Shown here: positions 1-64,000 of the stretch, piece by piece | How the letters are laid out: every line of letters starts with the position of its first letter | Numbering within the stretch: position 1 is the first letter of the stretch | Assembly (NCBI GenBank): GCA_002897675.1 | Contig: BDSU01000011.1 | Location: 124,001-188,000, forward strand | Length of the DNA: 64,000 bases | Source of the DNA: a bacterium BMS3Abin02 | GTDB lineage: Bacteria; Actinomycetota; Acidimicrobiia; Spongiisociales; UBA4744 | Direction: 5' to 3' | Program-made: the position numbers and the translations under genes | The notes under the pieces: generated by a model | The model's input: the letters and a program-made list of their open reading frames with translations, nothing else | Database searches by the model: none | Told to the model about the DNA's origin: nothing

Positions 1-1
1 A

Positions 2-691
2 TCCGAAGGTGCGACCGGTCAACGGTTCGCCCGCTACTGGCTGCACAACGGGATGGTGAATCTCGGTGGGGAGAAGATGGCAAAGTCGACGGGCCAGGTG
101 ATCGGCCTGGAGGAGGCGATCGATCGCTTCACGCCGATGGCGATTCGACTGTTCTATCTCCGCGCCCACTACCGGACCCCTCAGGAGTACTCGGAGGCTT
201 TGCTCGCGGACGCGAAGGCATCCGTCGAGAGGCTGTGGACGTTTCGCAGGCGCGGACCGGACGAGCTGTCGGCGGAACCCGACGAGGCGGCGATCGAACG
301 ATTCCAGGAAGCGATGGACGACGACTTCAACACGCCGGAGGCGGTAGGTGTCCTCTTCGATACGGTTCGAGAGGGCAATAGGAGAATCGACGCCGGGGAG
401 GAAGCGGGGCCGATCTTCTCCGCGTTCGATGAGATCGCAGGTGTGCTGGGCCTGATTCCTCCGCCCGAGAGCCTCGATGAGCTGAAGATGGACTTGGCTG
501 CACTGGCCGAAGAACTCGGCGTCGGTCCCGGTGCGACGGCGGAGGAAACGGTGGAACGGCTGATCGACGCTCGTCGCGTTGCGCGCGATGAGCGCGATTG
601 GGCCACTGCCGATTCCGTGCGGGAACGACTCGATGATCTCGGGGTCGTTCTCGAGGACACGGCTGATGGCGCGCGCTGGCATCGGCGCTGA
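2..691 (+). CDS. cysS: Cysteinyl-tRNA synthetase, C-terminal part (partial)
   Basis: This is the 3' part of a class I aminoacyl-tRNA synthetase gene that charges tRNA-Cys in the cytoplasm. The reading frame is open from the window edge, so the true start lies upstream. Near the edge it reads RYWLHNGMVNLGGEKMAKS, which holds the KMSKS-type ATP-binding loop (KMAKS). A helical DALR-like anticodon-binding region and a final basic region (ARRVARDERDWATADSVRE) follow, as in bacterial CysS. The catalytic HIGH motif and the zinc site would lie outside the window. The end overlaps the start of the rRNA methyltransferase gene by 26 nt, a pairing common in actinobacteria. Identification is firm; only the missing N-terminus limits the call. 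Confidence 0.96.
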   Translation, partial: SEGATGQRFARYWLHNGMVNLGGEKMAKSTGQVIGLEEAIDRFTPMAIRLFYLRAHYRTPQEYSEALLADAKASVERLWTFRRRGPDELSAEPDEAAIERFQEAMDDDFNTPEAVGVLFDTVREGNRRIDAGEEAGPIFSAFDEIAGVLGLIPPPESLDELKMDLAALAEELGVGPGATAEETVERLIDARRVARDERDWATADSVRERLDDLGVVLEDTADGARWHRR

Positions 692-1391
692 ACTCGAAGG
701 TGTCCATGCCGTCGGAGCGGCGCTGGATGCCGGCAGGGTCGAGACCCTGATCGTCGAGGCCTCCAGGCTTGGGAAACTCGAGGGCCTGGTGTCCCGTGCT
801 CGCGAGCAGGGTGTTGCCGTCGAAATCGTCGAGGAGCTCGAAGCGGTGACCGCCGTTCCCCAAGGGGTGAGAGCGCACGCCCGACCCATCCGGACGGTCT
901 CTCTCGACGAGCTCACCGACCCGTCGCCCGCAGCCGTCGTGGTGCTCGACCATCTTCAGGATCCGCACAATGTCGGGGCGGTCGTCAGGTCAGCGGTTGC
1001 CGCAGGCATGACCGGTCTCGTCGTGTCCGACCGGAGATCGGCGCCGCTCGGTCCGACCGCGTTCAAAGCTGCAGCCGGCGCCTTCGAGCGGCTGCGCGTG
1101 TGTGTGCATCCATCGAGTGCGGGCGCAGTCGCGAGGCTCGAGCAGGTAGGGCTGTGGACCATAGGGTTGAGTGCCGACGGCGATATCTCCATCTTCGACC
1201 TCGACCTGCTGACCGAACCGGTGGCGGTCGTCGTAGGAGGCGAGGGACGAGGGCTCGGTCGGCTCGTGGGGGAGCGCTGCGACGTTCTCGCCCACATTCC
1301 GATGGCAGCCGGGGTCGAGAGCCTGAACGCCTCGGTGGCGGCGGCACTGGCGATGTTCGAGGTGGCTCGGGTCCGCTCTTCCTTCTCCTAG
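666..1391 (+). CDS. rlmB: TrmH-family (SpoU) 23S rRNA 2'-O-ribose methyltransferase, RlmB-like
   Basis: This is a 241-residue SPOUT methyltransferase that uses SAM to methylate a ribose 2'-OH, most likely 23S rRNA G2251 (inferred from the RlmB family). Three knotted-fold motifs are visible: LDHLQDPHNVGAVVRSA near residue 95 (catalytic Asn and Arg), VVGGEGRGL near 190, and IPMAAGVESLNASVAAA near 212. The N-terminus ELEGVHAVGAAL is the L30e-like substrate-binding domain that opens RlmB proteins. The ATG at 666 is preferred over the longer frame from 579, whose extra residues do not resemble the family. It overlaps cysS by 26 nt and is probably cotranscribed with it. The last codons and TAG stop lie inside a dispersed repeat that follows the gene. 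Confidence 0.9.
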   Translation: MARAGIGAELEGVHAVGAALDAGRVETLIVEASRLGKLEGLVSRAREQGVAVEIVEELEAVTAVPQGVRAHARPIRTVSLDELTDPSPAAVVVLDHLQDPHNVGAVVRSAVAAGMTGLVVSDRRSAPLGPTAFKAAAGAFERLRVCVHPSSAGAVARLEQVGLWTIGLSADGDISIFDLDLLTEPVAVVVGGEGRGLGRLVGERCDVLAHIPMAAGVESLNASVAAALAMFEVARVRSSFS

Positions 1392-1665
1392 CAGGGGAAG
1401 TGGCCTCGGCGCTTTGGCCGAGGTCCAGCCATTCTTGCTTCTCCTGGCAGGGGAAGTACCCGAGCGAAGCGAGGGGGATGGGGTAGAGCTCTTCCCACAC
1501 CCCCATCGCCTCGAAGACTCGGCACTTCCCCCTGAGGGGGAAGGAAAGGCCTGGCTCGCACGGCTCGGCACTTCCCCCTGAGGGGTCTGGCTCCGGCTGC
1601 GCCGGTCCTGGTACACCCCCATCGCCTCGAAGACCCGGCACTTCCCCTGAGGGGGAAGAGAGAGC
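1376..1665. repeat. Dispersed palindromic repeat island 1
   Basis: The gap between rlmB and tRNA-Thr is filled with short palindromic blocks. The first (1376-1432) carries the CTAGCAGGGGAAGTGGCC core and then GCCTCGGCGCTTTGGCCGAGG. A partial copy follows at about 1435-1465. Two longer blocks (1497-1544 and 1563-1659) combine ACCCCCATCGCCTCGAAGAC with CGGCACTTCCCCCTGAGGGG. The second long block is nearly the reverse complement of 63052-63144 at the other end of the window. No coding potential is seen. The island looks like a clustered REP/BIME-type or MITE-like element with no linked transposase. Confidence 0.85.
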
Positions 1666-1678
1666 GCCGAAGAGTGTC

Positions 1679-1684
1679 TATCCT
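1679..1684 (+). promoter_or_regulatory. Possible -10 element upstream of tRNA-Thr
   Basis: TATCCT lies 37 nt before the mature 5' end of tRNA-Thr, directly after the repeat island. It matches the TANNNT class seen elsewhere in this window. No clear -35 element is visible, so the call is tentative. Confidence 0.3.
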
Positions 1685-1721
1685 CTCTTCCCAGCCGCCG
1701 GCCGTCCGCCGGCAGCCGACC

Positions 1722-1794
1722 GCTGGCGTAGCTCAGTCGGCAGAGCAGCCGCCTTGTAAGCGGCAGGTCGTGGGTTCGATTCCCTCCGCCAGCT
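1722..1794 (+). tRNA. tRNA-Thr (anticodon TGT)
   Basis: A complete cloverleaf can be folded by eye. The acceptor arm pairs GCTGGCG with CGCCAGC, the D arm contains AGCTCAGTCGGCAGAGC, the anticodon stem CCGCC/GGCGG encloses CTTGTAA with anticodon TGT, and the T arm contains GGTTCGATTCC. The discriminator base is T and no 3' CCA is encoded. It reads ACA codons. Confidence 0.95.
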
Positions 1795-1851
1795 CGGGAA
1801 ATCCGCCGGTCTGCGGCTGAAGGCGGATACGCTTTCAGCCGGAGGTGGGCC

Positions 1852-2100
1852 ATGCTCTCCCAGCGCGACAAGATGGTGCTCGACTTCGAACGTTCATGGT
1901 GGATGCTTCCCGGTCCGAAGGACCGTGCAGTTCGCGAATACCTCGGAGTGAGCGCAGGAAGTTATTACCGGATACTTCGACGGCTCGTCGATGAGCCCGA
2001 AGCCCTGGATTACGACCCGATGACCATACGCCGTCTCCAACGCCTGAAGGCTACGAGGGCACGGTCGGCGTCGCTGCCGGCCAACACGGCGAAGACCTGA
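1852..2100 (+). CDS. DUF3263 small helix-turn-helix-like protein
   Basis: This 82-residue protein matches the actinobacterial DUF3263 pattern: an N-terminal LSQRDKMVLDFERSWW stretch, then GPKDRAVREYLGVSAGSYYRILRRL, a helix-turn-helix-like segment, then DPMTIRRLQRLKATR. It probably binds nucleic acid, but no member function is known to me. The ATG at 1852 is supported by a GGAGGTG Shine-Dalgarno about 5 nt upstream. The stop codon overlaps the ATG of the next gene (ATGA), so the two are likely translated together. The same DUF3263-LytR_C order recurs in actinobacteria. Confidence 0.85.
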   Translation: MLSQRDKMVLDFERSWWMLPGPKDRAVREYLGVSAGSYYRILRRLVDEPEALDYDPMTIRRLQRLKATRARSASLPANTAKT

Positions 2101-2651
2101 TGGGCCGGCATGCTGCGTCCGGACTCGGTGGGTTCTTCAGGGAGCTCGGCGTGTTCACACTGAAGGTCGTCTTCTGGGGCGTCATCGTGTTCGGCGGGGT
2201 CGTGCTGATCCCGAGATTGCTGGGAGAAGGGTCGACGGCCACTTCCACCACGGCCCCCCCTGCCGCCGCGACGACCGCTCCTGCGGATGTGCCGACGACT
2301 GCGCAGCTCTCGGCGCCGACGACCGGGAAACCGGTGACGACGGCACCTTCCACGACGATGACCTCGGTTCGCGACCCGTCGGAGGTTCAGGTCCAGGTGG
2401 TCAATTCCACCGACCGCAACGGGCTCGCTGCCTCTCTCAGCGAGACCCTCGCGACCCGTGGCTACGAGATGGCGGAAAGTGGCAACTACCCGCAGGCCCT
2501 GGACACAACACATGTCTGGTACTCGAGCGGCTTCGATCGCGAAGCGGCCGTGCTGGCATCCGGTTTCGTCCCGGATGCCATCGTCGAGGAAGCGCCCGAC
2601 CCGCTGGACGTCGACATCCTCGTGGTGATCGGCGCTTCGTACGAGGGGTGA
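2100..2651 (+). CDS. Membrane-anchored LytR_C domain protein
   Basis: This 183-residue protein has a single N-terminal membrane segment (about residues 18-42, FTLKVVFWGVIVFGGVVLIP). A Thr/Ala/Pro-rich extracellular linker follows, then a C-terminal LytR_C-type domain (EVQVQVVNSTDRNGLAASLSE onward) that ends DPLDVDILVVIGASYEG. LytR_C domains accompany LytR-CpsA-Psr cell-wall ligases, but the catalytic LCP domain is absent here, so this is a stand-alone wall-associated domain of unknown role. It starts at the ATGA overlap with DUF3263 and ends in a GTGA overlap with the next gene, which indicates a tight three-gene operon. Confidence 0.8.
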   Translation: MGRHAASGLGGFFRELGVFTLKVVFWGVIVFGGVVLIPRLLGEGSTATSTTAPPAAATTAPADVPTTAQLSAPTTGKPVTTAPSTTMTSVRDPSEVQVQVVNSTDRNGLAASLSETLATRGYEMAESGNYPQALDTTHVWYSSGFDREAAVLASGFVPDAIVEEAPDPLDVDILVVIGASYEG

Positions 2652-3532
2652 ATCGACTCAGCGGAGACCGTGGGACGAGAAAGCCGACCAGCATCTGGAT
2701 GCTCTGGGCGTGGCTGATGGTGGTCCTCGGCGGCGTATCGATCGCTGCGGGAATCGTCGGCGGGATTCTCGCTCCAAGCGTGATTCTCGACGTCGTCTCC
2801 TTCTGGCCGTTGCTGGCGCCGGTGGTGCTGGTGTCGGCGGCTCTCCTTCTTTGGCGCCGAACCGGCACCTCGCGCCTCGGTGCGATCTCCCCCATGCTCC
2901 TCATCACCGTTCTCGGGGCGGCGGTGAGTCTGCATCTCTTGGGATGGTCTCGGCTCCCCTCCGCGGCGGCAGACCTGACCGGACCGGGACCGGACGCGGC
3001 TTCGATCGTTTCCTTGAAGGTCGATCTGCCCGGGAGGCTGGTCCTCGGTTCGGGAGAAGGTGCTCTCTACACGATCAAGCTCGACAGAGAAGGGGGGCGT
3101 CTCGGTGTCCCGGAGGCACTGGAGCGTGGAGGCGGCGAAGAGACGATGTTCATCGAGGTCCGTCAAAGAGACGGTGGACGATGGTTTCGGACCAACGGGT
3201 GGACGATTCGGCTCGCTCCGCAGCCGACGTGGGAACTGTCGCTTGCATCTCCGGATCTCACTGTCGACCTTCGATCACTCGACGTCCGGTCGGCCGAGTT
3301 CTCGGGGAGCGGAAGCGTCCTGCTGGGGTCACGCGGCGAGGGGATGATCGTGGTGGTGTCCGGGTCTGTGGTCGTCGAGGTTCCTGCCGATGCGCTCGTC
3401 GAAGTGAAGGGGGCTGCGACGGTGCCCGGGGGGTGGGAGACGACGAGCGACGGTTACCGATCCACGGGGCAGGGCACTGCCATCGAGATCTCTGTAACCG
3501 ATGGGTCGCGGGCGGTGATCAAACAACGATAA
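2648..3532 (+). CDS. Membrane protein with C-terminal beta-rich domain, unknown function
   Basis: This 294-residue protein begins with a GTG that overlaps the upstream stop. It has three predicted membrane segments in the first 110 residues (WMLWAWLMVVLGGVSIAAGI, FWPLLAPVVLVSAALLL, ISPMLLITVLGAAVSLHLL). A roughly 180-residue soluble part follows with repeated short beta-like stretches, among them LTVDLRSLDVRSAEFSGSG and VVVSGSVVVEVPADALVEV. That pattern resembles DUF4097-type adhesin/toastrack domains, but no firm family can be named. Operon position with the LytR_C protein suggests an envelope role. Confidence 0.65.
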   Translation: MNRLSGDRGTRKPTSIWMLWAWLMVVLGGVSIAAGIVGGILAPSVILDVVSFWPLLAPVVLVSAALLLWRRTGTSRLGAISPMLLITVLGAAVSLHLLGWSRLPSAAADLTGPGPDAASIVSLKVDLPGRLVLGSGEGALYTIKLDREGGRLGVPEALERGGGEETMFIEVRQRDGGRWFRTNGWTIRLAPQPTWELSLASPDLTVDLRSLDVRSAEFSGSGSVLLGSRGEGMIVVVSGSVVVEVPADALVEVKGAATVPGGWETTSDGYRSTGQGTAIEISVTDGSRAVIKQR

Positions 3533-3544
3533 GGTAGGAGCCCA

Positions 3545-4780
3545 ATGACGAAACGCCCAGATTACGAGCAGATCAAGCGAGTCGGGATCGCGTCGTGGAG
3601 CGTGGTCGGAGCGATCCTCCTCCTTGTTGCCATCATCTGGCTCGCAGAGGCCGTCAGGGTGGTCTGGCCGCCGTTGGTGCTCGCCGTCGCGTTGATCTAT
3701 CTGCTGGCACCGCTCGTCGATCTTCTCCAGAGGCATCACGTTCACCGGTTGATCGGATCCTGTCTGTCCTACCTGTTGTTTGTCGGCCTGATGGTGCTGA
3801 TCGGATTCCTCGTCGTACCGATCATTCAGGACCAGTTCCAGGAGTTCGCCGACAGGGTTCCTCAGATCGTCGACGACGTGGGTGTGTTCATGACCGACGT
3901 CGGCCGGCGGTTCGGCTTCACCGTGAACATCCTCGACATGCAATCGATCCAGCAGTGGGCGGCTTCCTTCTTCAGTCCGGAGCGAATCCAAGAGATTCTC
4001 GGTCAGGCTGGAGCGTTTGCACGTACCGGGATGCAGGTCATCGCAGTGTTCGTGCTGGGGCCTGTGCTCGCGTTCTACATCCTGATGGATCTTCCCGGAA
4101 TCAAGCAGCGGACTCGCAATCTGCTGCCGGAGGGGGTCCGTTCCGAGATCGTGCATGTGTCGACACAGGTCGGGAGAGTCATGGGCGGGTTCGTGCGGGG
4201 GCAGCTTCTCGTGGCGCTGATCGTCGGCATTCTCTCGAGCATCGGATTGTGGATTCTCGGGGTTCCTTTCTGGCTGGTGATCGGGATGACCGCCGGGCTG
4301 TTGAACATCATTCCGTTCATCGGGCCGTGGGTCGGCGGCGCCCTGGCCGGGCTGCTGTCGCTCTTGTTCAAAGACGCGGCCACCGCCGTCTGGTCGATCA
4401 TCATGTTCGCCGCGGTCCAGCAGTTCGACAATCACGTGATCAGTCCGAATATCCTCAGAAAGCGGGTCCAACTGCACCCGGTGTTCATCCTGCTCGCCCT
4501 GCTCCTCGGTGCATCGCTGGGTGGGTTCTTCGGTCTACTCGTCGCGGTTCCGGTGGCCGCCGTCTTCAAGGTCGTGGCCGGGCACTTCTGGCGGACGAGG
4601 GTGTTGGGAGAGTCCTGGGAAGAGGCCGCCGAGGCGGTCGCACCGGAGTACGTCCCTCCGGGCAGGGAGAGTCTGATGGGGAGACTTCGCCGCGGGGGCT
4701 CGATCCACGAACCGGGCGACGAACCGGGCGACGAATTGGATCAGGTTCCCGCGGACATCGAGGAGCCCGGGCCCGGGTAA
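3545..4780 (+). CDS. AI-2E/PerM-family permease
   Basis: This 411-residue polytopic membrane protein matches the AI-2E transporter (PerM/TqsA) family. It shows paired N-terminal helices (SVVGAILLLVAIIWL, VWPPLVLAVALIYLLAPLVDLL), a central amphipathic region, and the conserved late block LNIIPFIGPWVGG followed by QQFDNHVISPNILRKRV and LHPVFILLALLLGASLGGFFG. Family members export small molecules or act as ion transporters; the substrate cannot be inferred here. The last 70 residues form a charged cytoplasmic tail with short EPGDEPGDE repeats. It starts 12 nt after the upstream gene behind a TAGGAG Shine-Dalgarno and is probably the last gene of that operon. Confidence 0.88.
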   Translation: MTKRPDYEQIKRVGIASWSVVGAILLLVAIIWLAEAVRVVWPPLVLAVALIYLLAPLVDLLQRHHVHRLIGSCLSYLLFVGLMVLIGFLVVPIIQDQFQEFADRVPQIVDDVGVFMTDVGRRFGFTVNILDMQSIQQWAASFFSPERIQEILGQAGAFARTGMQVIAVFVLGPVLAFYILMDLPGIKQRTRNLLPEGVRSEIVHVSTQVGRVMGGFVRGQLLVALIVGILSSIGLWILGVPFWLVIGMTAGLLNIIPFIGPWVGGALAGLLSLLFKDAATAVWSIIMFAAVQQFDNHVISPNILRKRVQLHPVFILLALLLGASLGGFFGLLVAVPVAAVFKVVAGHFWRTRVLGESWEEAAEAVAPEYVPPGRESLMGRLRRGGSIHEPGDEPGDELDQVPADIEEPGPG

Positions 4781-4890
4781 CGATCCCAAGGCCGAAGGGT
4801 TTCGAAGTGCCGGTGGCGCTCTCGACACACCGCACACTCGGTCGGCGTCCGGCCGGAGCAATGTTCGGGTGTGATCGAGCAGCGGTTTCC

Positions 4891-4921
4891 TCGACATTTC
4901 GCGAGGTGCCCTGTTTAGAAT
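4891..4921 (+). promoter_or_regulatory. Putative promoter of the liv operon
   Basis: TCGACA at 4891-4896 and TAGAAT at 4916-4921 resemble sigma-70 -35 and -10 hexamers separated by 19 bp. The position leaves a leader of roughly 70 nt before the livJ start. The spacer is longer than ideal, so the assignment is moderate. Confidence 0.45.
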
Positions 4922-4929
4922 GCTCGCCA

Positions 4930-4980
4930 TTCCCGGTTCGTTCGGGAAGGACTGACAGCGAACGATTGGGCATCTGTCAG
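4930..4980 (+). promoter_or_regulatory. Hairpin-rich 5' leader of livJ
   Basis: Two inverted repeats lie between the putative promoter and the gene: TTCCCG/CGGGAA around 4930-4948, and a perfect 7-bp pair CTGACAG (4952-4958) / CTGTCAG (4974-4980). The second ends 18 nt before the start codon. These could form an RNA structure or an operator that tunes transporter expression. The regulator is unknown. Confidence 0.5.
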
Positions 4981-4998
4981 ATGCTCAGAAGGATCGAT

Positions 4999-6258
4999 AT
5001 GAACGGACACAAAAAGACATTTTTCTTCGTATTGGTGCTGGCGGTGTTTGCGATGCTCGCTGCCGCGTGCGCCGGGCCGGCGACGTTGGAGGACTTCACG
5101 CCGAAGGATGCGAGCTTGGGAGGCATACTCATCGGAGCCGATGAGCCGATCAAGATTGCGACGCTGCAGGCCATGAGCGGTGCTGTGGCCAGCCTTGGCA
5201 CCGACCAGGTTCGCGGCGTCGAGATCGCCATCGACGAGAGGCCGGAGATTCTCGGTCACAAGGTCGACTTGGCCTTCAAGGAAGACGACCTCTGCAGCTC
5301 CGAGGGTGGCACAACGGGTGCCCAGCGGATCGTGTCCGACCCGCAGGTCATCGGTGTTATCGGGACGAGCTGTTCGGGCGCCGGTGTTCCGGCATCCAAG
5401 ATCGTGTCCGAGGCCGGACGTGTCATGATCTCGGGATCCAACACGTCGCCGGTGCTGACCGAAGTGGGTGGAGAGAAAGGCGCGGCATGGCAGCCCGGCT
5501 ACTACCGGACGGCCCACAATGACGCCGTTCAGGGTGCTGCTGCGGCAAACTTCGTGTATACGAAGCTCGGTCTGACCAAGGTCGCGACGATCAACGACGG
5601 TGACCCGTACACGCAGGGCCTGACGACTGCGTTCGGCAAGTCGTTCAAGGATCTTGGTGGCGACATTGTTCTGGCAACGGCCATCGGTGCCACGGACACG
5701 GACATGCGGCCGGTGCTGACCGAGGTTGCGGCCTCGGGCGCCCAACTGATCTTCTTCCCGATTTTCCAGCCTGCGGGCGACTTCGTTGCCGGCCAGGCAA
5801 AGGAAGTCTCGGGGTTGGAGGATGTCAAGCTCATGGGCGCCGACGGTCTGCTGTCGGACACCTACGTGACGCTTCCACAGACGAAGGGTATGTACTTCTC
5901 AGGTCCTGCCACGCCGAAGACGCCGGCCTACGCCGACTTCGTGAAGAAGTATGAGTCCAAGTTCGGTGAGAAGCCGATCCAGGCGTTCCACGCACAAGCC
6001 TACGACGCAGCCAACATGCTGCTCGACGCGATTCAGGCCGTCGCCCAGCAGAAGGGTGACGTGCTGTACATCGACATGAAGGACCTGCGCGATGCGCTGT
6101 ACAAGACGGACATGCAGGGGTTGACCGGGCACATCGTCTGTAACGAGTTTGGCGACTGCGCCGATGCCGTTATCGACATCGTGCAGAACACCGACGCCAC
6201 ACCGGACATCACCGCGGTGAAGGCGAACGTGCTGTACGAGTTCAGACCTGGCCAGTAG
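4999..6258 (+). CDS. livJ: Branched-chain amino-acid ABC transporter, substrate-binding lipoprotein
   Basis: This 419-residue extracytoplasmic solute receptor belongs to the Peripla_BP_6 (LivJ) family. It opens with a lipoprotein signal peptide, KKTFFFVLVLAVFAMLAAAC, whose lipobox cysteine would be acylated to anchor the protein. The mature part begins the receptor fold with IKIATLQAMSGAVASLGTDQV, followed by RGVEIAID and GVIGTSCSGAGVPASKIVSE, as in Leu/Ile/Val receptors. The ATG at 4999 is chosen because AAGGA lies 5 nt upstream and the signal peptide starts there; the frame stays open far upstream into the PerM gene, but that part is not coding. It heads a five-gene liv operon. The exact ligand (leucine, isoleucine, valine or a related compound such as urea or an amide) is not proven. 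Confidence 0.93.
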   Translation: MNGHKKTFFFVLVLAVFAMLAAACAGPATLEDFTPKDASLGGILIGADEPIKIATLQAMSGAVASLGTDQVRGVEIAIDERPEILGHKVDLAFKEDDLCSSEGGTTGAQRIVSDPQVIGVIGTSCSGAGVPASKIVSEAGRVMISGSNTSPVLTEVGGEKGAAWQPGYYRTAHNDAVQGAAAANFVYTKLGLTKVATINDGDPYTQGLTTAFGKSFKDLGGDIVLATAIGATDTDMRPVLTEVAASGAQLIFFPIFQPAGDFVAGQAKEVSGLEDVKLMGADGLLSDTYVTLPQTKGMYFSGPATPKTPAYADFVKKYESKFGEKPIQAFHAQAYDAANMLLDAIQAVAQQKGDVLYIDMKDLRDALYKTDMQGLTGHIVCNEFGDCADAVIDIVQNTDATPDITAVKANVLYEFRPGQ

Positions 6259-6281
6259 CGCTCGACGAGGCTATGGGTACA

Positions 6282-6311
6282 GTCCGGCGCCGCCTCGTGG
6301 CGGCGCCGGAC
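6282..6311 (+). promoter_or_regulatory. Perfect 13-bp intercistronic hairpin between livJ and livH
   Basis: GTCCGGCGCCGCC (6282-6294) and its exact complement (6299-6311) flank a TCGT loop. It lies 23 nt after the livJ stop and 23 nt before the livH start. No T-tract follows. Such hairpins after binding-protein genes often protect the upstream mRNA or partly terminate, which gives more receptor than permease. That role is inferred here. Confidence 0.8.
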
Positions 6312-6334
6312 GGTGCCTGAGGTAACACCTGGCA

Positions 6335-7414
6335 ATGGCAGAACAAGCGGCTGTGGAGCATGTCCACGTACGGCGCGTCGGTTTCGTAGCGGTCTTTCTG
6401 TGGGGGCTCCGTATCCTTGCGGTCCTGGCGATCGTCTACGGCTCCTGGGTCAGTCTCGCGTCCGGGCGACTGACCGCAGACCAGTGGAAAGACCTGGTCG
6501 TGTTCGGTTTCGCGCAAGGCTCGATGTACACGCTGATCGCTCTGGGCTACACGATGGTCTATGGCGTGTTGAAGTTCATCAACTTTGCCCACGGCGAAGT
6601 GTTCATGAGCGGAGCGATGATTGGGTTTTTCGCTGCCGACGCGCTCCAAAACGCGGGGTTCTGGAACGCCCACCCGGTCCAGTCACTTCTGATCGTGCTC
6701 CTCGTGAGCATGACCACCTCGACCACGGTCGCGGTGTTGGTCGAGCGTATCGCCTATCGGCCGCTTCGTGGCGCCCCGCGGCTCATTCCCCTGATCACGT
6801 CGATCGGTGCGTCGTTCACTCTGCAGTACTTGTTCAAAGGCCTTTTCGGCGCCGGTACCAAGTCGTACCCGCCGTTGGACGCTCTCAAAGGCGCATGGGA
6901 TATCTTCGGATTCACAATACTGAAGAACCAGTCGGTCGTCATCGCGGCTTCGTTGATCATGATGGCGGGTCTCTACCTGTTCGTGGAGAAGACCAGAACG
7001 GGCCGGGCGATGCGAGCCGTTGCCGAGGATCCTGAGACGGCGGCGCTCATGGGTGTGGATGTCGAGAGGACCATCGTCAAGGTCTTTGCCGTCGGCGGTG
7101 CCATGGCCGGCGCCGCAGGGGCTCTCTGGGGCCTTGTCTTCCCGACCGTCTATTTCCTCACCGGGTTCTTTCCCGGCATCAAGGCGTTCACCGCGGCCGT
7201 GCTCGGCGGTATCGGCAACATCGCCGGCGCGATGCTGGGCGGGGTGTCTCTCGGCCTGTTCGAGGGCGTTGGACCGAGTCTTGTCCTCGCCGGATTCCAC
7301 GTTCCGGCATTCAATCAGTTGCGCGATGTCGTCGCGTTCGTGGCCCTCGTCCTCGTTCTGATCTTCCGCCCGACCGGCATTCTCGGTGAGCAACTCGCGG
7401 AGGAACGAGGATGA
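6335..7414 (+). CDS. livH: Branched-chain amino-acid ABC transporter permease LivH
   Basis: This 359-residue inner-membrane permease belongs to the BPD_transp_2 family. The LivH hallmark GYTMVYGVLKFINFAHGEVF is present near residues 70-90. Later come VERIAYRPLRGAPRLIPLI, the EAA-like cytoplasmic loop RAVAEDPETAALMGVDVERT that contacts the ATPase, and GLVFPTVYF. The N-terminus has about 45 extra residues, including one more hydrophobic helix before the conserved core. The last four bases overlap the start of livM (ATGA), so the two permeases are translationally coupled. LivH and LivM form the heterodimeric channel. Confidence 0.93.
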   Translation: MAEQAAVEHVHVRRVGFVAVFLWGLRILAVLAIVYGSWVSLASGRLTADQWKDLVVFGFAQGSMYTLIALGYTMVYGVLKFINFAHGEVFMSGAMIGFFAADALQNAGFWNAHPVQSLLIVLLVSMTTSTTVAVLVERIAYRPLRGAPRLIPLITSIGASFTLQYLFKGLFGAGTKSYPPLDALKGAWDIFGFTILKNQSVVIAASLIMMAGLYLFVEKTRTGRAMRAVAEDPETAALMGVDVERTIVKVFAVGGAMAGAAGALWGLVFPTVYFLTGFFPGIKAFTAAVLGGIGNIAGAMLGGVSLGLFEGVGPSLVLAGFHVPAFNQLRDVVAFVALVLVLIFRPTGILGEQLAEERG

Positions 7415-9201
7415 GCGCGTTGGCAGCGGCCGATACGCACGAGACCGCCGGTCTGAGGCCGTCCCGGCCTGTCGATCTGCGGCGCGCGATCAGGCTGGGC
7501 CCGCTGGCAGGGGTGGTAGCCGTCGTGATGGCAGCGATCGGCATGGTCGAATCATTCGAATCGCGTATGCTGATCTACCCGTTCCTGGCGCTCGGTTACG
7601 CAGCTCTGTATCTCGTCCCATTCGGGTTCGCGTACGTTGCGGCCAAGCCGCCGGAGCAGCTGGAAGGATTTGCTCCACCGAAGCTGGGGGGCCGGAACGT
7701 CGCGGCCGGCGCAATTGCCGGCCTGCTCGCCGGTGTCGTCCTGACCGCGTTCTCGGTACTGGCCGGCGCCGTTGACCTGCGAACGACGTTTCCTTCGGTT
7801 TCTCCGGCCATGGTCCAACTCCTCCGATTCGGCCTCGGTGTCGGCGTGTCGGCCGTCGTAGTTCTCCTGGTGAGCACCGCCGCCGGGGCGCTCGGTGGAG
7901 TCGTGCACCTCTTGCCTACTCGATTTCGCCGGAGCTTTCTCAACAGTCTCGCGTGGGTCGTGTTGTGGGGCTTGCTCGAAGACGTCTCTCGGCAGTTCTT
8001 CCGTGGTTTTCGCATTCCGGGAGTCAACAACGTGCTTTATGCGCGTTCCGGCGGGCTGACGGTGCCGGGAGCAATCGTCATCGGCCTCGTGTTCTTCGGA
8101 ATCTACTGGTACCTCGGTGGTCGCAAGACGACCGTTCGAGGCCGGTTCGAGCAACTGAACCAGCGGCAGCGAGTCCAGGTCTCCGTGGTGGGGGTCGTCG
8201 TCATGTTGCTTGCGCTGGCAGTGCTTCCCAGCATTCTCGGATCTTTTCTCTCCGAAGTGCTCGACCTCGCCGGTCTTTTCCTGCTGATGGCACTCGGCCT
8301 CAACATCGTCGTGGGGTTCGCCGGCCTGCTCGACCTCGGATACGTGGCGTTTTTTGCCGTCGGCGCGTACACCGCAGCGATTCTGACGTCTCCGAACTCG
8401 CCGAGGTGGGCACCGGAGATGACACTCTGGGCAGCGCTTCCGTTCGTGGTGCTCGCCGCCATCGTCGCGGGGCTCCTGGTCGGTGCCCCCGTACTGCGAA
8501 TGCGCGGTGACTACTTGGCCATCGTCACGCTCGGTTTCGGCGAGATTGCTCGGATCCTGCTCAACTCGGAGGCACTGGCGCCGGAGTTTGGCGGTGCACA
8601 GGGCATCATCAACATTCCGAGGATGACTCTCGGACCGATCATCATCAAGACCCCGCAGAACTTCTTCTTCCCGATCTTCATTTTCGTGCTGCTCGCCGTC
8701 TACGTGTCGCTGTCGCTACAGAAATCCCGGATAGGTCGTGCATGGATGGCGATGCGCGAGGACGAATCGGTTGCGGAAACGATGGGGGTGAACATCGTCA
8801 CGGCCAAGTTGTCGGCGTTCATCGTCGGTGCCGTGCTGGCCAGCCTCGGTGGTGCGCTGTTCGCCGCCAAGATTGGGGCGATCTTCCCGAGCTCATTCAA
8901 TGTCGTCGTGTCGATCACCGTGCTCGTGATCATCATCGTGGGAGGCATGGGCAGCATCCCCGGCGTGGCACTCGGCGCCATCGTGCTGATCGCGCTGCCC
9001 GAACTGCTGCGAGAGTTCTCGGAGTTCAAGTTCCTGCTCTACGGTGTGCTCCTGATATTCATGACGCTCAAACGGCCGGAGGGGTTCATTCCGAGCCGAC
9101 GAAGGGCCAAGGAGCTGCACAAGGATGAGGTGCTTCAGGACGCCTGGATGGACATCCACCAAGCCGGCGCTGCAGATGAACCGGGCGAGGGAGACGCGTG
9201 A
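7411..9201 (+). CDS. livM: LivM-type permease with large N-terminal membrane extension
   Basis: This 596-residue protein carries a normal LivM permease in its second half: AGLFLLMALGLNIVVGFAGLLDLGYVAFF from about residue 290, the coupling loop MRGDYLAIVTLGFGEIARI, and RIGRAWMAMREDESVAETMGV. LivM is usually 300-450 residues. Here about 260 residues come first, with roughly six hydrophobic segments (for example LAGVVAVVMAAIGMV, MLIYPFLALGYAALYLVPFGF, GAIAGLLAGVVLTAFSVLAGA). This extension is of unknown function and may be a fused membrane module. It overlaps livH by 4 nt and livG by 1 nt. Confidence 0.9.
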   Translation: MSALAAADTHETAGLRPSRPVDLRRAIRLGPLAGVVAVVMAAIGMVESFESRMLIYPFLALGYAALYLVPFGFAYVAAKPPEQLEGFAPPKLGGRNVAAGAIAGLLAGVVLTAFSVLAGAVDLRTTFPSVSPAMVQLLRFGLGVGVSAVVVLLVSTAAGALGGVVHLLPTRFRRSFLNSLAWVVLWGLLEDVSRQFFRGFRIPGVNNVLYARSGGLTVPGAIVIGLVFFGIYWYLGGRKTTVRGRFEQLNQRQRVQVSVVGVVVMLLALAVLPSILGSFLSEVLDLAGLFLLMALGLNIVVGFAGLLDLGYVAFFAVGAYTAAILTSPNSPRWAPEMTLWAALPFVVLAAIVAGLLVGAPVLRMRGDYLAIVTLGFGEIARILLNSEALAPEFGGAQGIINIPRMTLGPIIIKTPQNFFFPIFIFVLLAVYVSLSLQKSRIGRAWMAMREDESVAETMGVNIVTAKLSAFIVGAVLASLGGALFAAKIGAIFPSSFNVVVSITVLVIIIVGGMGSIPGVALGAIVLIALPELLREFSEFKFLLYGVLLIFMTLKRPEGFIPSRRRAKELHKDEVLQDAWMDIHQAGAADEPGEGDA

Positions 9202-9989
9202 TGCCGCTCTTCGAGACGAGGGCCCTTCGCAAGACATTCGGGGGTTTGACGGCGATCAACGGTCTGGACTTGCACGTGGACAAGGGCGAGATTGTCAGCG
9301 TGATCGGTCCGAACGGGGCCGGGAAGACGACCCTTTTCAACCTCATCACCGGCATGATGGGGCCGGACTCGGGCCAGATCATCTTCGACTCCGAGAACAT
9401 CGTCGGCTTGTCACCGAGCCAGGTCATCAAGCTGGGGATCAGCCGCACCTTCCAGAACGTGCGACTGTTCCCGACGATGACCATTCGTGAGAACGTCATG
9501 GTGGCTCGTCACTGTCGCACGAAATCGGGTGTCATCTCCGCGGTGCTTCGCACCCCCAAGTTTCGGCGGGAAGAAGAGGAGACCAAGCGAATCGCGGAGG
9601 ATACCCTTGCATTCTTCGGGACACGGCTCATCGGATACCGGCTCGACCAGGAGGCGTACATGCTGTCGTACGCGAATCGACGCCGGCTGGAAATCGCTCG
9701 AGCGATGGCGTCGTCGCCGAAACTCATCCTGCTCGACGAGCCCACCGCCGGGATGAACCCGAGGGAGACGGCCGAGATCACTCAATTGATCGGCCGACTT
9801 CGCGACAAGAAAGGGTTCACGATCCTGGTCATCGAACATGACATGCGGGTCGTCAAGGGCGTCTCCGATCGTGTCGTCGTCATCGACTACGGAAAGAAGA
9901 TCGCCGACGGTACCTACGAGGAGGTCGCCCACAACCCGCAGGTCATCGAGGCGTACCTCGGACGCCGGACCGAGAAGGACTCGAAGTGA
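9201..9989 (+). CDS. livG: Branched-chain amino-acid ABC transporter ATP-binding protein LivG
   Basis: This 262-residue ATPase energises the LivHM channel. Walker A is GPNGAGKTTLFNL near residue 37, the Q-loop follows at SRTFQNVRLFPTMTI, Walker B is LILLDEPTAGMNP, and the switch histidine is in VIEHDMRVV. The signature segment reads LSYANRRRLEIARAM instead of the usual LSYGQQRRLEIARAL, so the glycine-glutamine pair of the LSGGQ motif is altered while the flanking sequence is intact. Start choice: ATG 9201 overlaps the livM stop; a GTG at 9198 is an equally close alternative. Confidence 0.93.
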   Translation: MPLFETRALRKTFGGLTAINGLDLHVDKGEIVSVIGPNGAGKTTLFNLITGMMGPDSGQIIFDSENIVGLSPSQVIKLGISRTFQNVRLFPTMTIRENVMVARHCRTKSGVISAVLRTPKFRREEEETKRIAEDTLAFFGTRLIGYRLDQEAYMLSYANRRRLEIARAMASSPKLILLDEPTAGMNPRETAEITQLIGRLRDKKGFTILVIEHDMRVVKGVSDRVVVIDYGKKIADGTYEEVAHNPQVIEAYLGRRTEKDSK

Positions 9990-10717
9990 CTGCTCGTGAA
10001 CCGATCCTCGAGATGGTCGGTGTCGACACCCACTATGGCGCCATTCAGATGCTCCGCGACGTCAACGTCGAGATCTACGAGGGTGAGATCGTCTGTCTGC
10101 TGGGCGGCAACGCGTCGGGCAAGACGACGACCCTCAAGACGATTCTCGGGTATGTGACGCCGTCGGACGGCGAAGTTCGTCTCGACGGTGAGAAGGTCAG
10201 TGGGCTCCCCACGACCAAGGTCGTCGGGCGCGGCATCACGATGGTTCCCGAGAATCGCAGGCTCTTCAAGCGGATGACGGTCAGAGAGAACCTCGAGATG
10301 GGCACATATCTCAGGAAGGACCGCCGGAATGTGGAAGATGACCTCGATCGGGTCTTCGAACTGTTTCCCCGGGTGAAGGAGAGGCTCAACCAGCGGGCCG
10401 GCACGCTCTCCGGGGGCGAACAGCAGATGGTGGCCATGGGGCGGGCACTCATGGCGCGTCCGAAGGTGCTGTTGATGGACGAGCCCTCCATGGGGCTGGC
10501 GCCGGTGTTCGTCGCACAGAATTTCGACATCATCCAGCAGGTCAACAAGGAACAGGGCACCACCATCTTCATGGTGGAGCAGAACGCCAATATGGCCCTG
10601 TCGATCGCCGATCGTGGCTACGTGCTGCAGACCGGGAGGATCGTGCTCGCCGACACTGCCGAGCGGCTGCTCGCGAACCCCCAGATGCGTCAGGCGTATC
10701 TCGGGGAGATCGACTGA
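9986..10717 (+). CDS. livF: Branched-chain amino-acid ABC transporter ATP-binding protein LivF
   Basis: This 243-residue second ATPase of the liv transporter begins at a GTG that overlaps the livG stop (GTGA). Walker A is GGNASGKTTTLK near residue 38, the LivF-typical VPENRRLFKRMTVRENL follows, the signature is LSGGEQQMVAMGRALM, and Walker B is VLLMDEPSMGLAPVF. The D-loop and H-loop region (IFMVEQNANMAL) is intact. With LivG it forms the heterodimeric motor of the importer. It is the last gene of the operon; the next gene has its own putative promoter. Confidence 0.94.
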   Translation: MTAREPILEMVGVDTHYGAIQMLRDVNVEIYEGEIVCLLGGNASGKTTTLKTILGYVTPSDGEVRLDGEKVSGLPTTKVVGRGITMVPENRRLFKRMTVRENLEMGTYLRKDRRNVEDDLDRVFELFPRVKERLNQRAGTLSGGEQQMVAMGRALMARPKVLLMDEPSMGLAPVFVAQNFDIIQQVNKEQGTTIFMVEQNANMALSIADRGYVLQTGRIVLADTAERLLANPQMRQAYLGEID

Positions 10718-10740
10718 TCGGATCCGTGTCGAGACCGGTC

Positions 10741-10746
10741 TAGTCT
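10741..10746 (+). promoter_or_regulatory. Putative leaderless -10 element (AlaX gene)
   Basis: TAGTCT lies 10 nt before the ATG at 10757, and a 10-bp palindrome AGACCGGTCT (10732-10741) precedes it. There is no Shine-Dalgarno sequence between them, so the mRNA may start at or near the start codon. Confidence 0.45.
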
Positions 10747-10756
10747 GACGGGGCAG

Positions 10757-11476
10757 ATGGAGCTCATCACACGCGAGATCGCCGCGACCGACGCCTACGC
10801 CCGAACCACCGGGGCGCGGGTCGTCGAAGTGACCGAGCAGGGCGTCGTGCTCGACCGGACCGTGTTTTACCCCCGCGGCGGTGGACAACCCGGCGACACC
10901 GGTGTGCTTCGGTGGGATGGCGGTGAGGCGCTTGTCGTCGACACGTTCCGGGTGGGCTCCGTGCCCGTTCACGCCATCGAAGGTGCCCGACCTGAGGTCG
11001 GGACGGTGGTGACCGCAGAGATCGACTGGGACCGCCGCCATCTCCTGATGCGTACACACACGGCCCTGCATGCGCTTTCTGCGATCATCTGGCGCGACTT
11101 CGGTGCCAAAGTCACGGGCGGCAACATGGAGCCCGGTGCTGCCAGGATGGATTTCGAGCTGGACTCGATCTCGGTGGAGTTCGGCCATCAGGTCCAGGAA
11201 CGGCTCAACGCGGAGCTAGGTGCCGACCGTCCTATCCGCGTGCTGTTCCTGCCCCGGGACGAGGCCCTCGCAGACCCGGATCTGATCCGGACCAAGGTCA
11301 GCCTCTTGCCGTCGTTGATCGATCCGATCCGGGTGATCGAGATCGAAGGTCTCGACAAGCAGGCCGACGGTGGAACTCACGTCCGCTCGACGGCAGAGGT
11401 CGGCAGGGTCCGGGTCGTCAAGACGCAGTCCAAGGGGAAAGGGAACAAACGAATGCGCATCGAGCTCGAACAGTGA
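10757..11476 (+). CDS. AlaX-type alanyl-tRNA editing protein
   Basis: This 239-residue free-standing editing domain is related to the editing half of AlaRS. It hydrolyses Ser- or Gly-tRNA-Ala to keep translation accurate (family knowledge). The N-terminal part carries FYPRGGGQPGDTGVL, typical of AlaX and AlaRS C-terminal regions. The first zinc motif HxxxH appears as RTHTALHAL near residue 100. The second, normally CxxxH in CGGTHV, reads DGGTHV, so the zinc-ligand cysteine is replaced by Asp; I believe this variant occurs in some AlaX proteins but cannot check. The length fits the medium (AlaX-M) class without the C-Ala domain. The following CvpA-CAP gene starts only 7 nt after its stop. Confidence 0.85.
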   Translation: MELITREIAATDAYARTTGARVVEVTEQGVVLDRTVFYPRGGGQPGDTGVLRWDGGEALVVDTFRVGSVPVHAIEGARPEVGTVVTAEIDWDRRHLLMRTHTALHALSAIIWRDFGAKVTGGNMEPGAARMDFELDSISVEFGHQVQERLNAELGADRPIRVLFLPRDEALADPDLIRTKVSLLPSLIDPIRVIEIEGLDKQADGGTHVRSTAEVGRVRVVKTQSKGKGNKRMRIELEQ

Positions 11477-11483
11477 TCGACTC

Positions 11484-12452
11484 TTGATCGACTTCATCCT
11501 CGGTCTGTACTTCGCCGGCCTTTTCGTCAGGGGCTGGTTGCGCGGCTTTGCGCGCGAGCTGATGGACCTCGTCGGTCTGATCGTTGGGCTCGCTCTCGCA
11601 TTCCGACTCAGCGGCCCTGCCGGCGAATTCGTCCGCAACTGGGCCGGAACGTCCGACGAAGTCTCGCGCCTCATCGGCGGTCTTGCGATCTTCCTCACCG
11701 TGGGGATCGTGGCGAGCATCGGCGCCCACTTCCTCCAGCGGGTCCTCTCCCTTCCCGGCCTTGCACTGTCGAATCGGCTCTTCGGGGCACTGCTGGCCCT
11801 CACCTGGGCGCTGTTCCTCGCTGTCTTGGTCCTGTCCCTTCTGGTCGTCCTCCCGCTGCCGCCATCGGTGGGAGACCAACTCGACAACTCGAAAGTCGCC
11901 ACGTACCTGACCGATCCGGACGCGCCTCCGCAACAGGTGTTCCAGTCGATCGCAGGAGATCGGGTGCTCGAAGCCCTGCTGAACATGCAGGATCTCGTTG
12001 GTGGCAAGGAGGTCATCCTTCAGGAAGGTGAGACCCTCGAGCTTCCGGCCGCGGCTGCGAACGACCTGGCGGTCGACGACAAGGCGGCGACGGAGATCTT
12101 CGACCTCCTCAACCGTTCCCGTGTCGAGGAAGGGCTCGATCCGTTGGCCTGGTCGGCGGCGCTGGCCGACATCGGAGATGCCTACGCGACCGAGATGTAT
12201 CTTGGGGGGTTCTTCAGCCACGACTCGGCGGTGACCGGCAACGTTGTCGTTCGAGTGAAGAAAGCCGGGATTCCGTATCGGGTCCTGGGGGAGAACCTCG
12301 CGTTGGCTGCGACACCCAAGGCGGTGCACGACGGGCTGATGGCCAGCCGGGGGCATCGCGAGAACATTCTGCGTCCGGAGTTCACCCGGGTCGGTATCGG
12401 TGTGGTCGCCGGTCCGCTCGGACTGATGGTCGTTGAAGTGTTTCAAGGATGA
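11484..12452 (+). CDS. CvpA-like membrane domain fused to CAP/SCP domain
   Basis: This 322-residue two-domain protein has an N-terminal CvpA/colicin-V-production-type membrane region: IDFILGLYFAGLFVRGWLRGF followed by three more hydrophobic stretches up to about residue 125. From about residue 200 it carries a CAP (SCP/PR1) domain: NRSRVEEGLDPLAWSAALAD, then FSHDS, a GENLA box, and SRGHRENILRPEFTRVGIG, which hold the family's His and Glu positions. The TTG at 11484 is chosen because CvpA proteins begin at exactly this IDF motif; no ATG or GTG lies nearby. The CAP domain would be exposed outside the membrane. The substrate is unknown; an envelope or cell-wall role is inferred. Confidence 0.82.
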   Translation: MIDFILGLYFAGLFVRGWLRGFARELMDLVGLIVGLALAFRLSGPAGEFVRNWAGTSDEVSRLIGGLAIFLTVGIVASIGAHFLQRVLSLPGLALSNRLFGALLALTWALFLAVLVLSLLVVLPLPPSVGDQLDNSKVATYLTDPDAPPQQVFQSIAGDRVLEALLNMQDLVGGKEVILQEGETLELPAAAANDLAVDDKAATEIFDLLNRSRVEEGLDPLAWSAALADIGDAYATEMYLGGFFSHDSAVTGNVVVRVKKAGIPYRVLGENLALAATPKAVHDGLMASRGHRENILRPEFTRVGIGVVAGPLGLMVVEVFQG

Positions 12453-12865
12453 TTCCCGAAGACTCCGCGTTGATCGGCTGTCTCGTGGACGGGTATGGGC
12501 CGTACGTCTGGAGGGTGTTGCGTAGCCGTGGATGGGGTTCGTTGGACGGGATCGACGCGGCCATCGAGGCGGGTGGGTCGTGGCTCCGAGACTCCTTGGA
12601 AACGCTGGTCGCCACACCGTTCCCGGAACAGCGAAGCGGTCCTTTGGAGCTGTTCCAGGAGGCGATGCGATTCCCTTCCGACGTCCTTGCCTCTGCCGGT
12701 TTGCCGGAGCCACCACGAGACGAGACTGCGGTAGAGGCGCTGCCGGGCGACATCTACGATCTTGCTCCCGTGTCGTCGCAACTCCTCGGCGAGGAGGTGT
12801 GGCACGCGCACCTTGCGTGGGGGGCGGCGAAGGCTCGGGCGATGACGCCGAACAGGATGTCGTGA
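12449..12865 (+). CDS. Hypothetical protein, 138 residues
   Basis: The ATG overlaps the stop of the CvpA-CAP gene (ATGA), which supports this as a real, coupled gene. The product is acidic to neutral with no membrane segment or signal peptide. Notable stretches are YGPYVWRVLRSRGWGSLDGID near the N-terminus and EVWHAHLAWGAAKARAM at the C-terminus. I do not recognise the family. The central PFPEQRSGPLELFQEAMRFPSDVL region looks like a folded helical domain. Its neighbour suggests a cytoplasmic partner of the membrane protein, but this is only context. Confidence 0.7.
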   Translation: MIPEDSALIGCLVDGYGPYVWRVLRSRGWGSLDGIDAAIEAGGSWLRDSLETLVATPFPEQRSGPLELFQEAMRFPSDVLASAGLPEPPRDETAVEALPGDIYDLAPVSSQLLGEEVWHAHLAWGAAKARAMTPNRMS

Positions 12866-13202
12866 CGCGCAGCCGCATGGATGCATGGCGAATCGCTTCG
12901 CTCGCTGGGGGGAGAGATGTTCGTTTGCTCCCCGGCGAGGGCTCTGACGAGCGTCTCTTTCCTTCCCCTCGCAGGGGAAGTGGCCGAGGCGAGGAACGAG
13001 CCGAGGTCGATGGGATAGAGAATCCTTCCTCTCCCAGGTCCCGCTCGGCTCCGAGAGGGTTCTCGGCACGATGATCGAGCCGCTTCAACGAGTTCTGCAG
13101 GCGAGCACCTGACCGGCCGTGCCCACCCCGCGGTCTCGCATCGACCTGAAGCCCTGATAGGAGATATGGGAGAACGCGAACGAAGCGTGGAATGGCTGGA
13201 GG
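12866..13202. other. Intergenic region holding a repeat copy
   Basis: This 337-bp gap between a plus-strand gene and the convergent WS/DGAT gene contains one dispersed repeat copy (12955-13020) and no plausible gene. The remaining sequence (13040-13200) shows no recognisable element. Confidence 0.7.
12955..13020. repeat. Dispersed palindromic repeat, single copy
   Basis: The block begins with CTCTTTCCTTCCCC, then the palindrome CTTCCCCTCGCAGGGGAAG, GTGGCCGAGGCGAGGAACGA and CCGAGGTCGATGGG. It is the reverse complement of the 58-bp unit that is tandemly repeated at 63179-63385, with about a dozen extra bases in the GCC arm. It is also related to the first block after rlmB. Confidence 0.85.
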
Positions 13203-14624
13203 TCAGCCCTGCGACAGGGCTGCTTCGAGCAGCTCTTCAGCCGAGCGCCGGACCGCGTCGGTGAAGGCGTCGAGATCGGGGACTGCATCCCAGTCCGCGT
13301 GGAATCCCCATGCGATGTCGCCGTCGTAGCTGAACAGGGCGATCCCGATATCGTGCCCTGCCCACAGTGGGACGGCAGGGTATTGAACGATCAGCTTGGA
13401 GTCGAGCAGGTACATCGGGAACTGCGGTCCCGGCACGTTGGTGATCGTCATGTTGAACGGGCGCATGCCGGTGGCGAGCCGTGCGGCGCGTTGCATCAGT
13501 GTCATCGGTGTCCCCGAGCTGAGTTGGACGATCGTCGAAGCGCCGAGCGCCTGGTTGGTCTCCTTGAGCTTGTTCGTGTGTTCTTTGATGAGCGCAAACC
13601 GTTGCAGCGGGTCGCGTTGTTCCAGGGGCAGTTCGATGAGCCACATCGCGACCTGGTTCCCCATGGTCCCTCTTCGATCCTTCGGACGGATGCTGACCGG
13701 GACCATGGCACGGAACTCGACTCCGGTGACGTCGAAGGCCCGTTCGTTGATGAGGAAACTGCGGATGGCCCCTGCTGCAACGGCGAGTACGACGTCGTTG
13801 ACGGTGCCGCCGAGGAGGTTCTTGACTTGTTTGAAATCGTCGAGGGGCAGGGTGAGCCAGTCGAACCGCCGGTTCGGGCCGATCGGCTCGTTGATGGGGG
13901 TACGGGACGCGGCCGAAAGCCAGCCCGAGGTGAGCGAATGCGCCACGGCATTGGCTTTCCGGCCGACTTCGGTCGCGATCGAACGCCCCTGCTCGAGCAT
14001 ACGGGGGACACTGACCGCAATCTTTGCAGCGCGTGCCAGTCGACGGAGCGTCTCGTCGACGAGGAGTTGTGTTCCTCGCGGTACGGGCCGCGGCGTGTAC
14101 TCGGGTGTCGGCTCGAGTTCTGTCGTGGGGGTGAAGCCGAGGAGGACACCCATCAGGTCCACACCCGAGATGCCGTCGAGCATGCAGTGGTGGATCTTGA
14201 AGATCAGTCCGAATCGGTCCTTCTCGCATCCTTCGACGATCCACATCTGCCACAGGGGCTTCGCCCGGTCGAGCTGGCTTCCGAGGATCTGGCCGAACAG
14301 CTCTCTGAGCTGCGTCTCGGTTCCCGGCTTCGGAAGGCCGATGTGGCGGACGTGATAGTCGATGTTGAAGTGCTGGTCGTCGACCCAGACGGGGTATTTC
14401 TCGATCGGAATCCATGCGAGATGCTGCCGGTAGCGCGGCACGTGGTGAAGTCGAGACTCGATGAACGAGCGGATACGTGCGATGTCTATGCCGCCGTCCG
14501 GCCTTCTCAGCGTCCCTCCTTCGAACAGCGCCACACCGGCGACGTGCATGTGGGCGGTCGATGATTCGAGCGCCAGGAAGGAGGCGTCGAGGAAGGAGAG
14601 CCTGTCATACGTGGGTTCCGTCAT
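13203..14624 (-). CDS. Wax ester synthase / diacylglycerol acyltransferase (WS/DGAT)
   Basis: This 473-residue acyltransferase joins acyl-CoA to a fatty alcohol or diacylglycerol, which makes storage wax esters or triacylglycerol at the membrane. The N-terminal LSFLDASFLALES and the catalytic HHxxxDG motif (HHCMLDG, residues 145-151) define the family. C-terminal blocks RFDWLTLPLDDFKQV, NDVVLAVAAGAIRSFL and NMTITNVPGPQFPMYLL also fit. The ATG at 14624 is supported by GGAAGGAGC just upstream. Neutral-lipid storage is common in actinobacteria. A perfect 8-bp hairpin (13204-13222) overlaps the stop codon and may help terminate transcription. Confidence 0.93.
   Translation of the reverse strand: MTEPTYDRLSFLDASFLALESSTAHMHVAGVALFEGGTLRRPDGGIDIARIRSFIESRLHHVPRYRQHLAWIPIEKYPVWVDDQHFNIDYHVRHIGLPKPGTETQLRELFGQILGSQLDRAKPLWQMWIVEGCEKDRFGLIFKIHHCMLDGISGVDLMGVLLGFTPTTELEPTPEYTPRPVPRGTQLLVDETLRRLARAAKIAVSVPRMLEQGRSIATEVGRKANAVAHSLTSGWLSAASRTPINEPIGPNRRFDWLTLPLDDFKQVKNLLGGTVNDVVLAVAAGAIRSFLINERAFDVTGVEFRAMVPVSIRPKDRRGTMGNQVAMWLIELPLEQRDPLQRFALIKEHTNKLKETNQALGASTIVQLSSGTPMTLMQRAARLATGMRPFNMTITNVPGPQFPMYLLDSKLIVQYPAVPLWAGHDIGIALFSYDGDIAWGFHADWDAVPDLDAFTDAVRRSAEELLEAALSQG
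13204..13222 (-). terminator. Hairpin overlapping the WS/DGAT stop codon
   Basis: CAGCCCTG (13204-13211) pairs exactly with CAGGGCTG (13215-13222) around a CGA loop. On the minus strand it covers the last codons and stop of the acyltransferase gene. No clear T-run follows, so it may be a terminator or a 3'-end stabiliser. Confidence 0.5.
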
Positions 14625-14646
14625 CGGTGCTCCTTCCGGTACAAGC

Positions 14647-15540
14647 CTACGGCGTGGCCGGATCGATTGTCCGTGGCTCGAGGAGGACGCCGAGTCCTTG
14701 TCGGGCCGCGGTGGCCAGAGCCCGAGTCGCCGCGGCGATGTCCTGGCTCGCAACCCCGACGGACTTGAAGAGTGTGACCGGCGAATCCGCTTTGACCGTG
14801 TGTGCCAGCAGATCTCCGATCGTCGCATCGGGCGAGCGTTGTGCCTGGATGAGGTCGCCGGCTTCTTGTGAGGCCGCTGCGATGTCGTCGACGGTGACGA
14901 ATGCCCTCCTGACCGTCTCCGCAGGTATTTCGGCCATCTCCGGGGTGAATGCGCCGATCGCGTTGATGTGCACGGTCTCCGGCAGCGACGAATCGCGGAA
15001 CAGGGGAACGTGTGCCGGTGTCGCGGTGGTCACGACGTCCGCCTGGCCGACCGCCTCGTTCGTGTCGTTCACGGCTTCGCCACCGACCTGTTTGGCCAGC
15101 CGCTCGGCCCTGTCTCGGTTTCTGGACCAGACGAGAATCCTGGTGATCGGCCGAACGGCGACGACCGCTTCGATCTGATCTCGGGCCATTGCGCCTGCAC
15201 CGAGCATCGCGAGAGTGGAGGCGTCGGGCCTCGCGAGCAGACGTGTGGCGAGACCGGCTGCTGCGCCGGTCCGGATCGCGGTGAGTGTCGGTCCGTCAAC
15301 GAGGCCGACCGGATGTCCTTGTCCGTTGAACACCACGACGATTCCCGCAGGATCGCCGGGTGTGATCGATACGACCTTGATTCCTGTGTGATCTCCCACC
15401 TTCCCTGCCATGAACAACGACGGACCGAGCAGAATCCGCCGGGGAGTTTCTCGGTCGTCCCGAAACGCCTCGCGCATGGCGTCGATCGCCGCGCTCATCG
15501 GCAGTGCTTCTCTCAGGTCGTCGGGTCCGAGGTATCGCAT
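14647..15540 (-). CDS. Ornithine cyclodeaminase / mu-crystallin family protein
   Basis: This 297-residue NAD(P)-binding enzyme of the OCD/mu-crystallin family may deaminate ornithine to proline, or reduce or deaminate another imino or amino acid. The substrate-side signature IKVVSITPGD and the substrate loop GLVDGPTLTAIRTGAAAGLA (family GxxTxxRTAA pattern) are present. The Rossmann motif is TLAMLGAGAMARDQIEA near residue 125. The ATG at 15540 overlaps the stop of the upstream oxidase gene (ATGA), so the two enzymes probably act in one amino-acid catabolic step series. The exact activity is unassigned. Confidence 0.87.
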   Translation of the reverse strand: MRYLGPDDLREALPMSAAIDAMREAFRDDRETPRRILLGPSLFMAGKVGDHTGIKVVSITPGDPAGIVVVFNGQGHPVGLVDGPTLTAIRTGAAAGLATRLLARPDASTLAMLGAGAMARDQIEAVVAVRPITRILVWSRNRDRAERLAKQVGGEAVNDTNEAVGQADVVTTATPAHVPLFRDSSLPETVHINAIGAFTPEMAEIPAETVRRAFVTVDDIAAASQEAGDLIQAQRSPDATIGDLLAHTVKADSPVTLFKSVGVASQDIAAATRALATAARQGLGVLLEPRTIDPATP

Positions 15541-16769
15541 CAGGCGAGCACGCTCCTGTGGTCGACAGCGAGGGGGTCCCGGTTGACTCCGAGGAACGAA
15601 ATCGGGACGTCGGTGTCGTACGAAGCTCGTTCGCCGGTGATCTCCTGGGCGATCATCGATCCGATCATGGGCGCGAGTTTGAACCCGTGCCCACTGAATC
15701 CGTTGGCGACGAACCACCCTTCGAGCTCGGTGGGACCGAGGATGGGGTGGACGTCCTGTTCGTTGACCGTGTAGAGGCCGGCAATGCCGGTGACCGCTCC
15801 TTTGTGGGGGAGCGCCGGAATGCGGTGATGGAGGGCGTGAATCTTGATGTCCTTGAATGCCGCGTCGACACTGGTGCGGTAGTTATCGGGGTCGACACGT
15901 TCGCTCTCGTCCTCGGCGAGCACGGAACCGAAGAGGATTCGTTGGCCATGGGACTCGGGCCGGAGATAGATGCTGCCGTTCACCGTCACAGGGATGGGTC
16001 TCCGCACCTGGTCGCTCATTGCCCGGTACACAACCTGGACGCGGGTCGGTGTGAGTGTCCAAGGGATGTCGACGCCGGCCATCTCGTTGAGCCGGTTGCA
16101 CCAAGGGCCGGCCGCGTTGACGACGAGTGGAGCGTCGATGGCGGTTCCATCGGCCAGCGTGACACCCGTGACGCGCCCGTCGCCTGTACGCACACCGGTG
16201 ACGGGAGATCGGAACCGGACATCGGCGCCTTCTCGTTTCGCCGCGGTGAGCAGATCCTGATTGGCCCCGGTCGGGTTTGCATAGCCGGCGTCCTCTTCGA
16301 AGAGCGCAGCTTCGAAGTCGCGACACTCATGCGGCGTGACACCGGTCAGATCGAAGGGTTCACCGCACGTCGACAGGGCGGGAAAGCGCTCGCGGACCCC
16401 GTTCGCGTCGAGGATCGATACGCGAACGCCTTGTGATCGGAGGCGGTCGGCGGTGTGCTCTGCCTGGATGGTCGTGAAGTTCAGCATCCAGAGGGCCCCG
16501 GTGGGTTCGAAGCGGCAGCTCGGTTCGGAGAGTTGCGTGAAGTCGGACCAGTTTCGATAGGCGCGCTGACCGCCCAGAGCGAGTTGTACGACGTTCGGCT
16601 GGGAGTAGAGGGTCCTGATCACGGCCGACGATGCGCCGGTCGAACCTTCCGACGGCCCCGCACCCTTGTCGAGAATGACGATGCGGTCAGGTGTGCGACG
16701 GGCGAGCTGATACGCAATCGAGGACCCGATGATGCCGGCGCCGATCACCACGATGTCCGCTGTCTGCAC
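15540..16769 (-). CDS. FAD-dependent amine/D-amino-acid oxidase (DAO family)
   Basis: This 409-residue flavoenzyme has the N-terminal FAD-binding signature DIVVIGAGIIGSSIAYQLARR (GxGxxG) followed by VILDKGAGPSEGSTGASSA. The DAO-family C-terminal block is GLYTVNEQDVHPILGPTELEG and GFSGHGFKLAPMIGSMIA. It resembles sarcosine, glycine, dimethylglycine or proline oxidases that attack secondary amines or D-amino acids. The GTG at 16769 is preferred because AGGAG lies 5 nt upstream and the Rossmann fold begins four residues later; the frame is open further upstream but overlaps the DUF998 gene. Coupling to ornithine cyclodeaminase suggests proline, hydroxyproline or opine-like catabolism. Confidence 0.86.
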   Translation of the reverse strand: MQTADIVVIGAGIIGSSIAYQLARRTPDRIVILDKGAGPSEGSTGASSAVIRTLYSQPNVVQLALGGQRAYRNWSDFTQLSEPSCRFEPTGALWMLNFTTIQAEHTADRLRSQGVRVSILDANGVRERFPALSTCGEPFDLTGVTPHECRDFEAALFEEDAGYANPTGANQDLLTAAKREGADVRFRSPVTGVRTGDGRVTGVTLADGTAIDAPLVVNAAGPWCNRLNEMAGVDIPWTLTPTRVQVVYRAMSDQVRRPIPVTVNGSIYLRPESHGQRILFGSVLAEDESERVDPDNYRTSVDAAFKDIKIHALHHRIPALPHKGAVTGIAGLYTVNEQDVHPILGPTELEGWFVANGFSGHGFKLAPMIGSMIAQEITGERASYDTDVPISFLGVNRDPLAVDHRSVLA

Positions 16770-16792
16770 TTGTTTCTCCTGTGTCGGGCCTT

Positions 16793-17428
16793 CTACTGTA
16801 TCGGCTCTCTGCTGTGCGGGTGCTGTTGCCTGGAGCGCACCAGTGCCGAGACCGTGATCCATTGCACCCAGGCGATGCCCACGATGGCGAAGGCGCGCTC
16901 CGAATACCCCGGATACCAGCGGGGTGTCGCCAGGAATCCGAGGCCGACTGCGAGAAACAGTCCGGCGTAGGCAAGGCCGAACCGCCGCCGCGCTTCCTCG
17001 GGAGGGGCGGCCCATGCGGTGAGCACCATTGCGAACAGCAGTGCAGTGAACGCCATCCCGCCTGTGATGTCGTGCAGTGCCCCGATGAACGTCGTCCATC
17101 CCCACTTGGCGAGGTCGTCGCGAAAGATCGCCGTGCAGACCATCAGAGCCCCGTGGGCGGCGAGCGCGATGCGGGCGGGGTCGTGGTGGTGGTCCGTGAC
17201 CGAGCGCAGGCCATAGGCGAAGCCGATGATGAGCAGGCCGTAGATCGCGAATCCGGTCGACATCGCCCACGGGTCGGAGATACCGCGGGCGCTCAGTTTG
17301 GAGATCGTGTCGGTGGCGGGATCGAGTTCCGGGTGCTGGGCGAGTCCGATGAGGAATGCGAGCACGACGGTCGGCGGGGCCAGCACCCCACCGATCAGTC
17401 CGAGCCGAGTCGATGGCATCCGACGCAT
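16793..17428 (-). CDS. DUF998 integral membrane protein
   Basis: This 211-residue protein has about six membrane segments, including GLIGGVLAPPTVVLAFLIGL, WAMSTGFAIYGLLIIGFAYGL and GLAYAGLFLAVGLGFLATP. The LDPATDTISKLSARG loop after the first helix and the FRDDLAKWGWTTFIGALHDI segment match the DUF998 pattern. No enzymatic residues are evident. It starts 4 nt after the 3' end of tRNA-Arg on the same strand (a second ATG lies at 17419), so it is likely read from the tRNA transcript. The flavin oxidase follows 23 nt downstream. Confidence 0.8.
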   Translation of the reverse strand: MRRMPSTRLGLIGGVLAPPTVVLAFLIGLAQHPELDPATDTISKLSARGISDPWAMSTGFAIYGLLIIGFAYGLRSVTDHHHDPARIALAAHGALMVCTAIFRDDLAKWGWTTFIGALHDITGGMAFTALLFAMVLTAWAAPPEEARRRFGLAYAGLFLAVGLGFLATPRWYPGYSERAFAIVGIAWVQWITVSALVRSRQQHPHSREPIQ

Positions 17429-17431
17429 GAG

Positions 17432-17504
17432 CGCCCGCGGCAGGATTCGAACCTGCGGCCTACTGCTTAGGAGGCAGTTGCTCTATCCCCTGAGCTACGC
17501 GGGC
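17432..17504 (-). tRNA. tRNA-Arg (anticodon CCT)
   Basis: The minus strand folds into a standard tRNA. The acceptor arm is GCCCGCG with CGCGGGC, the D arm AGCTCAGGGGATAGAGC, the anticodon loop CTCCTAA gives anticodon CCT for AGG codons, and the T arm is GCAGGTTCGAATCCTGC. No CCA is encoded. Its 3' end faces the DUF998 gene, and the DUF222-HNH gene lies about 185 bp upstream. Confidence 0.95.
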
Positions 17505-17689
17505 GGGGGGCGTGCGGCATACCTCTTGTGATGTGCTCACCGGGGGTGTGGCGCATGAGGGGAGGTTAGATCGTTGTGTCTGGGGAGGGGAAAGTCGATG
17601 GGGCGCGTCGGGACGTCGTCTTGGGCTGGTTTGTCTGGTTGGTGGTGTTGTCAGATGTGTCGCGGATGGTCGGGGGTCCGCTCGGTCGT

Positions 17690-18781
17690 CTACGGCGGGT
17701 CGTTGTTGTGGGGTTTGAGGAATCGTCGGCGTTGGGGTGGTGTGTCGGGGTCGATGCGGTAGCCGAGGCCGTGGATGACGACATGGTGGTGGTACCAGCA
17801 GAGGGTGGTGAGGTTGTTCGGGTCGTTGTCGGCTCCGGAGGCCCGCCAGTCGAGGTGGTGGGGTTGGAGGCGGTATCGGGAGGTGCAGCCGTCTGCGGTG
17901 CATCGTTGATCTCTGTAGAGGACGTAGCGTCGTATCCGTTGTGGGATGACGGCGGTTCGGTTTCCGATGCCGAGGATTCGGCCGTCTTCGGTGGTGGCGG
18001 TCATCTCGATCGTGCCCTCACAGAGGATCGCTTGGAGGGCTCTGGGTCCGACGCGGGGTCCGGATTCGACACTGACGCCGGTCTGGCCGTTGGTGGCCGT
18101 GGCTTGGGTGGCGTCGACGAAGATCGTGACGGTGGGGCCGCGTCCTGATTCTGCTCCGGTGGTCGAGTCGTTGCAGAGCGCGACGAGTGCGTCGGCGTGG
18201 CGTTGCGAGATCGTGGGGCGGGTCCCGTCGGGCAGGGGCGGGAATCGGTCTGCCCTTTCGGTGAGTGCCTTGTCGACGATGGCGCCTTCGTATCCGGGTA
18301 GGGAACCCCAGAGGCGCCATGCCGATTCGTCCAGGTTGGGTTGCATGACCAGGTGTCGGTTCGTGAAGGCATCGTGTTCTTGGGTGGGGGTGATCCGCCG
18401 GTGGTGGGCGATGCGGCGTCGCAGGCCGGCGATGTCCCACGCCCGTGAGGTCTCGACGAGATCGTCGTGTGGTGACACGACCGCGAGGCGGGCCAGTTCG
18501 ACGGCCCGGTCGAACGAGACGCTGCCGTTCGCGAGTGCTTCGTTCACTTCGTTGCTGCTGCGGGTGATGCAGGTCAACGCCCGGGCGGTTTCGGGGGCGA
18601 CGTCGAGGCGGGAAGCGACCCACTCGGCCAATGAACGGCACGCGTCCGCCGTGGGGATCTGCCGCCGGTCGACCTCGCCCAGCAGCCTCGCCTGGACGGC
18701 ACGCAGGCGCCCGATCGTGGTTTCGATCTCGATCAGGTCCGTTTCGATCCGATCCGTCGACACTGTTTCCGTATCTCTCAT
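17690..18781 (-). CDS. DUF222 / HNH endonuclease (13E12 repeat family)
   Basis: This 363-residue protein has an N-terminal DUF222 helical domain (VQARLLGEVDRRQI... SLAEWVASRLDVAPETARAL) and a C-terminal HNH nuclease fold: RDQRCTADGCTSRYRLQPHH, then NNLTTLCWYHHHVVIH with metal-binding His and Cys pairs. Members are abundant in actinobacteria, where mycobacterial copies are called 13E12 repeats; their role is unknown, and mobility or DNA degradation has been proposed. The ATG at 18781 has a TACGGT hexamer 6 nt upstream and no Shine-Dalgarno, so it may be leaderless. Location beside a tRNA gene is typical of an integrated element, but no direct repeats are evident. Confidence 0.9.
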   Translation of the reverse strand: MRDTETVSTDRIETDLIEIETTIGRLRAVQARLLGEVDRRQIPTADACRSLAEWVASRLDVAPETARALTCITRSSNEVNEALANGSVSFDRAVELARLAVVSPHDDLVETSRAWDIAGLRRRIAHHRRITPTQEHDAFTNRHLVMQPNLDESAWRLWGSLPGYEGAIVDKALTERADRFPPLPDGTRPTISQRHADALVALCNDSTTGAESGRGPTVTIFVDATQATATNGQTGVSVESGPRVGPRALQAILCEGTIEMTATTEDGRILGIGNRTAVIPQRIRRYVLYRDQRCTADGCTSRYRLQPHHLDWRASGADNDPNNLTTLCWYHHHVVIHGLGYRIDPDTPPQRRRFLKPHNNDPP

Positions 18782-18939
18782 GGTGTCACCGTATCAGCCG
18801 GGTGTGACAGAAAACAGCCGATAACGACCGATAAGGAAATAAAACGTGACACATCCCTCTCATCCGAAGCCCGGCGGCCCGGATTCTCATGTCCCTCTCA
18901 TGAAACCGGCGTATCTTTGGAGTACCGAAGGAGGTATCG

Positions 18940-19230
18940 ATGTTGGCCGTAACGACACTCGCGCAGTCCGCCCGATATGGGTTCGATCACATGGAAGGTT
19001 GGGGTTGGGGCTGGGGAGTAGCAGTCTTCATGGGCATGTTGGCCGCGCTGTTCATCGCTCTGCTCGTTTGGTTCATCGTTTCGCTGGCCGGCCGGCGAGA
19101 CGACACGAGGGCACCGTCGGTTCCGTCCGCTTCGTCGTCTCGTGCGAGGGCGCTGCTCGACGAGCGGTACGCCAAGGGTGAGATCGACCGAGACGATTAC
19201 CTGCAACGCAAAGGCGACCTGGAAGGCTGA
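18940..19230 (+). CDS. Short membrane protein with C-terminal SHOCT domain
   Basis: This 96-residue protein starts at an ATG behind a strong GAAGGAGGT Shine-Dalgarno. One membrane helix spans about residues 28-50 (VAVFMGMLAALFIALLVWFIVSLA), preceded by a Gly/Trp-rich stretch (GWGWGWG). The C-terminus SRARALLDERYAKGEIDRDDY carries the SHOCT motif of short helical, oligomer-forming domains. Function is unknown; members often sit next to redox or metal genes. It is convergent with arsM. Confidence 0.85.
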   Translation: MLAVTTLAQSARYGFDHMEGWGWGWGVAVFMGMLAALFIALLVWFIVSLAGRRDDTRAPSVPSASSSRARALLDERYAKGEIDRDDYLQRKGDLEG

Positions 19231-19326
19231 TCCGGGACGAGTGGGTGGGCAGCGTATGGTTCGATACTTACGAGCTGTTCGCCGTGTCGTCCTCGTGTCG
19301 CAGAGACGCGTCGGCGCCGCCGTCGA

Positions 19327-20175
19327 TCATCCGTCGGTAGACGTGTCGCCCGCTCGAGGCTTGGCTGCCACGAAGCGAACGCTCGACACCTTGCCGGCGA
19401 GCGCCTCGAGAACGTCCGTGGATCGTTGCCCGCAGCAGCCGGATCCCGCATCGAAGACGTCCGAATCGACGATGGCGGAGATCTGAGTTGCCTCATACGT
19501 GAGCCGGTCTGCAACGTGCACTTCGTCGAGGCCGGCGTCCCGGAGCCCATGGAGATAGTCGTCTTCGCCGATCGCCCCTCCGACGCACGAGCTGTAGAGA
19601 ACCGGATCCGCACGAACCCAGTCGGGGAGGTCTTCGACGACGAGGTCGGACACGGACATGCGACCCCCTGGTTTGAGGACCCGAGCGATCTCCGCGAACA
19701 CTTTGTCCTTCTCGGGTGAAAGGTTGATCACGCAATTCGAGATCACCCAGTCGACCGATTCGCTGTCCACCGGGAGGTCCTCGATGAGGCCTTTGCGGGC
19801 TTCCACGTTCGCGAGTCCGGATGCTGCGATGTTCTCGCGCGCCTTCGCGATCATCTCATCGGTCATGTCGATGCCGATCACGTGACCGGTGGAGCCGACC
19901 TTCTTGGCGGCAAGAAGGAGATCGATTCCCGCTCCAGACCCCAGGTCCAGAACGACGTCGCCGGGTTTGAGATCGGCGAGCGCGACTGGATTGCCACAGC
20001 CGAACGAGTTGGCGACTGCTTCCGGGGGGAGATCTCGCAGTTCTGATTCTTCGTAGCCGGCGAACCGGGCCGCGACCCCCTTGGTGGCCGGCCCGTCACA
20101 GCAACCGCCGGTTCTCGTCACTGCGTCTGCATAGGTCTCGGATACTTGCCGTCGCGTGGTTTCGACATCAGACAT
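19327..20175 (-). CDS. arsM: Arsenite S-adenosylmethionine methyltransferase ArsM
   Basis: This 282-residue class I methyltransferase methylates arsenite. The SAM motif DLGSGAG is at residues 77-83, with GIDMTDEMI at 101. The three arsenite-binding cysteines of the family are identifiable: Cys60 (FGCGNP), Cys148 (SNCVINL) and Cys197 (SSCVGGA). Extra Cys pairs occur near both ends (GGCCDG at 23-28 and a C-terminal GSGCCGQ). The ATG at 20175 follows an 8-nt overlap with arsR, so the enzyme is under ArsR control. No arsenite pump (ArsB/Acr3) is in view, so detoxification here would go through methylation. Confidence 0.93.
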   Translation of the reverse strand: MSDVETTRRQVSETYADAVTRTGGCCDGPATKGVAARFAGYEESELRDLPPEAVANSFGCGNPVALADLKPGDVVLDLGSGAGIDLLLAAKKVGSTGHVIGIDMTDEMIAKARENIAASGLANVEARKGLIEDLPVDSESVDWVISNCVINLSPEKDKVFAEIARVLKPGGRMSVSDLVVEDLPDWVRADPVLYSSCVGGAIGEDDYLHGLRDAGLDEVHVADRLTYEATQISAIVDSDVFDAGSGCCGQRSTDVLEALAGKVSSVRFVAAKPRAGDTSTDG

Positions 20176-20548
20176 CGGTCTTCCTCTCGTTGTCGTGCGT
20201 GCTCTCGGGACCGCAGCAGGCCTCGAGCGCGTCGGCGATCGATCGAAGGTTCGCGGCGAGTTCCGCGTAGGGGACCGAGTAGAAGACCTCACGTCCTCGT
20301 TTCTCGGCGGTGAGAACGCCTGCGTCCCGCATCGTGGCCAGATGCCGGGATACGACCGACAGGTCGACGGTGCAGCAGTCGGCTGCTTCCGAGACGGTGG
20401 AAGGTTCGCCTCCGGCCGAGAGCTTCGCCAGCAAGAGGATCCGGTTGGGATCGCTCAATGCCTTGAAGAACTCGGGATGCAGCACCTCTTGGAGGCGGTC
20501 GCTGCTGCAACACCCGGCTTCGGTCTGGTCATTGCATGTTTGCGTCAC
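20168..20548 (-). CDS. arsR: ArsR-family arsenic/metal-sensing repressor
   Basis: This 126-residue winged-helix repressor is expected to bind the promoter until arsenite releases it. The helix-turn-helix part runs HPEFFKALSDPNRILLLAKL to CCTVDLSVVSRHLATMRDAG, followed by the wing KRGREVFYSVPY. Candidate thiolate ligands are Cys pairs at GCCSS (N-terminus), DCCTVD (recognition helix) and EACCGPE (C-terminus), a multi-CC pattern rather than the classical ELCVCDL motif. The GTG at 20548 is chosen since a TAAGAT hexamer lies 7 nt upstream and the frame above it has no family residues. It is cotranscribed with arsM. Confidence 0.9.
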   Translation of the reverse strand: MTQTCNDQTEAGCCSSDRLQEVLHPEFFKALSDPNRILLLAKLSAGGEPSTVSEAADCCTVDLSVVSRHLATMRDAGVLTAEKRGREVFYSVPYAELAANLRSIADALEACCGPESTHDNERKTDV

Positions 20549-20561
20549 AATGCAAATCTTA
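20532..20561 (-). promoter_or_regulatory. arsR operator and leaderless promoter
   Basis: An inverted repeat TTGCAT (20532-20537) / ATGCAA (20550-20555) spans the arsR start codon, and a TAAGAT -10-like hexamer (20556-20561) abuts it. Bound ArsR would cover the transcription start, consistent with autoregulation of arsR-arsM. Confidence 0.55.
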
Positions 20562-20671
20562 CTCGGGATCGGCACAGATGCAAGCTCGCCGTTCTTCGAC
20601 ACACGTGAAGTGCGGCGCGGCGTGGTTCCCGGTACCGGCCTTCGGATGTTCCCCCGGGCGGTCCAGGAGGC

Positions 20672-20677
20672 TAGGTT
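20672..20677 (+). promoter_or_regulatory. Putative leaderless -10 element (first ABC ATPase)
   Basis: TAGGTT ends 7 nt before the ATG at 20685. An AGGAGG lies further upstream (20665-20670), 14 nt from the ATG, so both a leaderless and a leadered reading are possible. Confidence 0.35.
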
Positions 20678-20684
20678 TGCCTGG

Positions 20685-21596
20685 ATGTCCGGTCTGATCG
20701 TCACCTCAGGACTTACACACCGCTTCGGTGATGTGTTGGCGCTTGCCGATGTGAGCCTCGACGTTCCCTCCGGCAGGATCGGTCTGGTCGGGGCGAACGG
20801 CGCAGGCAAGACGACGCTCATCCGCATCTTGCTCGGCATGCTCACACCCACGCGCGGCAGCGCTCAGGTGATGGGCCTCGACGTGCGCCACGACACCCTC
20901 GCGCTGCGCTCTCGTGTCGGGTACATGCCGGAAGACGCGTGTCTTCCCGCAGCGCAGACCGCAGCCGATTTCGTCGCTTTTGCCGCAGAGCTCGCGGGGA
21001 TCCCTGCCGCGGACTCGCGGCGTCGTGCGTCCGAGATCCTGTTTCTCGTCGGGTTGCACGAGGAGCGATTCCGTTATCTCGGAGACTTCTCGACCGGCAT
21101 GCTTCAACGGGTGAAGCTGGCCCAGGCCATCGTCCACGATCCTGAAGTGACGTTTCTCGACGAACCGGCCGCCGGGCTCGATCCTGAAGGCAGGGAGCAC
21201 ATGCTCGAGTTGATCATCCGGCTCGGAGAGTTCGGAATCAGCGTCGTGTATTCGTCGCACATCCTCGATGACGTCGAGCGGACCTGCGACTGGGTCGTCA
21301 TGCTCGATGGCGGCCGATTGGTGCGCTCCGGCCCCATTGCGGCGATGGGGAGTGAAGATGCTGTGACCGTCGAAGTTCTGGACGATCCGCAGGCCTTTGT
21401 CCGTTGGCTGCACGAGCGCGGCGCCAAGGCAGACGTCGCCGGGAGATCGGTTCGTGTTCGTTTCGACGGTGACCCGTTCAACCTGGTGCGAGATGGCTTG
21501 GCCGCCACCGACACCGGTGTGCGCCGGATGGGCCGACGCGCCAGAACCCTCGAAGACGCGTTCATCGAGGATGCCCGGCCGCGGGAGGCGACGTGA
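20685..21596 (+). CDS. ABC transporter ATP-binding protein (ABC-2 type export, first pair)
   Basis: This 303-residue CcmA-like ATPase has Walker A GANGAGKTTLIRILLG near residue 34, the Q-loop YMPEDACLPAA, the signature FSTGMLQRVKLAQAI, Walker B VTFLDEPAAGLDPEGR and the switch VVYSSHILDDVERT. The C-terminal 80 residues (AVTVEVLDDPQAFVRWL onward) form the regulatory tail seen in this class. The ATG at 20685 is the first that fits the conserved LTHRFGDVLALADVSL start. It overlaps the following permease gene by 4 nt. The substrate is unknown; drugs, lipids or envelope components are possible. Confidence 0.9.
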   Translation: MSGLIVTSGLTHRFGDVLALADVSLDVPSGRIGLVGANGAGKTTLIRILLGMLTPTRGSAQVMGLDVRHDTLALRSRVGYMPEDACLPAAQTAADFVAFAAELAGIPAADSRRRASEILFLVGLHEERFRYLGDFSTGMLQRVKLAQAIVHDPEVTFLDEPAAGLDPEGREHMLELIIRLGEFGISVVYSSHILDDVERTCDWVVMLDGGRLVRSGPIAAMGSEDAVTVEVLDDPQAFVRWLHERGAKADVAGRSVRVRFDGDPFNLVRDGLAATDTGVRRMGRRARTLEDAFIEDARPREAT

Positions 21597-22486
21597 GCGA
21601 CGCCGTCATCGTCGATCGCGGCTACCGCAGCTACGAGGGGCCGCGGCTCGCTCGTAGGGGAGCGATGGCGGCCATCGTCCGCGAGAGTGTGCGTCGGGCG
21701 CTCGGCTTGCGCCGGAAGGCGAGGCGCAAGATCCTTCCCTGGTCCCTCATCGCGATGGCGATCATCTCCGTCGCGGTCCTCGTCGGCCTGCATTGGGCGG
21801 CCCAACGTGCCGGCATCGGAGGGCTCGTCGCTTCACAGCTCCCAGGGTATGGACAGTACTTCGACATCATCTCCAGGATCGCGTTGCTGTTCATCGCGTT
21901 CGCCACGCCGCAGCTCCTGGCGCCCGATCGCCGGGAAGGCGTGCTCGCCGTCTACTTCTCACGTCCGCTGCGTCCCGTCGACTATCTGGGCGCCAAGTTC
22001 GCCGGCCTCGGGATACTCGTCATGGGGTTCTATCTGGTGCCCGAGTTCGTGTTCCACATCTCACTCGCGACTCTCGCTCCGGAAGGGTTCTTCTCCTATC
22101 TGGGGGGGAACCTCGACGTGTTGTGGCAGATCACGTTCGTCGCGTTCGTCTATTTCGTCGGTCACGTCTCGATTGCCTTCGGAGTTTCTGCGTTCGTGCC
22201 GCGAACCGGTCTTGCGGCGGGTGTGTTTCTCGGGATCATGCTCATCCTGAATCAGATCGTTGCCTCCGTTGTCGAGCTGGGCACGTTCCCGGGCTCTCGT
22301 TACGTGGCTCTGCTGGCGCTCGAGGAGCATCCTCGGATCGTGCGAGATTGGGTGTTCGGCATCACGACGGGCGACTACGTGCCACGGGTGGCCGGGTTCG
22401 ACCCGTGGGTCTCACTTGCCGCCGTGGGGGTTCTCTTCGCCCTGGTCGGTGTCGGCGCGTGGGGGCGCTATCGGAGGTTGACGTGA
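21593..22486 (+). CDS. ABC-2 type permease (first pair)
   Basis: This 297-residue integral membrane protein starts at a GTG overlapping the ATPase stop. It has about six helices: LPWSLIAMAIISVAVLVGLHW, FDIISRIALLFIAFATPQLL, FAGLGILVMGFYLVPEFVF, WQITFVAFVYFVGHVSIAFG, AAGVFLGIMLILNQIVAS and AAVGVLFALVGVGAWG. The segment APDRREGVLAVYFSRPLRPVDYLGAKF is the cytoplasmic coupling motif of ABC-2 exporters of the NosY/Gld type. The N-terminal YRSYEGPR motif also fits. It pairs with the upstream ATPase and is followed by a second ATPase-permease pair in the same transcript. Confidence 0.87.
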   Translation: MSDAVIVDRGYRSYEGPRLARRGAMAAIVRESVRRALGLRRKARRKILPWSLIAMAIISVAVLVGLHWAAQRAGIGGLVASQLPGYGQYFDIISRIALLFIAFATPQLLAPDRREGVLAVYFSRPLRPVDYLGAKFAGLGILVMGFYLVPEFVFHISLATLAPEGFFSYLGGNLDVLWQITFVAFVYFVGHVSIAFGVSAFVPRTGLAAGVFLGIMLILNQIVASVVELGTFPGSRYVALLALEEHPRIVRDWVFGITTGDYVPRVAGFDPWVSLAAVGVLFALVGVGAWGRYRRLT

Positions 22487-23421
22487 GCGATCCGCTGTCG
22501 CCATCCGATCTCACCGTCGAGGCCCGGAACCTCTCGAGGTGGTTCGGGCAGAAGGTCGCCGTGTCGGAGGTAACCTGCGGTTTCGGTCCGGGGGTCACCG
22601 GTCTGCTCGGCCCCAATGGGGCAGGCAAGACCACGTTGCTGCGCATGCTGACCGGTCTCATCCGTCCGTCGGATGGTGACGTCCGGCTTCTCGGTGTCGA
22701 CCCACGATCCCGACCGGGCATCTATCGACAGGTCGCACTGGTCCCCGAGGACGAGACCGTGCACGGGTTTCTCACGGCACGGCAGTTCGTGCACTTCAAC
22801 GCCACACTCCAGCGGCTGGCAGATCCGGCGTCCGCGGCCGACAGGGCGTTGGGGCAGGTCGAACTGTCAGAGGTGGCCGACAGGCGACTGGCGACGTTCA
22901 GCAAAGGGATGCGCCAGCGGGCCAAGGTGGCCGCCATGCTCGTGCACGAGCCTCATGTGCTGTTTCTCGACGAGCCGCTCAATGGAACGGACCCGGTGCA
23001 ACGTGCACACCTGATGCGGCTCTTCGTCGAGCTCGGTGAGCAGGGCAAAACCGTCATCGTGTCCTCCCACGTGCTCGGCGAAGTGGAGCGGATGGCGGAT
23101 CGGGTCGTTGCAATGATCGATGGTCGTGTGGCGGGCGCCGGGACGGTTCCCGCCTTGCGGAGTGCGATGTCCGATATCCCCAGGAGACTGCGAATCGGTT
23201 GCGACCGGCCTCGGGTTCTCGCCGCGGCGCTCGTCGAGCACGAGTCTGTGGGGGGTGTCACCGTCGAGGGTGACGATGTGCTCGGAGTCGACGCGCTCGA
23301 CTCCGAAGCGCTTGGCCGGGCACTGCCGCGTATCGCCCTCGATTCGGATGTGCGGCTGGTTTCGGTGGATCCGCAGGACGAATCGCTCGAGAGCACGTTT
23401 CGATATCTGGTGAGCCGATGA
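22483..23421 (+). CDS. ABC transporter ATP-binding protein (second pair)
   Basis: This 312-residue CcmA-like ATPase has Walker A GPNGAGKTTLLRMLTG near residue 44, the Q-loop LVPEDETVHGFLTARQFV, the signature FSKGMRQRAKVAAML, Walker B VLFLDEPLNGTDPVQR and the switch VSSHVLGEVERMADR. The GTG at 22483 overlaps the upstream permease stop (GTGA). It is similar in plan to the first ATPase but clearly diverged (for example NGTDP for AGLDP in the D-loop), so the pairs arose from an old duplication rather than a recent one. It overlaps the next permease by 4 nt. Confidence 0.9.
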   Translation: MSDPLSPSDLTVEARNLSRWFGQKVAVSEVTCGFGPGVTGLLGPNGAGKTTLLRMLTGLIRPSDGDVRLLGVDPRSRPGIYRQVALVPEDETVHGFLTARQFVHFNATLQRLADPASAADRALGQVELSEVADRRLATFSKGMRQRAKVAAMLVHEPHVLFLDEPLNGTDPVQRAHLMRLFVELGEQGKTVIVSSHVLGEVERMADRVVAMIDGRVAGAGTVPALRSAMSDIPRRLRIGCDRPRVLAAALVEHESVGGVTVEGDDVLGVDALDSEALGRALPRIALDSDVRLVSVDPQDESLESTFRYLVSR

Positions 23422-24161
23422 AGGCCTTCCTGGCGATCGGTGTGTTCACACTCCGCAAGTTGATGGGTCGTCGACGGGTCACCGGCCTGCTCTTGCTGAC
23501 CGTGCTTCCGGCGATCATCGTCGCGCTGGTCGGCAAGAGCGCAGGCGACCCCGAGCAGTTGACCCGGGGGTTGACGGTGGGTGTTCTCCTGGCCGTGGCG
23601 ATTCCGGTGGTTGCCCTCGTCAACTCGTCCGCCGCGCTCGGTGACCAGCGGCGCGAGCATCTACTGCCGTACATGACGCTGAAGCCGCTTCCACGATCGG
23701 TCATCGTCGGCGCGGTGCTCGCCGGCTCGGTCCTTGCGACACTCGCCATCGGAGGAGCGGGGGTTGCGGCCCTGTGGCTCGCCGGCGGCTGGGTGACCGG
23801 TTCGTGGACCGTCGGCTGGCCGGCGGCCGTCGCGCTGATCGTGTCCGCCCTCTCCTACGGGGCCGTGTTCATCCCGGTCGGTTACCTGTTCAGGCGAGGA
23901 ACACTGATCGGCTTGATCTACATCTTCTTCTGGGAGGCGATCCTGGCCTCGGCCGTCCCGACTCTGGCCACATCGTCGCTCTGGCGGATCGGTCTGGCCG
24001 CGTATCTCGGGTTGCTGGCCGAGCCGGCGAAGGAGTTCGTGGATCTGCTCGGCACCGTGCAGCCGGGTGTCGGCGGTGCGTTCGTCAAAGCCGGGGTGCT
24101 CGTCGTCGTATCCGTGTTGCTGACGACGTGGCTGCTGCGAAGTCGGGATCAGGTCATCTAG
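23418..24161 (+). CDS. ABC-2 type permease (second pair)
   Basis: This 247-residue membrane protein has six hydrophobic segments, including VTGLLLLTVLPAIIVALVG, LLAVAIPVVALVNSSAALGD, GAVLAGSVLATLAIGGAGVAALWL and AFVKAGVLVVVSVLLTTWLL. The loop SAALGDQRREHLLPYMTLKPLPRS is the coupling motif that matches the first permease's REGVLAVYFSRPLRP. It closes the four-gene ABC operon. Two ATPases and two permeases could form one heteromeric exporter or two separate ones. The gene is convergent with the HAD phosphatase gene, 23 bp away. Confidence 0.85.
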   Translation: MKAFLAIGVFTLRKLMGRRRVTGLLLLTVLPAIIVALVGKSAGDPEQLTRGLTVGVLLAVAIPVVALVNSSAALGDQRREHLLPYMTLKPLPRSVIVGAVLAGSVLATLAIGGAGVAALWLAGGWVTGSWTVGWPAAVALIVSALSYGAVFIPVGYLFRRGTLIGLIYIFFWEAILASAVPTLATSSLWRIGLAAYLGLLAEPAKEFVDLLGTVQPGVGGAFVKAGVLVVVSVLLTTWLLRSRDQVI

Positions 24162-24184
24162 TCGGTAGAGGGTACCCGGCACTT

Positions 24185-24955
24185 TCAAGCCGGTTGCCGG
24201 CCGTGGCTTCGCCCAAGCAGATACGTTGCCGTGGCGACACCGGCCGCACCTGCGACCGCAGTCGTCGTGCCGATCACCCGTTTCGCGGTTCTGGAGAATT
24301 CGATGATCGGCCATCCCCGGTGATAGGCGAGTGATTCGAGTGCCCGATCGGGATTGACGGCGACGGGATGTCCGACCAGCTCCAACATCGGGACGTCGGA
24401 GACCGAATCCGAGTACGCGTAGCAGAGACGCAGGTCGTAGCCTCGGTCGGACGCGAGTTTCGAGACGGCGGCCGCCTTCCCCTTTCCATAGCAGAACGGT
24501 TCCGAGAGCCGCCCCGTGTAGACACCGTCGGAGATCTCCGAAACGGTGCCGATCCCGCCGGTCATGCCGATCGCCTCCGCGAATTCGCGAACGATCTCGA
24601 TCGGAGAAGCGGACACGATGTAGGTGTCCCTGCCGGCTTCATGGTGCAGATCGATGAGTGCCTGAGACTCCCTTCGGACCGCTTCGAGGAGCTGTGCGAT
24701 GACCTCGTCGCCAAGTTGCTCGACATCGGTGACGGGCGTTCCCTTGATCACCTCGAGGATTCGGTCGCGAACCGCGTCCGCTTTTTCGTCCGATGAACTT
24801 CCGAGCCGGAAGAGGACGGCGTTGACGGCGTCACCGAAGAGCTGGTTGGTCGTGACCATGCCGTGGCGCCACGCGGCCATCCCGAAGGCGAACACCGAAG
24901 ATCCCGAGATCAGTGTTCTGTCGAGGTCGAAGAATGCGGCCGCCGTGTCGTCCAT
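24185..24955 (-). CDS. HAD-IB family phosphatase (SerB/CicA-like)
   Basis: This 256-residue HAD hydrolase has motif I DLDRT with nucleophile Asp10 and Asp12, motif II serine in YIVSASPIEIV, the Lys region CYGKGKAAA and motif IV YAYSDSVSDVPML. HAD-IB members dephosphorylate phosphoserine or, in actinobacteria, lipid or sugar phosphates. The cap region is helical (about residues 20-95). The C-terminus is a hydrophobic, possibly membrane-associated helix (VIGTTTAVAGAAGVATATYLL), which points to a lipid phosphate substrate rather than free phosphoserine (inference). A TAGCCT hexamer sits 6 nt upstream of the ATG. Confidence 0.87.
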   Translation of the reverse strand: MDDTAAAFFDLDRTLISGSSVFAFGMAAWRHGMVTTNQLFGDAVNAVLFRLGSSSDEKADAVRDRILEVIKGTPVTDVEQLGDEVIAQLLEAVRRESQALIDLHHEAGRDTYIVSASPIEIVREFAEAIGMTGGIGTVSEISDGVYTGRLSEPFCYGKGKAAAVSKLASDRGYDLRLCYAYSDSVSDVPMLELVGHPVAVNPDRALESLAYHRGWPIIEFSRTAKRVIGTTTAVAGAAGVATATYLLGRSHGRQPA

Positions 24956-24961
24956 ACGGCG

Positions 24962-24985
24962 AGGCTATCACGCGGGCGCTACGCT
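24962..24985. promoter_or_regulatory. Back-to-back leaderless promoters (HAD and NYN genes)
   Basis: The 36-bp gap between divergent start codons holds TAGCCT on the minus strand (24962-24967), 6 nt before the HAD start, and TACGCT on the plus strand (24980-24985), 6 nt before the NYN start. Each fits a leaderless -10. The -35 zones would lie inside the opposite gene, so the two promoters probably compete. Confidence 0.55.
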
Positions 24986-24991
24986 GGGTCC

Positions 24992-26047
24992 ATGGCTGTA
25001 GAAGAAGAACGTATCGCCCTGTTTCTGGACTACGAGAACCTGGCTATCGGCGCCAGGGACATCGGTCTCCAATTCGACTTCAAACCGATCGCCGACGCCC
25101 TCGCCGAACGCGGGAGGGTCGTGGTGCGGAAGGCATATGCAGAGTGGTCGGCCTTTCCGGACGACCGCCGCATGCTGACACGACACAACGTTGAGCTCAC
25201 CGAGATCCCACAGCGCCTCGGCGCCGTGCGCAAGAACGCCGCCGACATCAAGATGGCCGTCGACGCGATCGAGCTCGCATTCGAGAGGGGATACCTGACG
25301 ACGTTCGTTCTCGGAACGGGGGACAGCGACTTCACGCCACTCGTGCACAAGCTGCGATCGCTCAACAAGCAGGTCATCGGTGTCGGCGTCAAGGGGTCAA
25401 CATCCGCTCTCCTGCCTCCTGCGTGCGATGAGTTCCTCTTCTACGAACGACTCAAGGGGGTCGAAGAGCCGCGAACCCGCAGGAAGAGCGTTGCCCGGGA
25501 AGAGAAGCCGACCGAAACCGGAACCGAAACGGAACCCGAGCCCGAGACCGGTGAGAACGGCTCCATCGAGGATCTGGTCACATTGATCACCCAGACGCTT
25601 GCAGGGCTGCAGAGCACCTCGGGCGGCGCCGTCGTCGCATCCAGCCTCAAGCGGGCGATTCTCCGCAAGGATCCGACGTTCTCCGAGTCGGACTTCGGGT
25701 TCAGAGGATTCGGTGAGCTATTGCGCCATCTCGAATCGAGGAGTGTGATCGAGCTGGGCGAGGGTCCGGCAAAGGGTGATCCCGTCGTCAGTTTCACGAC
25801 CGAGGGCAAGGGAGAGGAAAAGGCCTTCGGTCTGCTTCGTCAGGTCGTACTCGAACTCGAAGCCGGAGGGAGCCCTCCGCTGCTGTCCGGACTGAAGAAC
25901 CAGCTTCGCAAACGAAGCCCCGGTTTCTCGGAGAAACGCTACGGCTTCAGCGGCTTCCTCCAGTTCTGCAAGGCCGCTCGCACACGCGGCATCATCGACC
26001 TGCACTGGGACGACGATGCCGGCGACTACGTGGTGAACTCACAATGA
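24992..26047 (+). CDS. NYN-domain ribonuclease-like protein with two OST-HTH/LOTUS domains
   Basis: This 351-residue protein has an N-terminal NYN/PIN-like domain (LabA/DUF88 type). ALFLDYENLAIGA carries the first acidic residue (Asp13); NAADIKMAVDAIELA and LGTGDSDFTPLV carry the others, which together would hold the catalytic metal. A low-complexity Glu/Thr/Pro linker of about 40 residues follows (ETGTETEPEPETGE). Two OST-HTH (LOTUS) modules follow: GGAVVASSLKRAILRKDPTF...FGFRGFGELLRHL and GGSPPLLSGLKNQLRKRSPG...YGFSGFLQFCKAA. LOTUS domains bind RNA. A cytoplasmic RNA-processing nuclease is inferred; the target RNA is unknown. Confidence 0.9.
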   Translation: MAVEEERIALFLDYENLAIGARDIGLQFDFKPIADALAERGRVVVRKAYAEWSAFPDDRRMLTRHNVELTEIPQRLGAVRKNAADIKMAVDAIELAFERGYLTTFVLGTGDSDFTPLVHKLRSLNKQVIGVGVKGSTSALLPPACDEFLFYERLKGVEEPRTRRKSVAREEKPTETGTETEPEPETGENGSIEDLVTLITQTLAGLQSTSGGAVVASSLKRAILRKDPTFSESDFGFRGFGELLRHLESRSVIELGEGPAKGDPVVSFTTEGKGEEKAFGLLRQVVLELEAGGSPPLLSGLKNQLRKRSPGFSEKRYGFSGFLQFCKAARTRGIIDLHWDDDAGDYVVNSQ

Positions 26048-26050
26048 GAA

Positions 26051-26070
26051 GCGGGCCCTGACGGGCCCGC
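26051..26070. terminator. Bidirectional terminator hairpin
   Basis: GCGGGCCC (26051-26058) and GGGCCCGC (26063-26070) form a perfect 8-bp stem with a TGAC loop. It starts 3 nt after the NYN stop and lies 23 nt from the convergent glutamate dehydrogenase stop, so it can end both transcripts. There is no strong T-tract. Confidence 0.7.
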
Positions 26071-26093
26071 CACTCGTCACTCGGTCGGGCCGA

Positions 26094-27452
26094 TCACGGC
26101 CAGATACCGCGGTGGGAGGCTGCAGTGGCGCATCTTCCTGCGGCCACGATGTACGCAGCGGTCCTCAGGTTGGGATAGGGCACCTCTTCTCCCGGATGGG
26201 ATTCTGACCATACGGTGCGAGTCTCCTCGATCCCCTCCTGAACATCGGCCAGGGTCGAGATCACTTTGTCCGTTGCCCGGTACATCTTCTTGCGGAGCTT
26301 CGCGTGGACCTCCTCCTCATCCCACTGCTGGTCTTCGATGTTCTGCACCCACTCGTAGTACGAGACGACGACACCGCCTGCGTTGGCCAGAATGTCGGGC
26401 AGGACAGGGATTCCCTTCGCCGCAAGGACTGCGTCGGCCGCCGGCGTCGTGGGGCCGTTGGCGGCCTCCACGAGGACCTTGGCGTTGATCCGATCCGCGT
26501 TCGCTGCGGTGATCTGATTCTCGAGTGCGGCCGGAATCAGGATGTCGCACGGCACTTCGAGCACCTCCAGCGGCGCAAGTGCCTTCGTCCCGTCGAGTTC
26601 GACAACGCTGGCGGTGCGGTCCTTGTGCTCTTCGACACGAGCCACGTCGAGGCCGTTGGGATCGAAGATCCCGCCCTTCGTGTCGCTCACTGCGACGATG
26701 GTCGCTCCGGCCTTTTCGAACAAGATCGCTGCATTGCGACCGGCATTGCCGAACCCCTGGATCGCCACCGTCGCTCCTTCGAGTGATGGAAGATCGGGCC
26801 GTCCGCCGAGATGGAGGAACCGCTCGGTCACGAACAAGGCTCCCTGTGCAGTGGCCGTCGGGCGCCCGAGCGAACCGCCGAGGTCGAGCGGCTTTCCGGT
26901 CACGACCGGTCGGTTGTTCTGTCCGGGGTGCATCATCGAATACGTGTCGAAGATCCACGCCATGGTCTGGGCGTCGGTGTAGACGTCGGGGGCGGGGATG
27001 TCGGTATACGGACCGATGTTGGAGCCGAGGGCGGCGATGAAACGGCGTGTGATCGAAGCCTTTTCATGTTGGGAGATCTTGCGAGGGTCGACCTGGACGC
27101 CGCCCTTTGCACCGCCGAACGGGATATCGACGAGGGCGCATTTGAGCGTCATCCAGGCTGCCAGCGCCCGGACCTCGTCTTCACTCACCTGGGGATGAAA
27201 ACGGATGCCTCCCTTCCCCGGACCGCGGACCGCCGAGTTGAGCACCCGGTAGCCGTAGAAGACTTCGATGTGACCGTCATCCATGCGGATGGGCAGGGTC
27301 ACGTTGACCGACTGTTCCGGTTCGAACAGCCACTCGGTCAGACCGGGGGACTCAGCCAGTTCCCGTATGTACGGGATCACCTGCTCGAACTGATGCCGAG
27401 CAATGTGGTTCGGGTTGAGGTCCTCAACGAAGGCGCGCTCGGGCGCTGTCAT
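26094..27452 (-). CDS. gdhA: Glutamate dehydrogenase (Glu/Leu/Phe/Val dehydrogenase family)
   Basis: This 452-residue enzyme interconverts glutamate and 2-oxoglutarate plus ammonia with NAD(P). The substrate domain carries GKGGIRFHPQVSEDEVRALAAWM and the catalytic-lysine region CALVDIPFGGAKGGVQVDP. The dinucleotide motif is VAIQGFGNAGRNAAILFEKAG. The later PAALENQITAANADRI and EAANGPTTPAADAVL are conserved. The ATG at 27452 is preceded by AGAGGAGAC 6 nt upstream; an in-frame ATG at 27470 is less likely. Specificity between NAD and NADP is not certain. It is a central nitrogen-metabolism gene. Confidence 0.93.
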   Translation of the reverse strand: MTAPERAFVEDLNPNHIARHQFEQVIPYIRELAESPGLTEWLFEPEQSVNVTLPIRMDDGHIEVFYGYRVLNSAVRGPGKGGIRFHPQVSEDEVRALAAWMTLKCALVDIPFGGAKGGVQVDPRKISQHEKASITRRFIAALGSNIGPYTDIPAPDVYTDAQTMAWIFDTYSMMHPGQNNRPVVTGKPLDLGGSLGRPTATAQGALFVTERFLHLGGRPDLPSLEGATVAIQGFGNAGRNAAILFEKAGATIVAVSDTKGGIFDPNGLDVARVEEHKDRTASVVELDGTKALAPLEVLEVPCDILIPAALENQITAANADRINAKVLVEAANGPTTPAADAVLAAKGIPVLPDILANAGGVVVSYYEWVQNIEDQQWDEEEVHAKLRKKMYRATDKVISTLADVQEGIEETRTVWSESHPGEEVPYPNLRTAAYIVAAGRCATAASHRGIWP

Positions 27453-27563
27453 GGTGTCTCCTCTGGACATGCCGGCTTTGGGTGTGCGGAAAGAATGCCC
27501 CTGCGGCGGAGCGTGGTCTCGGTTCGAGCCGGCTGGTGCGATCCCGGATCTGGCACGTCGAGG

Positions 27564-27594
27564 AGTCTACGTTGTCGGATTGGGAAAGTCACAA
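27564..27594 (-). promoter_or_regulatory. Putative gdhA promoter
   Basis: On the minus strand TTGTGA (27594-27589) and TAGACT (27569-27564) resemble -35 and -10 hexamers with a 19-bp spacer. The 10-bp palindrome AACGATCGTT just upstream (27597-27606) could be a regulator site. Confidence 0.4.
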
Positions 27595-27849
27595 CAAACG
27601 ATCGTTCGCCGAGCGGCCGATTGGTGGTCGCGACGCCTCGTCGGGCAACGGCGTGTTCATACGGGCCGGAGTGCTTCACGGCTGTCGGCTCGAGGTGCTC
27701 TCCACTCGGCACAGTGTACGACTGGGCATTGTCGCGCCTGAGTCGTCACGCCCGCCCCGTGGTCCTGCACCGATGCCGCGTCGCGGTACCGGGTACGGCG
27801 GACAAAGCGAGCCTGTGACCGATCGTGAGCCGGCCTCCGAGAGGACGAA

Positions 27850-27878
27850 TACTGCGGATTGCCGGCCCGCAGTAATGT
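27850..27878 (+). promoter_or_regulatory. Inverted repeat and leaderless -10 before ClC gene
   Basis: TACTGCGG (27850-27857) and CCGCAGTA (27867-27874) form a perfect 8-bp inverted repeat that overlaps a TAATGT hexamer (27873-27878), which ends 9 nt before the ATG. A repressor on the repeat would block this promoter. Confidence 0.45.
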
Positions 27879-27887
27879 TGAGGTCTC

Positions 27888-29882
27888 ATGGTTCTCGATC
27901 GCCTCAGACTCAAGCGCGCCTTCGAACAATGGGACACCGCCCGCTTCCTCGGGCTGGCGGTCATCGTCGGTGTCCTGGTCGGTGCGGGCGCCTCCCTGCT
28001 GATCGCGATGATCATGTGGATGCGCGGCAGCGTCGGGCAGATTCCACTCGGCCGCTGGGTGCCGGTCCTCGTCATCCCGCTCGGGATTCTGGTGGCATGG
28101 TTCGTCTCTAGCCGGTGGTCGCCCGAAGTCGAAGGCGACGGTGTTCCGGCAACGATCGAGGGATTGGCGATACGGTCCGGCTACCTGCCGAGCCGGGCCG
28201 TGATCTGGAAGTTCCTCGTGACGGCGTTGACTCTGGGCACGGGCGGTTCGGGAGGTCGGGAGGGTCCGATCGTGCAGATCGGAGCGACGATCGGCTCGTC
28301 CATCGCCCGGCACACGAACCTGGGCGAGGATCAGGTCCGGAGCCTGGTTGCCGCCGGCGCGGGAGCTGCGATCGGCGCGAGCTTCAACGCTCCGATCGCC
28401 GGCATGCTGTTCGCCATGGAAGTGATCTTGCGCACGCTGTCGATTCGACATCTCTCTGCAGTGGTCGTCGCCTCGGTCGCTGCCGCCGTGACGACCAGGA
28501 GCATATCCGGCGGAGAGGAGATCCTGAGGGCGCAGGCGTACGGCCTCATCCCACACAGGGAATGGCAGGAGCTGCTCATCTACGCGGCGCTCGGGATTGC
28601 CATCGCCGTGCTCGCCTGGGCGTTCCTGCGGTTGTTGGGATGGACCGAGGAACTCTCGGAACGATTCACGAGATGGCCGTGGCTGCGGCCCCTCGCTTTC
28701 GGGCTCGTGATCGCGCTGATCGGCGTCGTGGAGCCGGACGTGCTCGGCACCGGACAGGATTTCGTGGCACGGATCGTCAACATCTCGGTCTCCGGAACTC
28801 AGGTCTGGTGGCTGCTGATGGTGCTCGCCGCGCTGAAGATCGTCACGACGTCTGCGACGATCAGTTCCGGCGGTTCGGGGGGAGCGTTCATGCCGAGCCT
28901 CTTCATCGGTGCGGCCTTCGGCGCCGGTCTCGCCGAGCTTCTGGCCCCTGCGTGGACGCTGTCGCCGCTTCGGCCCGGACCGTTCGCCGTCGTCGGAATG
29001 GCTGCCATGTTCGCGGCGGTCGCTCGCGCGCCGCTGACCTCCATTCTGATCGTGTTCGAGATCACCCAGGACTACAAGCTCCTGCTTCCGCTCATGCTTG
29101 CCGTGTCCCTCGCCACCCTCATCGCCGACGTGCTGAGTCCGGAGAGTGTCTACACGATGCCGTTGATCCGCAAGGGCATTCAACTGGTCCACGCTTCGGA
29201 GGTCGACGTGCTCGACACCATCATGATCGGTGACGTGATGTCTGGACAGTCCCCGGTCGCTCCTCACATGACTCTGAAGGAGGCCATGGAGATTCTCAAC
29301 GAACACGGCCATCACGGCGCTGCGGTACTCGACAACGGTCGTCTCGTCGGCGTGTTGAGCATATCGGATATCCTTCGGCAGCAGTCGACCGGCCTGGTCG
29401 CCGACGCGATGACGCCCCGTCCGGTGACCGTGACCGCGAACACTCCGGTGAGCCGGGCGCTGGAACGCATGGCCGCGCTCGGTGTTTCCCGGCTCCCCGT
29501 TGTCGCAGAGGACGACCCCACCCGTCTCGTGGGGATGTTCCGACGTGAAGATATCGTCAAGGCCTACCACGTCGCTCTGGGCTCCGCCACCGGTGTCCAG
29601 CTGGCGAGAGATCGCCTGCGGCGCAAGACCGAGCCCGGCGTCTCCTTCTTCGAGATCCAGGTGCCGGAGGAGCTCAGCGGGCAGCTACTCAAAGACGTCT
29701 CGTGGCCGGACGACTGCACGATCGTCTCCGTCAGGCGCCGCACGACGGTCTACGTTCCCCGTGGAGACACACGTCTGGAAGCAGGCGATGTCATCACGGT
29801 GTTTGGCACGAACACCGCCAGAGACGAACTGGTGGCCCGCATGGGGCACACCGGCGTGGCAGGTTCCGCAGGTATCGAATAG
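27888..29882 (+). CDS. ClC chloride channel/antiporter with CBS and RCK_C domains
   Basis: This 664-residue ClC protein has about ten membrane segments. Selectivity-filter motifs are GSGGREGPIVQ (GREGP at 123-127, with the gating Glu retained, which suggests a proton-coupled exchanger or gated channel) and GSGGAFMPSL near residue 330. Two CBS domains follow from about 440 to 565 (VMSGQSPVAPHMTLKEAMEIL... and AMTPRPVTVTANTPVSRALERM). A C-terminal RCK_C/TrkA_C-like domain follows (FFEIQVPEELSGQLLKDVSWP...LEAGDVITVFGT). The CBS and RCK_C pair suggests gating by nucleotides. The ATG has an upstream palindrome and no Shine-Dalgarno. Confidence 0.92.
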   Translation: MVLDRLRLKRAFEQWDTARFLGLAVIVGVLVGAGASLLIAMIMWMRGSVGQIPLGRWVPVLVIPLGILVAWFVSSRWSPEVEGDGVPATIEGLAIRSGYLPSRAVIWKFLVTALTLGTGGSGGREGPIVQIGATIGSSIARHTNLGEDQVRSLVAAGAGAAIGASFNAPIAGMLFAMEVILRTLSIRHLSAVVVASVAAAVTTRSISGGEEILRAQAYGLIPHREWQELLIYAALGIAIAVLAWAFLRLLGWTEELSERFTRWPWLRPLAFGLVIALIGVVEPDVLGTGQDFVARIVNISVSGTQVWWLLMVLAALKIVTTSATISSGGSGGAFMPSLFIGAAFGAGLAELLAPAWTLSPLRPGPFAVVGMAAMFAAVARAPLTSILIVFEITQDYKLLLPLMLAVSLATLIADVLSPESVYTMPLIRKGIQLVHASEVDVLDTIMIGDVMSGQSPVAPHMTLKEAMEILNEHGHHGAAVLDNGRLVGVLSISDILRQQSTGLVADAMTPRPVTVTANTPVSRALERMAALGVSRLPVVAEDDPTRLVGMFRREDIVKAYHVALGSATGVQLARDRLRRKTEPGVSFFEIQVPEELSGQLLKDVSWPDDCTIVSVRRRTTVYVPRGDTRLEAGDVITVFGTNTARDELVARMGHTGVAGSAGIE

Positions 29883-29906
29883 ACTTGTCTCGAGACTTGT
29901 TTCGAG
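29882..29906 (+). repeat. Two-copy 12-bp direct repeat
   Basis: GACTTGTCTCGA (29882-29893) is followed at once by GACTTGTTTCGA (29894-29905), differing by one base. It lies at the stop of the ClC gene and just before the Shine-Dalgarno of the next gene. Confidence 0.6.
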
Positions 29907-29914
29907 GAGGAGTT

Positions 29915-30100
29915 GTGGCCCTTCGTAAAGGCATGCACGTTCGGGAGTTGACTAAGAAGGTCGGTCAGGTTGCCCGCACCGGCGTCGTCGTCGGGATTCG
30001 TGATGGGATCGTCGAAGTGCGTTGGGATGACGGCCGGGTCAGCACACTCTCCGGAGCCGTGCTCGTACCAATTCAGACATCATCGACCGCGGCCGAGTAG
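29915..30100 (+). CDS. Small SH3-like hypothetical protein
   Basis: This 61-residue protein starts at a GTG behind a GAGGAGG Shine-Dalgarno. The sequence KVGQVARTGVVVGIRDGIVEVRWDDGRVSTL resembles small beta-barrel (DUF1918- or KOW-like) domains, in which a VRWDDG strand is typical. No catalytic residues are present. It starts 32 nt after the ClC stop and is probably cotranscribed. A nucleic-acid-binding or scaffold role is possible but unproven. Confidence 0.65.
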   Translation: MALRKGMHVRELTKKVGQVARTGVVVGIRDGIVEVRWDDGRVSTLSGAVLVPIQTSSTAAE

Positions 30101-30112
30101 CGCAGTGGCACC

Positions 30113-32833
30113 TCAGGACGCTTGAGCCGGTGCGGCTGCCCGTTCGGGGAGCGTCAGCGTGAACGTGCTGCGCTCTCCGCTCGAGTAGACCAGGTCGCCT
30201 CCCATGAGGCGGGCCAGGTGCCTCGACACGGTCAGGCCGAGGCCGACCGAATTCGGCTGAGACCCCGGTTCGTGGTCGCGGGCGTACGGTTCGAAGATTT
30301 CCTCTTCGAGCCCCGGGCTGATCCCTGGGCCATCGTCGGAGACGCGCAGCGCGACGAATCCGTCCTCGACCGCGGTACTCACCTCGATGTGCCGACCCCC
30401 GTAGCGGACGGCATTGGTGATGAGGTTGCGGATGACCTGGCGGAGCCGGGCCGGGTCGGCCCACGTCTCGGTGTGACGGGCGGTGACGGTGATGCGTTGC
30501 TGGGAGGGTTCGTCGAGGGCGGCGACCACGCTTTCGATCTGCTGGGCGATCTCGACAACCCGTGGTGCGATCGCCACCTTGCCGATCTCCGCGCGCGCGG
30601 CAACCAACAGGTCTTCGACCAGGTTGGCGACATCGGAGGCCTGATCGGCGAGTAGGCCCATGAACTCGCTGATCTCTTCGGTGGAGAAGACCTTCCACGA
30701 GGATCGCAGCTCTTCGGCGAGGCCGACGACCGCCGTGAGGGGAGTGCGCAGTTCATGAGAGACCGAAGCGACGAACTCGTCCTTTGATCGGACGAGCTGT
30801 TCAAGGCGGCGTTGCGTTTCGATGCGCTCTGTCAGGTCTCGGAACGTAGCCGAGATGTGGGTGATCCTCCCGTTGTCGTCGCGATGTGGGAGCACCACGG
30901 CCGATCCTGGGATCGTTGCACCGCTCGGCGCGTGCAGAGTTATGTCGCCGGTCCACCAGCCCGAAGTGCGAAGCGTCCGGAAGATGTCCTTGACAGTCTC
31001 TCCGGAGTCCGTCTCGATCATCTCGGCGATGTCCAGGGGCGGCAGAGAGCCCTGAGACGCGAGTCCGTACCATTCGCGTCCGGCGCGATTCACGTACGTC
31101 ATGTGGCCTTTGACGTCGATGATCCCGACCAGGTCGGGGGTCGCCTCGAGGATCTTGATCATCTGGTCGCGGTCGGCTTCCGCCTTGCGTCGCTCGGTGA
31201 TGTCCTGGATCAGTCCGATCATCAGTTCCGGCGCGCCCTGATCGTCATGGACGACGGTGACCGAGAACTCGACCCAGATGGTGTGGCCGTTGGCGTGCAG
31301 GAATCGCTTGGCGAATCGGTAGGAGGGGATCTCACCGGCAAGGAGCTGTTCCCTGAGTGCCAGATCGATCTCCTGGTCCTCGGGATGGGTGATGTCGGCG
31401 ATGGACATTGCCTCGAGTTCCTCGACAGGCCTGCCGAGCATGCGGGCGAGTTCGGTGTTGGCGGCGACGATCTGCTCGTCGAGATCTACGGCGGCGATGC
31501 CGATGGGGGCGTGCTCGAAGAGTGCTCGCAGCCGTGCCTCCGATTCGCGCAGGGCCTCCTCCGCCTGGTGGCGGGCCGTCGTGTCGGTGAGGGCGCCTTC
31601 GAAGTACGCGGTCTCGCCGTGCTCGTCGAGCACGACACGGGAGCTGTCCCGGACCCAGATCGTGCTTCCGTCGTACCTGCGTAGTTGCTCCTCGACACCG
31701 ATGAGCTTGCCTTCGGCCTCGAGCCTCTCGATGGCCTCTTTTCTCCCGGCTTTCTGGACGTAGGCGTCGTGCACGTCGAGGTCGAGCATCGTGTCTCGAT
31801 CCGGATACCCGAGCAGCTCGACGAGGGCAGGGTTCGCGTCGAGGATCCGACCCTCGGGGTCCGTCCGATACAAGGCGGCCGGGATTCCCTCGAACAGACT
31901 TCGGTACCGCTCCTCTGATGCAGCGAGGGCTTCTTCAGCGGCCTTCTGTTCCGAGATGTCGAGCGTTTGTGCGAAGTAGGAGTGGGGGTTGCCTTCCTCG
32001 TCACGGATGAGCGTGGCCACGATCCCGGCCCAGAAGACGGAGCCATCCGACCGTACGAAGCGGTCCTCGGCCTGCCAGTGGGTGGTGCCGCCTTCGAGGG
32101 CGCGGCGCAGTCGACACTCGGCCGCTTCCAGGTCGGCCTCGTCGACGATGTCTCGCCACGTCATGGTGAGAAGGGTGCGCTCATCGTATCCGACCTGCTC
32201 GCAGAAGGCAGGGTTGACCTGGGTGATCTTGCCCTCCAGCTCGAACATGGTCATTCCCATGGCGGCACCTTCGAACGACAGACGGAATCGCTTCTCACTC
32301 CCGGCAAGATCTCTCCGCGACTCGTCGACGACCTTGGAGATGTTGAGCATGATCACCGCGGTGTAGAGGACGATGGCGAGCGGCAGGCCGAACTCGCCGA
32401 TCCAATCGATCCAGTCATCTGTCGTGCCGTGGAAGAGAGGCAGTGCGTGGGCCACCAGGTGTACGAGAGCCATGCCGAAGATGAGCGCGAGGGTTGCCGT
32501 GATCATGCACAGTGCGCGGTCTCGATCCAAGAGGATCGCTGCGATGACGACGACGTAGGCGAGGAGGAAGTAGACGGCCGGGACGGGGCCGAACATCCAC
32601 CAGATGAGCCCGGTGCCTGCGAGGTCGATCGCCAGAGCCCACGTCGTGCCGGCCCTTTGTGGCTGTACGGTGTTCCAGGCCAGGGCGAGCGCTGCCGCAA
32701 CGGCGAGAATCCCCACATCGGCCGAGCGGTGCAGCCACCAGACGACCGCCAGCACAGGTACGGCAATGGCGTATCCAACTGCTCGCAAGCGCAGCAATGA
32801 GCGCGCAACGGTTTTCGGGAAGCGCCCGTTCAT
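30113..32833 (-). CDS. Membrane-bound multi-PAS sensor histidine kinase
   Basis: This 906-residue sensor kinase begins with about five membrane helices in the first 165 residues (for example AVGYAIAVPVLAVVWWL, PAVYFLLAYVVVIAAILL). Four PAS domains follow: EKRFRLSFEGAAMGM, EERYRSLFEGIPAALYRT, EARLRALFEHAPIGIAAVD and ILEATPDLVGIIDVKG, each with a PAC-type end such as DISEQKAAEEAL. The HisKA box is VASVSHELRTPLTAVV, with phospho-accepting His. The HATPase has N box NLITNAVRYGG, G1 SDDGPGIS and G2 SVGLGLTVSRHLA. No response regulator is adjacent, so the partner is elsewhere. It is convergent with the small SH3-like gene, with 12 bp between the stops. Confidence 0.94.
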   Translation of the reverse strand: MNGRFPKTVARSLLRLRAVGYAIAVPVLAVVWWLHRSADVGILAVAAALALAWNTVQPQRAGTTWALAIDLAGTGLIWWMFGPVPAVYFLLAYVVVIAAILLDRDRALCMITATLALIFGMALVHLVAHALPLFHGTTDDWIDWIGEFGLPLAIVLYTAVIMLNISKVVDESRRDLAGSEKRFRLSFEGAAMGMTMFELEGKITQVNPAFCEQVGYDERTLLTMTWRDIVDEADLEAAECRLRRALEGGTTHWQAEDRFVRSDGSVFWAGIVATLIRDEEGNPHSYFAQTLDISEQKAAEEALAASEERYRSLFEGIPAALYRTDPEGRILDANPALVELLGYPDRDTMLDLDVHDAYVQKAGRKEAIERLEAEGKLIGVEEQLRRYDGSTIWVRDSSRVVLDEHGETAYFEGALTDTTARHQAEEALRESEARLRALFEHAPIGIAAVDLDEQIVAANTELARMLGRPVEELEAMSIADITHPEDQEIDLALREQLLAGEIPSYRFAKRFLHANGHTIWVEFSVTVVHDDQGAPELMIGLIQDITERRKAEADRDQMIKILEATPDLVGIIDVKGHMTYVNRAGREWYGLASQGSLPPLDIAEMIETDSGETVKDIFRTLRTSGWWTGDITLHAPSGATIPGSAVVLPHRDDNGRITHISATFRDLTERIETQRRLEQLVRSKDEFVASVSHELRTPLTAVVGLAEELRSSWKVFSTEEISEFMGLLADQASDVANLVEDLLVAARAEIGKVAIAPRVVEIAQQIESVVAALDEPSQQRITVTARHTETWADPARLRQVIRNLITNAVRYGGRHIEVSTAVEDGFVALRVSDDGPGISPGLEEEIFEPYARDHEPGSQPNSVGLGLTVSRHLARLMGGDLVYSSGERSTFTLTLPERAAAPAQAS

Positions 32834-32869
32834 AGCGCTGACATCGGCCGGGCCGGTGGTCCTCTTGAG

Positions 32870-33331
32870 CTAAAGGTATTGGCCTGGGCTCACGTCGGGA
32901 GCTTCCAGCGACTTGCGGGATCGAACCTCCTGGAGTTGAGCTTGCGCCGCCATCTGCTGGGTCCACAGGCTCGCCTGGATGCCGTGGAAGAGCCCTTCGA
33001 GCCAACCGACGAGCTGCGCCTGGGCGATACGGAGCTCAGATTCAGACGGGATCTGCGAGGTGAGGGGGAGGAAGACGTCATCCAGTTCTTCTCTCAGGTC
33101 GTCTGAGAGCACTTCCTTGAGCTCTTCCAAAGTGCGTGTGTAGATGGCGAGGAGACGTATACGCCCCGCCTCGTCGAGGGGAGCCTGGCGAACCTCCTCG
33201 AGCATCGCTCGGGTCATCGATGCGATGCGGATTACCTTGGTCGGCTGCGTGACCGCCGACTCCACGATCTCGGGTTCGATCGCCTGCTCGTTCGTGTTCT
33301 CATCTGCCTGTTCGATCGTGTGCTCATCCAT
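32870..33331 (-). CDS. bpa: Bacterial proteasome activator Bpa (DUF2587)
   Basis: This 153-residue ATP-independent activator docks on the 20S proteasome and opens its gate. The conserved core SMTRAMLEEVRQAPLDEAGR...LAIYTRTLEELKEVLSDDLREEL and the helix ESELRIAQAQLVGWLEGLFHG match DUF2587/Bpa. The C-terminus ends in GQYL, the HbYX-like motif that inserts in proteasome alpha-ring pockets. The N-terminal 30 residues are acidic and disordered. The ATG at 33331 is chosen over a TTG two codons upstream. A TAGGCT hexamer lies 9 nt upstream, so it may be leaderless. The gene implies a Pup-proteasome system in this organism. Confidence 0.93.
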   Translation of the reverse strand: MDEHTIEQADENTNEQAIEPEIVESAVTQPTKVIRIASMTRAMLEEVRQAPLDEAGRIRLLAIYTRTLEELKEVLSDDLREELDDVFLPLTSQIPSESELRIAQAQLVGWLEGLFHGIQASLWTQQMAAQAQLQEVRSRKSLEAPDVSPGQYL

Positions 33332-33340
33332 GACCAACTG

Positions 33341-33346
33341 AGCCTA
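33341..33346 (-). promoter_or_regulatory. Putative leaderless -10 element (bpa)
   Basis: TAGGCT on the minus strand ends 9 nt before the bpa ATG, with no Shine-Dalgarno between them. Confidence 0.4.
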
Positions 33347-33399
33347 GTGCCCTCGCCGGTGACGTTCGGGGTGTCGATACCAAGACCCGCACCCAACCC

Positions 33400-33448
33400 T
33401 TCTTGCGTGAGGCCGCCCCGGGCTATAGGCAGCCGGCTCACGCAAGAA
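33400..33448. repeat. 12-bp inverted repeat, possible palindromic element
   Basis: TTCTTGCGTGAG (33400-33411) and CTCACGCAAGAA (33437-33448) form a perfect inverted repeat around a 25-nt GC-rich loop that can pair further. It lies between divergent bpa and the small regulator gene. Confidence 0.75.
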
Positions 33449-33464
33449 CGGGGGGCTCGGCGTT

Positions 33465-33523
33465 CCTGACCGGCTGCTGACTGCTGACCGGCCGTTGACC
33501 GCTGACCGGCTGCCGACCGGCCT
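33465..33523 (+). repeat. Degenerate CTGACCGGCTG tandem repeat
   Basis: About five imperfect copies of a 10-14 bp unit (CTGACCGGCTG, TGCTGACCGGCCG, GCTGACCGGCTGC) run between the palindrome and the promoter of the next gene. A related array occurs at 40834-40875, upstream of rplY. Confidence 0.75.
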
Positions 33524-33576
33524 CTGGCATCGATCTGTTGGATGTTGTAGACTAACGTCAAACAGCAAGGAATGGT

Positions 33577-33795
33577 ATGACGGACGAGTACCCACAGATC
33601 CTCGACACGGCACATGTCGCCGAACTGCTCGGCATGAACATCCAGATGGTGCGCAAGTACGCCAGAGAAGGCCGAATCCCCGCCTACCGGTTGCCCGGGG
33701 GACGCACGTTCCGGTTCTTCCACGACGAGATCATCGAGTTCGTGAAACAGCATCCGGCACGCGAGTTGCAGGACGACCTGGAGTCCGGTGAGTGA
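33577..33795 (+). CDS. Excisionase/BldC-like MerR-type DNA-binding protein
   Basis: This 72-residue protein is a single winged-helix DNA-binding domain: ILDTAHVAELLGMNIQMVRKYAREGRIPAYRLPGGRTFRF is the HTH_17/MerR-like pattern, followed by the helix HDEIIEFVKQH. It resembles BldC and phage Xis proteins. The ATG at 33577 has AAGGAATG upstream. No integrase is nearby, so a chromosomal transcription regulator of the BldC type is more likely than a phage excisionase. TAGACT at 33548-33553 is a candidate -10. The Tad pilus operon nearby is one possible target (inference). Confidence 0.87.
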   Translation: MTDEYPQILDTAHVAELLGMNIQMVRKYAREGRIPAYRLPGGRTFRFFHDEIIEFVKQHPARELQDDLESGE

Positions 33796-33809
33796 TGCCG
33801 GTCGAGGCA

Positions 33810-34319
33810 CTAGCTCTTGTGCCGGACGACGAATGCAATCTGCGACAGTGGGACGAAGATGTCCTGACCGTCGGCGGTGGTGAGCATCACATGGTCTCTC
33901 GCCACGGCGGCGATGTGCCCCTTCGCAGAGACCCCCGCGTGGGGGGCGACGATCTCGATCAGCTCGCCGGTGAGCTCATGCTCGGAGAGCCGTGCCTTGA
34001 ACGTGGCCGCGCCGGCGACGCGGTCGAAGCCGTCCGAGTAGCCACGGCGCCTGATCACGAGATGCAACGGGCCGGAGAGATTGGCGTCGATCCAACCGCC
34101 GTCGGTTTCCAGCGACACGAGATCGCCGCGAGCGTACCGCACCGTTCCCACGTACGAGCGATCGGAAGAGGTCACCGCCAGCAGATCGCCGCGGGTCATC
34201 GCGTCGAACGCGACGTCACCCAATTCACGCACACGTGCCGCGAGTTTCGCAGCATCGGACTCGGACTCCTCTGCTTCGGAGCGCAACGTGTGCTCCAGGT
34301 TGCCTTGCCAGTTATCCAC
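33810..34319 (-). CDS. Conserved-looking hypothetical protein, 169 residues
   Basis: This protein starts at a GTG behind GAGGAG on the minus strand, divergent from the Tad operon. The first third is a charged helical region (EEAEESESDAAKLAARVRELGDVAFDA) and the rest is beta-rich (YVGTVRYARGDLVSLETDGGW, HLVIRRRGYSDGF, VMLTTADGQDIFVPLSQIAFV). The beta part resembles an Sm/Hfq- or SH3-like barrel, but no family can be named. The coding start overlaps a perfect DnaA-box sequence TTATCCACA (34312-34320). A link to the pilus genes is only positional. Confidence 0.7.
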   Translation of the reverse strand: MDNWQGNLEHTLRSEAEESESDAAKLAARVRELGDVAFDAMTRGDLLAVTSSDRSYVGTVRYARGDLVSLETDGGWIDANLSGPLHLVIRRRGYSDGFDRVAGAATFKARLSEHELTGELIEIVAPHAGVSAKGHIAAVARDHVMLTTADGQDIFVPLSQIAFVVRHKS

Positions 34320-34354
34320 AACTCCTCGCAGGACCTCGGCGAATTGCCGACCAG

Positions 34355-34384
34355 TGGCAAATCACACTACCTGCAGGATATAGT
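34355..34384 (+). promoter_or_regulatory. Putative promoter of the Tad pilus operon
   Basis: TGGCAA (34355-34360) and TATAGT (34379-34384) form -35 and -10 hexamers with an 18-bp spacer. Transcription would begin near 34391, ahead of a GGGGAGGG ribosome-binding site at 34397-34404. Confidence 0.5.
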
Positions 34385-34417
34385 GGCCGTCTCACGGGGA
34401 GGGTACTGCTGGGAGGA

Positions 34418-35065
34418 GTGAGAGCCGGGCTGGGGCCGTTGGGGCGGTTTTCCACGGGCCACTGGGTGATGCTCGTGGCGGGTCTCGTTGCGGTGGTTCT
34501 GAACTTCGCCTATCTCCGTTCGCAACAGAATACGGTGAGTGTCGCCGTCGCCGCAGAGGACATTTCGGCCGGTGCTCGCCTCGAGGCGGACATGGTGCGG
34601 TTCACACCGGTGCACGCGCAGAGCGACGTCGAGGATCGAATGGTCCGAACCGGCGAACTGGATGGTCTCATCGGCATGGTGGTTGCCCGCTCCATCTCGT
34701 CGGGGACGTTGCTGTCCGAACGCGATTTCGTGATGCTTTCGTCGACGGTGCGCGCAATGAGCATTCCGGTGGATCCTGAGCATGCCGTCGGAGGTGCTCT
34801 GCGTCCAGGGGACCGCGTCGATGTTCTTCAGTCTGCGGACGGTATCGCCCGCTACGTTCTCGTCGGGGCGGAGGTACTGATGGTCGGCGATGGAACCGGG
34901 GGAGCACTCGGAGGCGCCGGCCGATACGCGGTGACGGTGGCCCTGGACGCCGAATCGGCGCTCGAAGTTGCAGCTGCCCTGTCCGAAGGAACGCTCGACC
35001 TCGTGCGCTCAACGGGGTCGGCGCCACCATCCGTTCTGGTCTATCCACCGGATGCCAAGCCGTGA
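34418..35065 (+). CDS. cpaB: CpaB/RcpC-like SAF-domain pilus assembly protein
   Basis: This 215-residue protein has one N-terminal membrane helix (WVMLVAGLVAVVLNFAYL) and then a SAF domain: VSVAVAAEDISAGARLEADMV, then GMVVARSISSGTLLSERDF and AMSIPVDPEHAVGGALRPGDRVDVL. CpaB/RcpC proteins help assemble Flp pili in the envelope. The GTG at 34418 is used because no better codon follows the GGGGAGGG site 13 nt upstream; an ATG at the membrane helix is possible. It overlaps the next gene by 4 nt and opens the operon. Confidence 0.85.
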   Translation: MRAGLGPLGRFSTGHWVMLVAGLVAVVLNFAYLRSQQNTVSVAVAAEDISAGARLEADMVRFTPVHAQSDVEDRMVRTGELDGLIGMVVARSISSGTLLSERDFVMLSSTVRAMSIPVDPEHAVGGALRPGDRVDVLQSADGIARYVLVGAEVLMVGDGTGGALGGAGRYAVTVALDAESALEVAAALSEGTLDLVRSTGSAPPSVLVYPPDAKP

Positions 35066-36201
35066 ACGCAGACCCGACGGTCGCGCTCGTGCTGTCCCCA
35101 AGGGACTGGGCGACTCGGCTGCATCGTTACGCCGCCGACCACGGTGGCGTGCGCGTGAAAGCCCGAATCCTGCGCCCGGAGGAGGCCGCAAATGGCGACT
35201 TCGAAGTGCTCGTGGTCGATGACACGACGTCATTCCTGAGCCGGCGGCTCGTCGACGAGATGCATGGGGGTGGCCGCAAGGTGCTTGGCGTCTACGACGA
35301 AGAAGAACTCGCCGAGGGCCGTGAACGGCTGCTGGAGATGGGCGCGGACGCGATCATCGTCTCGCACGCGACAGCCGAGGAATTCGTCCATCAGATCGCC
35401 GAGATGCGCTCCGGAGAAGTGATGCGAGTTCCGCGGGTCGTCGCGCAGCATGCAGCCTGCGGCAAGGTCGTGGTGGTCGGCGGGCCGTTTGGAGGCACCG
35501 GTTCCACAGAGATTGCGATCGGCCTTGCAGGGCGGCTCCAGGATGGCGGATCGCAGACGGTCCTCGTCGATGCCGACGATGTCGCCCCGTCGGTCGCTCA
35601 ACGGCTCGGCCTGCCGCTCGTACCGAATCTGCGAACCCTCGTGGACCACTCCCGGCATGGCGAGGACATCGGGAGCGACGTGGATGACAGTGCCGGGTTT
35701 GGCGTCGTCTGCGGGATTCCCAATCCTCGCGACTGGTTCGAACTCCGTCCGGCGGACGTCGTCGTCGCCATCGAAGATCTGGCCAAGACCGCGGACTGTG
35801 TGATCGTCGACGTCAGCTCGGGAGTCGAGCGGCTTCCCGGTGATGGCCGGTACCGGCTCTCGAGGAAACTCATCGCGACGGCCGACCTTCTGATCGGCGT
35901 CGGCGTTCCCACACCGCTCGGTGTTTCGCGGCTGCTGGACTGGGTGGCTGAGGCGAAGGTGCTGAACGAGCACGGCCGGTTGCGCTTGGTCGTCAACAGA
36001 ACCCCGAGAGGAGCGTTTCTGCGGAGCGAGGTCGCCCGAGAGATCGAGCGGGTCTTCGAACCGTCGGTGCTCAGGTTCCTGCCTGCAGACCGGCGCGTGG
36101 AACAGGCGTCCTGGGCTGGAGATCTCGTCCGAAAAGGAGCCTTCAGCCGTGGAGTGGCCGCGCTGGTCGCCGATGCTCCGCTGGTCGGAAGTGCCCCATG
36201 A
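35062..36201 (+). CDS. cpaE: CpaE/TadZ-like pilus localisation ATPase with atypical Walker A
   Basis: This 379-residue protein has an N-terminal pseudo-receiver domain (VALVLSPRDWATRL...EVLVVDDTTSFLSRRLVDEM, with an acidic VDD where a receiver carries its phospho-Asp) and a C-terminal MinD/ParA-like fold. The Walker A region (140-149) reads GGPFGGTGST, with no lysine, unlike the KGGxGKT deviant motif. The strand VLVDADDVAPSVAQRLGLPL is the Walker A' region. TadZ/CpaE localises the Tad machine at a cell pole. Loss of the lysine suggests weak or absent ATP hydrolysis. GTG start; coupled to both neighbours by 4-nt overlaps. Confidence 0.87.
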   Translation: MNADPTVALVLSPRDWATRLHRYAADHGGVRVKARILRPEEAANGDFEVLVVDDTTSFLSRRLVDEMHGGGRKVLGVYDEEELAEGRERLLEMGADAIIVSHATAEEFVHQIAEMRSGEVMRVPRVVAQHAACGKVVVVGGPFGGTGSTEIAIGLAGRLQDGGSQTVLVDADDVAPSVAQRLGLPLVPNLRTLVDHSRHGEDIGSDVDDSAGFGVVCGIPNPRDWFELRPADVVVAIEDLAKTADCVIVDVSSGVERLPGDGRYRLSRKLIATADLLIGVGVPTPLGVSRLLDWVAEAKVLNEHGRLRLVVNRTPRGAFLRSEVAREIERVFEPSVLRFLPADRRVEQASWAGDLVRKGAFSRGVAALVADAPLVGSAP

Positions 36202-37469
36202 GCGCCTACGAGGACATTCGCTCCGCCGCGATCCAGATCATCGAGCGACGGAAGCTCGACGTGCGGGCCGAACGTGAACTGACGCGCGTCGCGGTGACCG
36301 AGGCGGTCGGGACCTACCAGCGACAGGCCGATCATGGTGGGAACAAGACGCTGCTCGATCCTGCAGAGATGATCGAGCGGGTCTTTCACGCCGTCGCAGA
36401 CTTCGGCTCACTCACCGACGTACTGACCGATCCGGGAGTCGAAGAGATCTTCATCGAGGGAGACCGGGTGTCCTCCATCGACGGCGACGGGAGGTTGCAC
36501 GCGCTGAGTCGTCCAACGACGGAGGAGGAGAACCGCCGGGTGGTCGACCGGCTCCTGGCGGACACCGATCGTCATCTCGATGTTGCGAACCCGATCGTGC
36601 AAGCCAGGGTCCTGCGAGACTCGGCCCGACTGACCGCCGTCATGCCTCCAATCGCCGATCGTCTTTCGGTCACGATCCGCAGATATGCGCTTCGCAGAGA
36701 GACACTCACATCGCTGGTCGAGCTCGGCTCGATGACACCGCCGGCGGCCGGGTTCTTGTGGGCCGTGACACAGGCAAACTCGAGCATCATCGTCTCCGGA
36801 CCTCCCGGCTCGGGCAAGACGTCCATGCTCGCAGCGTTGATCGCCGCCATTCCGCCGGGAGACTGCCTGCGAAGCTGCGAAGAAGTTCGGGAGTTGCACG
36901 TCCCGATCGTTCACGGCTCCTACTACGAGGCCCGGCCACCGTCGCTCGACGGGTCGGGGGCGATACCGCTGCGAGATCTCGTGAAGATCATTTTGGCAAT
37001 GAGGCCGGATCGCATCGTCGTCGGGGAAGTTCGTGGCGCCGAAGCCTTTGAGCTCACGCGGGCGGTCAATGCAGGCTGCGGGTTCTCCTGCACGGTGCAT
37101 GCCAATTCCGCGCGCGAAGCGCTCTCTGCTCTCGTCAACGCAGCACTGATGGCAGGAGAGAACGTCACCGAATCGGTCGTTCGCAACGTCTTTGCCTCCT
37201 CCATCGACTTCGTCGTGCATCTGGACAGGGACACGTCGGTGCGGTCGGACCGTGGCCTCCGACGACGAGTCATGGAGGTGCTCTCCGTCGTTCCATCGCT
37301 CCACGACGATTTCACGACGGAACCGATCTTCCTTCGGAGCGATCTGGGTGGACCGCTCGAATGGACCGGGGTGTTCCCACCTGACGACCTCACGAGACGC
37401 ATCCAGCGTTCCCTTCCCGAGGGCATGACGCTGCGAGCGATCTTCGAGGGAAGACTGTCGCCGCTGTGA
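36198..37469 (+). CDS. tadA: CpaF/TadA secretion ATPase of the Tad pilus
   Basis: This 423-residue VirB11-like hexameric ATPase drives Flp pilus extension and retraction. The N-terminal domain carries LTDVLTDPGVEEIFIEGDRV. Walker A is GPPGSGKTS at 201-209. The Asp box and Walker B are in LRDLVKIILAMRPDRIVVGEVRGAEAFEL, and the His box is CTVHANSAREALSALV. Length and motif order fit CpaF. The ATG at 36198 overlaps the CpaE gene by 4 nt, and the stop overlaps the TadB GTG. It acts at the cytoplasmic membrane with TadB and TadC. Confidence 0.93.
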   Translation: MSAYEDIRSAAIQIIERRKLDVRAERELTRVAVTEAVGTYQRQADHGGNKTLLDPAEMIERVFHAVADFGSLTDVLTDPGVEEIFIEGDRVSSIDGDGRLHALSRPTTEEENRRVVDRLLADTDRHLDVANPIVQARVLRDSARLTAVMPPIADRLSVTIRRYALRRETLTSLVELGSMTPPAAGFLWAVTQANSSIIVSGPPGSGKTSMLAALIAAIPPGDCLRSCEEVRELHVPIVHGSYYEARPPSLDGSGAIPLRDLVKIILAMRPDRIVVGEVRGAEAFELTRAVNAGCGFSCTVHANSAREALSALVNAALMAGENVTESVVRNVFASSIDFVVHLDRDTSVRSDRGLRRRVMEVLSVVPSLHDDFTTEPIFLRSDLGGPLEWTGVFPPDDLTRRIQRSLPEGMTLRAIFEGRLSPL

Positions 37470-38341
37470 TCTTGCTGGCCGCCCTGGCAACCGGGTTATT
37501 CGTCGCTCTGGTCGTTGCGGCGCTCGGAGGCGTGGCCCCGGTCCGCTCTCGTCGCAAAGCCGCTCATCTCGCCAGAACGAGACTGTGGCTCACTCAGGCA
37601 GGGGTCGACCTCGCGCCCCTTTCGTTCATGGGCGCGATCGTCGCGGTCGGCCTTGCCGCACTGGTCGCATTCGTGGCGGCCACGAGAAGTCCGGTCGTCG
37701 CCGTGTTCCCCGCGGTCGCCGTGGCGTCGCTGCCGGTGCTCTCGGTGTCGCGTCGTAGGGCGCGCCGCATGGAAGAGGTGCATGCGGCGTGGCCGGACGG
37801 ACTGAGGGATCTCGTCGCGTCCGTTGCCTCCGGCATGTCGCTCGCGCGCTCTCTCGATCGACTCTCCGAGCGGGGGCCGATTCCACTGCAGGCCGCGTTT
37901 GCCGGATTCCCGCTCATGGCGCGAACGGTCGGGGTCATCGCTGCACTCGAGATCGTCAAGAGCGAACTGGCCGATCCGACGTCGGATCGCGTGCTGGAGG
38001 TGCTCATACTCGCCCAGGAGCGCGGGGGCCCCGCCATCTCGGAGATCCTGGAGGATCTTGCCGAGGCGGCAACTCGTGATCTGTGGGCGCTGGAAGAGAT
38101 CAGGACCGAATCGCTGGAGCAGAAGATCAACGCCCGCGCCGTTTTCGTGCTGCCGTGGCTGGTCTTGGTGGCCCTGACGCTGCGAGAGGGCGCGTTCCGG
38201 GATTTCTACCGGAGCCCGGCGGGCATCCTCGTCGTGACCGTCGGGGCTGCGTTGAGCGCCTTCGGTATGTGGCTGGTCGCCCGCCTCGGGCGGGAGCCTG
38301 ACGAGCCGAGGGTCTTCGCTCCCGCAGGAGGTGCCCGGTGA
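37466..38341 (+). CDS. tadB: TadB-like type II secretion F-domain protein
   Basis: This 291-residue inner-membrane platform protein has an N-terminal helix pair and the T2SSF domain: EEVHAAWPDGLRDLVASVASGMSLARSLDRL, then EILEDLAEAATRDLWALEEIRTESL and a closing helix pair (ARAVFVLPWLVLVALTLREG, ILVVTVGAALSAFGMWLVA). TadB with TadC forms the base on which the pilin is assembled. GTG start, overlapping tadA and tadC by 4 nt each. Confidence 0.88.
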   Translation: MILLAALATGLFVALVVAALGGVAPVRSRRKAAHLARTRLWLTQAGVDLAPLSFMGAIVAVGLAALVAFVAATRSPVVAVFPAVAVASLPVLSVSRRRARRMEEVHAAWPDGLRDLVASVASGMSLARSLDRLSERGPIPLQAAFAGFPLMARTVGVIAALEIVKSELADPTSDRVLEVLILAQERGGPAISEILEDLAEAATRDLWALEEIRTESLEQKINARAVFVLPWLVLVALTLREGAFRDFYRSPAGILVVTVGAALSAFGMWLVARLGREPDEPRVFAPAGGAR

Positions 38342-39267
38342 TCGCGTTGGTCGTTGCGCTGTGCACGGGGATCGCGGTCGTCGCGGCAGCATCTCTGGTG
38401 GTGAAGCCGATGCCCCGACTCGGCCCGCGGGTCCGTCCCTACAGTGTCGCGAGCACCGTCAGTCTCGGGGGAACGCCCGAACTCGGTCGGGCCGGCCAGG
38501 CATCGGTTGTCGAGATCTTCAAGGTGATGCTCGAAGGAGCGGGTCGGCGACTCGGCCGGATCGTGGACGGCTCGAGTGAGCTCGAGATGCGGCGCAAGCT
38601 GCGCCAGGCAGGTCTGTTCCCGACCGTCGACGAGGGGCGCCGTCTGGCCGAATACCGGCTGCGACAACTGTTCTCCACGGCGCTGGCCACCGGCGGCGCG
38701 TTCCTTGGAGCGACGGTGGTGGGGCTCGATGCCGGTGCCGCTTTGGCCGTGGCCGGCCTTGGGTTCATCGTGGGAGCGACCCGCTGGCGGAGTCGTCTCG
38801 ACAAGGCGATCGAAGATCGCAGGATGCGTCTGCGGATCGAGGTGTACACGATCAACCAGCTGCTCTCCATGCGGGTGAGAGTGGGCGGTGGAGTGGTCCA
38901 GGCCGTCCAGTACATCGTCTCGCGAGGCGTGGGAGCAATGGCCGGGGAACTCGCCGAGGCCTTGCGGCTTCATCGCAGCGGTGTTCCGGCGTCGGAGGCA
39001 CTTGCCCGCATCGCACACTCGACACCGGAGCCGCACGCCGCCAGAACGTACTGGCTGTTGTCGTCGGCCGAGGAGCGCGGAACGGATCTGGCGGGTGCGC
39101 TCCTTGCGCTCGGGGAAGACGTCCGGGAAGCACGGCGAGAAGCCATCAGGCGCGCTGCGACGAAGCGGCGTGCCGCAATGTTGATACCGACCATCGCAAT
39201 CCTCGCACCAATCATGCTGCTGTTCGTGGCGGCACCGCTGCCGAGCATCGTGTTCGGCGGCCTCTAG
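38338..39267 (+). CDS. tadC: TadC-like type II secretion F-domain protein
   Basis: This 309-residue second platform protein starts at a GTG overlapping tadB. It has an N-terminal helix (MIALVVALCTGIAVVAAASLVV) and a pair of central helices (LATGGAFLGATVVGLDAG, AALAVAGLGFIVGATRW). The T2SSF-like block runs INQLLSMRVRVGGGVVQAVQYIVSR to EERGTDLAGALLALGEDVREAR, followed by a final helix (LIPTIAILAPIMLLFVAAPL). The prepilin gene follows 13 nt downstream. The pair TadB/TadC is complete. Confidence 0.86.
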   Translation: MIALVVALCTGIAVVAAASLVVKPMPRLGPRVRPYSVASTVSLGGTPELGRAGQASVVEIFKVMLEGAGRRLGRIVDGSSELEMRRKLRQAGLFPTVDEGRRLAEYRLRQLFSTALATGGAFLGATVVGLDAGAALAVAGLGFIVGATRWRSRLDKAIEDRRMRLRIEVYTINQLLSMRVRVGGGVVQAVQYIVSRGVGAMAGELAEALRLHRSGVPASEALARIAHSTPEPHAARTYWLLSSAEERGTDLAGALLALGEDVREARREAIRRAATKRRAAMLIPTIAILAPIMLLFVAAPLPSIVFGGL

Positions 39268-39280
39268 GGAAGGAGCATTG

Positions 39281-39448
39281 ATGCAGCCGATCATGGAGAT
39301 GATCCATCGGGACGAGAGGGGTCTGAACACCGCCGAGCTCCTCGGGAACGCGGCACTGGCGATCATCGCGTTGATCGCCATCTGGGCCGCGCTCCAGGCA
39401 CTCGGGCTGGACATCGTTGCGTGGATTCGCGCGCAGCTACTCGGCTGA
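39281..39448 (+). CDS. flp: Flp-type prepilin, 55 residues
   Basis: This very short gene has an ATG at 39281 behind AAGGAGC. The protein has a 14-residue charged leader ending DERG, then LNTAELLGNAALAIIALIAI. Cleavage after Gly14 would leave a mature pilin with Glu at position +5 and one long hydrophobic helix, the hallmark of Flp prepilins processed by a TadV-type peptidase. At 41 residues the mature form is short for a major pilin. It sits exactly where Flp genes occur, between TadC and the TadE-like genes. No TadV/CpaA peptidase is in this window. Confidence 0.85.
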   Translation: MQPIMEMIHRDERGLNTAELLGNAALAIIALIAIWAALQALGLDIVAWIRAQLLG

Positions 39449-39468
39449 CGGCGCGCGCAACCGACCGG

Positions 39469-39954
39469 ATGAGCGGTTGGCGGAGCCTGAGGTTCGCGCC
39501 CCGTGGTGCGGTCGATGCGCCCGGTGGCGAGCCTCGGTTCGGGACACCGCGAGATGGTGGGCAGGGTGCTCTGAAGGCGGTATGCGACCGGTCGTGCGGT
39601 TTCGCGACGCCGCAGTTCGTTCTCGCCGCCGGGCTTGCGCTGATGTTCTTCGTCTTCTTGGCGAACATGATCGTGTTCCAGTACGGCAAGGGGGTCGTCC
39701 GGGGTGCGCTCAATGAGGGGGTGAGGGCGGGGGCCCGGTCGGCAGCGGGGCTCGGGGACTGCGAACGGGCTCTCACGGACACGCTCGACGATCTGCTCGG
39801 AGGAACGATGGGTGAGGGGGTCGAGGCATGGTGTTCCGCCGATGGGGCGTTCGTGAGAGCCGACGCGAACGTGACGTTCCGTTCGTGGATCCCCGGAGTG
39901 CCCGACTGGTCCTTCACCGTGTCGGCACAGAGTGTCAAAGAGTCTGTGCCGTGA
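39469..39954 (+). CDS. TadE-like pseudopilin
   Basis: This protein of about 161 residues has one hydrophobic segment (FVLAAGLALMFFVFLANMIVF) preceded by CGFATPQ, where TadE proteins usually have G-x-x-x-x-E. The usual +5 Glu is replaced by Gln, so prepilin processing or pilin interaction may differ. The soluble C-terminus follows after GVVRGALNEGVRAGARSA, a TadE-typical stretch. The start is uncertain: ATG 39469 is used, and a GTG at 39421 inside the prepilin gene is an alternative. It overlaps the next gene by 4 nt. Confidence 0.7.
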   Translation: MSGWRSLRFAPRGAVDAPGGEPRFGTPRDGGQGALKAVCDRSCGFATPQFVLAAGLALMFFVFLANMIVFQYGKGVVRGALNEGVRAGARSAAGLGDCERALTDTLDDLLGGTMGEGVEAWCSADGAFVRADANVTFRSWIPGVPDWSFTVSAQSVKESVP

Positions 39955-40343
39955 AGGATCGTGGTTCTGCGCCTCTCGAACTGGCTGCAGCCGTAGGCCT
40001 CTTGCTCATTCCTGCCGTTCTGCTCGTCCTGAGCTTCGCTCCGTGGGTGGAGCGTCAGATGATGGCGCGTGAGATCGCCCGGAACGCCGCTCGTACTGCC
40101 GCCGTCACCGCGGAGTTGGCCGACACCGGAGATCTGGTTGACCGCGCCGTGCTCAACTATGGCGTCGATCGTGAGGATGTCGCCGTGACCCTCAGCGGGA
40201 ATGTTGGACGTGGCGGCCTCGTCACGGCGACGGTGGACGTCCGTATGCCGGCGATCGTCATCCCCGGAATCGGTGAGTTCGGGTCGGTGACCTGGTCCGT
40301 CCACCACACCGAACAGGTGGACCTGTACCGGAGCTTCCCGTGA
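39951..40343 (+). CDS. TadE/TadF-like minor pilin
   Basis: This 130-residue protein begins at a GTG overlapping the upstream gene. It has a short positive leader and the prepilin-like motif RGSAPLELAAAVGLLLIPAVLLVLSF, with Glu at +5 after the glycine. The C-terminal part is beta-rich (DVAVTLSGNVGRGGLVTATVDVRM). Minor pilins of this type stabilise the pilus base or tip. It overlaps the following TadG-like gene by 4 nt. Confidence 0.8.
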   Translation: MKDRGSAPLELAAAVGLLLIPAVLLVLSFAPWVERQMMAREIARNAARTAAVTAELADTGDLVDRAVLNYGVDREDVAVTLSGNVGRGGLVTATVDVRMPAIVIPGIGEFGSVTWSVHHTEQVDLYRSFP

Positions 40344-40750
40344 GCAGGGACCGTGGATCGATCACGATATGGGTGCTGGGCCTCGTCATCATGGTGATGG
40401 CGCTCGGGGGATTGTCGTTGGACTTGTGGCGGGGACTCGTCGTGCGAAAGGCGGTCGCCGCCGTGGCGGATGCCGCGGCGGTCGCCGGCGCATCCGGTAT
40501 CGACGAAACGGCGTGGCGCAACGGGGAACTCCGGCTTGACGCCCCGAGAGCACGTTGGCTCGCCGATCGGGTCATCGCGGCCGAACCGGATGCCGCGTCG
40601 TTGCGTTGGAGGGTCCAGGTGGCCCCGCAGGAAGTCACGGTGACCGTCGAGCGGGACGTGGACCTGACGTTGCTCCAGATCATGGCTCCCGGCGACGAAC
40701 CGCTCCTGGTTCGCGTCCGCGCCACGGCCCGACCCAAACGCGAAAGCTGA
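40340..40750 (+). CDS. TadG-like pilus protein
   Basis: This 136-residue protein has a short leader RDRGSITIWVLGLVIMVMALGG, in the style of the Tad/TadG N-terminal domain, then SLDLWRGLVVRKAVAAVADAAAVAGASG, the Ala-rich helix common to TadG proteins, and a beta-rich end (VQVAPQEVTVTVERDVDLTLL). It is shorter than full TadG, which usually carries a von Willebrand domain. It closes the Tad operon. The following gap carries repeats and the rplY promoter. Confidence 0.8.
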   Translation: MSRDRGSITIWVLGLVIMVMALGGLSLDLWRGLVVRKAVAAVADAAAVAGASGIDETAWRNGELRLDAPRARWLADRVIAAEPDAASLRWRVQVAPQEVTVTVERDVDLTLLQIMAPGDEPLLVRVRATARPKRES

Positions 40751-40761
40751 CCGAAGCCGCT

Positions 40762-40875
40762 ACTTCGTACTTTGTACCTGGCATCGCAACGTACCCGGCA
40801 TGCGGGACCGTAGGGCGAGCGTCGCGGCTCCTGCCGGCTGTTGACCGATGACCGGCTGATGACCGATGGCCGGCT
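40762..40875 (+). repeat. CGTACC-rich and CCGGCTG repeat cluster upstream of rplY
   Basis: Two repeat types lie between the Tad operon and rplY: CTTCGTACTTTGTACCTGG around 40764 (a relative of 44135-44165), and GCCGGCTGTTGACCGATGAC with GGCTGATGACCGATGGCC at 40834-40875 (a relative of 33465-33523). No coding potential is seen. Confidence 0.7.
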
Positions 40876-40879
40876 CGCC

Positions 40880-40908
40880 TTGTTGAAGCGGGCGGAACGA
40901 GGCATAAT
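40880..40908 (+). promoter_or_regulatory. Promoter of rplY-pth
   Basis: TTGTTG (40880-40885) and CATAAT (40903-40908) are separated by 17 bp, a good sigma-70 match. Transcription would start near 40915, giving a leader of about 28 nt with an AAGGAG ribosome-binding site before the ATG at 40943. Confidence 0.6.
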
Positions 40909-40942
40909 CACCCCTCTACCTCTTCTTCCAAGGAGTCACGTC

Positions 40943-41599
40943 ATGCAAGTCACGCTGCGCGCCGAGACAGGGCGCGAGCGAGGGAGTCGGTCCTCACGGC
41001 GGCTGCGGCGCCAGGGGATGGTCCCCGCCGTTGTCTACGGCAGGAACCTGCAGCCCGTCGCGATCGCCGTGAACGCCCGCGAGCTGCACACGGTGCTGCA
41101 CTCGGATGCGGGCATCAACGCGCTCATCAACCTCGAGATCGACGAGGGCGCCTCCCGGCTCACCATGGCCCGTGAGTTGCAGCGGCATCCCGTCCGTGGT
41201 GAGATCACGCATCTCGACTTCGTCACGATCTCACTGACGGAGAAGACACGGGTCGAAGTCGCCATCGAACTGACGGGCGAGTCCGAGGGTGTCCTGGAGG
41301 GTGGCATCGTCGAGACGATCCGTAGCAGTGTCGAGGTGGAGGCCCTGCCGACCGAGATCCCACAGTCGATCGTCGTGGACATCACAGCGATGGCGGTCGG
41401 CGACACGTTGCGCATCTCCGACCTCCCCGTTATCGAGGGTGCCGAATACCTCGACGACCCGGACGACCCGGTCGTCACGATCGTCGTGCCTGCGGCGATT
41501 GTCGCCGAAGAGGCCGAAGAGGGTGAAGAACTCGAAGAAGGCGAAGAAGGCGAAGAGGGCGAAGAGGTGGAAGAGGGCGAAGATCCGGGAGGCGAGTAG
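40943..41599 (+). CDS. rplY: 50S ribosomal protein bL25 (CTC form) with acidic tail
   Basis: This 218-residue long-form bL25 binds 5S rRNA. The N-terminal domain opens QVTLRAETGRERGSRSSRRLRRQGMVPAVVYG, then HTVLHSDAGINALINLEID and HPVRGEITHLDFVTISLTEKTRV. The C-terminal TL5-type domain ends at DDPVVTIVVP. The last 35 residues are almost only Glu and Gly (EEGEELEEGEEGEEGEEVEE). The ATG at 40943 has an AAGGAGT Shine-Dalgarno. It is followed 8 nt later by pth, a classic rplY-pth pair linked to translation quality control. Confidence 0.94.
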   Translation: MQVTLRAETGRERGSRSSRRLRRQGMVPAVVYGRNLQPVAIAVNARELHTVLHSDAGINALINLEIDEGASRLTMARELQRHPVRGEITHLDFVTISLTEKTRVEVAIELTGESEGVLEGGIVETIRSSVEVEALPTEIPQSIVVDITAMAVGDTLRISDLPVIEGAEYLDDPDDPVVTIVVPAAIVAEEAEEGEELEEGEEGEEGEEVEEGEDPGGE

Positions 41600-41607
41600 C
41601 CGTCCAC

Positions 41608-42192
41608 ATGAAGGTGATCTTCGGCCTTCGCAATCCAGAGCGCCGCTACGACGGAACCAGACACAACGTCGGAGGGGAAGTCGTCGAGGCCATCGCGAAT
41701 CGATGGAGTCTCCGTTTCCGTCGCGGCCCGCGACGCGTCGCTGCCTCGCTGGCCCAGGGGACCATCGACGGGGTCGACGTGATCCTGGCCCTCCCGCGTG
41801 TTTCGATGAACGTCTCGGGCCCGGCGGTCGCGGCGGTCCTGCGCTACTACGGTGCGGGCACCGAGGATCTCCTCGTCGTTCACGATGACATCGATCTTCC
41901 GTTCGGCCGACTTCGCCTGCACCGCGGGAGAGGAACAGGCGGCCACAACGGGGTGCGCTCGATCGTCGCCACCGTGGGCAGCCGAGACTTCTACCGGCTG
42001 AAGGTCGGTGTCGGCCGTCCGCCGGGACGCATGGACCCTGCTGCATTCGTACTGCAGAGATTCGATAGAGACGAACGTCACGAGATCGACCTGCTCATCG
42101 GTGATGCCGCGGACGTCGTCGAGCAATACCTCGTCGATCCCGAAAGCGCCGTGCAGGCCGCCGGCAGCCGTCGGCCGGAGGATCCTCGGTAG
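41608..42192 (+). CDS. pth: Peptidyl-tRNA hydrolase
   Basis: This 194-residue enzyme recycles peptidyl-tRNA by cleaving the ester bond. Active-site segments are [17 protein letters not shown] (the general-base His sits in RHNVG), [38 protein letters not shown] (catalytic Asp and the Gly-rich binding loop) and [11 protein letters not shown]. The ATG at 41608 lies 8 nt after the rplY stop. It is essential in most bacteria. It ends 22 nt before the TTG of glpK. Confidence 0.95.
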
Positions 42193-42214
42193 GGTGACGA
42201 CGAAGGAGGTCGGA

Positions 42215-43795
42215 TTGTTCGTCGCCGCCATCGATCAGGGAACGACGAGTAGCCGCTGCATGATCTTCGATCACGCCGGAACGGTCGTCTCGTCCGCACA
42301 GAGAGAACATCAACAGGTATTTCCGAGACCGGGATGGGTAGAACACGACGCGTCCGAGATCTGGGATCGGACGGTCGAAGTCGTCGAGGGCGCCCTTTCG
42401 GCCGGCGGCCTCACCGCTTCGAATCTGGCGGCGGTCGGGATCACGAATCAGCGCGAGACGACGATCCTGTGGGACAGAGCCACCGGAACACCGGTCCACA
42501 ACGCCATCGTGTGGCAGGACACCCGGACCGCGGAACTCTGCGATCGCCTTGGCGGAGAAGAGGGGTCCGATCGATTCCGGTCTCGCACAGGACTGCCCAT
42601 CGCCACCTACTTTTCGGGTCCGAAGATCGCATGGCTACTGGAACGGTCGGCCGAGTTGAGGGCTCGCGCCGAATCCGGCGACGTGCTGTTCGGGACGGTG
42701 GACACGTGGCTGCTCTGGAAACTCACCGGTGTGCATGCGACCGACGTCACCAACGCGAGCCGCACCTTGCTGATGAACCTGGAGACACTCCAGTGGGACG
42801 AGACCTTGCTCGCAGAGATGGGTATCCCGCGTGCGATGCTCCCCGAGATCCGGCCCTCCGTCGGCGTGTTCGGGACGGCGGCAGGTCCCCTCCGGGGAGT
42901 CCCCGTCGCCGGGATTCTCGGAGACCAGCAGGCAGCCCTGTTCGGGCAGGCGTGCTTCGACCCGGGCGACGCCAAGAACACATACGGAACCGGCTGCTTC
43001 ATGCTGATGAACACGGGTGAGCGCCCGGTGCCGTCCGAGAACGGACTGCTCACCACCGTCGGCTACCGCATCGGGTCGGAGCCTGCCGTGTACGCGCTGG
43101 AGGGCTCGATCGCCGTGGCCGGTGCCCTCGTCCAGTGGCTGCGGGACAATCTCGGCGTGATCGAGCAATCCGGCGATGTCGAGGCATTGGCCAAGACGGT
43201 GCCCGACAACGGGGACGTGTACTTCGTCCCGGCGTTCAGCGGGCTGTTCGCCCCCCGCTGGCGGCCCGACGCACGAGGAGTGATCGTCGGGCTGACGCGG
43301 TTCGCGACCTCAGGACACGTCGCACGGGCTTCGCTCGAAGCGACGGCGTTTCAGACCCGGGAAGTGCTCGACGCGATGTTCGCAGATTCCGGCGTGCGGC
43401 TGAGGGAACTCAGAGTCGACGGAGGCATGGTCGTCGACGGGTTGTTGATGCAGTTCCAGGCCGACATCCTGGGAGTACCCGTGATCCGACCGGAGGTCGC
43501 GGAGACGACGGCGCTCGGCGCTGCCTATGCGGCCGGCCTTGCCGTCGAATACTGGGGCGGACTGGACGACTTGCGGGCGAATTGGCGTGAGGGCTCGCGG
43601 TGGACACCCGCGATGGACAAGGAACGGCGAGAGTCGCTGTACGCACGATGGAACCAGGCGGTCGAGCGGACACTCGGGTGGGTGCCGGCTGGTAGCCTCG
43701 ACGAAGCGGCAAAGGAGCAGGAGCAGCATGAAGATCGTGGTCGGCTTTATCAGGACCCAGGAGGGCAAAGCGGCGCTGCAGGCGGCAATCGATGA
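42215..43795 (+). CDS. glpK: Glycerol kinase
   Basis: This 526-residue FGGY kinase phosphorylates glycerol to glycerol-3-phosphate. The first strand [19 protein letters not shown], the catalytic-site [30 protein letters not shown] and [13 protein letters not shown] are diagnostic, followed by [16 protein letters not shown] and [12 protein letters not shown]. The TTG at 42215 is chosen since GAAGGAGGT lies 4 nt upstream and the protein then begins as glycerol kinases do; a GTG at 42194 is the alternative. The last 37 codons run past the usual C-terminus and overlap the start of the next gene by 68 nt, which is unusual. Confidence 0.94.
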
Positions 43796-44129
43796 GGCCA
43801 AGCTGCGCAATGGTGAACTGGTCGTGGTGCATTCGATGATGGGCGGCGATCACGAGAAGGCAGAGCAGGTGCTCGCCTATCGAGAGGAACTCGACGAAGT
43901 CGAGAGACGCCTCGACGAGGAAGGCGTTGCGCACAGCGTCCATGAATACGTGCGAGGGTATTCGCCCTCCGAGGATCTCATCAAGGCTGCCGACGATGAG
44001 GGTGCCGGTCTGATCGTGATCGGACTGCGGAAACGTTCCGCCGTCGGGAAGCTGCTGCTCGGCAGCAACGCCCAGGAGATTCTCCTCGGCGCCCACTGCC
44101 CTGTGCTCGCCGTCAAGGCGAAATACTGA
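43728..44129 (+). CDS. Universal stress protein (UspA family)
   Basis: This 133-residue protein has a single USP domain. The N-terminal strand is [24 protein letters not shown] and the C-terminal block is [28 protein letters not shown], the ATP-binding G-x2-G-x9-GS pattern ([15 protein letters not shown]). [10 protein letters not shown] closes the fold. It probably binds ATP and helps stress survival. The ATG at 43728 has AGGAGCAGGAGC upstream and lies inside the glpK reading frame in another phase. A weak 6-bp hairpin lies 24 nt downstream. Confidence 0.9.
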
Positions 44130-44134
44130 GCACC

Positions 44135-44172
44135 TCGTACTCCGCACTCCGTACCTGGTGACTGGTACCAGG
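44135..44172 (+). repeat. CGTACC repeat and CCTGGT/ACCAGG hairpin
   Basis: CTCGTACTCCGCACTCCGTA leads into a short hairpin, CCTGGT (44154-44159) and ACCAGG (44167-44172) with a 7-nt loop. It resembles the block at 40764 upstream of rplY. It may also act as a weak terminator of uspA. Confidence 0.55.
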
Positions 44173-44210
44173 CACCTGTGGCGTCTCATCGTCGAGAACA
44201 AGGAGCCTCC

Positions 44211-45587
44211 ATGCCCTATCGCACCATCATCGAACCGTTCCGAATCCACAGTGTTCAGGCGATCAACTTCCCGACCCGTGAAGAACGCGAAGCCGCGCTG
44301 CAGCGCGCCGGCTACAACCTGTTCGGACTGCGCGGCGACGAGGTGATCATCGATCTGCTGACCGATTCGGGGACCGGTGCGATGTCCTCACGCCAGTGGG
44401 CGGGGATGATGGATGGCGACGAGTCATACGCCGGGAGTCGTTCCTTCTATCGTTTCCGAGATGTGATCACCGGGATCACCGGTTTCTCGGAGATCATCCC
44501 GACCCATCAGGGGCGGGCATCCGAGCGCATCCTGTTCAGCACGACGGTCGGGCCGGGCGATGTGGTGCCGAACAACACGCACTTCGATACGACGAGGGCG
44601 AACATCGAGCATCAGGGCGCCGAGGCCAGGGATCTGCTCAACGCGGAAGGGCACGATCCCACGGTCGTTGCGCCGTTCAAGGGCAACATGGACATCGAGG
44701 CGCTCGAAGCCACCATCAAAGAGGTCGGCGCCGAGCATATCCCGATGGTGATGGTCACGGTCACCAACAACTCCGGTGGCGGACAGCCCGTCTCGCTTGC
44801 GAACCTGCGGTCCGTACGGGAGGTGTGCGATCGCCACGGCATCCGTTTCTTCCTCGATGCCTGCCGCTTCGCCGAGAACGCCTGGTTCATCAAGCAGCGG
44901 GAAGAGGGGTATGCCGACAAGACGCCTCTGGAGATTGCCCAGGAGATGTTCTCGATCGTCGACGGATGCACGATGTCGGCGAAGAAGGACGGCCTCGCCA
45001 ACATCGGCGGTTTCATCGGACTGCGCGATCCCGACCTGGCACAGGAGGCGCGCAACCTGCTGATCCTCACCGAAGGGTTCCCCACGTACGGTGGCCTCGC
45101 CGGGTACGACCTCGAGGCGATTGCGATCGGGCTCCAGGAAGTCCTCGACGAGGAGTACCTGCGGTATCGGATTCGCTCGACCGCGTATCTCGCCGAGAAG
45201 GTGCGTGCCGCCGGTGTCCCGATCGTTCGGCCACCGGGAGGTCATGCCGTCTACATCGACGCCAAGGCGTTCCTGTCGCATGTTCCGCCGAGCGCCTACC
45301 CGGCGCAGGCGCTGGCGATCGAGCTGTATCGGGACGGTGGCGTCAGAGGCGTCGAGATCGGCTCGGTCATGTTCGGCAAGCCGCAAGCGGACGGGACCGA
45401 GATCCCGTCGGAGATGGAATTGGTGCGACTCGCCGTGCCGCGGCGGACCTACACGCAGAGCCACATCGACTACGTCGGCGAAGTCGTGATCTCCGTCGCA
45501 CAGCATGCCGATGAGATACGCGGTTACAGGATCGCCGAGCAGGCGCCGTGGTTACGCCACTTCACCGCCCGCTTCGAACCCCTCTGA
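44211..45587 (+). CDS. tnaA: Tryptophanase-type beta-eliminating lyase
   Basis: This 458-residue PLP enzyme belongs to the tryptophanase/tyrosine phenol-lyase family. The N-terminal EPFRIHSVQAINF, DLLTDSGTGAMSSRQWAGMM and IPTHQGRASERI match, and the PLP lysine is in SAKKDGLANIGGF. At the position of the tyrosine phenol-lyase substrate Arg381 (ERGI) it has VEIGS, as in tryptophanases (recalled from the family), so indole-forming tryptophanase is favoured. It would convert tryptophan to indole, pyruvate and ammonia. The ATG at 44211 has AAGGAGCC upstream. There is no adjacent tryptophan permease, and no TnaC-like leader is evident. Confidence 0.9.
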   Translation: MPYRTIIEPFRIHSVQAINFPTREEREAALQRAGYNLFGLRGDEVIIDLLTDSGTGAMSSRQWAGMMDGDESYAGSRSFYRFRDVITGITGFSEIIPTHQGRASERILFSTTVGPGDVVPNNTHFDTTRANIEHQGAEARDLLNAEGHDPTVVAPFKGNMDIEALEATIKEVGAEHIPMVMVTVTNNSGGGQPVSLANLRSVREVCDRHGIRFFLDACRFAENAWFIKQREEGYADKTPLEIAQEMFSIVDGCTMSAKKDGLANIGGFIGLRDPDLAQEARNLLILTEGFPTYGGLAGYDLEAIAIGLQEVLDEEYLRYRIRSTAYLAEKVRAAGVPIVRPPGGHAVYIDAKAFLSHVPPSAYPAQALAIELYRDGGVRGVEIGSVMFGKPQADGTEIPSEMELVRLAVPRRTYTQSHIDYVGEVVISVAQHADEIRGYRIAEQAPWLRHFTARFEPL

Positions 45588-45590
45588 CCG

Positions 45591-45687
45591 GTTCTCGTGA
45601 CGGTTGGCTGGGACACACCAGCAGAACGATTCAACCAACTCGTCGCGGCCACAGCTTGAAACCGCCCCCGGGAACCGTCACGAGAAC
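45591..45687. repeat. 15-bp inverted repeat flanking a 67-bp spacer
   Basis: GTTCTCGTGACGGTT (45591-45605) and its exact complement (45673-45687) lie 4 nt after tnaA and 38 nt before pgsA. The interior has no gene. The layout is that of a MITE-like element or a long-range RNA hairpin. Confidence 0.8.
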
Positions 45688-45725
45688 GGGGAGGATGTAG
45701 CATCGCGCCGAGAGAAGGAGAACCG

Positions 45726-46268
45726 GTGTCGCTACCCGACCTGCTTGGTGTCATCCGAATCCTGATGACCCCGGTGGTGATGGTGCTGGTCCTGACCGAC
45801 AGTCGAACCGGTTTTCTTATCGGTGCGGCGCTGTTCGTGATCGCAGCCTTCACCGACTTCCTCGACGGGTACTATGCCAGACGGTGGGACATCGGGACCG
45901 TCCTCGGCGCCTTCCTCGACTCGACCGCCGACAAGCTGCTGGTCACCGGCACGCTCCTGGCGCTGATCGCCGTCGATCGCGTCTCGGTATGGGCGGCGCT
46001 GATCATCATCGCCAGGGAGATCGCCGTGATGACGCTGCGCGGCGTCGTAGCGATCGAAGGCGAACTCGTCAGACCGTCGATCTGGGGCAAGGCAAAGGCG
46101 AACGTCCAGTACGTCGCCATCGTGCTCGCCATGCTTCGCCTCTTCCAGCCGTTGGGGCCGCTGTTCCTCGACGAATGGGTGATGTGGGTCGCGGCCCTCC
46201 TGACGCTCGCCTCGGGCTGGGGCTACGTTCAGGCGTTCCGCTCCGTTGTTCGGAGGGTCGATCGGTGA
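45726..46268 (+). CDS. pgsA: CDP-diacylglycerol--glycerol-3-phosphate 3-phosphatidyltransferase
   Basis: This 180-residue CDP-alcohol phosphotransferase in the cytoplasmic membrane has a complete signature: DGYYARRWDIGTVLGAFLDS followed by TADK gives the DGxxAR-x8-G-x3-D-x3-D pattern. About five membrane helices follow. It probably makes phosphatidylglycerol phosphate from CDP-diacylglycerol; phosphatidylinositol synthesis cannot be excluded. The GTG at 45726 has an AAGGAG site upstream. It overlaps the epimerase gene by 4 nt. Confidence 0.87.
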   Translation: MSLPDLLGVIRILMTPVVMVLVLTDSRTGFLIGAALFVIAAFTDFLDGYYARRWDIGTVLGAFLDSTADKLLVTGTLLALIAVDRVSVWAALIIIAREIAVMTLRGVVAIEGELVRPSIWGKAKANVQYVAIVLAMLRLFQPLGPLFLDEWVMWVAALLTLASGWGYVQAFRSVVRRVDR

Positions 46269-47233
46269 GCGTGTTCGTGACCGGCGGCTCCGGCGTCGTC
46301 GGTCGTGAAGTCCTCCGGTTGCTCATCGCCTGCGGAAGGGACGTCGGCGCGCTGGCTCGATCCGACGCATCGGCGAGCGTCGTCGATGGTCTCGGCGCCC
46401 GGGCGATTCGGGGAGACATTCTCGACTATGCGGGTCTCGTCGACGCTATGCGCGGATCGGAAACGGTCTTCCACATCGCGGGGATGAACATGATGTGCGT
46501 CCGGGATCGGGAACCGATGCGGACGGTCAACGTCGACGGCACCCGTAACGTGATTCGGGCCGCGGCCGCCGCAGGAGTCCGAAGAGTGGTCTACACCTCG
46601 TCGGCGGTGACCCTCGGTGAGCGCAGGGGGGAGATCGGCTCCGAATCGAGCCGGCATCGCGGATGGTTCCTGTCCGCATATGAGCGCACGAAGTTCGAGG
46701 CGGAGCATGTGGCACTGGGGGAGCGGACCGGCGTTGAAGTGGTCGCAGTCAACCCGTCATCGGTGCAAGGGCCTGGGCGCGTCACCGGCACCGGCCGTCT
46801 GCTGCTCGCCCTCCTCAACGGCAAGCTCCCATTCGTCATCGACACACGAATCAGCCTCGTGGACATCACCGACTGTGCACGAGGCCACCTGCTCGCTGAA
46901 ACCGAAGGAGTCTCCGGAGAGCGGTATGTGTTGTCGGGGTTCACGATGACCATGGAGCAGGCAGTGGGCATGCTCGGTGACGTGACCGGTGTCCCACTTC
47001 GTGTGCGCACGGTACCTGCATCGTTGGTGGGTCTGGCCGGTCTGGCGACCGAGGCCGTCGGCCGGCTTCGGAAACGGACACCGCCGTTCTGTGCGGAGAT
47101 GGCCCGCGTCATCCGGTTCGGACATGCGTACGACGGATCCAGGGCGACGCGGGAGCTTGGTCTTCGCTACACCGCGCCGCGCGACACGATCGCCAGAACG
47201 GTCGCGTGGTACCGCGAGAACGGCCACCTGTAA
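46265..47233 (+). CDS. NAD-dependent epimerase/dehydratase (extended SDR)
   Basis: This 322-residue protein has an N-terminal Rossmann motif VFVTGGSGVVGREVLRLL (GxxGxxG), VFHIAGMNM, a YTSSAVTLGE active-site serine region and the YERTKFEAE segment with YxxxK. The C-terminal half (FTMTMEQAVGMLGDVTGVPL...) fits the 3beta-HSD/dihydroflavonol-reductase type of extended SDR. The substrate could be a nucleotide sugar, sterol-like or carotenoid compound; none is proven. The GTG at 46265 is coupled to pgsA. A hairpin follows at 47267-47319. Confidence 0.85.
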   Translation: MSVFVTGGSGVVGREVLRLLIACGRDVGALARSDASASVVDGLGARAIRGDILDYAGLVDAMRGSETVFHIAGMNMMCVRDREPMRTVNVDGTRNVIRAAAAAGVRRVVYTSSAVTLGERRGEIGSESSRHRGWFLSAYERTKFEAEHVALGERTGVEVVAVNPSSVQGPGRVTGTGRLLLALLNGKLPFVIDTRISLVDITDCARGHLLAETEGVSGERYVLSGFTMTMEQAVGMLGDVTGVPLRVRTVPASLVGLAGLATEAVGRLRKRTPPFCAEMARVIRFGHAYDGSRATRELGLRYTAPRDTIARTVAWYRENGHL

Positions 47234-47266
47234 CCAGTTTCCGATCGGAGGCCTACACCCCTCACC

Positions 47267-47319
47267 GTTTTCCTGTCAATGCGGGCGTCGGATAGCGACG
47301 CTCCCATTGACAGGAAAAC
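47267..47319. repeat. 53-nt hairpin (15-bp inverted repeat with inner stem)
   Basis: GTTTTCCTGTCAATG (47267-47281) pairs exactly with CATTGACAGGAAAAC (47305-47319), and the interior contains GCGTCG/CGACGC, so nearly the whole block can fold into one long stem. It lies 33 nt after the epimerase stop. It could terminate transcription or be a palindromic mobile element; there is no T-run. Confidence 0.8.
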
Positions 47320-47489
47320 TGGAAGAGTGGCGGCCACCCGACTGGGAGGCTGAACCGTCGCTGGGGGGCATTGCGAAGTATAAGCCGGCTCAGTTCTGGG
47401 GACTCGGATGGCCGCCAGTCGCTACGGTACCCGACAATTGTGCCATCGCGGTGGCAATCCGAGCCGACCCCACCGCGATTTCGTGTCGC

Positions 47490-47495
47490 TAGCCT
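47490..47495 (+). promoter_or_regulatory. Putative leaderless -10 element (mfd)
   Basis: TAGCCT ends 10 nt before the mfd ATG and no Shine-Dalgarno is present. The same hexamer precedes the HIT, HAD-phosphatase and tRNA-Leu genes. Confidence 0.45.
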
Positions 47496-47505
47496 GTGTC
47501 AAACG

Positions 47506-50500
47506 ATGCCGGCGCCACTCAAACACCTCATCCGCGCTTGGCGGCCCGAACTCATACCCCCCGTCCCCGGCCGAGTCGCGGTGGCGACGGCAGGACGCGC
47601 CTTCATGCTCGCCGGCATCGCCTCTCGTGCCGCGGGCCCGCTGCTGGCACTGGTGCCGGGGGAACGAGAGGCTGAAGAGCTCGCAGACGACCTCGGCCTC
47701 TTCACCGAACACGTCGTTCTCCTCCCCGCGTGGGAGACCCTTCCCTTCGAACACGTCTCCCCGAACGAAGAGACGATGGCGAGACGAGCACAGGCACGTC
47801 ACACCCTGACCTGCGGGACACCAGGAGCCGTCATCGTCGCGTCGGCGCGAGCCGCTGCGCAGCGGATCAGTCCTTCACCCGTCGACCCGATCGTCGCCCG
47901 GTCCGGTGACGACGTGCCATTCGACCGGCTCGTGACCGATCTGGGTGCCGCCGGCTACACGCGGGTCGTCCGTGTCGAGGCCCGCGGAGAGTTCACCGTT
48001 CGCGGCGGCATCATCGATGTGTTCCCCGCTCAGGGGGGCGCAGCGATCCGCCTGGACTTCTGGGGTGATCGCGTGGAGAGCGTGCGAACGTTCTCCGTCT
48101 CGTCGCAGCGTTCGGAGCACGACGTGGCCGAACTGGTCGCATATCCGCCCCGGGAGGTGCGCCCGGACGGGGACATGGTCGCGCTCGCAGCCAATCTGGT
48201 TCGTGCCGAGGCATGGGCCGCAGCGACATGGGACCGCATCGCCGAAAGGGTGATGTTTCCCGGGATCGAGTCGTGGCTCCCATGGCTGGCTCCTTCACGA
48301 ACCGTTCTGTCCGAGATGCCGCCCGGCGGGACCATGGTCGTTTTCGACCCGGTTGGGGTCACGGACAGGGCGAGAGAGCTCGCTGCAGAAGAGAGCGACC
48401 TCGCGGAGGCGCTCGCGCCGACCTGGGGTTTCGGTGCGGCGGGCGACCATCCGCTCCTGTATCTGGACCTGCCGATCGAGGATGATCGCGCGCTGTTCGT
48501 TCCGCCCGTCCCCACAGGCCCCGATGACACCGTGGTCCGGGTGAGAGGACTCGATGCGACGCCCGGGGACGTCGACTCCGTGGCCGGAGCGCTCTCTGCG
48601 CTCATCGCATCCGGGACGACGACCGTCGTGGCGATGGACGGCGACGCAGCCGCCGATCGCGTCGCCGGAGTCTTGAGCGCCGGCGGGATCGATCTGCCAC
48701 GAAGGGACCGGTTGGAGGTGGCGGAGTCGGCGGTGCTCGGCACAGGGATCCATCACGGGTTCCGCCTCGTCGACGTCGGCGTCGCCGTGTTCGGGGAGCA
48801 ATCGATTGCCGGTCGTCGAAGAGCACACCGTCGGATCGGCAGGAGGGCACCCGCCGAGACGGCCACGTTCCGCGACCTTCGGGAGGGCGACTACGTCGTG
48901 CACTACCGGCACGGCATCGGCAGATTCGAGGGCCTCGTCGCCAAGACGGTTGCAGGTGTCGAGCGGGACTACCTGATCGTCGCCTACGCGGCCGGTGACA
49001 AGTTGTACGTGCCGACGGACCAGCTGGATGCGATCCGCCGTTACACGGGCGGTGAGAAGCCGAGGGTTTCGAGGATGGGCGGAGCCGACTGGTCGGCGAC
49101 CAAGGCAAGGGTACGCAAGGCGGTCGCGACGATCGCCGAGCAGGTCGTCAGCCTGCATCGTGCGAGGGCGGTCGCGTCGGGCCATGCCTTCGGTCCCGAC
49201 GGTCCTTGGCAGAGCGAACTGGATGCCGCGTTCCCATTCGAGGAGACACCCGATCAGTTGCAGGCGATCGAAGACGTCAAAGTGGACATGCAGTCCGAGC
49301 GGCCGATGGACCGACTCGTTTTTGGCGATGTGGGGTTCGGCAAGACGGAGATCGCGGTGCGGGCCGCGTTTCGCGCGGCCACCGGAGGACGCCAGACCGC
49401 CGTGCTCTGTCCGACGACGCTGCTCGCACAGCAGCACTTCCAGACGTTCACCGAAAGGTTCGACCCGTTCCCGATACGTGTCGCCATGCTCAGCCGTTTC
49501 CTCACTGCAAGAGAGCAGAAGAGCGTCGTGCGCAAACTCGCCACCGGCGAGATCGACGTGGTCATCGGAACGCATCGACTCCTCAGCGAAGACATCCACT
49601 TCAAGGATCTCGGTCTGCTCGTCGTGGACGAAGAGCAGCGATTCGGTGTGGGGGCGAAGGATGCGATCAAAGGCCTACGTGTCGGCGTGGACGTGCTGAC
49701 ACTGACGGCCACACCGATACCTCGCACTCTCGAGATGGCACTCACCGGCATCCGGGACGTGAGCCACATTCGGACCGCGCCGGAAGACCGCCACCCGATC
49801 CTCACCTATGTGGGACCGCTGGAGGAACGGTCCGTGTCGGCTGCGATCCGGCGCGAGCTGCTCAGGGAAGGACAGGTCTTCTACGTGCACAACAGGGTGC
49901 AATCGATCGACCGGGCCGTCGCCAGACTTCGCGAACTGGTTCCGAACGCTCGCTACGCCGTCGTGCACGGGCAGATGAGCGAAGGCCGGCTGGAGCAGGT
50001 GATGCTCGACTTCTGGAATCACCGGTACGACGTGCTCGTCGCCACCACGATCATCGAGTCGGGCCTCGACCTGCCGATGGTCAACACGTTGCTCGTCGAG
50101 CGGGCAGACCTGCTCGGGCTCGCCCAGCTGTACCAGCTCAGAGGAAGGGTCGGGCGGTCCAACCAGCGGGCATACGCCTACCTGTTCCATCCGCCCGAAC
50201 AATCCTTGAGCGAGGAGGCACGGCGGCGGCTGCGCTCGATCGGCGAGCACACCGAACTAGGGTCGGGATTCGACCTGGCATTGCGGGACCTGGAGATCAG
50301 GGGGGCCGGAAGCATCCTCGGCGAAGTGCAGACCGGGCACATCGCCGCCGTCGGCTTCGACCTGTATGCGAGACTCGTCGCAGAAGCGGTCGGGGAGCTC
50401 GAAGGGAGGCCGGCGTCTGAAGACCGTCCGGCGGAAGTCCGCATCGAGATTCCCGTCAACGCCTACCTCGCCGAGGAGTTCCTTCCCGATCAGGAAGCCC

Positions 50501-50883
50501 GGTTGGAGGCCTACCGCCGTCTCGCCACCGCCACGACCGTGGGCGAAGTGGCCGATGTCGCCGCCGAGTGGAGAGATCGCTACGGGCCATGGCCGGAGGC
50601 CGTCGACGCGCTCTTGGCGGTGGCGGAACTTCGGGCAGAGGCGCTGCGCGTCGGTCTCGGCGAGATCGTCTCGCTCGGACGCGAGGTGCGATTCGCCCCG
50701 GTCGACCTGTCCGTGTCGCAAGAGGTCAGGCTCCAGCGCATCGCCCCGAAGGCGGTGTTGCGCGCCGCCGAGAGTGCGCTGTTCCTACCTTCGCCACCGC
50801 CCGACCGGACCGTCGGGGTGCTCAGCGACTTCGTCCGCCGGATGTGGCCCGATGCTCGCGATGACACGACCCGACAGAAGTAG
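47506..50883 (+). CDS. mfd: Transcription-repair coupling factor Mfd
   Basis: This 1125-residue SF2 translocase removes stalled RNA polymerase and recruits UvrA. It has an N-terminal UvrB-like region (GPLLALVPGEREAEELADDLG, PAWETLPFEHVSPNEETMARR) and a CarD-like RNA-polymerase interaction domain (LREGDYVVHYRHGIGRFEG...YAAGDKLYVPTDQL). The RecG-like motor has Walker A FGDVGFGKTEIA near residue 605, VVDEEQRFGVGAKD near 706, TATPIPRTLEM, GRVGRSNQRAYAYL and a C-terminal TRCF domain. Length and order are normal. The ATG at 47506 fits the conserved start. Confidence 0.96.
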   Translation: MPAPLKHLIRAWRPELIPPVPGRVAVATAGRAFMLAGIASRAAGPLLALVPGEREAEELADDLGLFTEHVVLLPAWETLPFEHVSPNEETMARRAQARHTLTCGTPGAVIVASARAAAQRISPSPVDPIVARSGDDVPFDRLVTDLGAAGYTRVVRVEARGEFTVRGGIIDVFPAQGGAAIRLDFWGDRVESVRTFSVSSQRSEHDVAELVAYPPREVRPDGDMVALAANLVRAEAWAAATWDRIAERVMFPGIESWLPWLAPSRTVLSEMPPGGTMVVFDPVGVTDRARELAAEESDLAEALAPTWGFGAAGDHPLLYLDLPIEDDRALFVPPVPTGPDDTVVRVRGLDATPGDVDSVAGALSALIASGTTTVVAMDGDAAADRVAGVLSAGGIDLPRRDRLEVAESAVLGTGIHHGFRLVDVGVAVFGEQSIAGRRRAHRRIGRRAPAETATFRDLREGDYVVHYRHGIGRFEGLVAKTVAGVERDYLIVAYAAGDKLYVPTDQLDAIRRYTGGEKPRVSRMGGADWSATKARVRKAVATIAEQVVSLHRARAVASGHAFGPDGPWQSELDAAFPFEETPDQLQAIEDVKVDMQSERPMDRLVFGDVGFGKTEIAVRAAFRAATGGRQTAVLCPTTLLAQQHFQTFTERFDPFPIRVAMLSRFLTAREQKSVVRKLATGEIDVVIGTHRLLSEDIHFKDLGLLVVDEEQRFGVGAKDAIKGLRVGVDVLTLTATPIPRTLEMALTGIRDVSHIRTAPEDRHPILTYVGPLEERSVSAAIRRELLREGQVFYVHNRVQSIDRAVARLRELVPNARYAVVHGQMSEGRLEQVMLDFWNHRYDVLVATTIIESGLDLPMVNTLLVERADLLGLAQLYQLRGRVGRSNQRAYAYLFHPPEQSLSEEARRRLRSIGEHTELGSGFDLALRDLEIRGAGSILGEVQTGHIAAVGFDLYARLVAEAVGELEGRPASEDRPAEVRIEIPVNAYLAEEFLPDQEARLEAYRRLATATTVGEVADVAAEWRDRYGPWPEAVDALLAVAELRAEALRVGLGEIVSLGREVRFAPVDLSVSQEVRLQRIAPKAVLRAAESALFLPSPPPDRTVGVLSDFVRRMWPDARDDTTRQK

Positions 50884-50914
50884 GCAGATCACTTTCTTGC
50901 TTGCCGTGCCCGCC

Positions 50915-50946
50915 GCCTACTATTCGGCCTCCCCTGCCTACTATTC
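50915..50946 (+). repeat. Direct repeat GCCTACTATTC (two copies)
   Basis: GCCTACTATTC occurs at 50915-50925 and 50936-50946, 21 bp apart (two helical turns), in the short gap before the PpiC lipoprotein gene. The spacing fits a regulator dimer site. Confidence 0.45.
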
Positions 50947-50968
50947 CACAGTCAGAAAGGTGAAACCC

Positions 50969-51876
50969 GTGCGCAAGCTTCTCGTTCTCGTCTTCATCGT
51001 CGCCCTCGTGGCCTCGGCGTGTTCCGGTTCGGGCAAGGCCGTCGCAACCGTCAACGGCCTTCCGGTCACTCTCGGCGACGTCGAGGACCTTGCGCCGCCG
51101 AGTGACACCATGGACACCGCGACCTTCGGCAACAACCTGAGAAACCTCATTGTCGAACAGGTCGTTCTCCAGGCAGCACAGCAAGAGTGGAATCTCTCGT
51201 TCGACACCGCCACCATCGACGACCAGTACAACCAGTTGGTGAGTTCCATCGACGGCGATGTCGATCAGTACCTTTCCGACAAGGGCATTACGCCGGGGAC
51301 GCTTCGTCACGTCGCAATCCAGCAGTTGCTCGGCAAAGCCATCGACGATCGGCTTTCCGCTCAGTTGGGACCGATCTCCGATGCGGATCTGCAGACCGCC
51401 TACGAGGGAGCGAAGCAGGCCCAGGCCAACGTGTGCGCCCACCACATCCTCGTCGCCACCGAGGAGGAGGCGAACGCCGTGATCGATCGGATCAATGCAG
51501 GAGAAAGCTTCGAGGACATCGCCGCCGAACTCTCGATCGACACGAACTCCGGCCCGCAGGGCGGCGACCTGGGTTGTGGAGCTCCTTCGAAGTACGTGCC
51601 CACGTTTGCACAAGCCATTCTCGACGCGCCCGTCGGAGAGCTGTACGGGCCGGTCCAGACGGAGTACGGGTTCCACGTGATCCGGGTCGATTCACGTGAG
51701 GTGCCCGCATTCGAGGATGTCAAGAGCCAACTCGAAGAACAGGTCAAGAGCCAGCAGGGCGCAACGTTGTTCAAGGACTGGATCACGAGCAAGCTCGATG
51801 CGGCCACGATCGAAGTCGATTCCAAGTACGGCACCTGGTCTGGAGCGCCCGACTACGCGATCAGCCCATCGGCCTG

Positions 51877-51877
<1 letters not shown>
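50969..51877 (+). CDS. PpiC/SurA-like peptidyl-prolyl isomerase lipoprotein
   Basis: This 302-residue protein has a lipoprotein signal (RKLLVLVFIVALVASAC, lipobox VASAC) and a SurA-N-like helical domain. A parvulin rotamase domain follows: VCAHHILVATEEEANAVIDR, FEDIAAELSIDTNSGPQGGDLGC, and VPTFAQAILDAPVGELYGPVQT with FHVIRVDS. It is probably an extracytoplasmic folding catalyst for secreted proteins. The GTG at 50969 is chosen because AGAAAGG lies 8 nt upstream. It overlaps mazG by 1 nt. Confidence 0.88.
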
Positions 51878-55016
<3,139 letters not shown>

Positions 55017-55020
<4 letters not shown>

Positions 55021-55535
55021 TGGACGACCAGCAGGTGGTAGCGCTGCAATTGAAGCGCCCTCTGCGTGCAGCGGTCGAGGTCGTCCACCGATGCCCGCTC
55101 GGTTTGCCGGTCGTCGTCGCCGTGCCGCCGCTACTCGACGACGGAACGCCGTTCCCGACCCGCTACTGGCTGTGCTGTCCCGTTGCGCGTGCCCGTGTCG
55201 GAAGGATCGAATCGGCGGGAGGCGTCAGGGCGATGGACCGTCGCATACGTCACGATACGGCGTTTGCCGCCGCGATGGCCGAAGCGAACCGACGCTACGC
55301 GGCCGAGCGCGACGCGTTGATTCCGGACGGGGTGACACTTCGACCGACGGGCGGGGTTGCGGGTGGTTCGGGAGGTGTGAAGTGCCTCCACGCCCACTAC
55401 GCGGATCATCGCGCAGGCAACGCCAACCCGGTGGGGGAGCTGGTCGCGCCGTGGGTCGAGCCGCTCGACTGCGCCGTGCCGTGCGTGGCCGGCGATCCTG
55501 CAGAGATCAACCCCGCCTGGTCTGAGCCGCGCTGA
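55017..55535 (+). CDS. DUF501 protein
   Basis: This 172-residue conserved actinobacterial protein of unknown function follows FtsB. Signature segments are CPLGLPVVVAVPPLLDDGTPFPTRYWL, CCPVARARVGRIESAGG, VKCLHAHYADHRAGNANPVGE and the closing DCAVPCVAG. The cysteine- and histidine-rich KCLHAHYAD suggests a metal site. The start is one of two adjacent ATGs (55017 or 55020), overlapping the upstream stop. Position after eno and ftsB supports the family call. Confidence 0.9.
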
Positions 55536-55565
55536 ACCTTTCGTTCTTGTGACGATCGGGTCGGA

Positions 55566-56078
55566 TTATTCCGGTGATGCGTCACGAGCACGGGAGGATG
55601 CGGCCCGCAACCGCGCCCACGTGACAGTGAGGTCCTCGGGGAGGACCCTGGTGTCTCCGACGGTGGTCATGAAGTTCGCATCTCCCGACCAGCGGGGCAC
55701 GAGGTGGAGATGGAAGTGGCCCGGCACGCCCGCTCCGGCCACCCGGCCGAGGTTGGCGCCGAGGTTGTAGCCGTCAGGGTGCATGGCCGTGTCGATGGCG
55801 TCCATGGCGTTGCCGAGGAGCCGCCAGAGGTCCGCCTGTTCGTCGGCATTCAACTCGGCGGGTCCTTCGATGTGCCGGTACGGGGCCACCATCACGTGGC
55901 CGGTCGTGTACGGATACCGGTTGAGTACGGCGAACCCGAACGCTCCACGTTCGAGGATCAGCGTCTCCTCATCGTCGCCGGCGGGCAGCCGGCAGAAGAG
56001 GCATCCGTCGGCGTCGGGTTCGCCGGCGGTGACGATGTATTCGCTCCTCCAACCGGCCCACAGCATGTCCCAGGGCAT
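55566..56078 (-). CDS. HIT-domain nucleotide hydrolase/phosphorylase
   Basis: This 170-residue histidine-triad protein has the catalytic motif HFHLHLVPRW (HxHxHxx) near residue 127. It carries CLFCRL near the N-terminus and FAVLNRYPYTTGHVMVAPYRHI. This long actinobacterial type is related to AP4A phosphorylases. The ATG at 56078 has a TAGCCT hexamer 6 nt upstream and no Shine-Dalgarno, so it is probably leaderless. It acts in the cytoplasm on dinucleoside polyphosphates or AMP esters (inference). The palindrome at 56114 lies just upstream. Confidence 0.92.
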   Translation of the reverse strand: MPWDMLWAGWRSEYIVTAGEPDADGCLFCRLPAGDDEETLILERGAFGFAVLNRYPYTTGHVMVAPYRHIEGPAELNADEQADLWRLLGNAMDAIDTAMHPDGYNLGANLGRVAGAGVPGHFHLHLVPRWSGDANFMTTVGDTRVLPEDLTVTWARLRAASSRARDASPE

Positions 56079-56084
56079 GATCGG

Positions 56085-56090
56085 AGGCTA
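56085..56090 (-). promoter_or_regulatory. Putative leaderless -10 element (HIT gene)
   Basis: TAGCCT on the minus strand ends 6 nt before the HIT gene ATG, with no Shine-Dalgarno present. The palindrome at 56114-56170 begins about 23 bp upstream. Confidence 0.5.
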
Positions 56091-56113
56091 CTCGCTCTTC
56101 CCCCCCGAAGACA

Positions 56114-56170
56114 CTGCGAACCCTGGGCTCAGGGGGGTCCCCAGGACCCCTACGAGCCCAGGGTTCGCAG
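56114..56170. repeat. Long palindromic element D (17-bp stem)
   Basis: CTGCGAACCCTGGGCTC (56114-56130) and its perfect complement (56154-56170) enclose a 23-nt loop that can itself fold through GGGGTCC and GGACCCC. The element is closely related to the one at 57605-57669, with a compensated stem change (CCTGGG for CCCAGGG arms). Its right arm lies directly upstream of the tRNA-Leu -10 element. Confidence 0.9.
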
Positions 56171-56175
56171 GTTGG

Positions 56176-56181
56176 TAGCCT
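56176..56181 (+). promoter_or_regulatory. Putative -10 element of tRNA-Leu
   Basis: TAGCCT lies 9 nt before the mature tRNA-Leu 5' end. The -35 zone (around 56153-56158) falls in the right arm of palindrome D. Confidence 0.5.
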
Positions 56182-56190
56182 CTTGGTACT

Positions 56191-56278
56191 GCCCGGGTGA
56201 CGGAACAGGTAGACGTGGCGGACTTAAAATCCGCTGCCCTTCGAGGGCGTGTGGGTTCGAATCCCGCCCCGGGCACCA
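56191..56278 (+). tRNA. tRNA-Leu (anticodon TAA)
   Basis: A class II tRNA with a long variable arm. The acceptor arm is GCCCGGG with CCCGGGC and discriminator A, the anticodon stem GCGGA/TCCGC encloses CTTAAAA with anticodon TAA, the variable arm contains GCCCTTCGAGGGC, and the T arm is GTGGGTTCGAATCCCGC. Unlike the other two tRNAs here, the 3' CCA is encoded (56276-56278). It reads TTA codons, which are rare in GC-rich actinobacteria. Confidence 0.95.
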
Positions 56279-56291
56279 GGAGGCACCACAC

Positions 56292-56939
56292 ATGGCCGAC
56301 GATCGCGACGACGCCTACTCGCGTGTGGCGCGCCGGTACGACCGCTTCATCGGACCGCTCGTGCGCCGGCTGCGCGGCATCGGCCTCGAGCTGTACCCAC
56401 CTCGACCGGGGACGGCCGTCCTCGACGTCGGCTGCGGCACAGGGGCGCAGCTCGCCGCATACCAGCAGGCAGGCTGTCATGTGTCGTGTGTCGATCCTTC
56501 CTCGGCCATGCTGAGCGTTGCCCGGCGACGGCTCGGCGACGAAGCGGACATCCAGGAAGGAGACGCCACCGCGCTTCCCTACGAGGACGGGACGTTCGAC
56601 CTCGCCACGATCTCGTTCGTGCTGCACGAGCTGCCTTCCGTGGACCGTGCGGCAATCATGGGGGAGATGCGAAGGGTCCTCAAGCCCGAAGGGCGTATCC
56701 TGGTCGTCGACTTCTTGCCGGGCCCCTACCGAGGGCTCAAGGCGCTCCTCGTGCGGTTCGGGATCGTCGCCATCGAGTTCGCTGCCGGACGTGACCACTG
56801 GCGCAACCATCGGGACTTCCTCGCTCGCGGGGCCCTGGCGGCGCTGGCCGACGCGCAGCACCTCTCGGTTCGCGAGCAGCGGGTCGCCGGTGGGGGAACC
56901 ATCGGCGTGTCTCTGCTGGCTGCCCGCCGGGTCTCCTAG
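56292..56939 (+). CDS. Class I SAM-dependent methyltransferase
   Basis: This 215-residue Rossmann-fold methyltransferase has the SAM-binding motif VLDVGCGTGAQLAAYQQ (DVGCGTG near residue 42), the acidic CVDPSSAML end of strand 2, EGDATALPYEDGTFD with the DATALP motif, and FVLHELP. It falls in the UbiE/Methyltransf_11 group. It starts 13 nt after the tRNA-Leu CCA; its Shine-Dalgarno AGGAGG begins on the final A of that CCA, so the gene is probably read from the tRNA transcript. The last 4 nt overlap the convergent PEBP gene. The substrate is unknown. Confidence 0.88.
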   Translation: MADDRDDAYSRVARRYDRFIGPLVRRLRGIGLELYPPRPGTAVLDVGCGTGAQLAAYQQAGCHVSCVDPSSAMLSVARRRLGDEADIQEGDATALPYEDGTFDLATISFVLHELPSVDRAAIMGEMRRVLKPEGRILVVDFLPGPYRGLKALLVRFGIVAIEFAAGRDHWRNHRDFLARGALAALADAQHLSVREQRVAGGGTIGVSLLAARRVS

Positions 56940-57556
56940 CGCAGTCGGGGATTCAGCGAGTACGTGCCGGTCGTCGAGGCACTTGCCAGGACGTGCCCGT
57001 CGATCGCCTCGCGCACGTCCGCTCCGGAGAACGCGCCGTCGACGGCCAGGTGGTGGACGTCGAGCGCATACACGGTGAAGATGTAATGGTGCACGAGTGA
57101 GTCGTTCCACGGGGGGCACGGCCCGTCGTAGCCGTAGTAGTCCCCGGCCATGTTCTCGTCGCCGGCGAACCAGTTCGTGTAGTCGTTGATGCCGTGGCGA
57201 CCGAACGGCGCCGTCTCCTCCTTGCCGCGAGGAACGACACCATCGGAGCAGGAGCCCTCGGCAATCCCATCCATGGTCGGGTCGATGTCGACGAGGACCC
57301 AGTGGAAGAAGTTGGTGCGCGGAAGGTCCGGTGGCACCTCACGGCCCTCCTTGTTGACGTCGTCGGGCTTGGTCGGGACGACGGGGTCGTGGCAGATCAA
57401 CGCCAGCGACTGCGTTCCCTCCGGAAGATCCGTCCAGGTCAGCGCCGGATTCCGGTTCGGTCCGAATGTCGCGTGCGTGTCGGGATCCGGCACGCAGAAG
57501 GCAAGATCGCCGGGGATCGGATGACCGTCTTTGAAATTCGAACTACTCAATCGCAT
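56936..57556 (-). CDS. YbhB/YbcL-like phosphatidylethanolamine-binding protein
   Basis: This 206-residue PEBP (Raf kinase inhibitor-like) protein has the ligand-site pattern HATFGPNRNPALTWTDLPEGTQSLALICHDP and the motif FFHWVLVDIDPTMDGIAEG. YGYDGPCPPWNDSLVHHYIFTVYALDV carries the GPxPP and H-x-Y/F conserved residues. No signal peptide is visible, so it is probably cytoplasmic. The ATG at 57556 has GGAGGTGA upstream. Bacterial members have unclear ligands. Confidence 0.9.
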   Translation of the reverse strand: MRLSSSNFKDGHPIPGDLAFCVPDPDTHATFGPNRNPALTWTDLPEGTQSLALICHDPVVPTKPDDVNKEGREVPPDLPRTNFFHWVLVDIDPTMDGIAEGSCSDGVVPRGKEETAPFGRHGINDYTNWFAGDENMAGDYYGYDGPCPPWNDSLVHHYIFTVYALDVHHLAVDGAFSGADVREAIDGHVLASASTTGTYSLNPRLR

Positions 57557-57604
57557 GAGATCACCTCCATGTCGGAGGCTAGCGCCGTCACCCTCAACGA
57601 GCCT

Positions 57605-57669
57605 GATCCTGCGAACCCAGGGCTCAGGGGTGCGCTGAGCGCAACTGCGAGCCCTGGGTTCGCAGGATC
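57605..57669. repeat. Long palindromic element E (21-bp stem)
   Basis: GATCCTGCGAACCCAGGGCTC (57605-57625) pairs perfectly with 57649-57669 around a 23-nt loop. It is a relative of element D at 56114. Its right half encodes the last residues and stop of the P-type ATPase gene. Confidence 0.9.
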
Positions 57670-60332
57670 TTGATGGCTTCGACGACGAGGAAGATCGGGA
57701 TCGCGACGGCGAGCATGAGCAGCCAGTCCTCCCAGCGAAGCGGAACGGTGTGGAGCACCTTCTGCAGGAACGGAACGTAGACGGCCGCCACCTGTGAGCC
57801 GACGGTGATCACCCAGGCGCCGAGCACCCACGGGTTCGTCCAGAAGCCGATCCTGTGCAGGGGTCGGCGCAGCGACCGGAAGTTGAAGACGTTCATCTTC
57901 TCCAGCAGGATGATGCCGGTGAACGCCACCGTCTGGGCGGTGGCGATCGCCTCGGGGCTGCGCCCCAGCGTCGCGAGATAGTGGTGGAAGAGCCATAGGG
58001 TCCCGACGCCGATGTAGCCCCCGAGTCCGAGGAGAAGCGCGGCGCCGGTCTTGTTCAGGATCGGTTCTCTGGCTCCTCTCGGTGGCTGTTCCATGAGATC
58101 TTTCGATCCCGGTTCGAGACCGAGGGCGACGGCGGTCATGCCGTCGGTAACGAGGTTCATCCACAGGATCTGGACGGGGAGCAGGATGAGCGGTCCCTTC
58201 AGCAGGATGTTGACGAAGACGGCGACGACCTCTCCGGTGTTCGAGGAAAGGAGGTATCGAACGAACTTCTGGATGTTGTCGTACTGGCGACGCCCCTCTT
58301 CCACAGCCCCGACGATCGAAGCGAAGTTGTCGTCGGTCAGCACCATGTCGGACGCGGCTTTGGCCACGTCGGTGCCGCGCAGGCCCATCGCGATGCCGAT
58401 GTCGGCCTTCTTCAGGGCGGGGGCGTCGTTCACGCCGTCGCCCGTCATCGCCACGATGTTTCCCTGGGCCTGGAGGTGGGCGACGATCCGCAGCTTGTGT
58501 TCGGGGGTCGTCCGGGCGAACAGGATGTCGTGCGTGAGGAGCTCGTCGAGAGCCCCGTCGTCCATCGTGTCGAGTTCGCCACCGGTCACGGCGCGTTCGA
58601 CGTGCATGCCGACGTTTCGGCCGATCGCGATCGCCGTCTCCGGTGCGTCGCCGGTGATCATGATCGGGCGGACTCCCGCCTCACGCGCCAATGCAATGGC
58701 GGCGGGCACCTCGGGCCGAGGCGGATCGATGATCCCGACGACACCGAGCAACGTCAGGTCGCTCTCGATCTTGTCCTCGTCCAGTTCGATGTTGGTCGGC
58801 AACACCCTGCGTGCGAGAGCGAGGGTGCGCAGACCCTGTCCGGCGAGGGACCGGTATGCATCTTCGAAGGTGGTTCGATCGTCATCGGTGAGGTTCCGCT
58901 CAGTCGTGCCTTCGAGGATCCGGGTGGCGCGCGAGAGGATCACCTCGGGGGCACCTTTTGTGAAGGCGATGAGCCCTTCAGGCCGGCGTGCCACGACCGT
59001 CATGCGCTTGCGGGCCGAGTTGAACGAGAACTCGGTGACACCCGCGTCGCCGTCGTCCGAAGCCTGCCAGGCCTTGTATGCGGCAACGACGAGGGCCGCC
59101 TCGGTCGGTTCACCGACCTGTCGCCACCCGGTTTCGGTCTTGGTGACTCGGGCGTGGTTGCAGAGCAGGCCGGTTTCGAGGAGGGCGAGCAGGTCCGGTC
59201 TGGTCCGGTGGTCGAGCTTCTGCCCGTCGACCGTGAAGTGCCCTTTCGGGTCGTAGCCGACGCCGGTGACCTGCACGGGACCTGCCGGCATCCAGATCCG
59301 TGTCACCGTCATCTCGTTCTTGGTCAGGGTTCCGGTCTTGTCCGTACAGATCACCGTCGCCGACCCGAGCGCCTCGGCGGCCTGAAGGCGGCGAAGGAGG
59401 GCATGACGTCTGACCATCGCCCTGATCCCGAGTGCGAGGGTGATCGTAACGACTGCGGGGAGACCTTCGGGCACGACGGCGACGGCGAGGGATACACCGG
59501 TGAGGAACATCTCGAGGAGGGGTTTGCCCAGCAAGACGCCCACGAGGGCGACGGCGGCGGAGATGGCGATCGAGATGACACCGAGCTGTTTGCCGAGCAC
59601 CGCCAGCTTACGTTGCAGCGGTGTCGGTTCCTGGCCGAGGCTCTGGGTGAGCTCCGCGATCTTGCCGAATACCGTGGCCATGCCGGTGGCGACGACGACG
59701 CCGAGCGCCCTGCCGTTCGTCACATTGGTGCCCATCCACACCATGGGGGTGCGCTCCGCAAGCTGTGTGTCGCCTGGCACGGGGCCCGTGTCCTTGTGCA
59801 CGGACCCCGACTCGCCGGTGAGTGCCGACTCGTCGACCTTGAGGTTGAGGCTTTCGACCAGGCGGAGGTCGGCGGGGACCTGGTCGCCGATCTCGAGCGT
59901 GACGAGATCGCCCGGGACGAGATCGATCCTGTCGATCTCCATCGGTTGTCCGGCCCTGGTCACGCTGCAGGTCGGTGAGAGCATGCTGCGAAGCGCTTCG
60001 AGCGCCTGTTCGGCCTTCCACTCCTGAACGAACCCGAGCGCGCCGTTGAGCACAACGATGACAAGGATCGTGACGGCGTCCGCGATTTCGCCGACCGCGA
60101 AGGAGACCGCGGCGGCGATGAGGAGGATGATGATGAGCACATCGGTGAACTGGCGTGCAAGCACCTGATATCGGCGTGCGGCGGGGACTTCTCGGATGCG
60201 GTTCGCCCCGTGCTGCTCGAGGCGGGCGCCCGCCTCGGCATGGCCGAGGCCATCTCGCTCGTTGGTGTCGAGCCGGGCAACGGCCTCCGTGACAGAGATG
60301 GCGTGCCAGTCGGCCGTTGTCCTTGCGTCCAT
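57624..60332 (-). CDS. Calcium-type P-type ATPase (P2A-like)
   Basis: This 902-residue cation pump has DKTGTLTKNEMTV with phosphorylated Asp near residue 331, the actuator loop DESALTGES near 180, the membrane-site VAVVPEGLPAVVT (PEGLP, the Ca2+-ATPase M4 signature), KGAPEVIL in the nucleotide domain, DPPRPEV and the hinge MTGDGVNDAPALKKADIG. It has the N-terminal cation-ATPase domain and about ten membrane helices. Ca2+ export is likely, Mn2+ is possible. The ATG at 60332 has TAACCT 10 nt upstream. The final 14 codons and TGA come from palindrome E. Confidence 0.93.
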   Translation of the reverse strand: MDARTTADWHAISVTEAVARLDTNERDGLGHAEAGARLEQHGANRIREVPAARRYQVLARQFTDVLIIILLIAAAVSFAVGEIADAVTILVIVVLNGALGFVQEWKAEQALEALRSMLSPTCSVTRAGQPMEIDRIDLVPGDLVTLEIGDQVPADLRLVESLNLKVDESALTGESGSVHKDTGPVPGDTQLAERTPMVWMGTNVTNGRALGVVVATGMATVFGKIAELTQSLGQEPTPLQRKLAVLGKQLGVISIAISAAVALVGVLLGKPLLEMFLTGVSLAVAVVPEGLPAVVTITLALGIRAMVRRHALLRRLQAAEALGSATVICTDKTGTLTKNEMTVTRIWMPAGPVQVTGVGYDPKGHFTVDGQKLDHRTRPDLLALLETGLLCNHARVTKTETGWRQVGEPTEAALVVAAYKAWQASDDGDAGVTEFSFNSARKRMTVVARRPEGLIAFTKGAPEVILSRATRILEGTTERNLTDDDRTTFEDAYRSLAGQGLRTLALARRVLPTNIELDEDKIESDLTLLGVVGIIDPPRPEVPAAIALAREAGVRPIMITGDAPETAIAIGRNVGMHVERAVTGGELDTMDDGALDELLTHDILFARTTPEHKLRIVAHLQAQGNIVAMTGDGVNDAPALKKADIGIAMGLRGTDVAKAASDMVLTDDNFASIVGAVEEGRRQYDNIQKFVRYLLSSNTGEVVAVFVNILLKGPLILLPVQILWMNLVTDGMTAVALGLEPGSKDLMEQPPRGAREPILNKTGAALLLGLGGYIGVGTLWLFHHYLATLGRSPEAIATAQTVAFTGIILLEKMNVFNFRSLRRPLHRIGFWTNPWVLGAWVITVGSQVAAVYVPFLQKVLHTVPLRWEDWLLMLAVAIPIFLVVEAIKILRTQGSQLRSAHP

Positions 60333-60342
60333 GCGGTGCCGC

Positions 60343-60348
60343 AGGTTA
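60343..60348 (-). promoter_or_regulatory. Putative leaderless -10 element (P-type ATPase)
   Basis: TAACCT on the minus strand ends 10 nt before the ATG at 60332, with no Shine-Dalgarno in between. Confidence 0.4.
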
Positions 60349-60465
60349 GTGGTTGTCGACGGCAGCTCGGTGAGGGCCAGATTCCCGCAGCACAGGACGA
60401 TGGGCCGCTTGACGTGCACACGACGGGCGTTGTGGGCCGAGGGCGACTCGGGGGCTCGAGTACCG

Positions 60466-60471
60466 TAGAGT
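60466..60471 (+). promoter_or_regulatory. Putative leaderless -10 element (membrane protein)
   Basis: TAGAGT ends 8 nt before the GTG at 60480, with TACCGT directly in front of it. No Shine-Dalgarno is present. Confidence 0.45.
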
Positions 60472-60479
60472 CTCCTCTC

Positions 60480-61394
60480 GTGAACGCTGCCCGTCTCCTC
60501 AGAAGAACAGTGGCAATCGGGGCGCTCGGCGCCATCTCGGTCGTGTACTCGGAGGCGCTCTTCTGGGCGCGATGGAGACCCGACGACAGTGTGGGCGGGT
60601 ATCTGGTCACGTGGGCCGCCTACAGCCTGGTCGCGTACCTCACGCTGACGGCGATCGAACACTTCGGCGTTCGCGGTGTGCTCGGCATTGCTCTCGCCGG
60701 AGCGGTCTTTGGCTGGCTCGTCGAGGGAGCCGTGGCGGTGACTCTCTACGAAGACCTTCCGTGGAGCATCTCGTGGACCCCGCTCGCGTGGCATGGACTG
60801 TTCACCGTTGTCTTCGGTTGGTTCCTCGTTCCTCGAGCACTTGCCGCTTGGCCGCTGCGGCGGCTGGTCCGGTGGTCCGTTCTGGTCGGGGCGGTATGGG
60901 GTATCTGGGCGATCACCTGGAGAGCGCAAGACGGCTCTTGGACGCCGATCTCGTCGTTTGGCTTCTTTGCGTTCGGCGCGGCCGCGGTGCTTGTCCTGGG
61001 GTATGTCCTGTGGCAGCGGGTGTACGTGCCGGTGCGTCCTCAACGCTGGCTGGTTCTTGCCGCGACAACTCTGCTCGCCCTGGCCGCAGCGATCCAGGTG
61101 GGAGCGATCGTCGTGGTGCTGCCCGTGCTGGTCGGTGTGGTGGTCGTCGTCATGAAGACCGGGCAGGGGAAGTTCGACGGATCCGAGCTCGTACCTGAGG
61201 AGCCCATCCGGCCGTCCGCGTTGACGGCGCCGCCGATCGCCGCAGCGACGGCACTGGTCGTCTACGCGGCGCTGCAGTCCGCGAACGTCGTCTCCAACAC
61301 CGCTGCGGTGTTCTACCTGCTCACCATGCCGGGGGGCTTCGTCGTTCTGATCGCGGCCATATCACGGGTACTCAAAGGGATGAAGGTGCCCTGA
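60480..61394 (+). CDS. Polytopic membrane protein of unknown function
   Basis: This 304-residue protein begins at a GTG immediately downstream of a -10-like element, so it is probably leaderless. About nine to ten hydrophobic segments are present, including AIGALGAISVVYSEALFW, YLVTWAAYSLVAYLTLTAI, VLGIALAGAVFGWLVEGAV, LVRWSVLVGAVWGIWAITW, PQRWLVLAATTLLALAAAI and GAIVVVLPVLVGVVVVVM. No transporter or enzyme motif is recognisable. It is divergent from the Ca2+ ATPase gene and precedes the GHKL ATPase by 51 bp; a functional link is unproven. Confidence 0.75.
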   Translation: MNAARLLRRTVAIGALGAISVVYSEALFWARWRPDDSVGGYLVTWAAYSLVAYLTLTAIEHFGVRGVLGIALAGAVFGWLVEGAVAVTLYEDLPWSISWTPLAWHGLFTVVFGWFLVPRALAAWPLRRLVRWSVLVGAVWGIWAITWRAQDGSWTPISSFGFFAFGAAAVLVLGYVLWQRVYVPVRPQRWLVLAATTLLALAAAIQVGAIVVVLPVLVGVVVVVMKTGQGKFDGSELVPEEPIRPSALTAPPIAAATALVVYAALQSANVVSNTAAVFYLLTMPGGFVVLIAAISRVLKGMKVP

Positions 61395-61445
61395 GCGTTC
61401 TCTGCCTGGACGCTCATGTGGCGCCTATCATCTGCGAGGATTCAG

Positions 61446-62987
61446 ATGTCCGATCACACACAAGGAATCAAGAAGGACGTCGCAGAGGTCAAGTTCCTCG
61501 TTCACGACCTTCGCGTCGAACGGTTCATCGACGAGGTCATCCACTTCCACGTCGGACTGGACACCGATCTGGAGTTGTACGGGATCAAGGACCTCGACCT
61601 GCCGACAGGCAAGGACCTCCTCGCCCTCCGAGCGAGAGCCGCCAAGCTGCGTACCGCCTACAACGAATACGGCGACGCGGTGCGGGGCTTTGCGGATCCG
61701 TCGGTGGTGCTTGCGGTCGGCAACGAGTACATCCGCTCGATCCACAGTCTCTGCGAACTGATCCTGCATCCTCTCTGGAGCCACATCGAAGAGGCGATGG
61801 CTCTCCTTCCCGGCGAATCCAGGACCGTGCGGTCGCGAAGCCACTACCGAAACACGATCCGTTGGCTGTGCGGTGTGTATTACCGGATCGAGCACTTCTG
61901 GGCGGAGCTGAGGGATGAAGATGTCAGCGAGGTCTTCGACGTGGCGGGGGACATCGAGGACTACGTGCGCAACGTGGTCTACGGGTATGTGACCGAAAAG
62001 AGCTCTGCGCGTGTCGAATTGGAGGTCGGGAGCCTCGACCCTGCCGTCGTGAGCGGCAACCGGTTCAGATTCCGGCGCATGTACTTCAACCTCATCATGA
62101 ACGCCGTCGATGCGATGGCGGACAAGAAGCTCGGGCTGATTCGCATCGACGAGCGGACCGATGGCGACGAGATCGTGCTGACCGTTCGCGACGACGGATC
62201 AGGCATGACCCCTGACAAGGTTCGTCAGCTCCTCACCGATCGCGAGACCCTCGACGGTGAGTTGCACTCGCTCGGATTCGTGTTCGTTCGCCAGACGGTT
62301 GCCGACTTCGGCGGACGCGTGTCCATCGACAGTGAACTCGGAGAGGGCACGACGGTCACGGTTCGGCTCCCATACATGAAGGGAGCGGCGATTCCTCCCC
62401 GCAGAGGATCCTTCTGCAAGGAGTACGACATCGCGTCGGTCGAAGAGGAGCGGGCGGCGACACATCCTTCCGTGAAGCCGGTTCCGGTCGGCCGGGACAC
62501 CGAAGGGACGTGCGGATACGAGATCTATTCCGACTACAAGCAGTCGGACTCGGAGTTCCCCGGATGCATCTTTGCGATCGCCATCGCCGAGGACGGGCGT
62601 CTCGAGCTGTTTTCACACAAGCCTTATGAACGGTTCTGGAACATCGGACACGAGGATCTGCTGCCGATGTTCTATGAGGCCACGGTGCGCGGGCGTCTCG
62701 AGGACGACGACGATCACAATCCGGTTGTGATCCTCAAAGGGCCCCAGAGCATCACGGAGTACTTCGATCTCAAGGAGATCCCCGCGGATGACCGAGGCGC
62801 CGAAGAGTTCACGCGGATGGTGCACGATGAGCTGATCCGAATTGCTCGCCGGTTGATCGGCACCGGTCTTCCGGCGGCACTCGAAGTGCAGGTGGCCGGC
62901 CTCTCGAAGTTCTTTCCGGAAGTCACCGAGCCCGAACCATTCCCCCTGGCAACACTGGCCGGCCGGCGGCTGACGACCGAAGGCTGA
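61446..62987 (+). CDS. GHKL (HATPase) protein with unassigned C-terminal domain
   Basis: This 513-residue soluble protein has an N-terminal helical region (DVAEVKFLVHDLRVERFIDEV) that includes an HDLR motif resembling a phospho-accepting H box but not followed by the usual NPL/TPL. A HATPase domain follows with N box LIMNAVDAM near residue 214, G1 DDGSGM near 248, G2 LGFVFVRQ and GEGTTVTVRLP. After it come about 170 residues of unrecognised sequence (YEIYSDYKQSDSEFPGCIF... LEVQVAGLSKFFPEV). The ATG at 61446 has GAGGA 6 nt upstream. It may be an orphan histidine kinase or a GHKL signalling protein. Confidence 0.8.
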   Translation: MSDHTQGIKKDVAEVKFLVHDLRVERFIDEVIHFHVGLDTDLELYGIKDLDLPTGKDLLALRARAAKLRTAYNEYGDAVRGFADPSVVLAVGNEYIRSIHSLCELILHPLWSHIEEAMALLPGESRTVRSRSHYRNTIRWLCGVYYRIEHFWAELRDEDVSEVFDVAGDIEDYVRNVVYGYVTEKSSARVELEVGSLDPAVVSGNRFRFRRMYFNLIMNAVDAMADKKLGLIRIDERTDGDEIVLTVRDDGSGMTPDKVRQLLTDRETLDGELHSLGFVFVRQTVADFGGRVSIDSELGEGTTVTVRLPYMKGAAIPPRRGSFCKEYDIASVEEERAATHPSVKPVPVGRDTEGTCGYEIYSDYKQSDSEFPGCIFAIAIAEDGRLELFSHKPYERFWNIGHEDLLPMFYEATVRGRLEDDDDHNPVVILKGPQSITEYFDLKEIPADDRGAEEFTRMVHDELIRIARRLIGTGLPAALEVQVAGLSKFFPEVTEPEPFPLATLAGRRLTTEG

Positions 62988-63044
62988 GCCACCTCTTCTC
63001 TTCCCCCCTGCGAGGGGAAGGATGAGGTGGACTCGTTCTTCTCT

Positions 63045-63163
63045 TTCCTTCCCCCTCAGGGGGAAGTGCCGAGTCTTCGAGGCGATGGGGGTGTACCGGG
63101 ACCGGCGCAGCCGGAGCCAGACCCCTCAGGGGGAAGTGCCGAGTCTTCGAGGCGATGGGGGTG
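63045..63163. repeat. Dispersed palindromic repeat, long blocks
   Basis: Two copies of CCCCTCAGGGGGAAGTGCCG followed by AGTCTTCGAGGCGATGGGGG are separated by TACCGGGACCGGCGCAGCC and GGAGCCAGA. Together they form the near-exact reverse complement of the 1497-1659 blocks at the other end of the window. Confidence 0.85.
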
Positions 63164-63178
63164 TGTGAAGAGTCTCTA

Positions 63179-63385
63179 CCCCATCGGCCTCGGCCAAAGC
63201 TCCGAGGCCACTTCCCCTGCGAGGGGAAGGAAAGAGCCCCATCGACCTCGGCCAAGACCCGGAGGCCACTTCCCCTGCGAGGGGAAGGAAAGAGCCCCAT
63301 CGGCCTCGGCCAAGACCCGGAGGCCACTTCCCCTGCGAGGGGAAGGAAAGAGCCCCATCGGCCTCGGCCAAAGCTCCGAGGCCGC
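63179..63385. repeat. 58-bp tandem repeat array (about 3.6 copies)
   Basis: Copies begin at 63179, 63237, 63295 and 63353 (partial), each exactly 58 bp. Each has two palindromes: GCCTCGGCCAAG with CCGGAGGC, and CTTCCCCTGCGAGGGGAAG. Copies differ by few bases. The unit is the reverse complement of the core at 12955-13020. Confidence 0.92.
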
Positions 63386-63401
63386 TGGGGGAGCGGCCTG
63401 C

Positions 63402-64000
63402 TCAGAGCAGATGCTCGTATTGCTCCAACGATTCGGGATTGACGAGAGCGTCCTTGTTGGTGACCGGCTGTCGCGCGAGTGCGCTGCGGACGGCCTTCTC
63501 GACCTTCTTGCCGCTGATCGTGTAAGGGATCGCGTCCACGGCGAAGATGTACCTGGGGACGTGGCGCGGGGAGGTCTCGGAGCGGATCCTGTCCCTGATG
63601 GCGCGTTCCAGCACGTCGTCGAGGGTCACACCGTCCGCGAGTTTGACGCAGAGGACCACCTCGACGTTGTCGGAGGTCTGATGGCCGACCACGATCGAGT
63701 CATCGATCTCCGGCATGGGTTCGACCGCCCGGTAGATCTCGGCCGTTCCGATTCGCACGCCGGAAGGGTTGAGGGTCGTGTCCGACCGACCGTAGATGAT
63801 CACGCCGCCCTGTGGGCGAATCTCGATGAAATCGCCATGCGTCCAGACCCCCGGATACTTCTCGAAGTATGCGGAGCGGTAGCGTTTCCCGTCGGGATCT
63901 TTCCAGAACGACACGGGCATCGACGGAAACGGTCGGGTGCACACGAGCTCGCCCTTGCGGCCGATGTGGGGTTTCCCCTCCTCGTCCCAGGACTCCACGG
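63402..64000 (-). CDS. Acetoacetyl-CoA synthetase, C-terminal part (partial)
   Basis: This is the 3' part of an ANL-superfamily acyl-CoA ligase on the minus strand; its start lies beyond the window edge. The segments KRYRSAYFEKYPGVWTHGDFI and GRSDTTLNPSGVRIGTAEIYRAVE fit acetoacetate-CoA ligases (AacS), and the C-terminal lysine is in AIPYTISGKKVEKAVR, which takes part in the adenylation half-reaction and can be acetylated. It activates acetoacetate to acetoacetyl-CoA with ATP. Acetyl-CoA synthetase is less likely given the RSAYFEKYPG signature. It ends just after the tandem repeat array. Confidence 0.9.
   Translation of the reverse strand, partial: VESWDEEGKPHIGRKGELVCTRPFPSMPVSFWKDPDGKRYRSAYFEKYPGVWTHGDFIEIRPQGGVIIYGRSDTTLNPSGVRIGTAEIYRAVEPMPEIDDSIVVGHQTSDNVEVVLCVKLADGVTLDDVLERAIRDRIRSETSPRHVPRYIFAVDAIPYTISGKKVEKAVRSALARQPVTNKDALVNPESLEQYEHLL

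Follow-up and report, generated by a model that had tools for sequence, protein, structure and literature searches.

A protein that joins an NYN nuclease-type domain to LOTUS domains, which are known chiefly from proteins of the animal germ line, is encoded in the window (the whole 64,000-nucleotide stretch of DNA that was analysed) beside a divergent gene for a HAD phosphatase. This locus raises the question of whether the protein is a nuclease acting on RNA, and whether it acts alone or together with its neighbour. Our results make it likely that the protein is a stand-alone endonuclease of RNA processing or decay, which its LOTUS domains would aim at structured or G-rich RNA and which would be made from a leaderless mRNA.

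The gene and its relatives

The open reading frame at 24992..26047 (+) is a genuine gene, with an ATG start and 351 amino acids followed by a stop codon. Its layout of an NYN domain and two LOTUS domains was confirmed, with agreement between the domain models, the comparison of profiles and the folds predicted. The longest mechanical ORF begins upstream of the chosen ATG, at GTG 24863, but homology and an upstream TANNNT box both favour the start at 24992. PF01936 and PF12872 were the only Pfam domains in the protein at E <= 0.01, and PF01936 had a single match in the window's own genome. A PF12872 search of this genome and 14 controls was insensitive, as it matched nowhere although hmmscan detects the domain here. 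The gene lies 36 bp from the HAD gene on one side and 46 bp from a glutamate dehydrogenase-type gene on the other.

The gene was found in several actinobacterial lineages, where it is widespread and well kept but patchy. From 137 loci, 55 non-redundant orthologs were picked at <80% identity, with two incomplete frames excluded, and the 54 other than the window protein share 56-76% identity with it. Among 59 relatives, 39 carried a full-length ortholog in one piece, 2 a copy in part or in pieces, 6 a weak NYN match and 12 no match, and the corresponding counts for the 149 genomes of the class were 52, 5, 8 and 84. At the level of the phylum, 115 of 246 genomes matched, many of them weakly over the NYN part alone. 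Orthologs of about 62-65% identity were present, among the matches listed, in named organisms including Micromonospora, Catellatospora, Dactylosporangium and others. A plasmid search matched 157 records, all at <60% identity and none covering >80% of the query, and the best matches were from Caballeronia (about 40% identity). Since the gene is widespread yet patchy, it is probably not essential.

Several other forms were noted in the course of this survey. Besides its full-length copy, genome G026 has another match that covers only residues 3-179, and the two are located at C44:3598-4599 and C52:7187-7720. Different layouts occur among the NYN relatives of further actinobacterial families: those in family f42 have frames of 277-295 aa, in which the NYN domain and about one LOTUS domain aligned at 41-43% identity, and those in family f31 have longer frames of about 490-1240 aa. 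The NYN match in five genomes of family f28 lies 9.4-10.9 kb from the contig start.

Anantharaman, Zhang and Aravind (2010) described bacterial DUF88 proteins with one or two C-terminal OST-HTH domains and predicted RNase activity for them (PMC2848206), and with this architecture published in 2010 the kind of protein was already known. Judged by its sequence, the window protein is an actinobacterial case of this bacterial NYN(DUF88)-OST-HTH family, with predicted RNase activity. It resembles the DUF88/LK-nuclease-OST-HTH proteins in its N-terminal NYN domain, a nuclease domain of the PIN/NYN superfamily, and its C-terminal OST-HTH domains (PMC2848206). What sets it apart is its place in a branch from the Actinomycetota that has two LOTUS domains and a linker of varying length, and its putative leaderless promoter, a feature that the part of PMC2848206 consulted does not mention. 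MARF1/limkain b1 of human and mouse likewise combines an NYN fold with LOTUS domains. However, MARF1 carries eight LOTUS domains, besides two RRMs and a decapping-binding region at its C-terminus, whereas in the window protein Pfam found only NYN and OST-HTH, and no RRM domain, at E <= 0.01. The DUF883 ribosome-hibernation proteins are a family separate from DUF88 (PMC13159725), and the NYN protein of a Thermus RNase paper is PhoH-like and belongs to another family than NYN-LOTUS (PMC4229858).

The NYN domain and the two LOTUS domains

The NYN (PIN-like nuclease) domain occupies residues 7-151 (25010..25444, +) and matched PF01936 with 111.3 bits (cut-off 24.2). Seven putative active-site or motif residues, D13, E15, N16, D85, D91, D111, and D113, were invariant in 55/55 non-redundant orthologs, as were K81, N82, and S112 among other positions of the domain. 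The profile score and the invariant acids bear out the nuclease-type domain of the original prediction. The closest solved NYN structure is VPA0982 of Vibrio parahaemolyticus (PDB 2qip), on which the model of the domain was superposed with Z 21.2 (154 aligned, 2.2 A, 27% identity; VIA-align). The acidic residues D13, D85, D91, D111, and D113 are common to both proteins in the alignment, while E15 is not shared. The 2qip chain (165 residues) is an NYN domain alone, titled 'unknown function', whereas the window protein adds LOTUS domains to it. The model also matched the NYN domain of MARF1 at Z 19.4 (146 aligned, 2.5 A) and Z 18.4 (146 aligned, 3.0 A). The human MARF1 NYN domain is a Mn/Mg-dependent endoribonuclease by assay, and changing two of its active-site Asp residues lowers its activity (PMC6294520). 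As far as the sequence can tell, the NYN active site of the window protein looks intact, and the protein may well cut RNA.

A variable linker follows at residues 156-190 (25457..25561, +), where the model has low confidence (pLDDT under 50 at residues 164-188). The region aligned to the linker measures 16-85 residues across orthologs (median 30), and no residue in 160-190 was invariant in the alignment of 55 orthologs. The first LOTUS/OST-HTH domain spans residues 192-268 (25565..25795, +) and the second residues 275-350 (25814..26041, +), both placed by profiles, the model and VIA-align. The whole protein scored 32.9 bits against PF12872 (cut-off 23.8), but no individual stretch reached E 0.01 in the whole-protein scan, so the halves were scanned separately in the 55 orthologs. 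Taken alone, the first half of the window protein matched with E 0.00095 (19.4 bits) and the second with E 0.00067 (19.9 bits), both below the curated cut-off of 23.8 bits. At E <= 0.01 the number of orthologs with a match, out of 55, was 53 for the first half and 47 for the second. The two halves also matched each other, with an hhalign probability of 98% and E 1.8e-13. The claim of two LOTUS domains thus holds on separate profile matches, the comparison of the halves and the predicted folds.

The AlphaFold2 model (mean pLDDT 88.7) consists of an NYN fold, a low-confidence linker and two winged helices, and with a pTM of 0.51 it does not fix the relative orientation of the domains. In both winged helices an additional short helix separates helices 2 and 3, a trait described for OST-HTH domains (PMC2848206), and in this they resemble the LOTUS domains of NE0665 (PDB 2kpm), TDRD7, Tejas, and Oskar. 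The motifs of this insert, GFRGF and GFSGF, fit the family motif Ghxph in the glycine and both hydrophobic places, while the fourth place is small (G/A) and not polar in the commonest ortholog variants. LOTUS2 was superposed on the TDRD7 LOTUS domain with Z 11.3 (74 aligned, 1.8 A; VIA-align). LOTUS1, which reached a pLDDT of 92.3 when modelled alone, matched the LOTUS domains of Tejas (Z 10.4, 74 aligned, 2.3 A) and TDRD7 (Z 9.2, 76 aligned, 2.6 A), with ORC/MCM winged helices near these best LOTUS rows (Z 8.6-9.3; VIA-align). Foldseek gave no match for LOTUS1 alone at E <= 0.001, and Fur winged helices were its top rows. The assignment of LOTUS1 therefore draws on the profile results and, more weakly, on VIA-align, and because its fold is near the ORC/MCM and Fur winged helices, DNA binding would on fold alone also be possible. 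The invariant residues of LOTUS1 in the 55 orthologs include K220, R221, R225, and K226, and an invariant G262-D263-P264 sits between its two strands in the model. The net charge of the LOTUS domains is near-neutral (family median -2 each), a charge that alone gives no hint of nucleic-acid binding.

Both domains resemble eukaryotic LOTUS folds, so they might instead bind a protein, such as an RNA helicase or decay factor, in the manner of eLOTUS and Vasa. A partner rather than RNA would then guide the NYN domain. The mLOTUS domains of animals have been proposed to recruit CCR4-NOT, but this complex is absent from bacteria (PMC6168497). Unlike eLOTUS, the window domains have no C-terminal extension, a part that is required if Vasa is to be bound: in the model the last strand of LOTUS2 closes at residue 350 of 351, and LOTUS1 leads straight into helix 1 of LOTUS2. 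Bacterial LOTUS domains in general seem to be without this extension (Jeske 2017, PMC5458760). These points make protein-guided targeting unlikely, and we continue to favour LOTUS domains that would themselves direct the nuclease to RNA.

Conservation is highest in the NYN domain, where the commonest residue has a mean share of 0.83, against 0.73 in LOTUS1, 0.65 in LOTUS2 and 0.32 in the linker. This conservation and the seven invariant motif residues argue against an NYN domain that serves in vivo as a regulatory RNA- or DNA-binding module, with a LabA-like signalling role, and not as a nuclease. Such a role is suggested by a PADLOC match to PDLC01154, 'LabA-like protein, NYN family nuclease' (26.5 bits), and would accord with the lack of any known activity in this lineage, but we regard it as very doubtful.

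Promoter region and neighbouring genes

The divergent gene at 24185..24955 (-) encodes a HAD-IB family hydrolase of 256 aa that matched TIGR01490 with 183.7 bits (cut-off 98.3), and the gap between the two genes (24956-24991) is 36 bp, just as originally predicted. A -10-like element, TACGCT, lies 6 nt before the NYN ATG (24980..24985, +) and another, TAGCCT, 6 nt before the HAD ATG (24962..24967, -), so that each side of the gap has the form TANNNT-N6-ATG. A TANNNT box just before the start codon is characteristic of leaderless mRNA, which is common in actinobacteria. With ortholog starts set from the protein alignment, independently of the box, TANNNT was found 5-9 nt before the start of 44 of the 55 NYN orthologs, at 6-7 nt in 38 of these, and at positions farther than 9 nt upstream in only 0-2 orthologs each. 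As a control, the box preceded 3 of 672 internal in-frame ATG/GTG codons of window genes. The 11 orthologs without it (L041, L084, L099, L118, L120, L121, L123, L124, L127, L129, and L130) were retained in the count of 55, and L118, L120, L121, and L129 have Shine-Dalgarno-like stretches by eye. Of the 43 script-called genes in the window, 6 carry the box ahead of a start candidate (mean 3.1 candidates per gene). The NYN gene falls outside these six because its ATG is 129 nt into the longest ORF and the limit was 120 nt. As the box is not rare in the window, counting these six and the NYN gene, it is notable for its conservation and not for its kind. We infer that the NYN gene is transcribed as a leaderless mRNA.

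The 'compact double promoter' of the original prediction stands as far as the boxes before each ATG go; no sigma-70 -35/-10 consensus pair was found by a scan of 24000-27600, and the gap is more aptly read as holding a pair of putative leaderless promoters placed back to back. With 12 bp between the boxes and 37 bp between the predicted start sites, simultaneous occupancy of both promoters by polymerase seems scarcely possible. At locus L004 (genome G002) the NYN and HAD -10-like boxes overlap by 2 bp, by eye, in what we take to resemble published bidirectional promoters.

The short gap and its symmetric boxes could mean that the two proteins form a functional pair with a shared promoter region, in which the target of the phosphatase is the nuclease itself or a product of the nuclease's pathway. 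The same arrangement was seen by eye in the genus's other genome (L003), and at L004 the gap is about 22 bp by eye, with overlapping -10-like boxes. However, the two genes were adjacent in 5 genomes among 111 loci (the window's own, G001, G002, G003, and G004), all of one family; the 26 later loci, L112-L137, lie outside this count. Even within these the gap changes, from 36 bp in the window's own genome and G001 to 75 bp (G003) and 181 bp (G004) in genus g3. HAD orthologs of at least 49% identity were present in 13 other genomes of the order, of which 11 had the HAD and NYN genes on different contigs and 2 had no NYN match, in draft assemblies where contig ends limit the comparison and loci carry 1.5 to 6 kb per side at most. 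A tight divergent pair would show wherever the flank is present in the loci. Since adjacency was found in one family only and close HAD orthologs elsewhere in the order were never seen beside the NYN gene, a functional pair is not supported. For the pairing, to which the original prediction gave weight, a meaning beyond this family is likewise not supported, and it looks like a local accident; a shared function is most improbable.

The stand-alone nuclease that we favour accords with the rest of its surroundings. No gene neighbour was present in >3 of 18 long non-redundant loci (out of 55 non-redundant loci, at most 6 kb per side), counting frames of >=90 aa that passed a codon-composition filter. 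A conserved operon partner was rejected, as none occurred across lineages in these 18 loci. The largest neighbour cluster was also discarded, as 48 of its 51 members were antisense shadow ORFs over the NYN gene. Micromonosporaceae loci share many neighbours, for example clusters in 13-16 of 74 long loci, as expected from close kinship. A phage-defence or toxin nuclease is the weakest of the explanations and barely credible: the same PADLOC match and the best PHROG match (50.8 bits), whose group has no known function, speak for it, but the small adjacent antitoxin gene of a type II toxin-antitoxin system (PIN toxin) is absent in the window, where the 36 and 46 bp gaps leave no space for one (the survey of the relatives' neighbours covered frames of >=90 aa), no neighbour recurs across lineages, the genome has one PF01936 match, and the orthologs are both well conserved and full-length in most of the 59 relatives.

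Other genes of the window were noted in passing. A ClC-type chloride channel with CBS and TrkA-C domains (27888-29882, +) is encoded at most a few kb from the NYN gene here and in several other Acidimicrobiia loci, a loose regional synteny found in 3 of the 18 long non-redundant loci. On the other side, an ABC transporter gene run (20310-24161, +) encodes two ATPases and a protein with a weak ABC-2-type permease match, and its fourth frame (23418-24161) had no Pfam match at E <= 0.01. A methyltransferase with cysteine motifs (19327-20292, -), included in the Pfam run, resembles an arsenite methyltransferase, and the frame at 20168-20851 (-), upstream of and overlapping it, resembles an ArsR-type regulator by eye. 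Rfam (gathering thresholds) and ARAGORN found three tRNAs only in the window.

Proposed role of the protein

As a stand-alone RNA endonuclease, the protein would use its NYN domain as a divalent-metal-dependent endoribonuclease of the PIN-like superfamily, to which a flexible linker would join two minimal LOTUS winged helices. The tandem LOTUS domains would place the nuclease on its target by binding RNA that is structured or G-rich; G-quadruplex RNA binding has been reported for LOTUS domains, including bacterial ones (Ding 2020, as cited in PMC12247748). The protein would be made from a leaderless mRNA and may serve general RNA processing or decay, not a local pathway with a neighbour. In agreement with the original prediction that it has no known bacterial substrate, no substrate or role of a bacterial NYN-LOTUS protein was found in a literature search limited to open-licence papers, which also gave no biochemical assay of the protein or of orthologs close to it.

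It is also conceivable, though improbable, that the protein is an Actinomycetota endoribonuclease that clears G-quadruplex or G-rich RNA by means of its tandem LOTUS domains and whose own leaderless mRNA evades its attack. If so, it would give a GC-rich lineage a means of removing G-quadruplex and structured G-rich RNAs, and its mRNA, leaderless in most lineages, would be without a structured 5' leader for the enzyme to attack.

The role of LOTUS domains in bacteria has been named as an open question (PMC5458760, PMC6168497). Compact and well conserved, with a nuclease site that looks intact, the NYN-LOTUS protein is a good test case for bacterial LOTUS function. Given this site and the orthologs that the matches listed include in cultured Micromonospora, RNA binding, RNA cutting and phenotype are directly testable.
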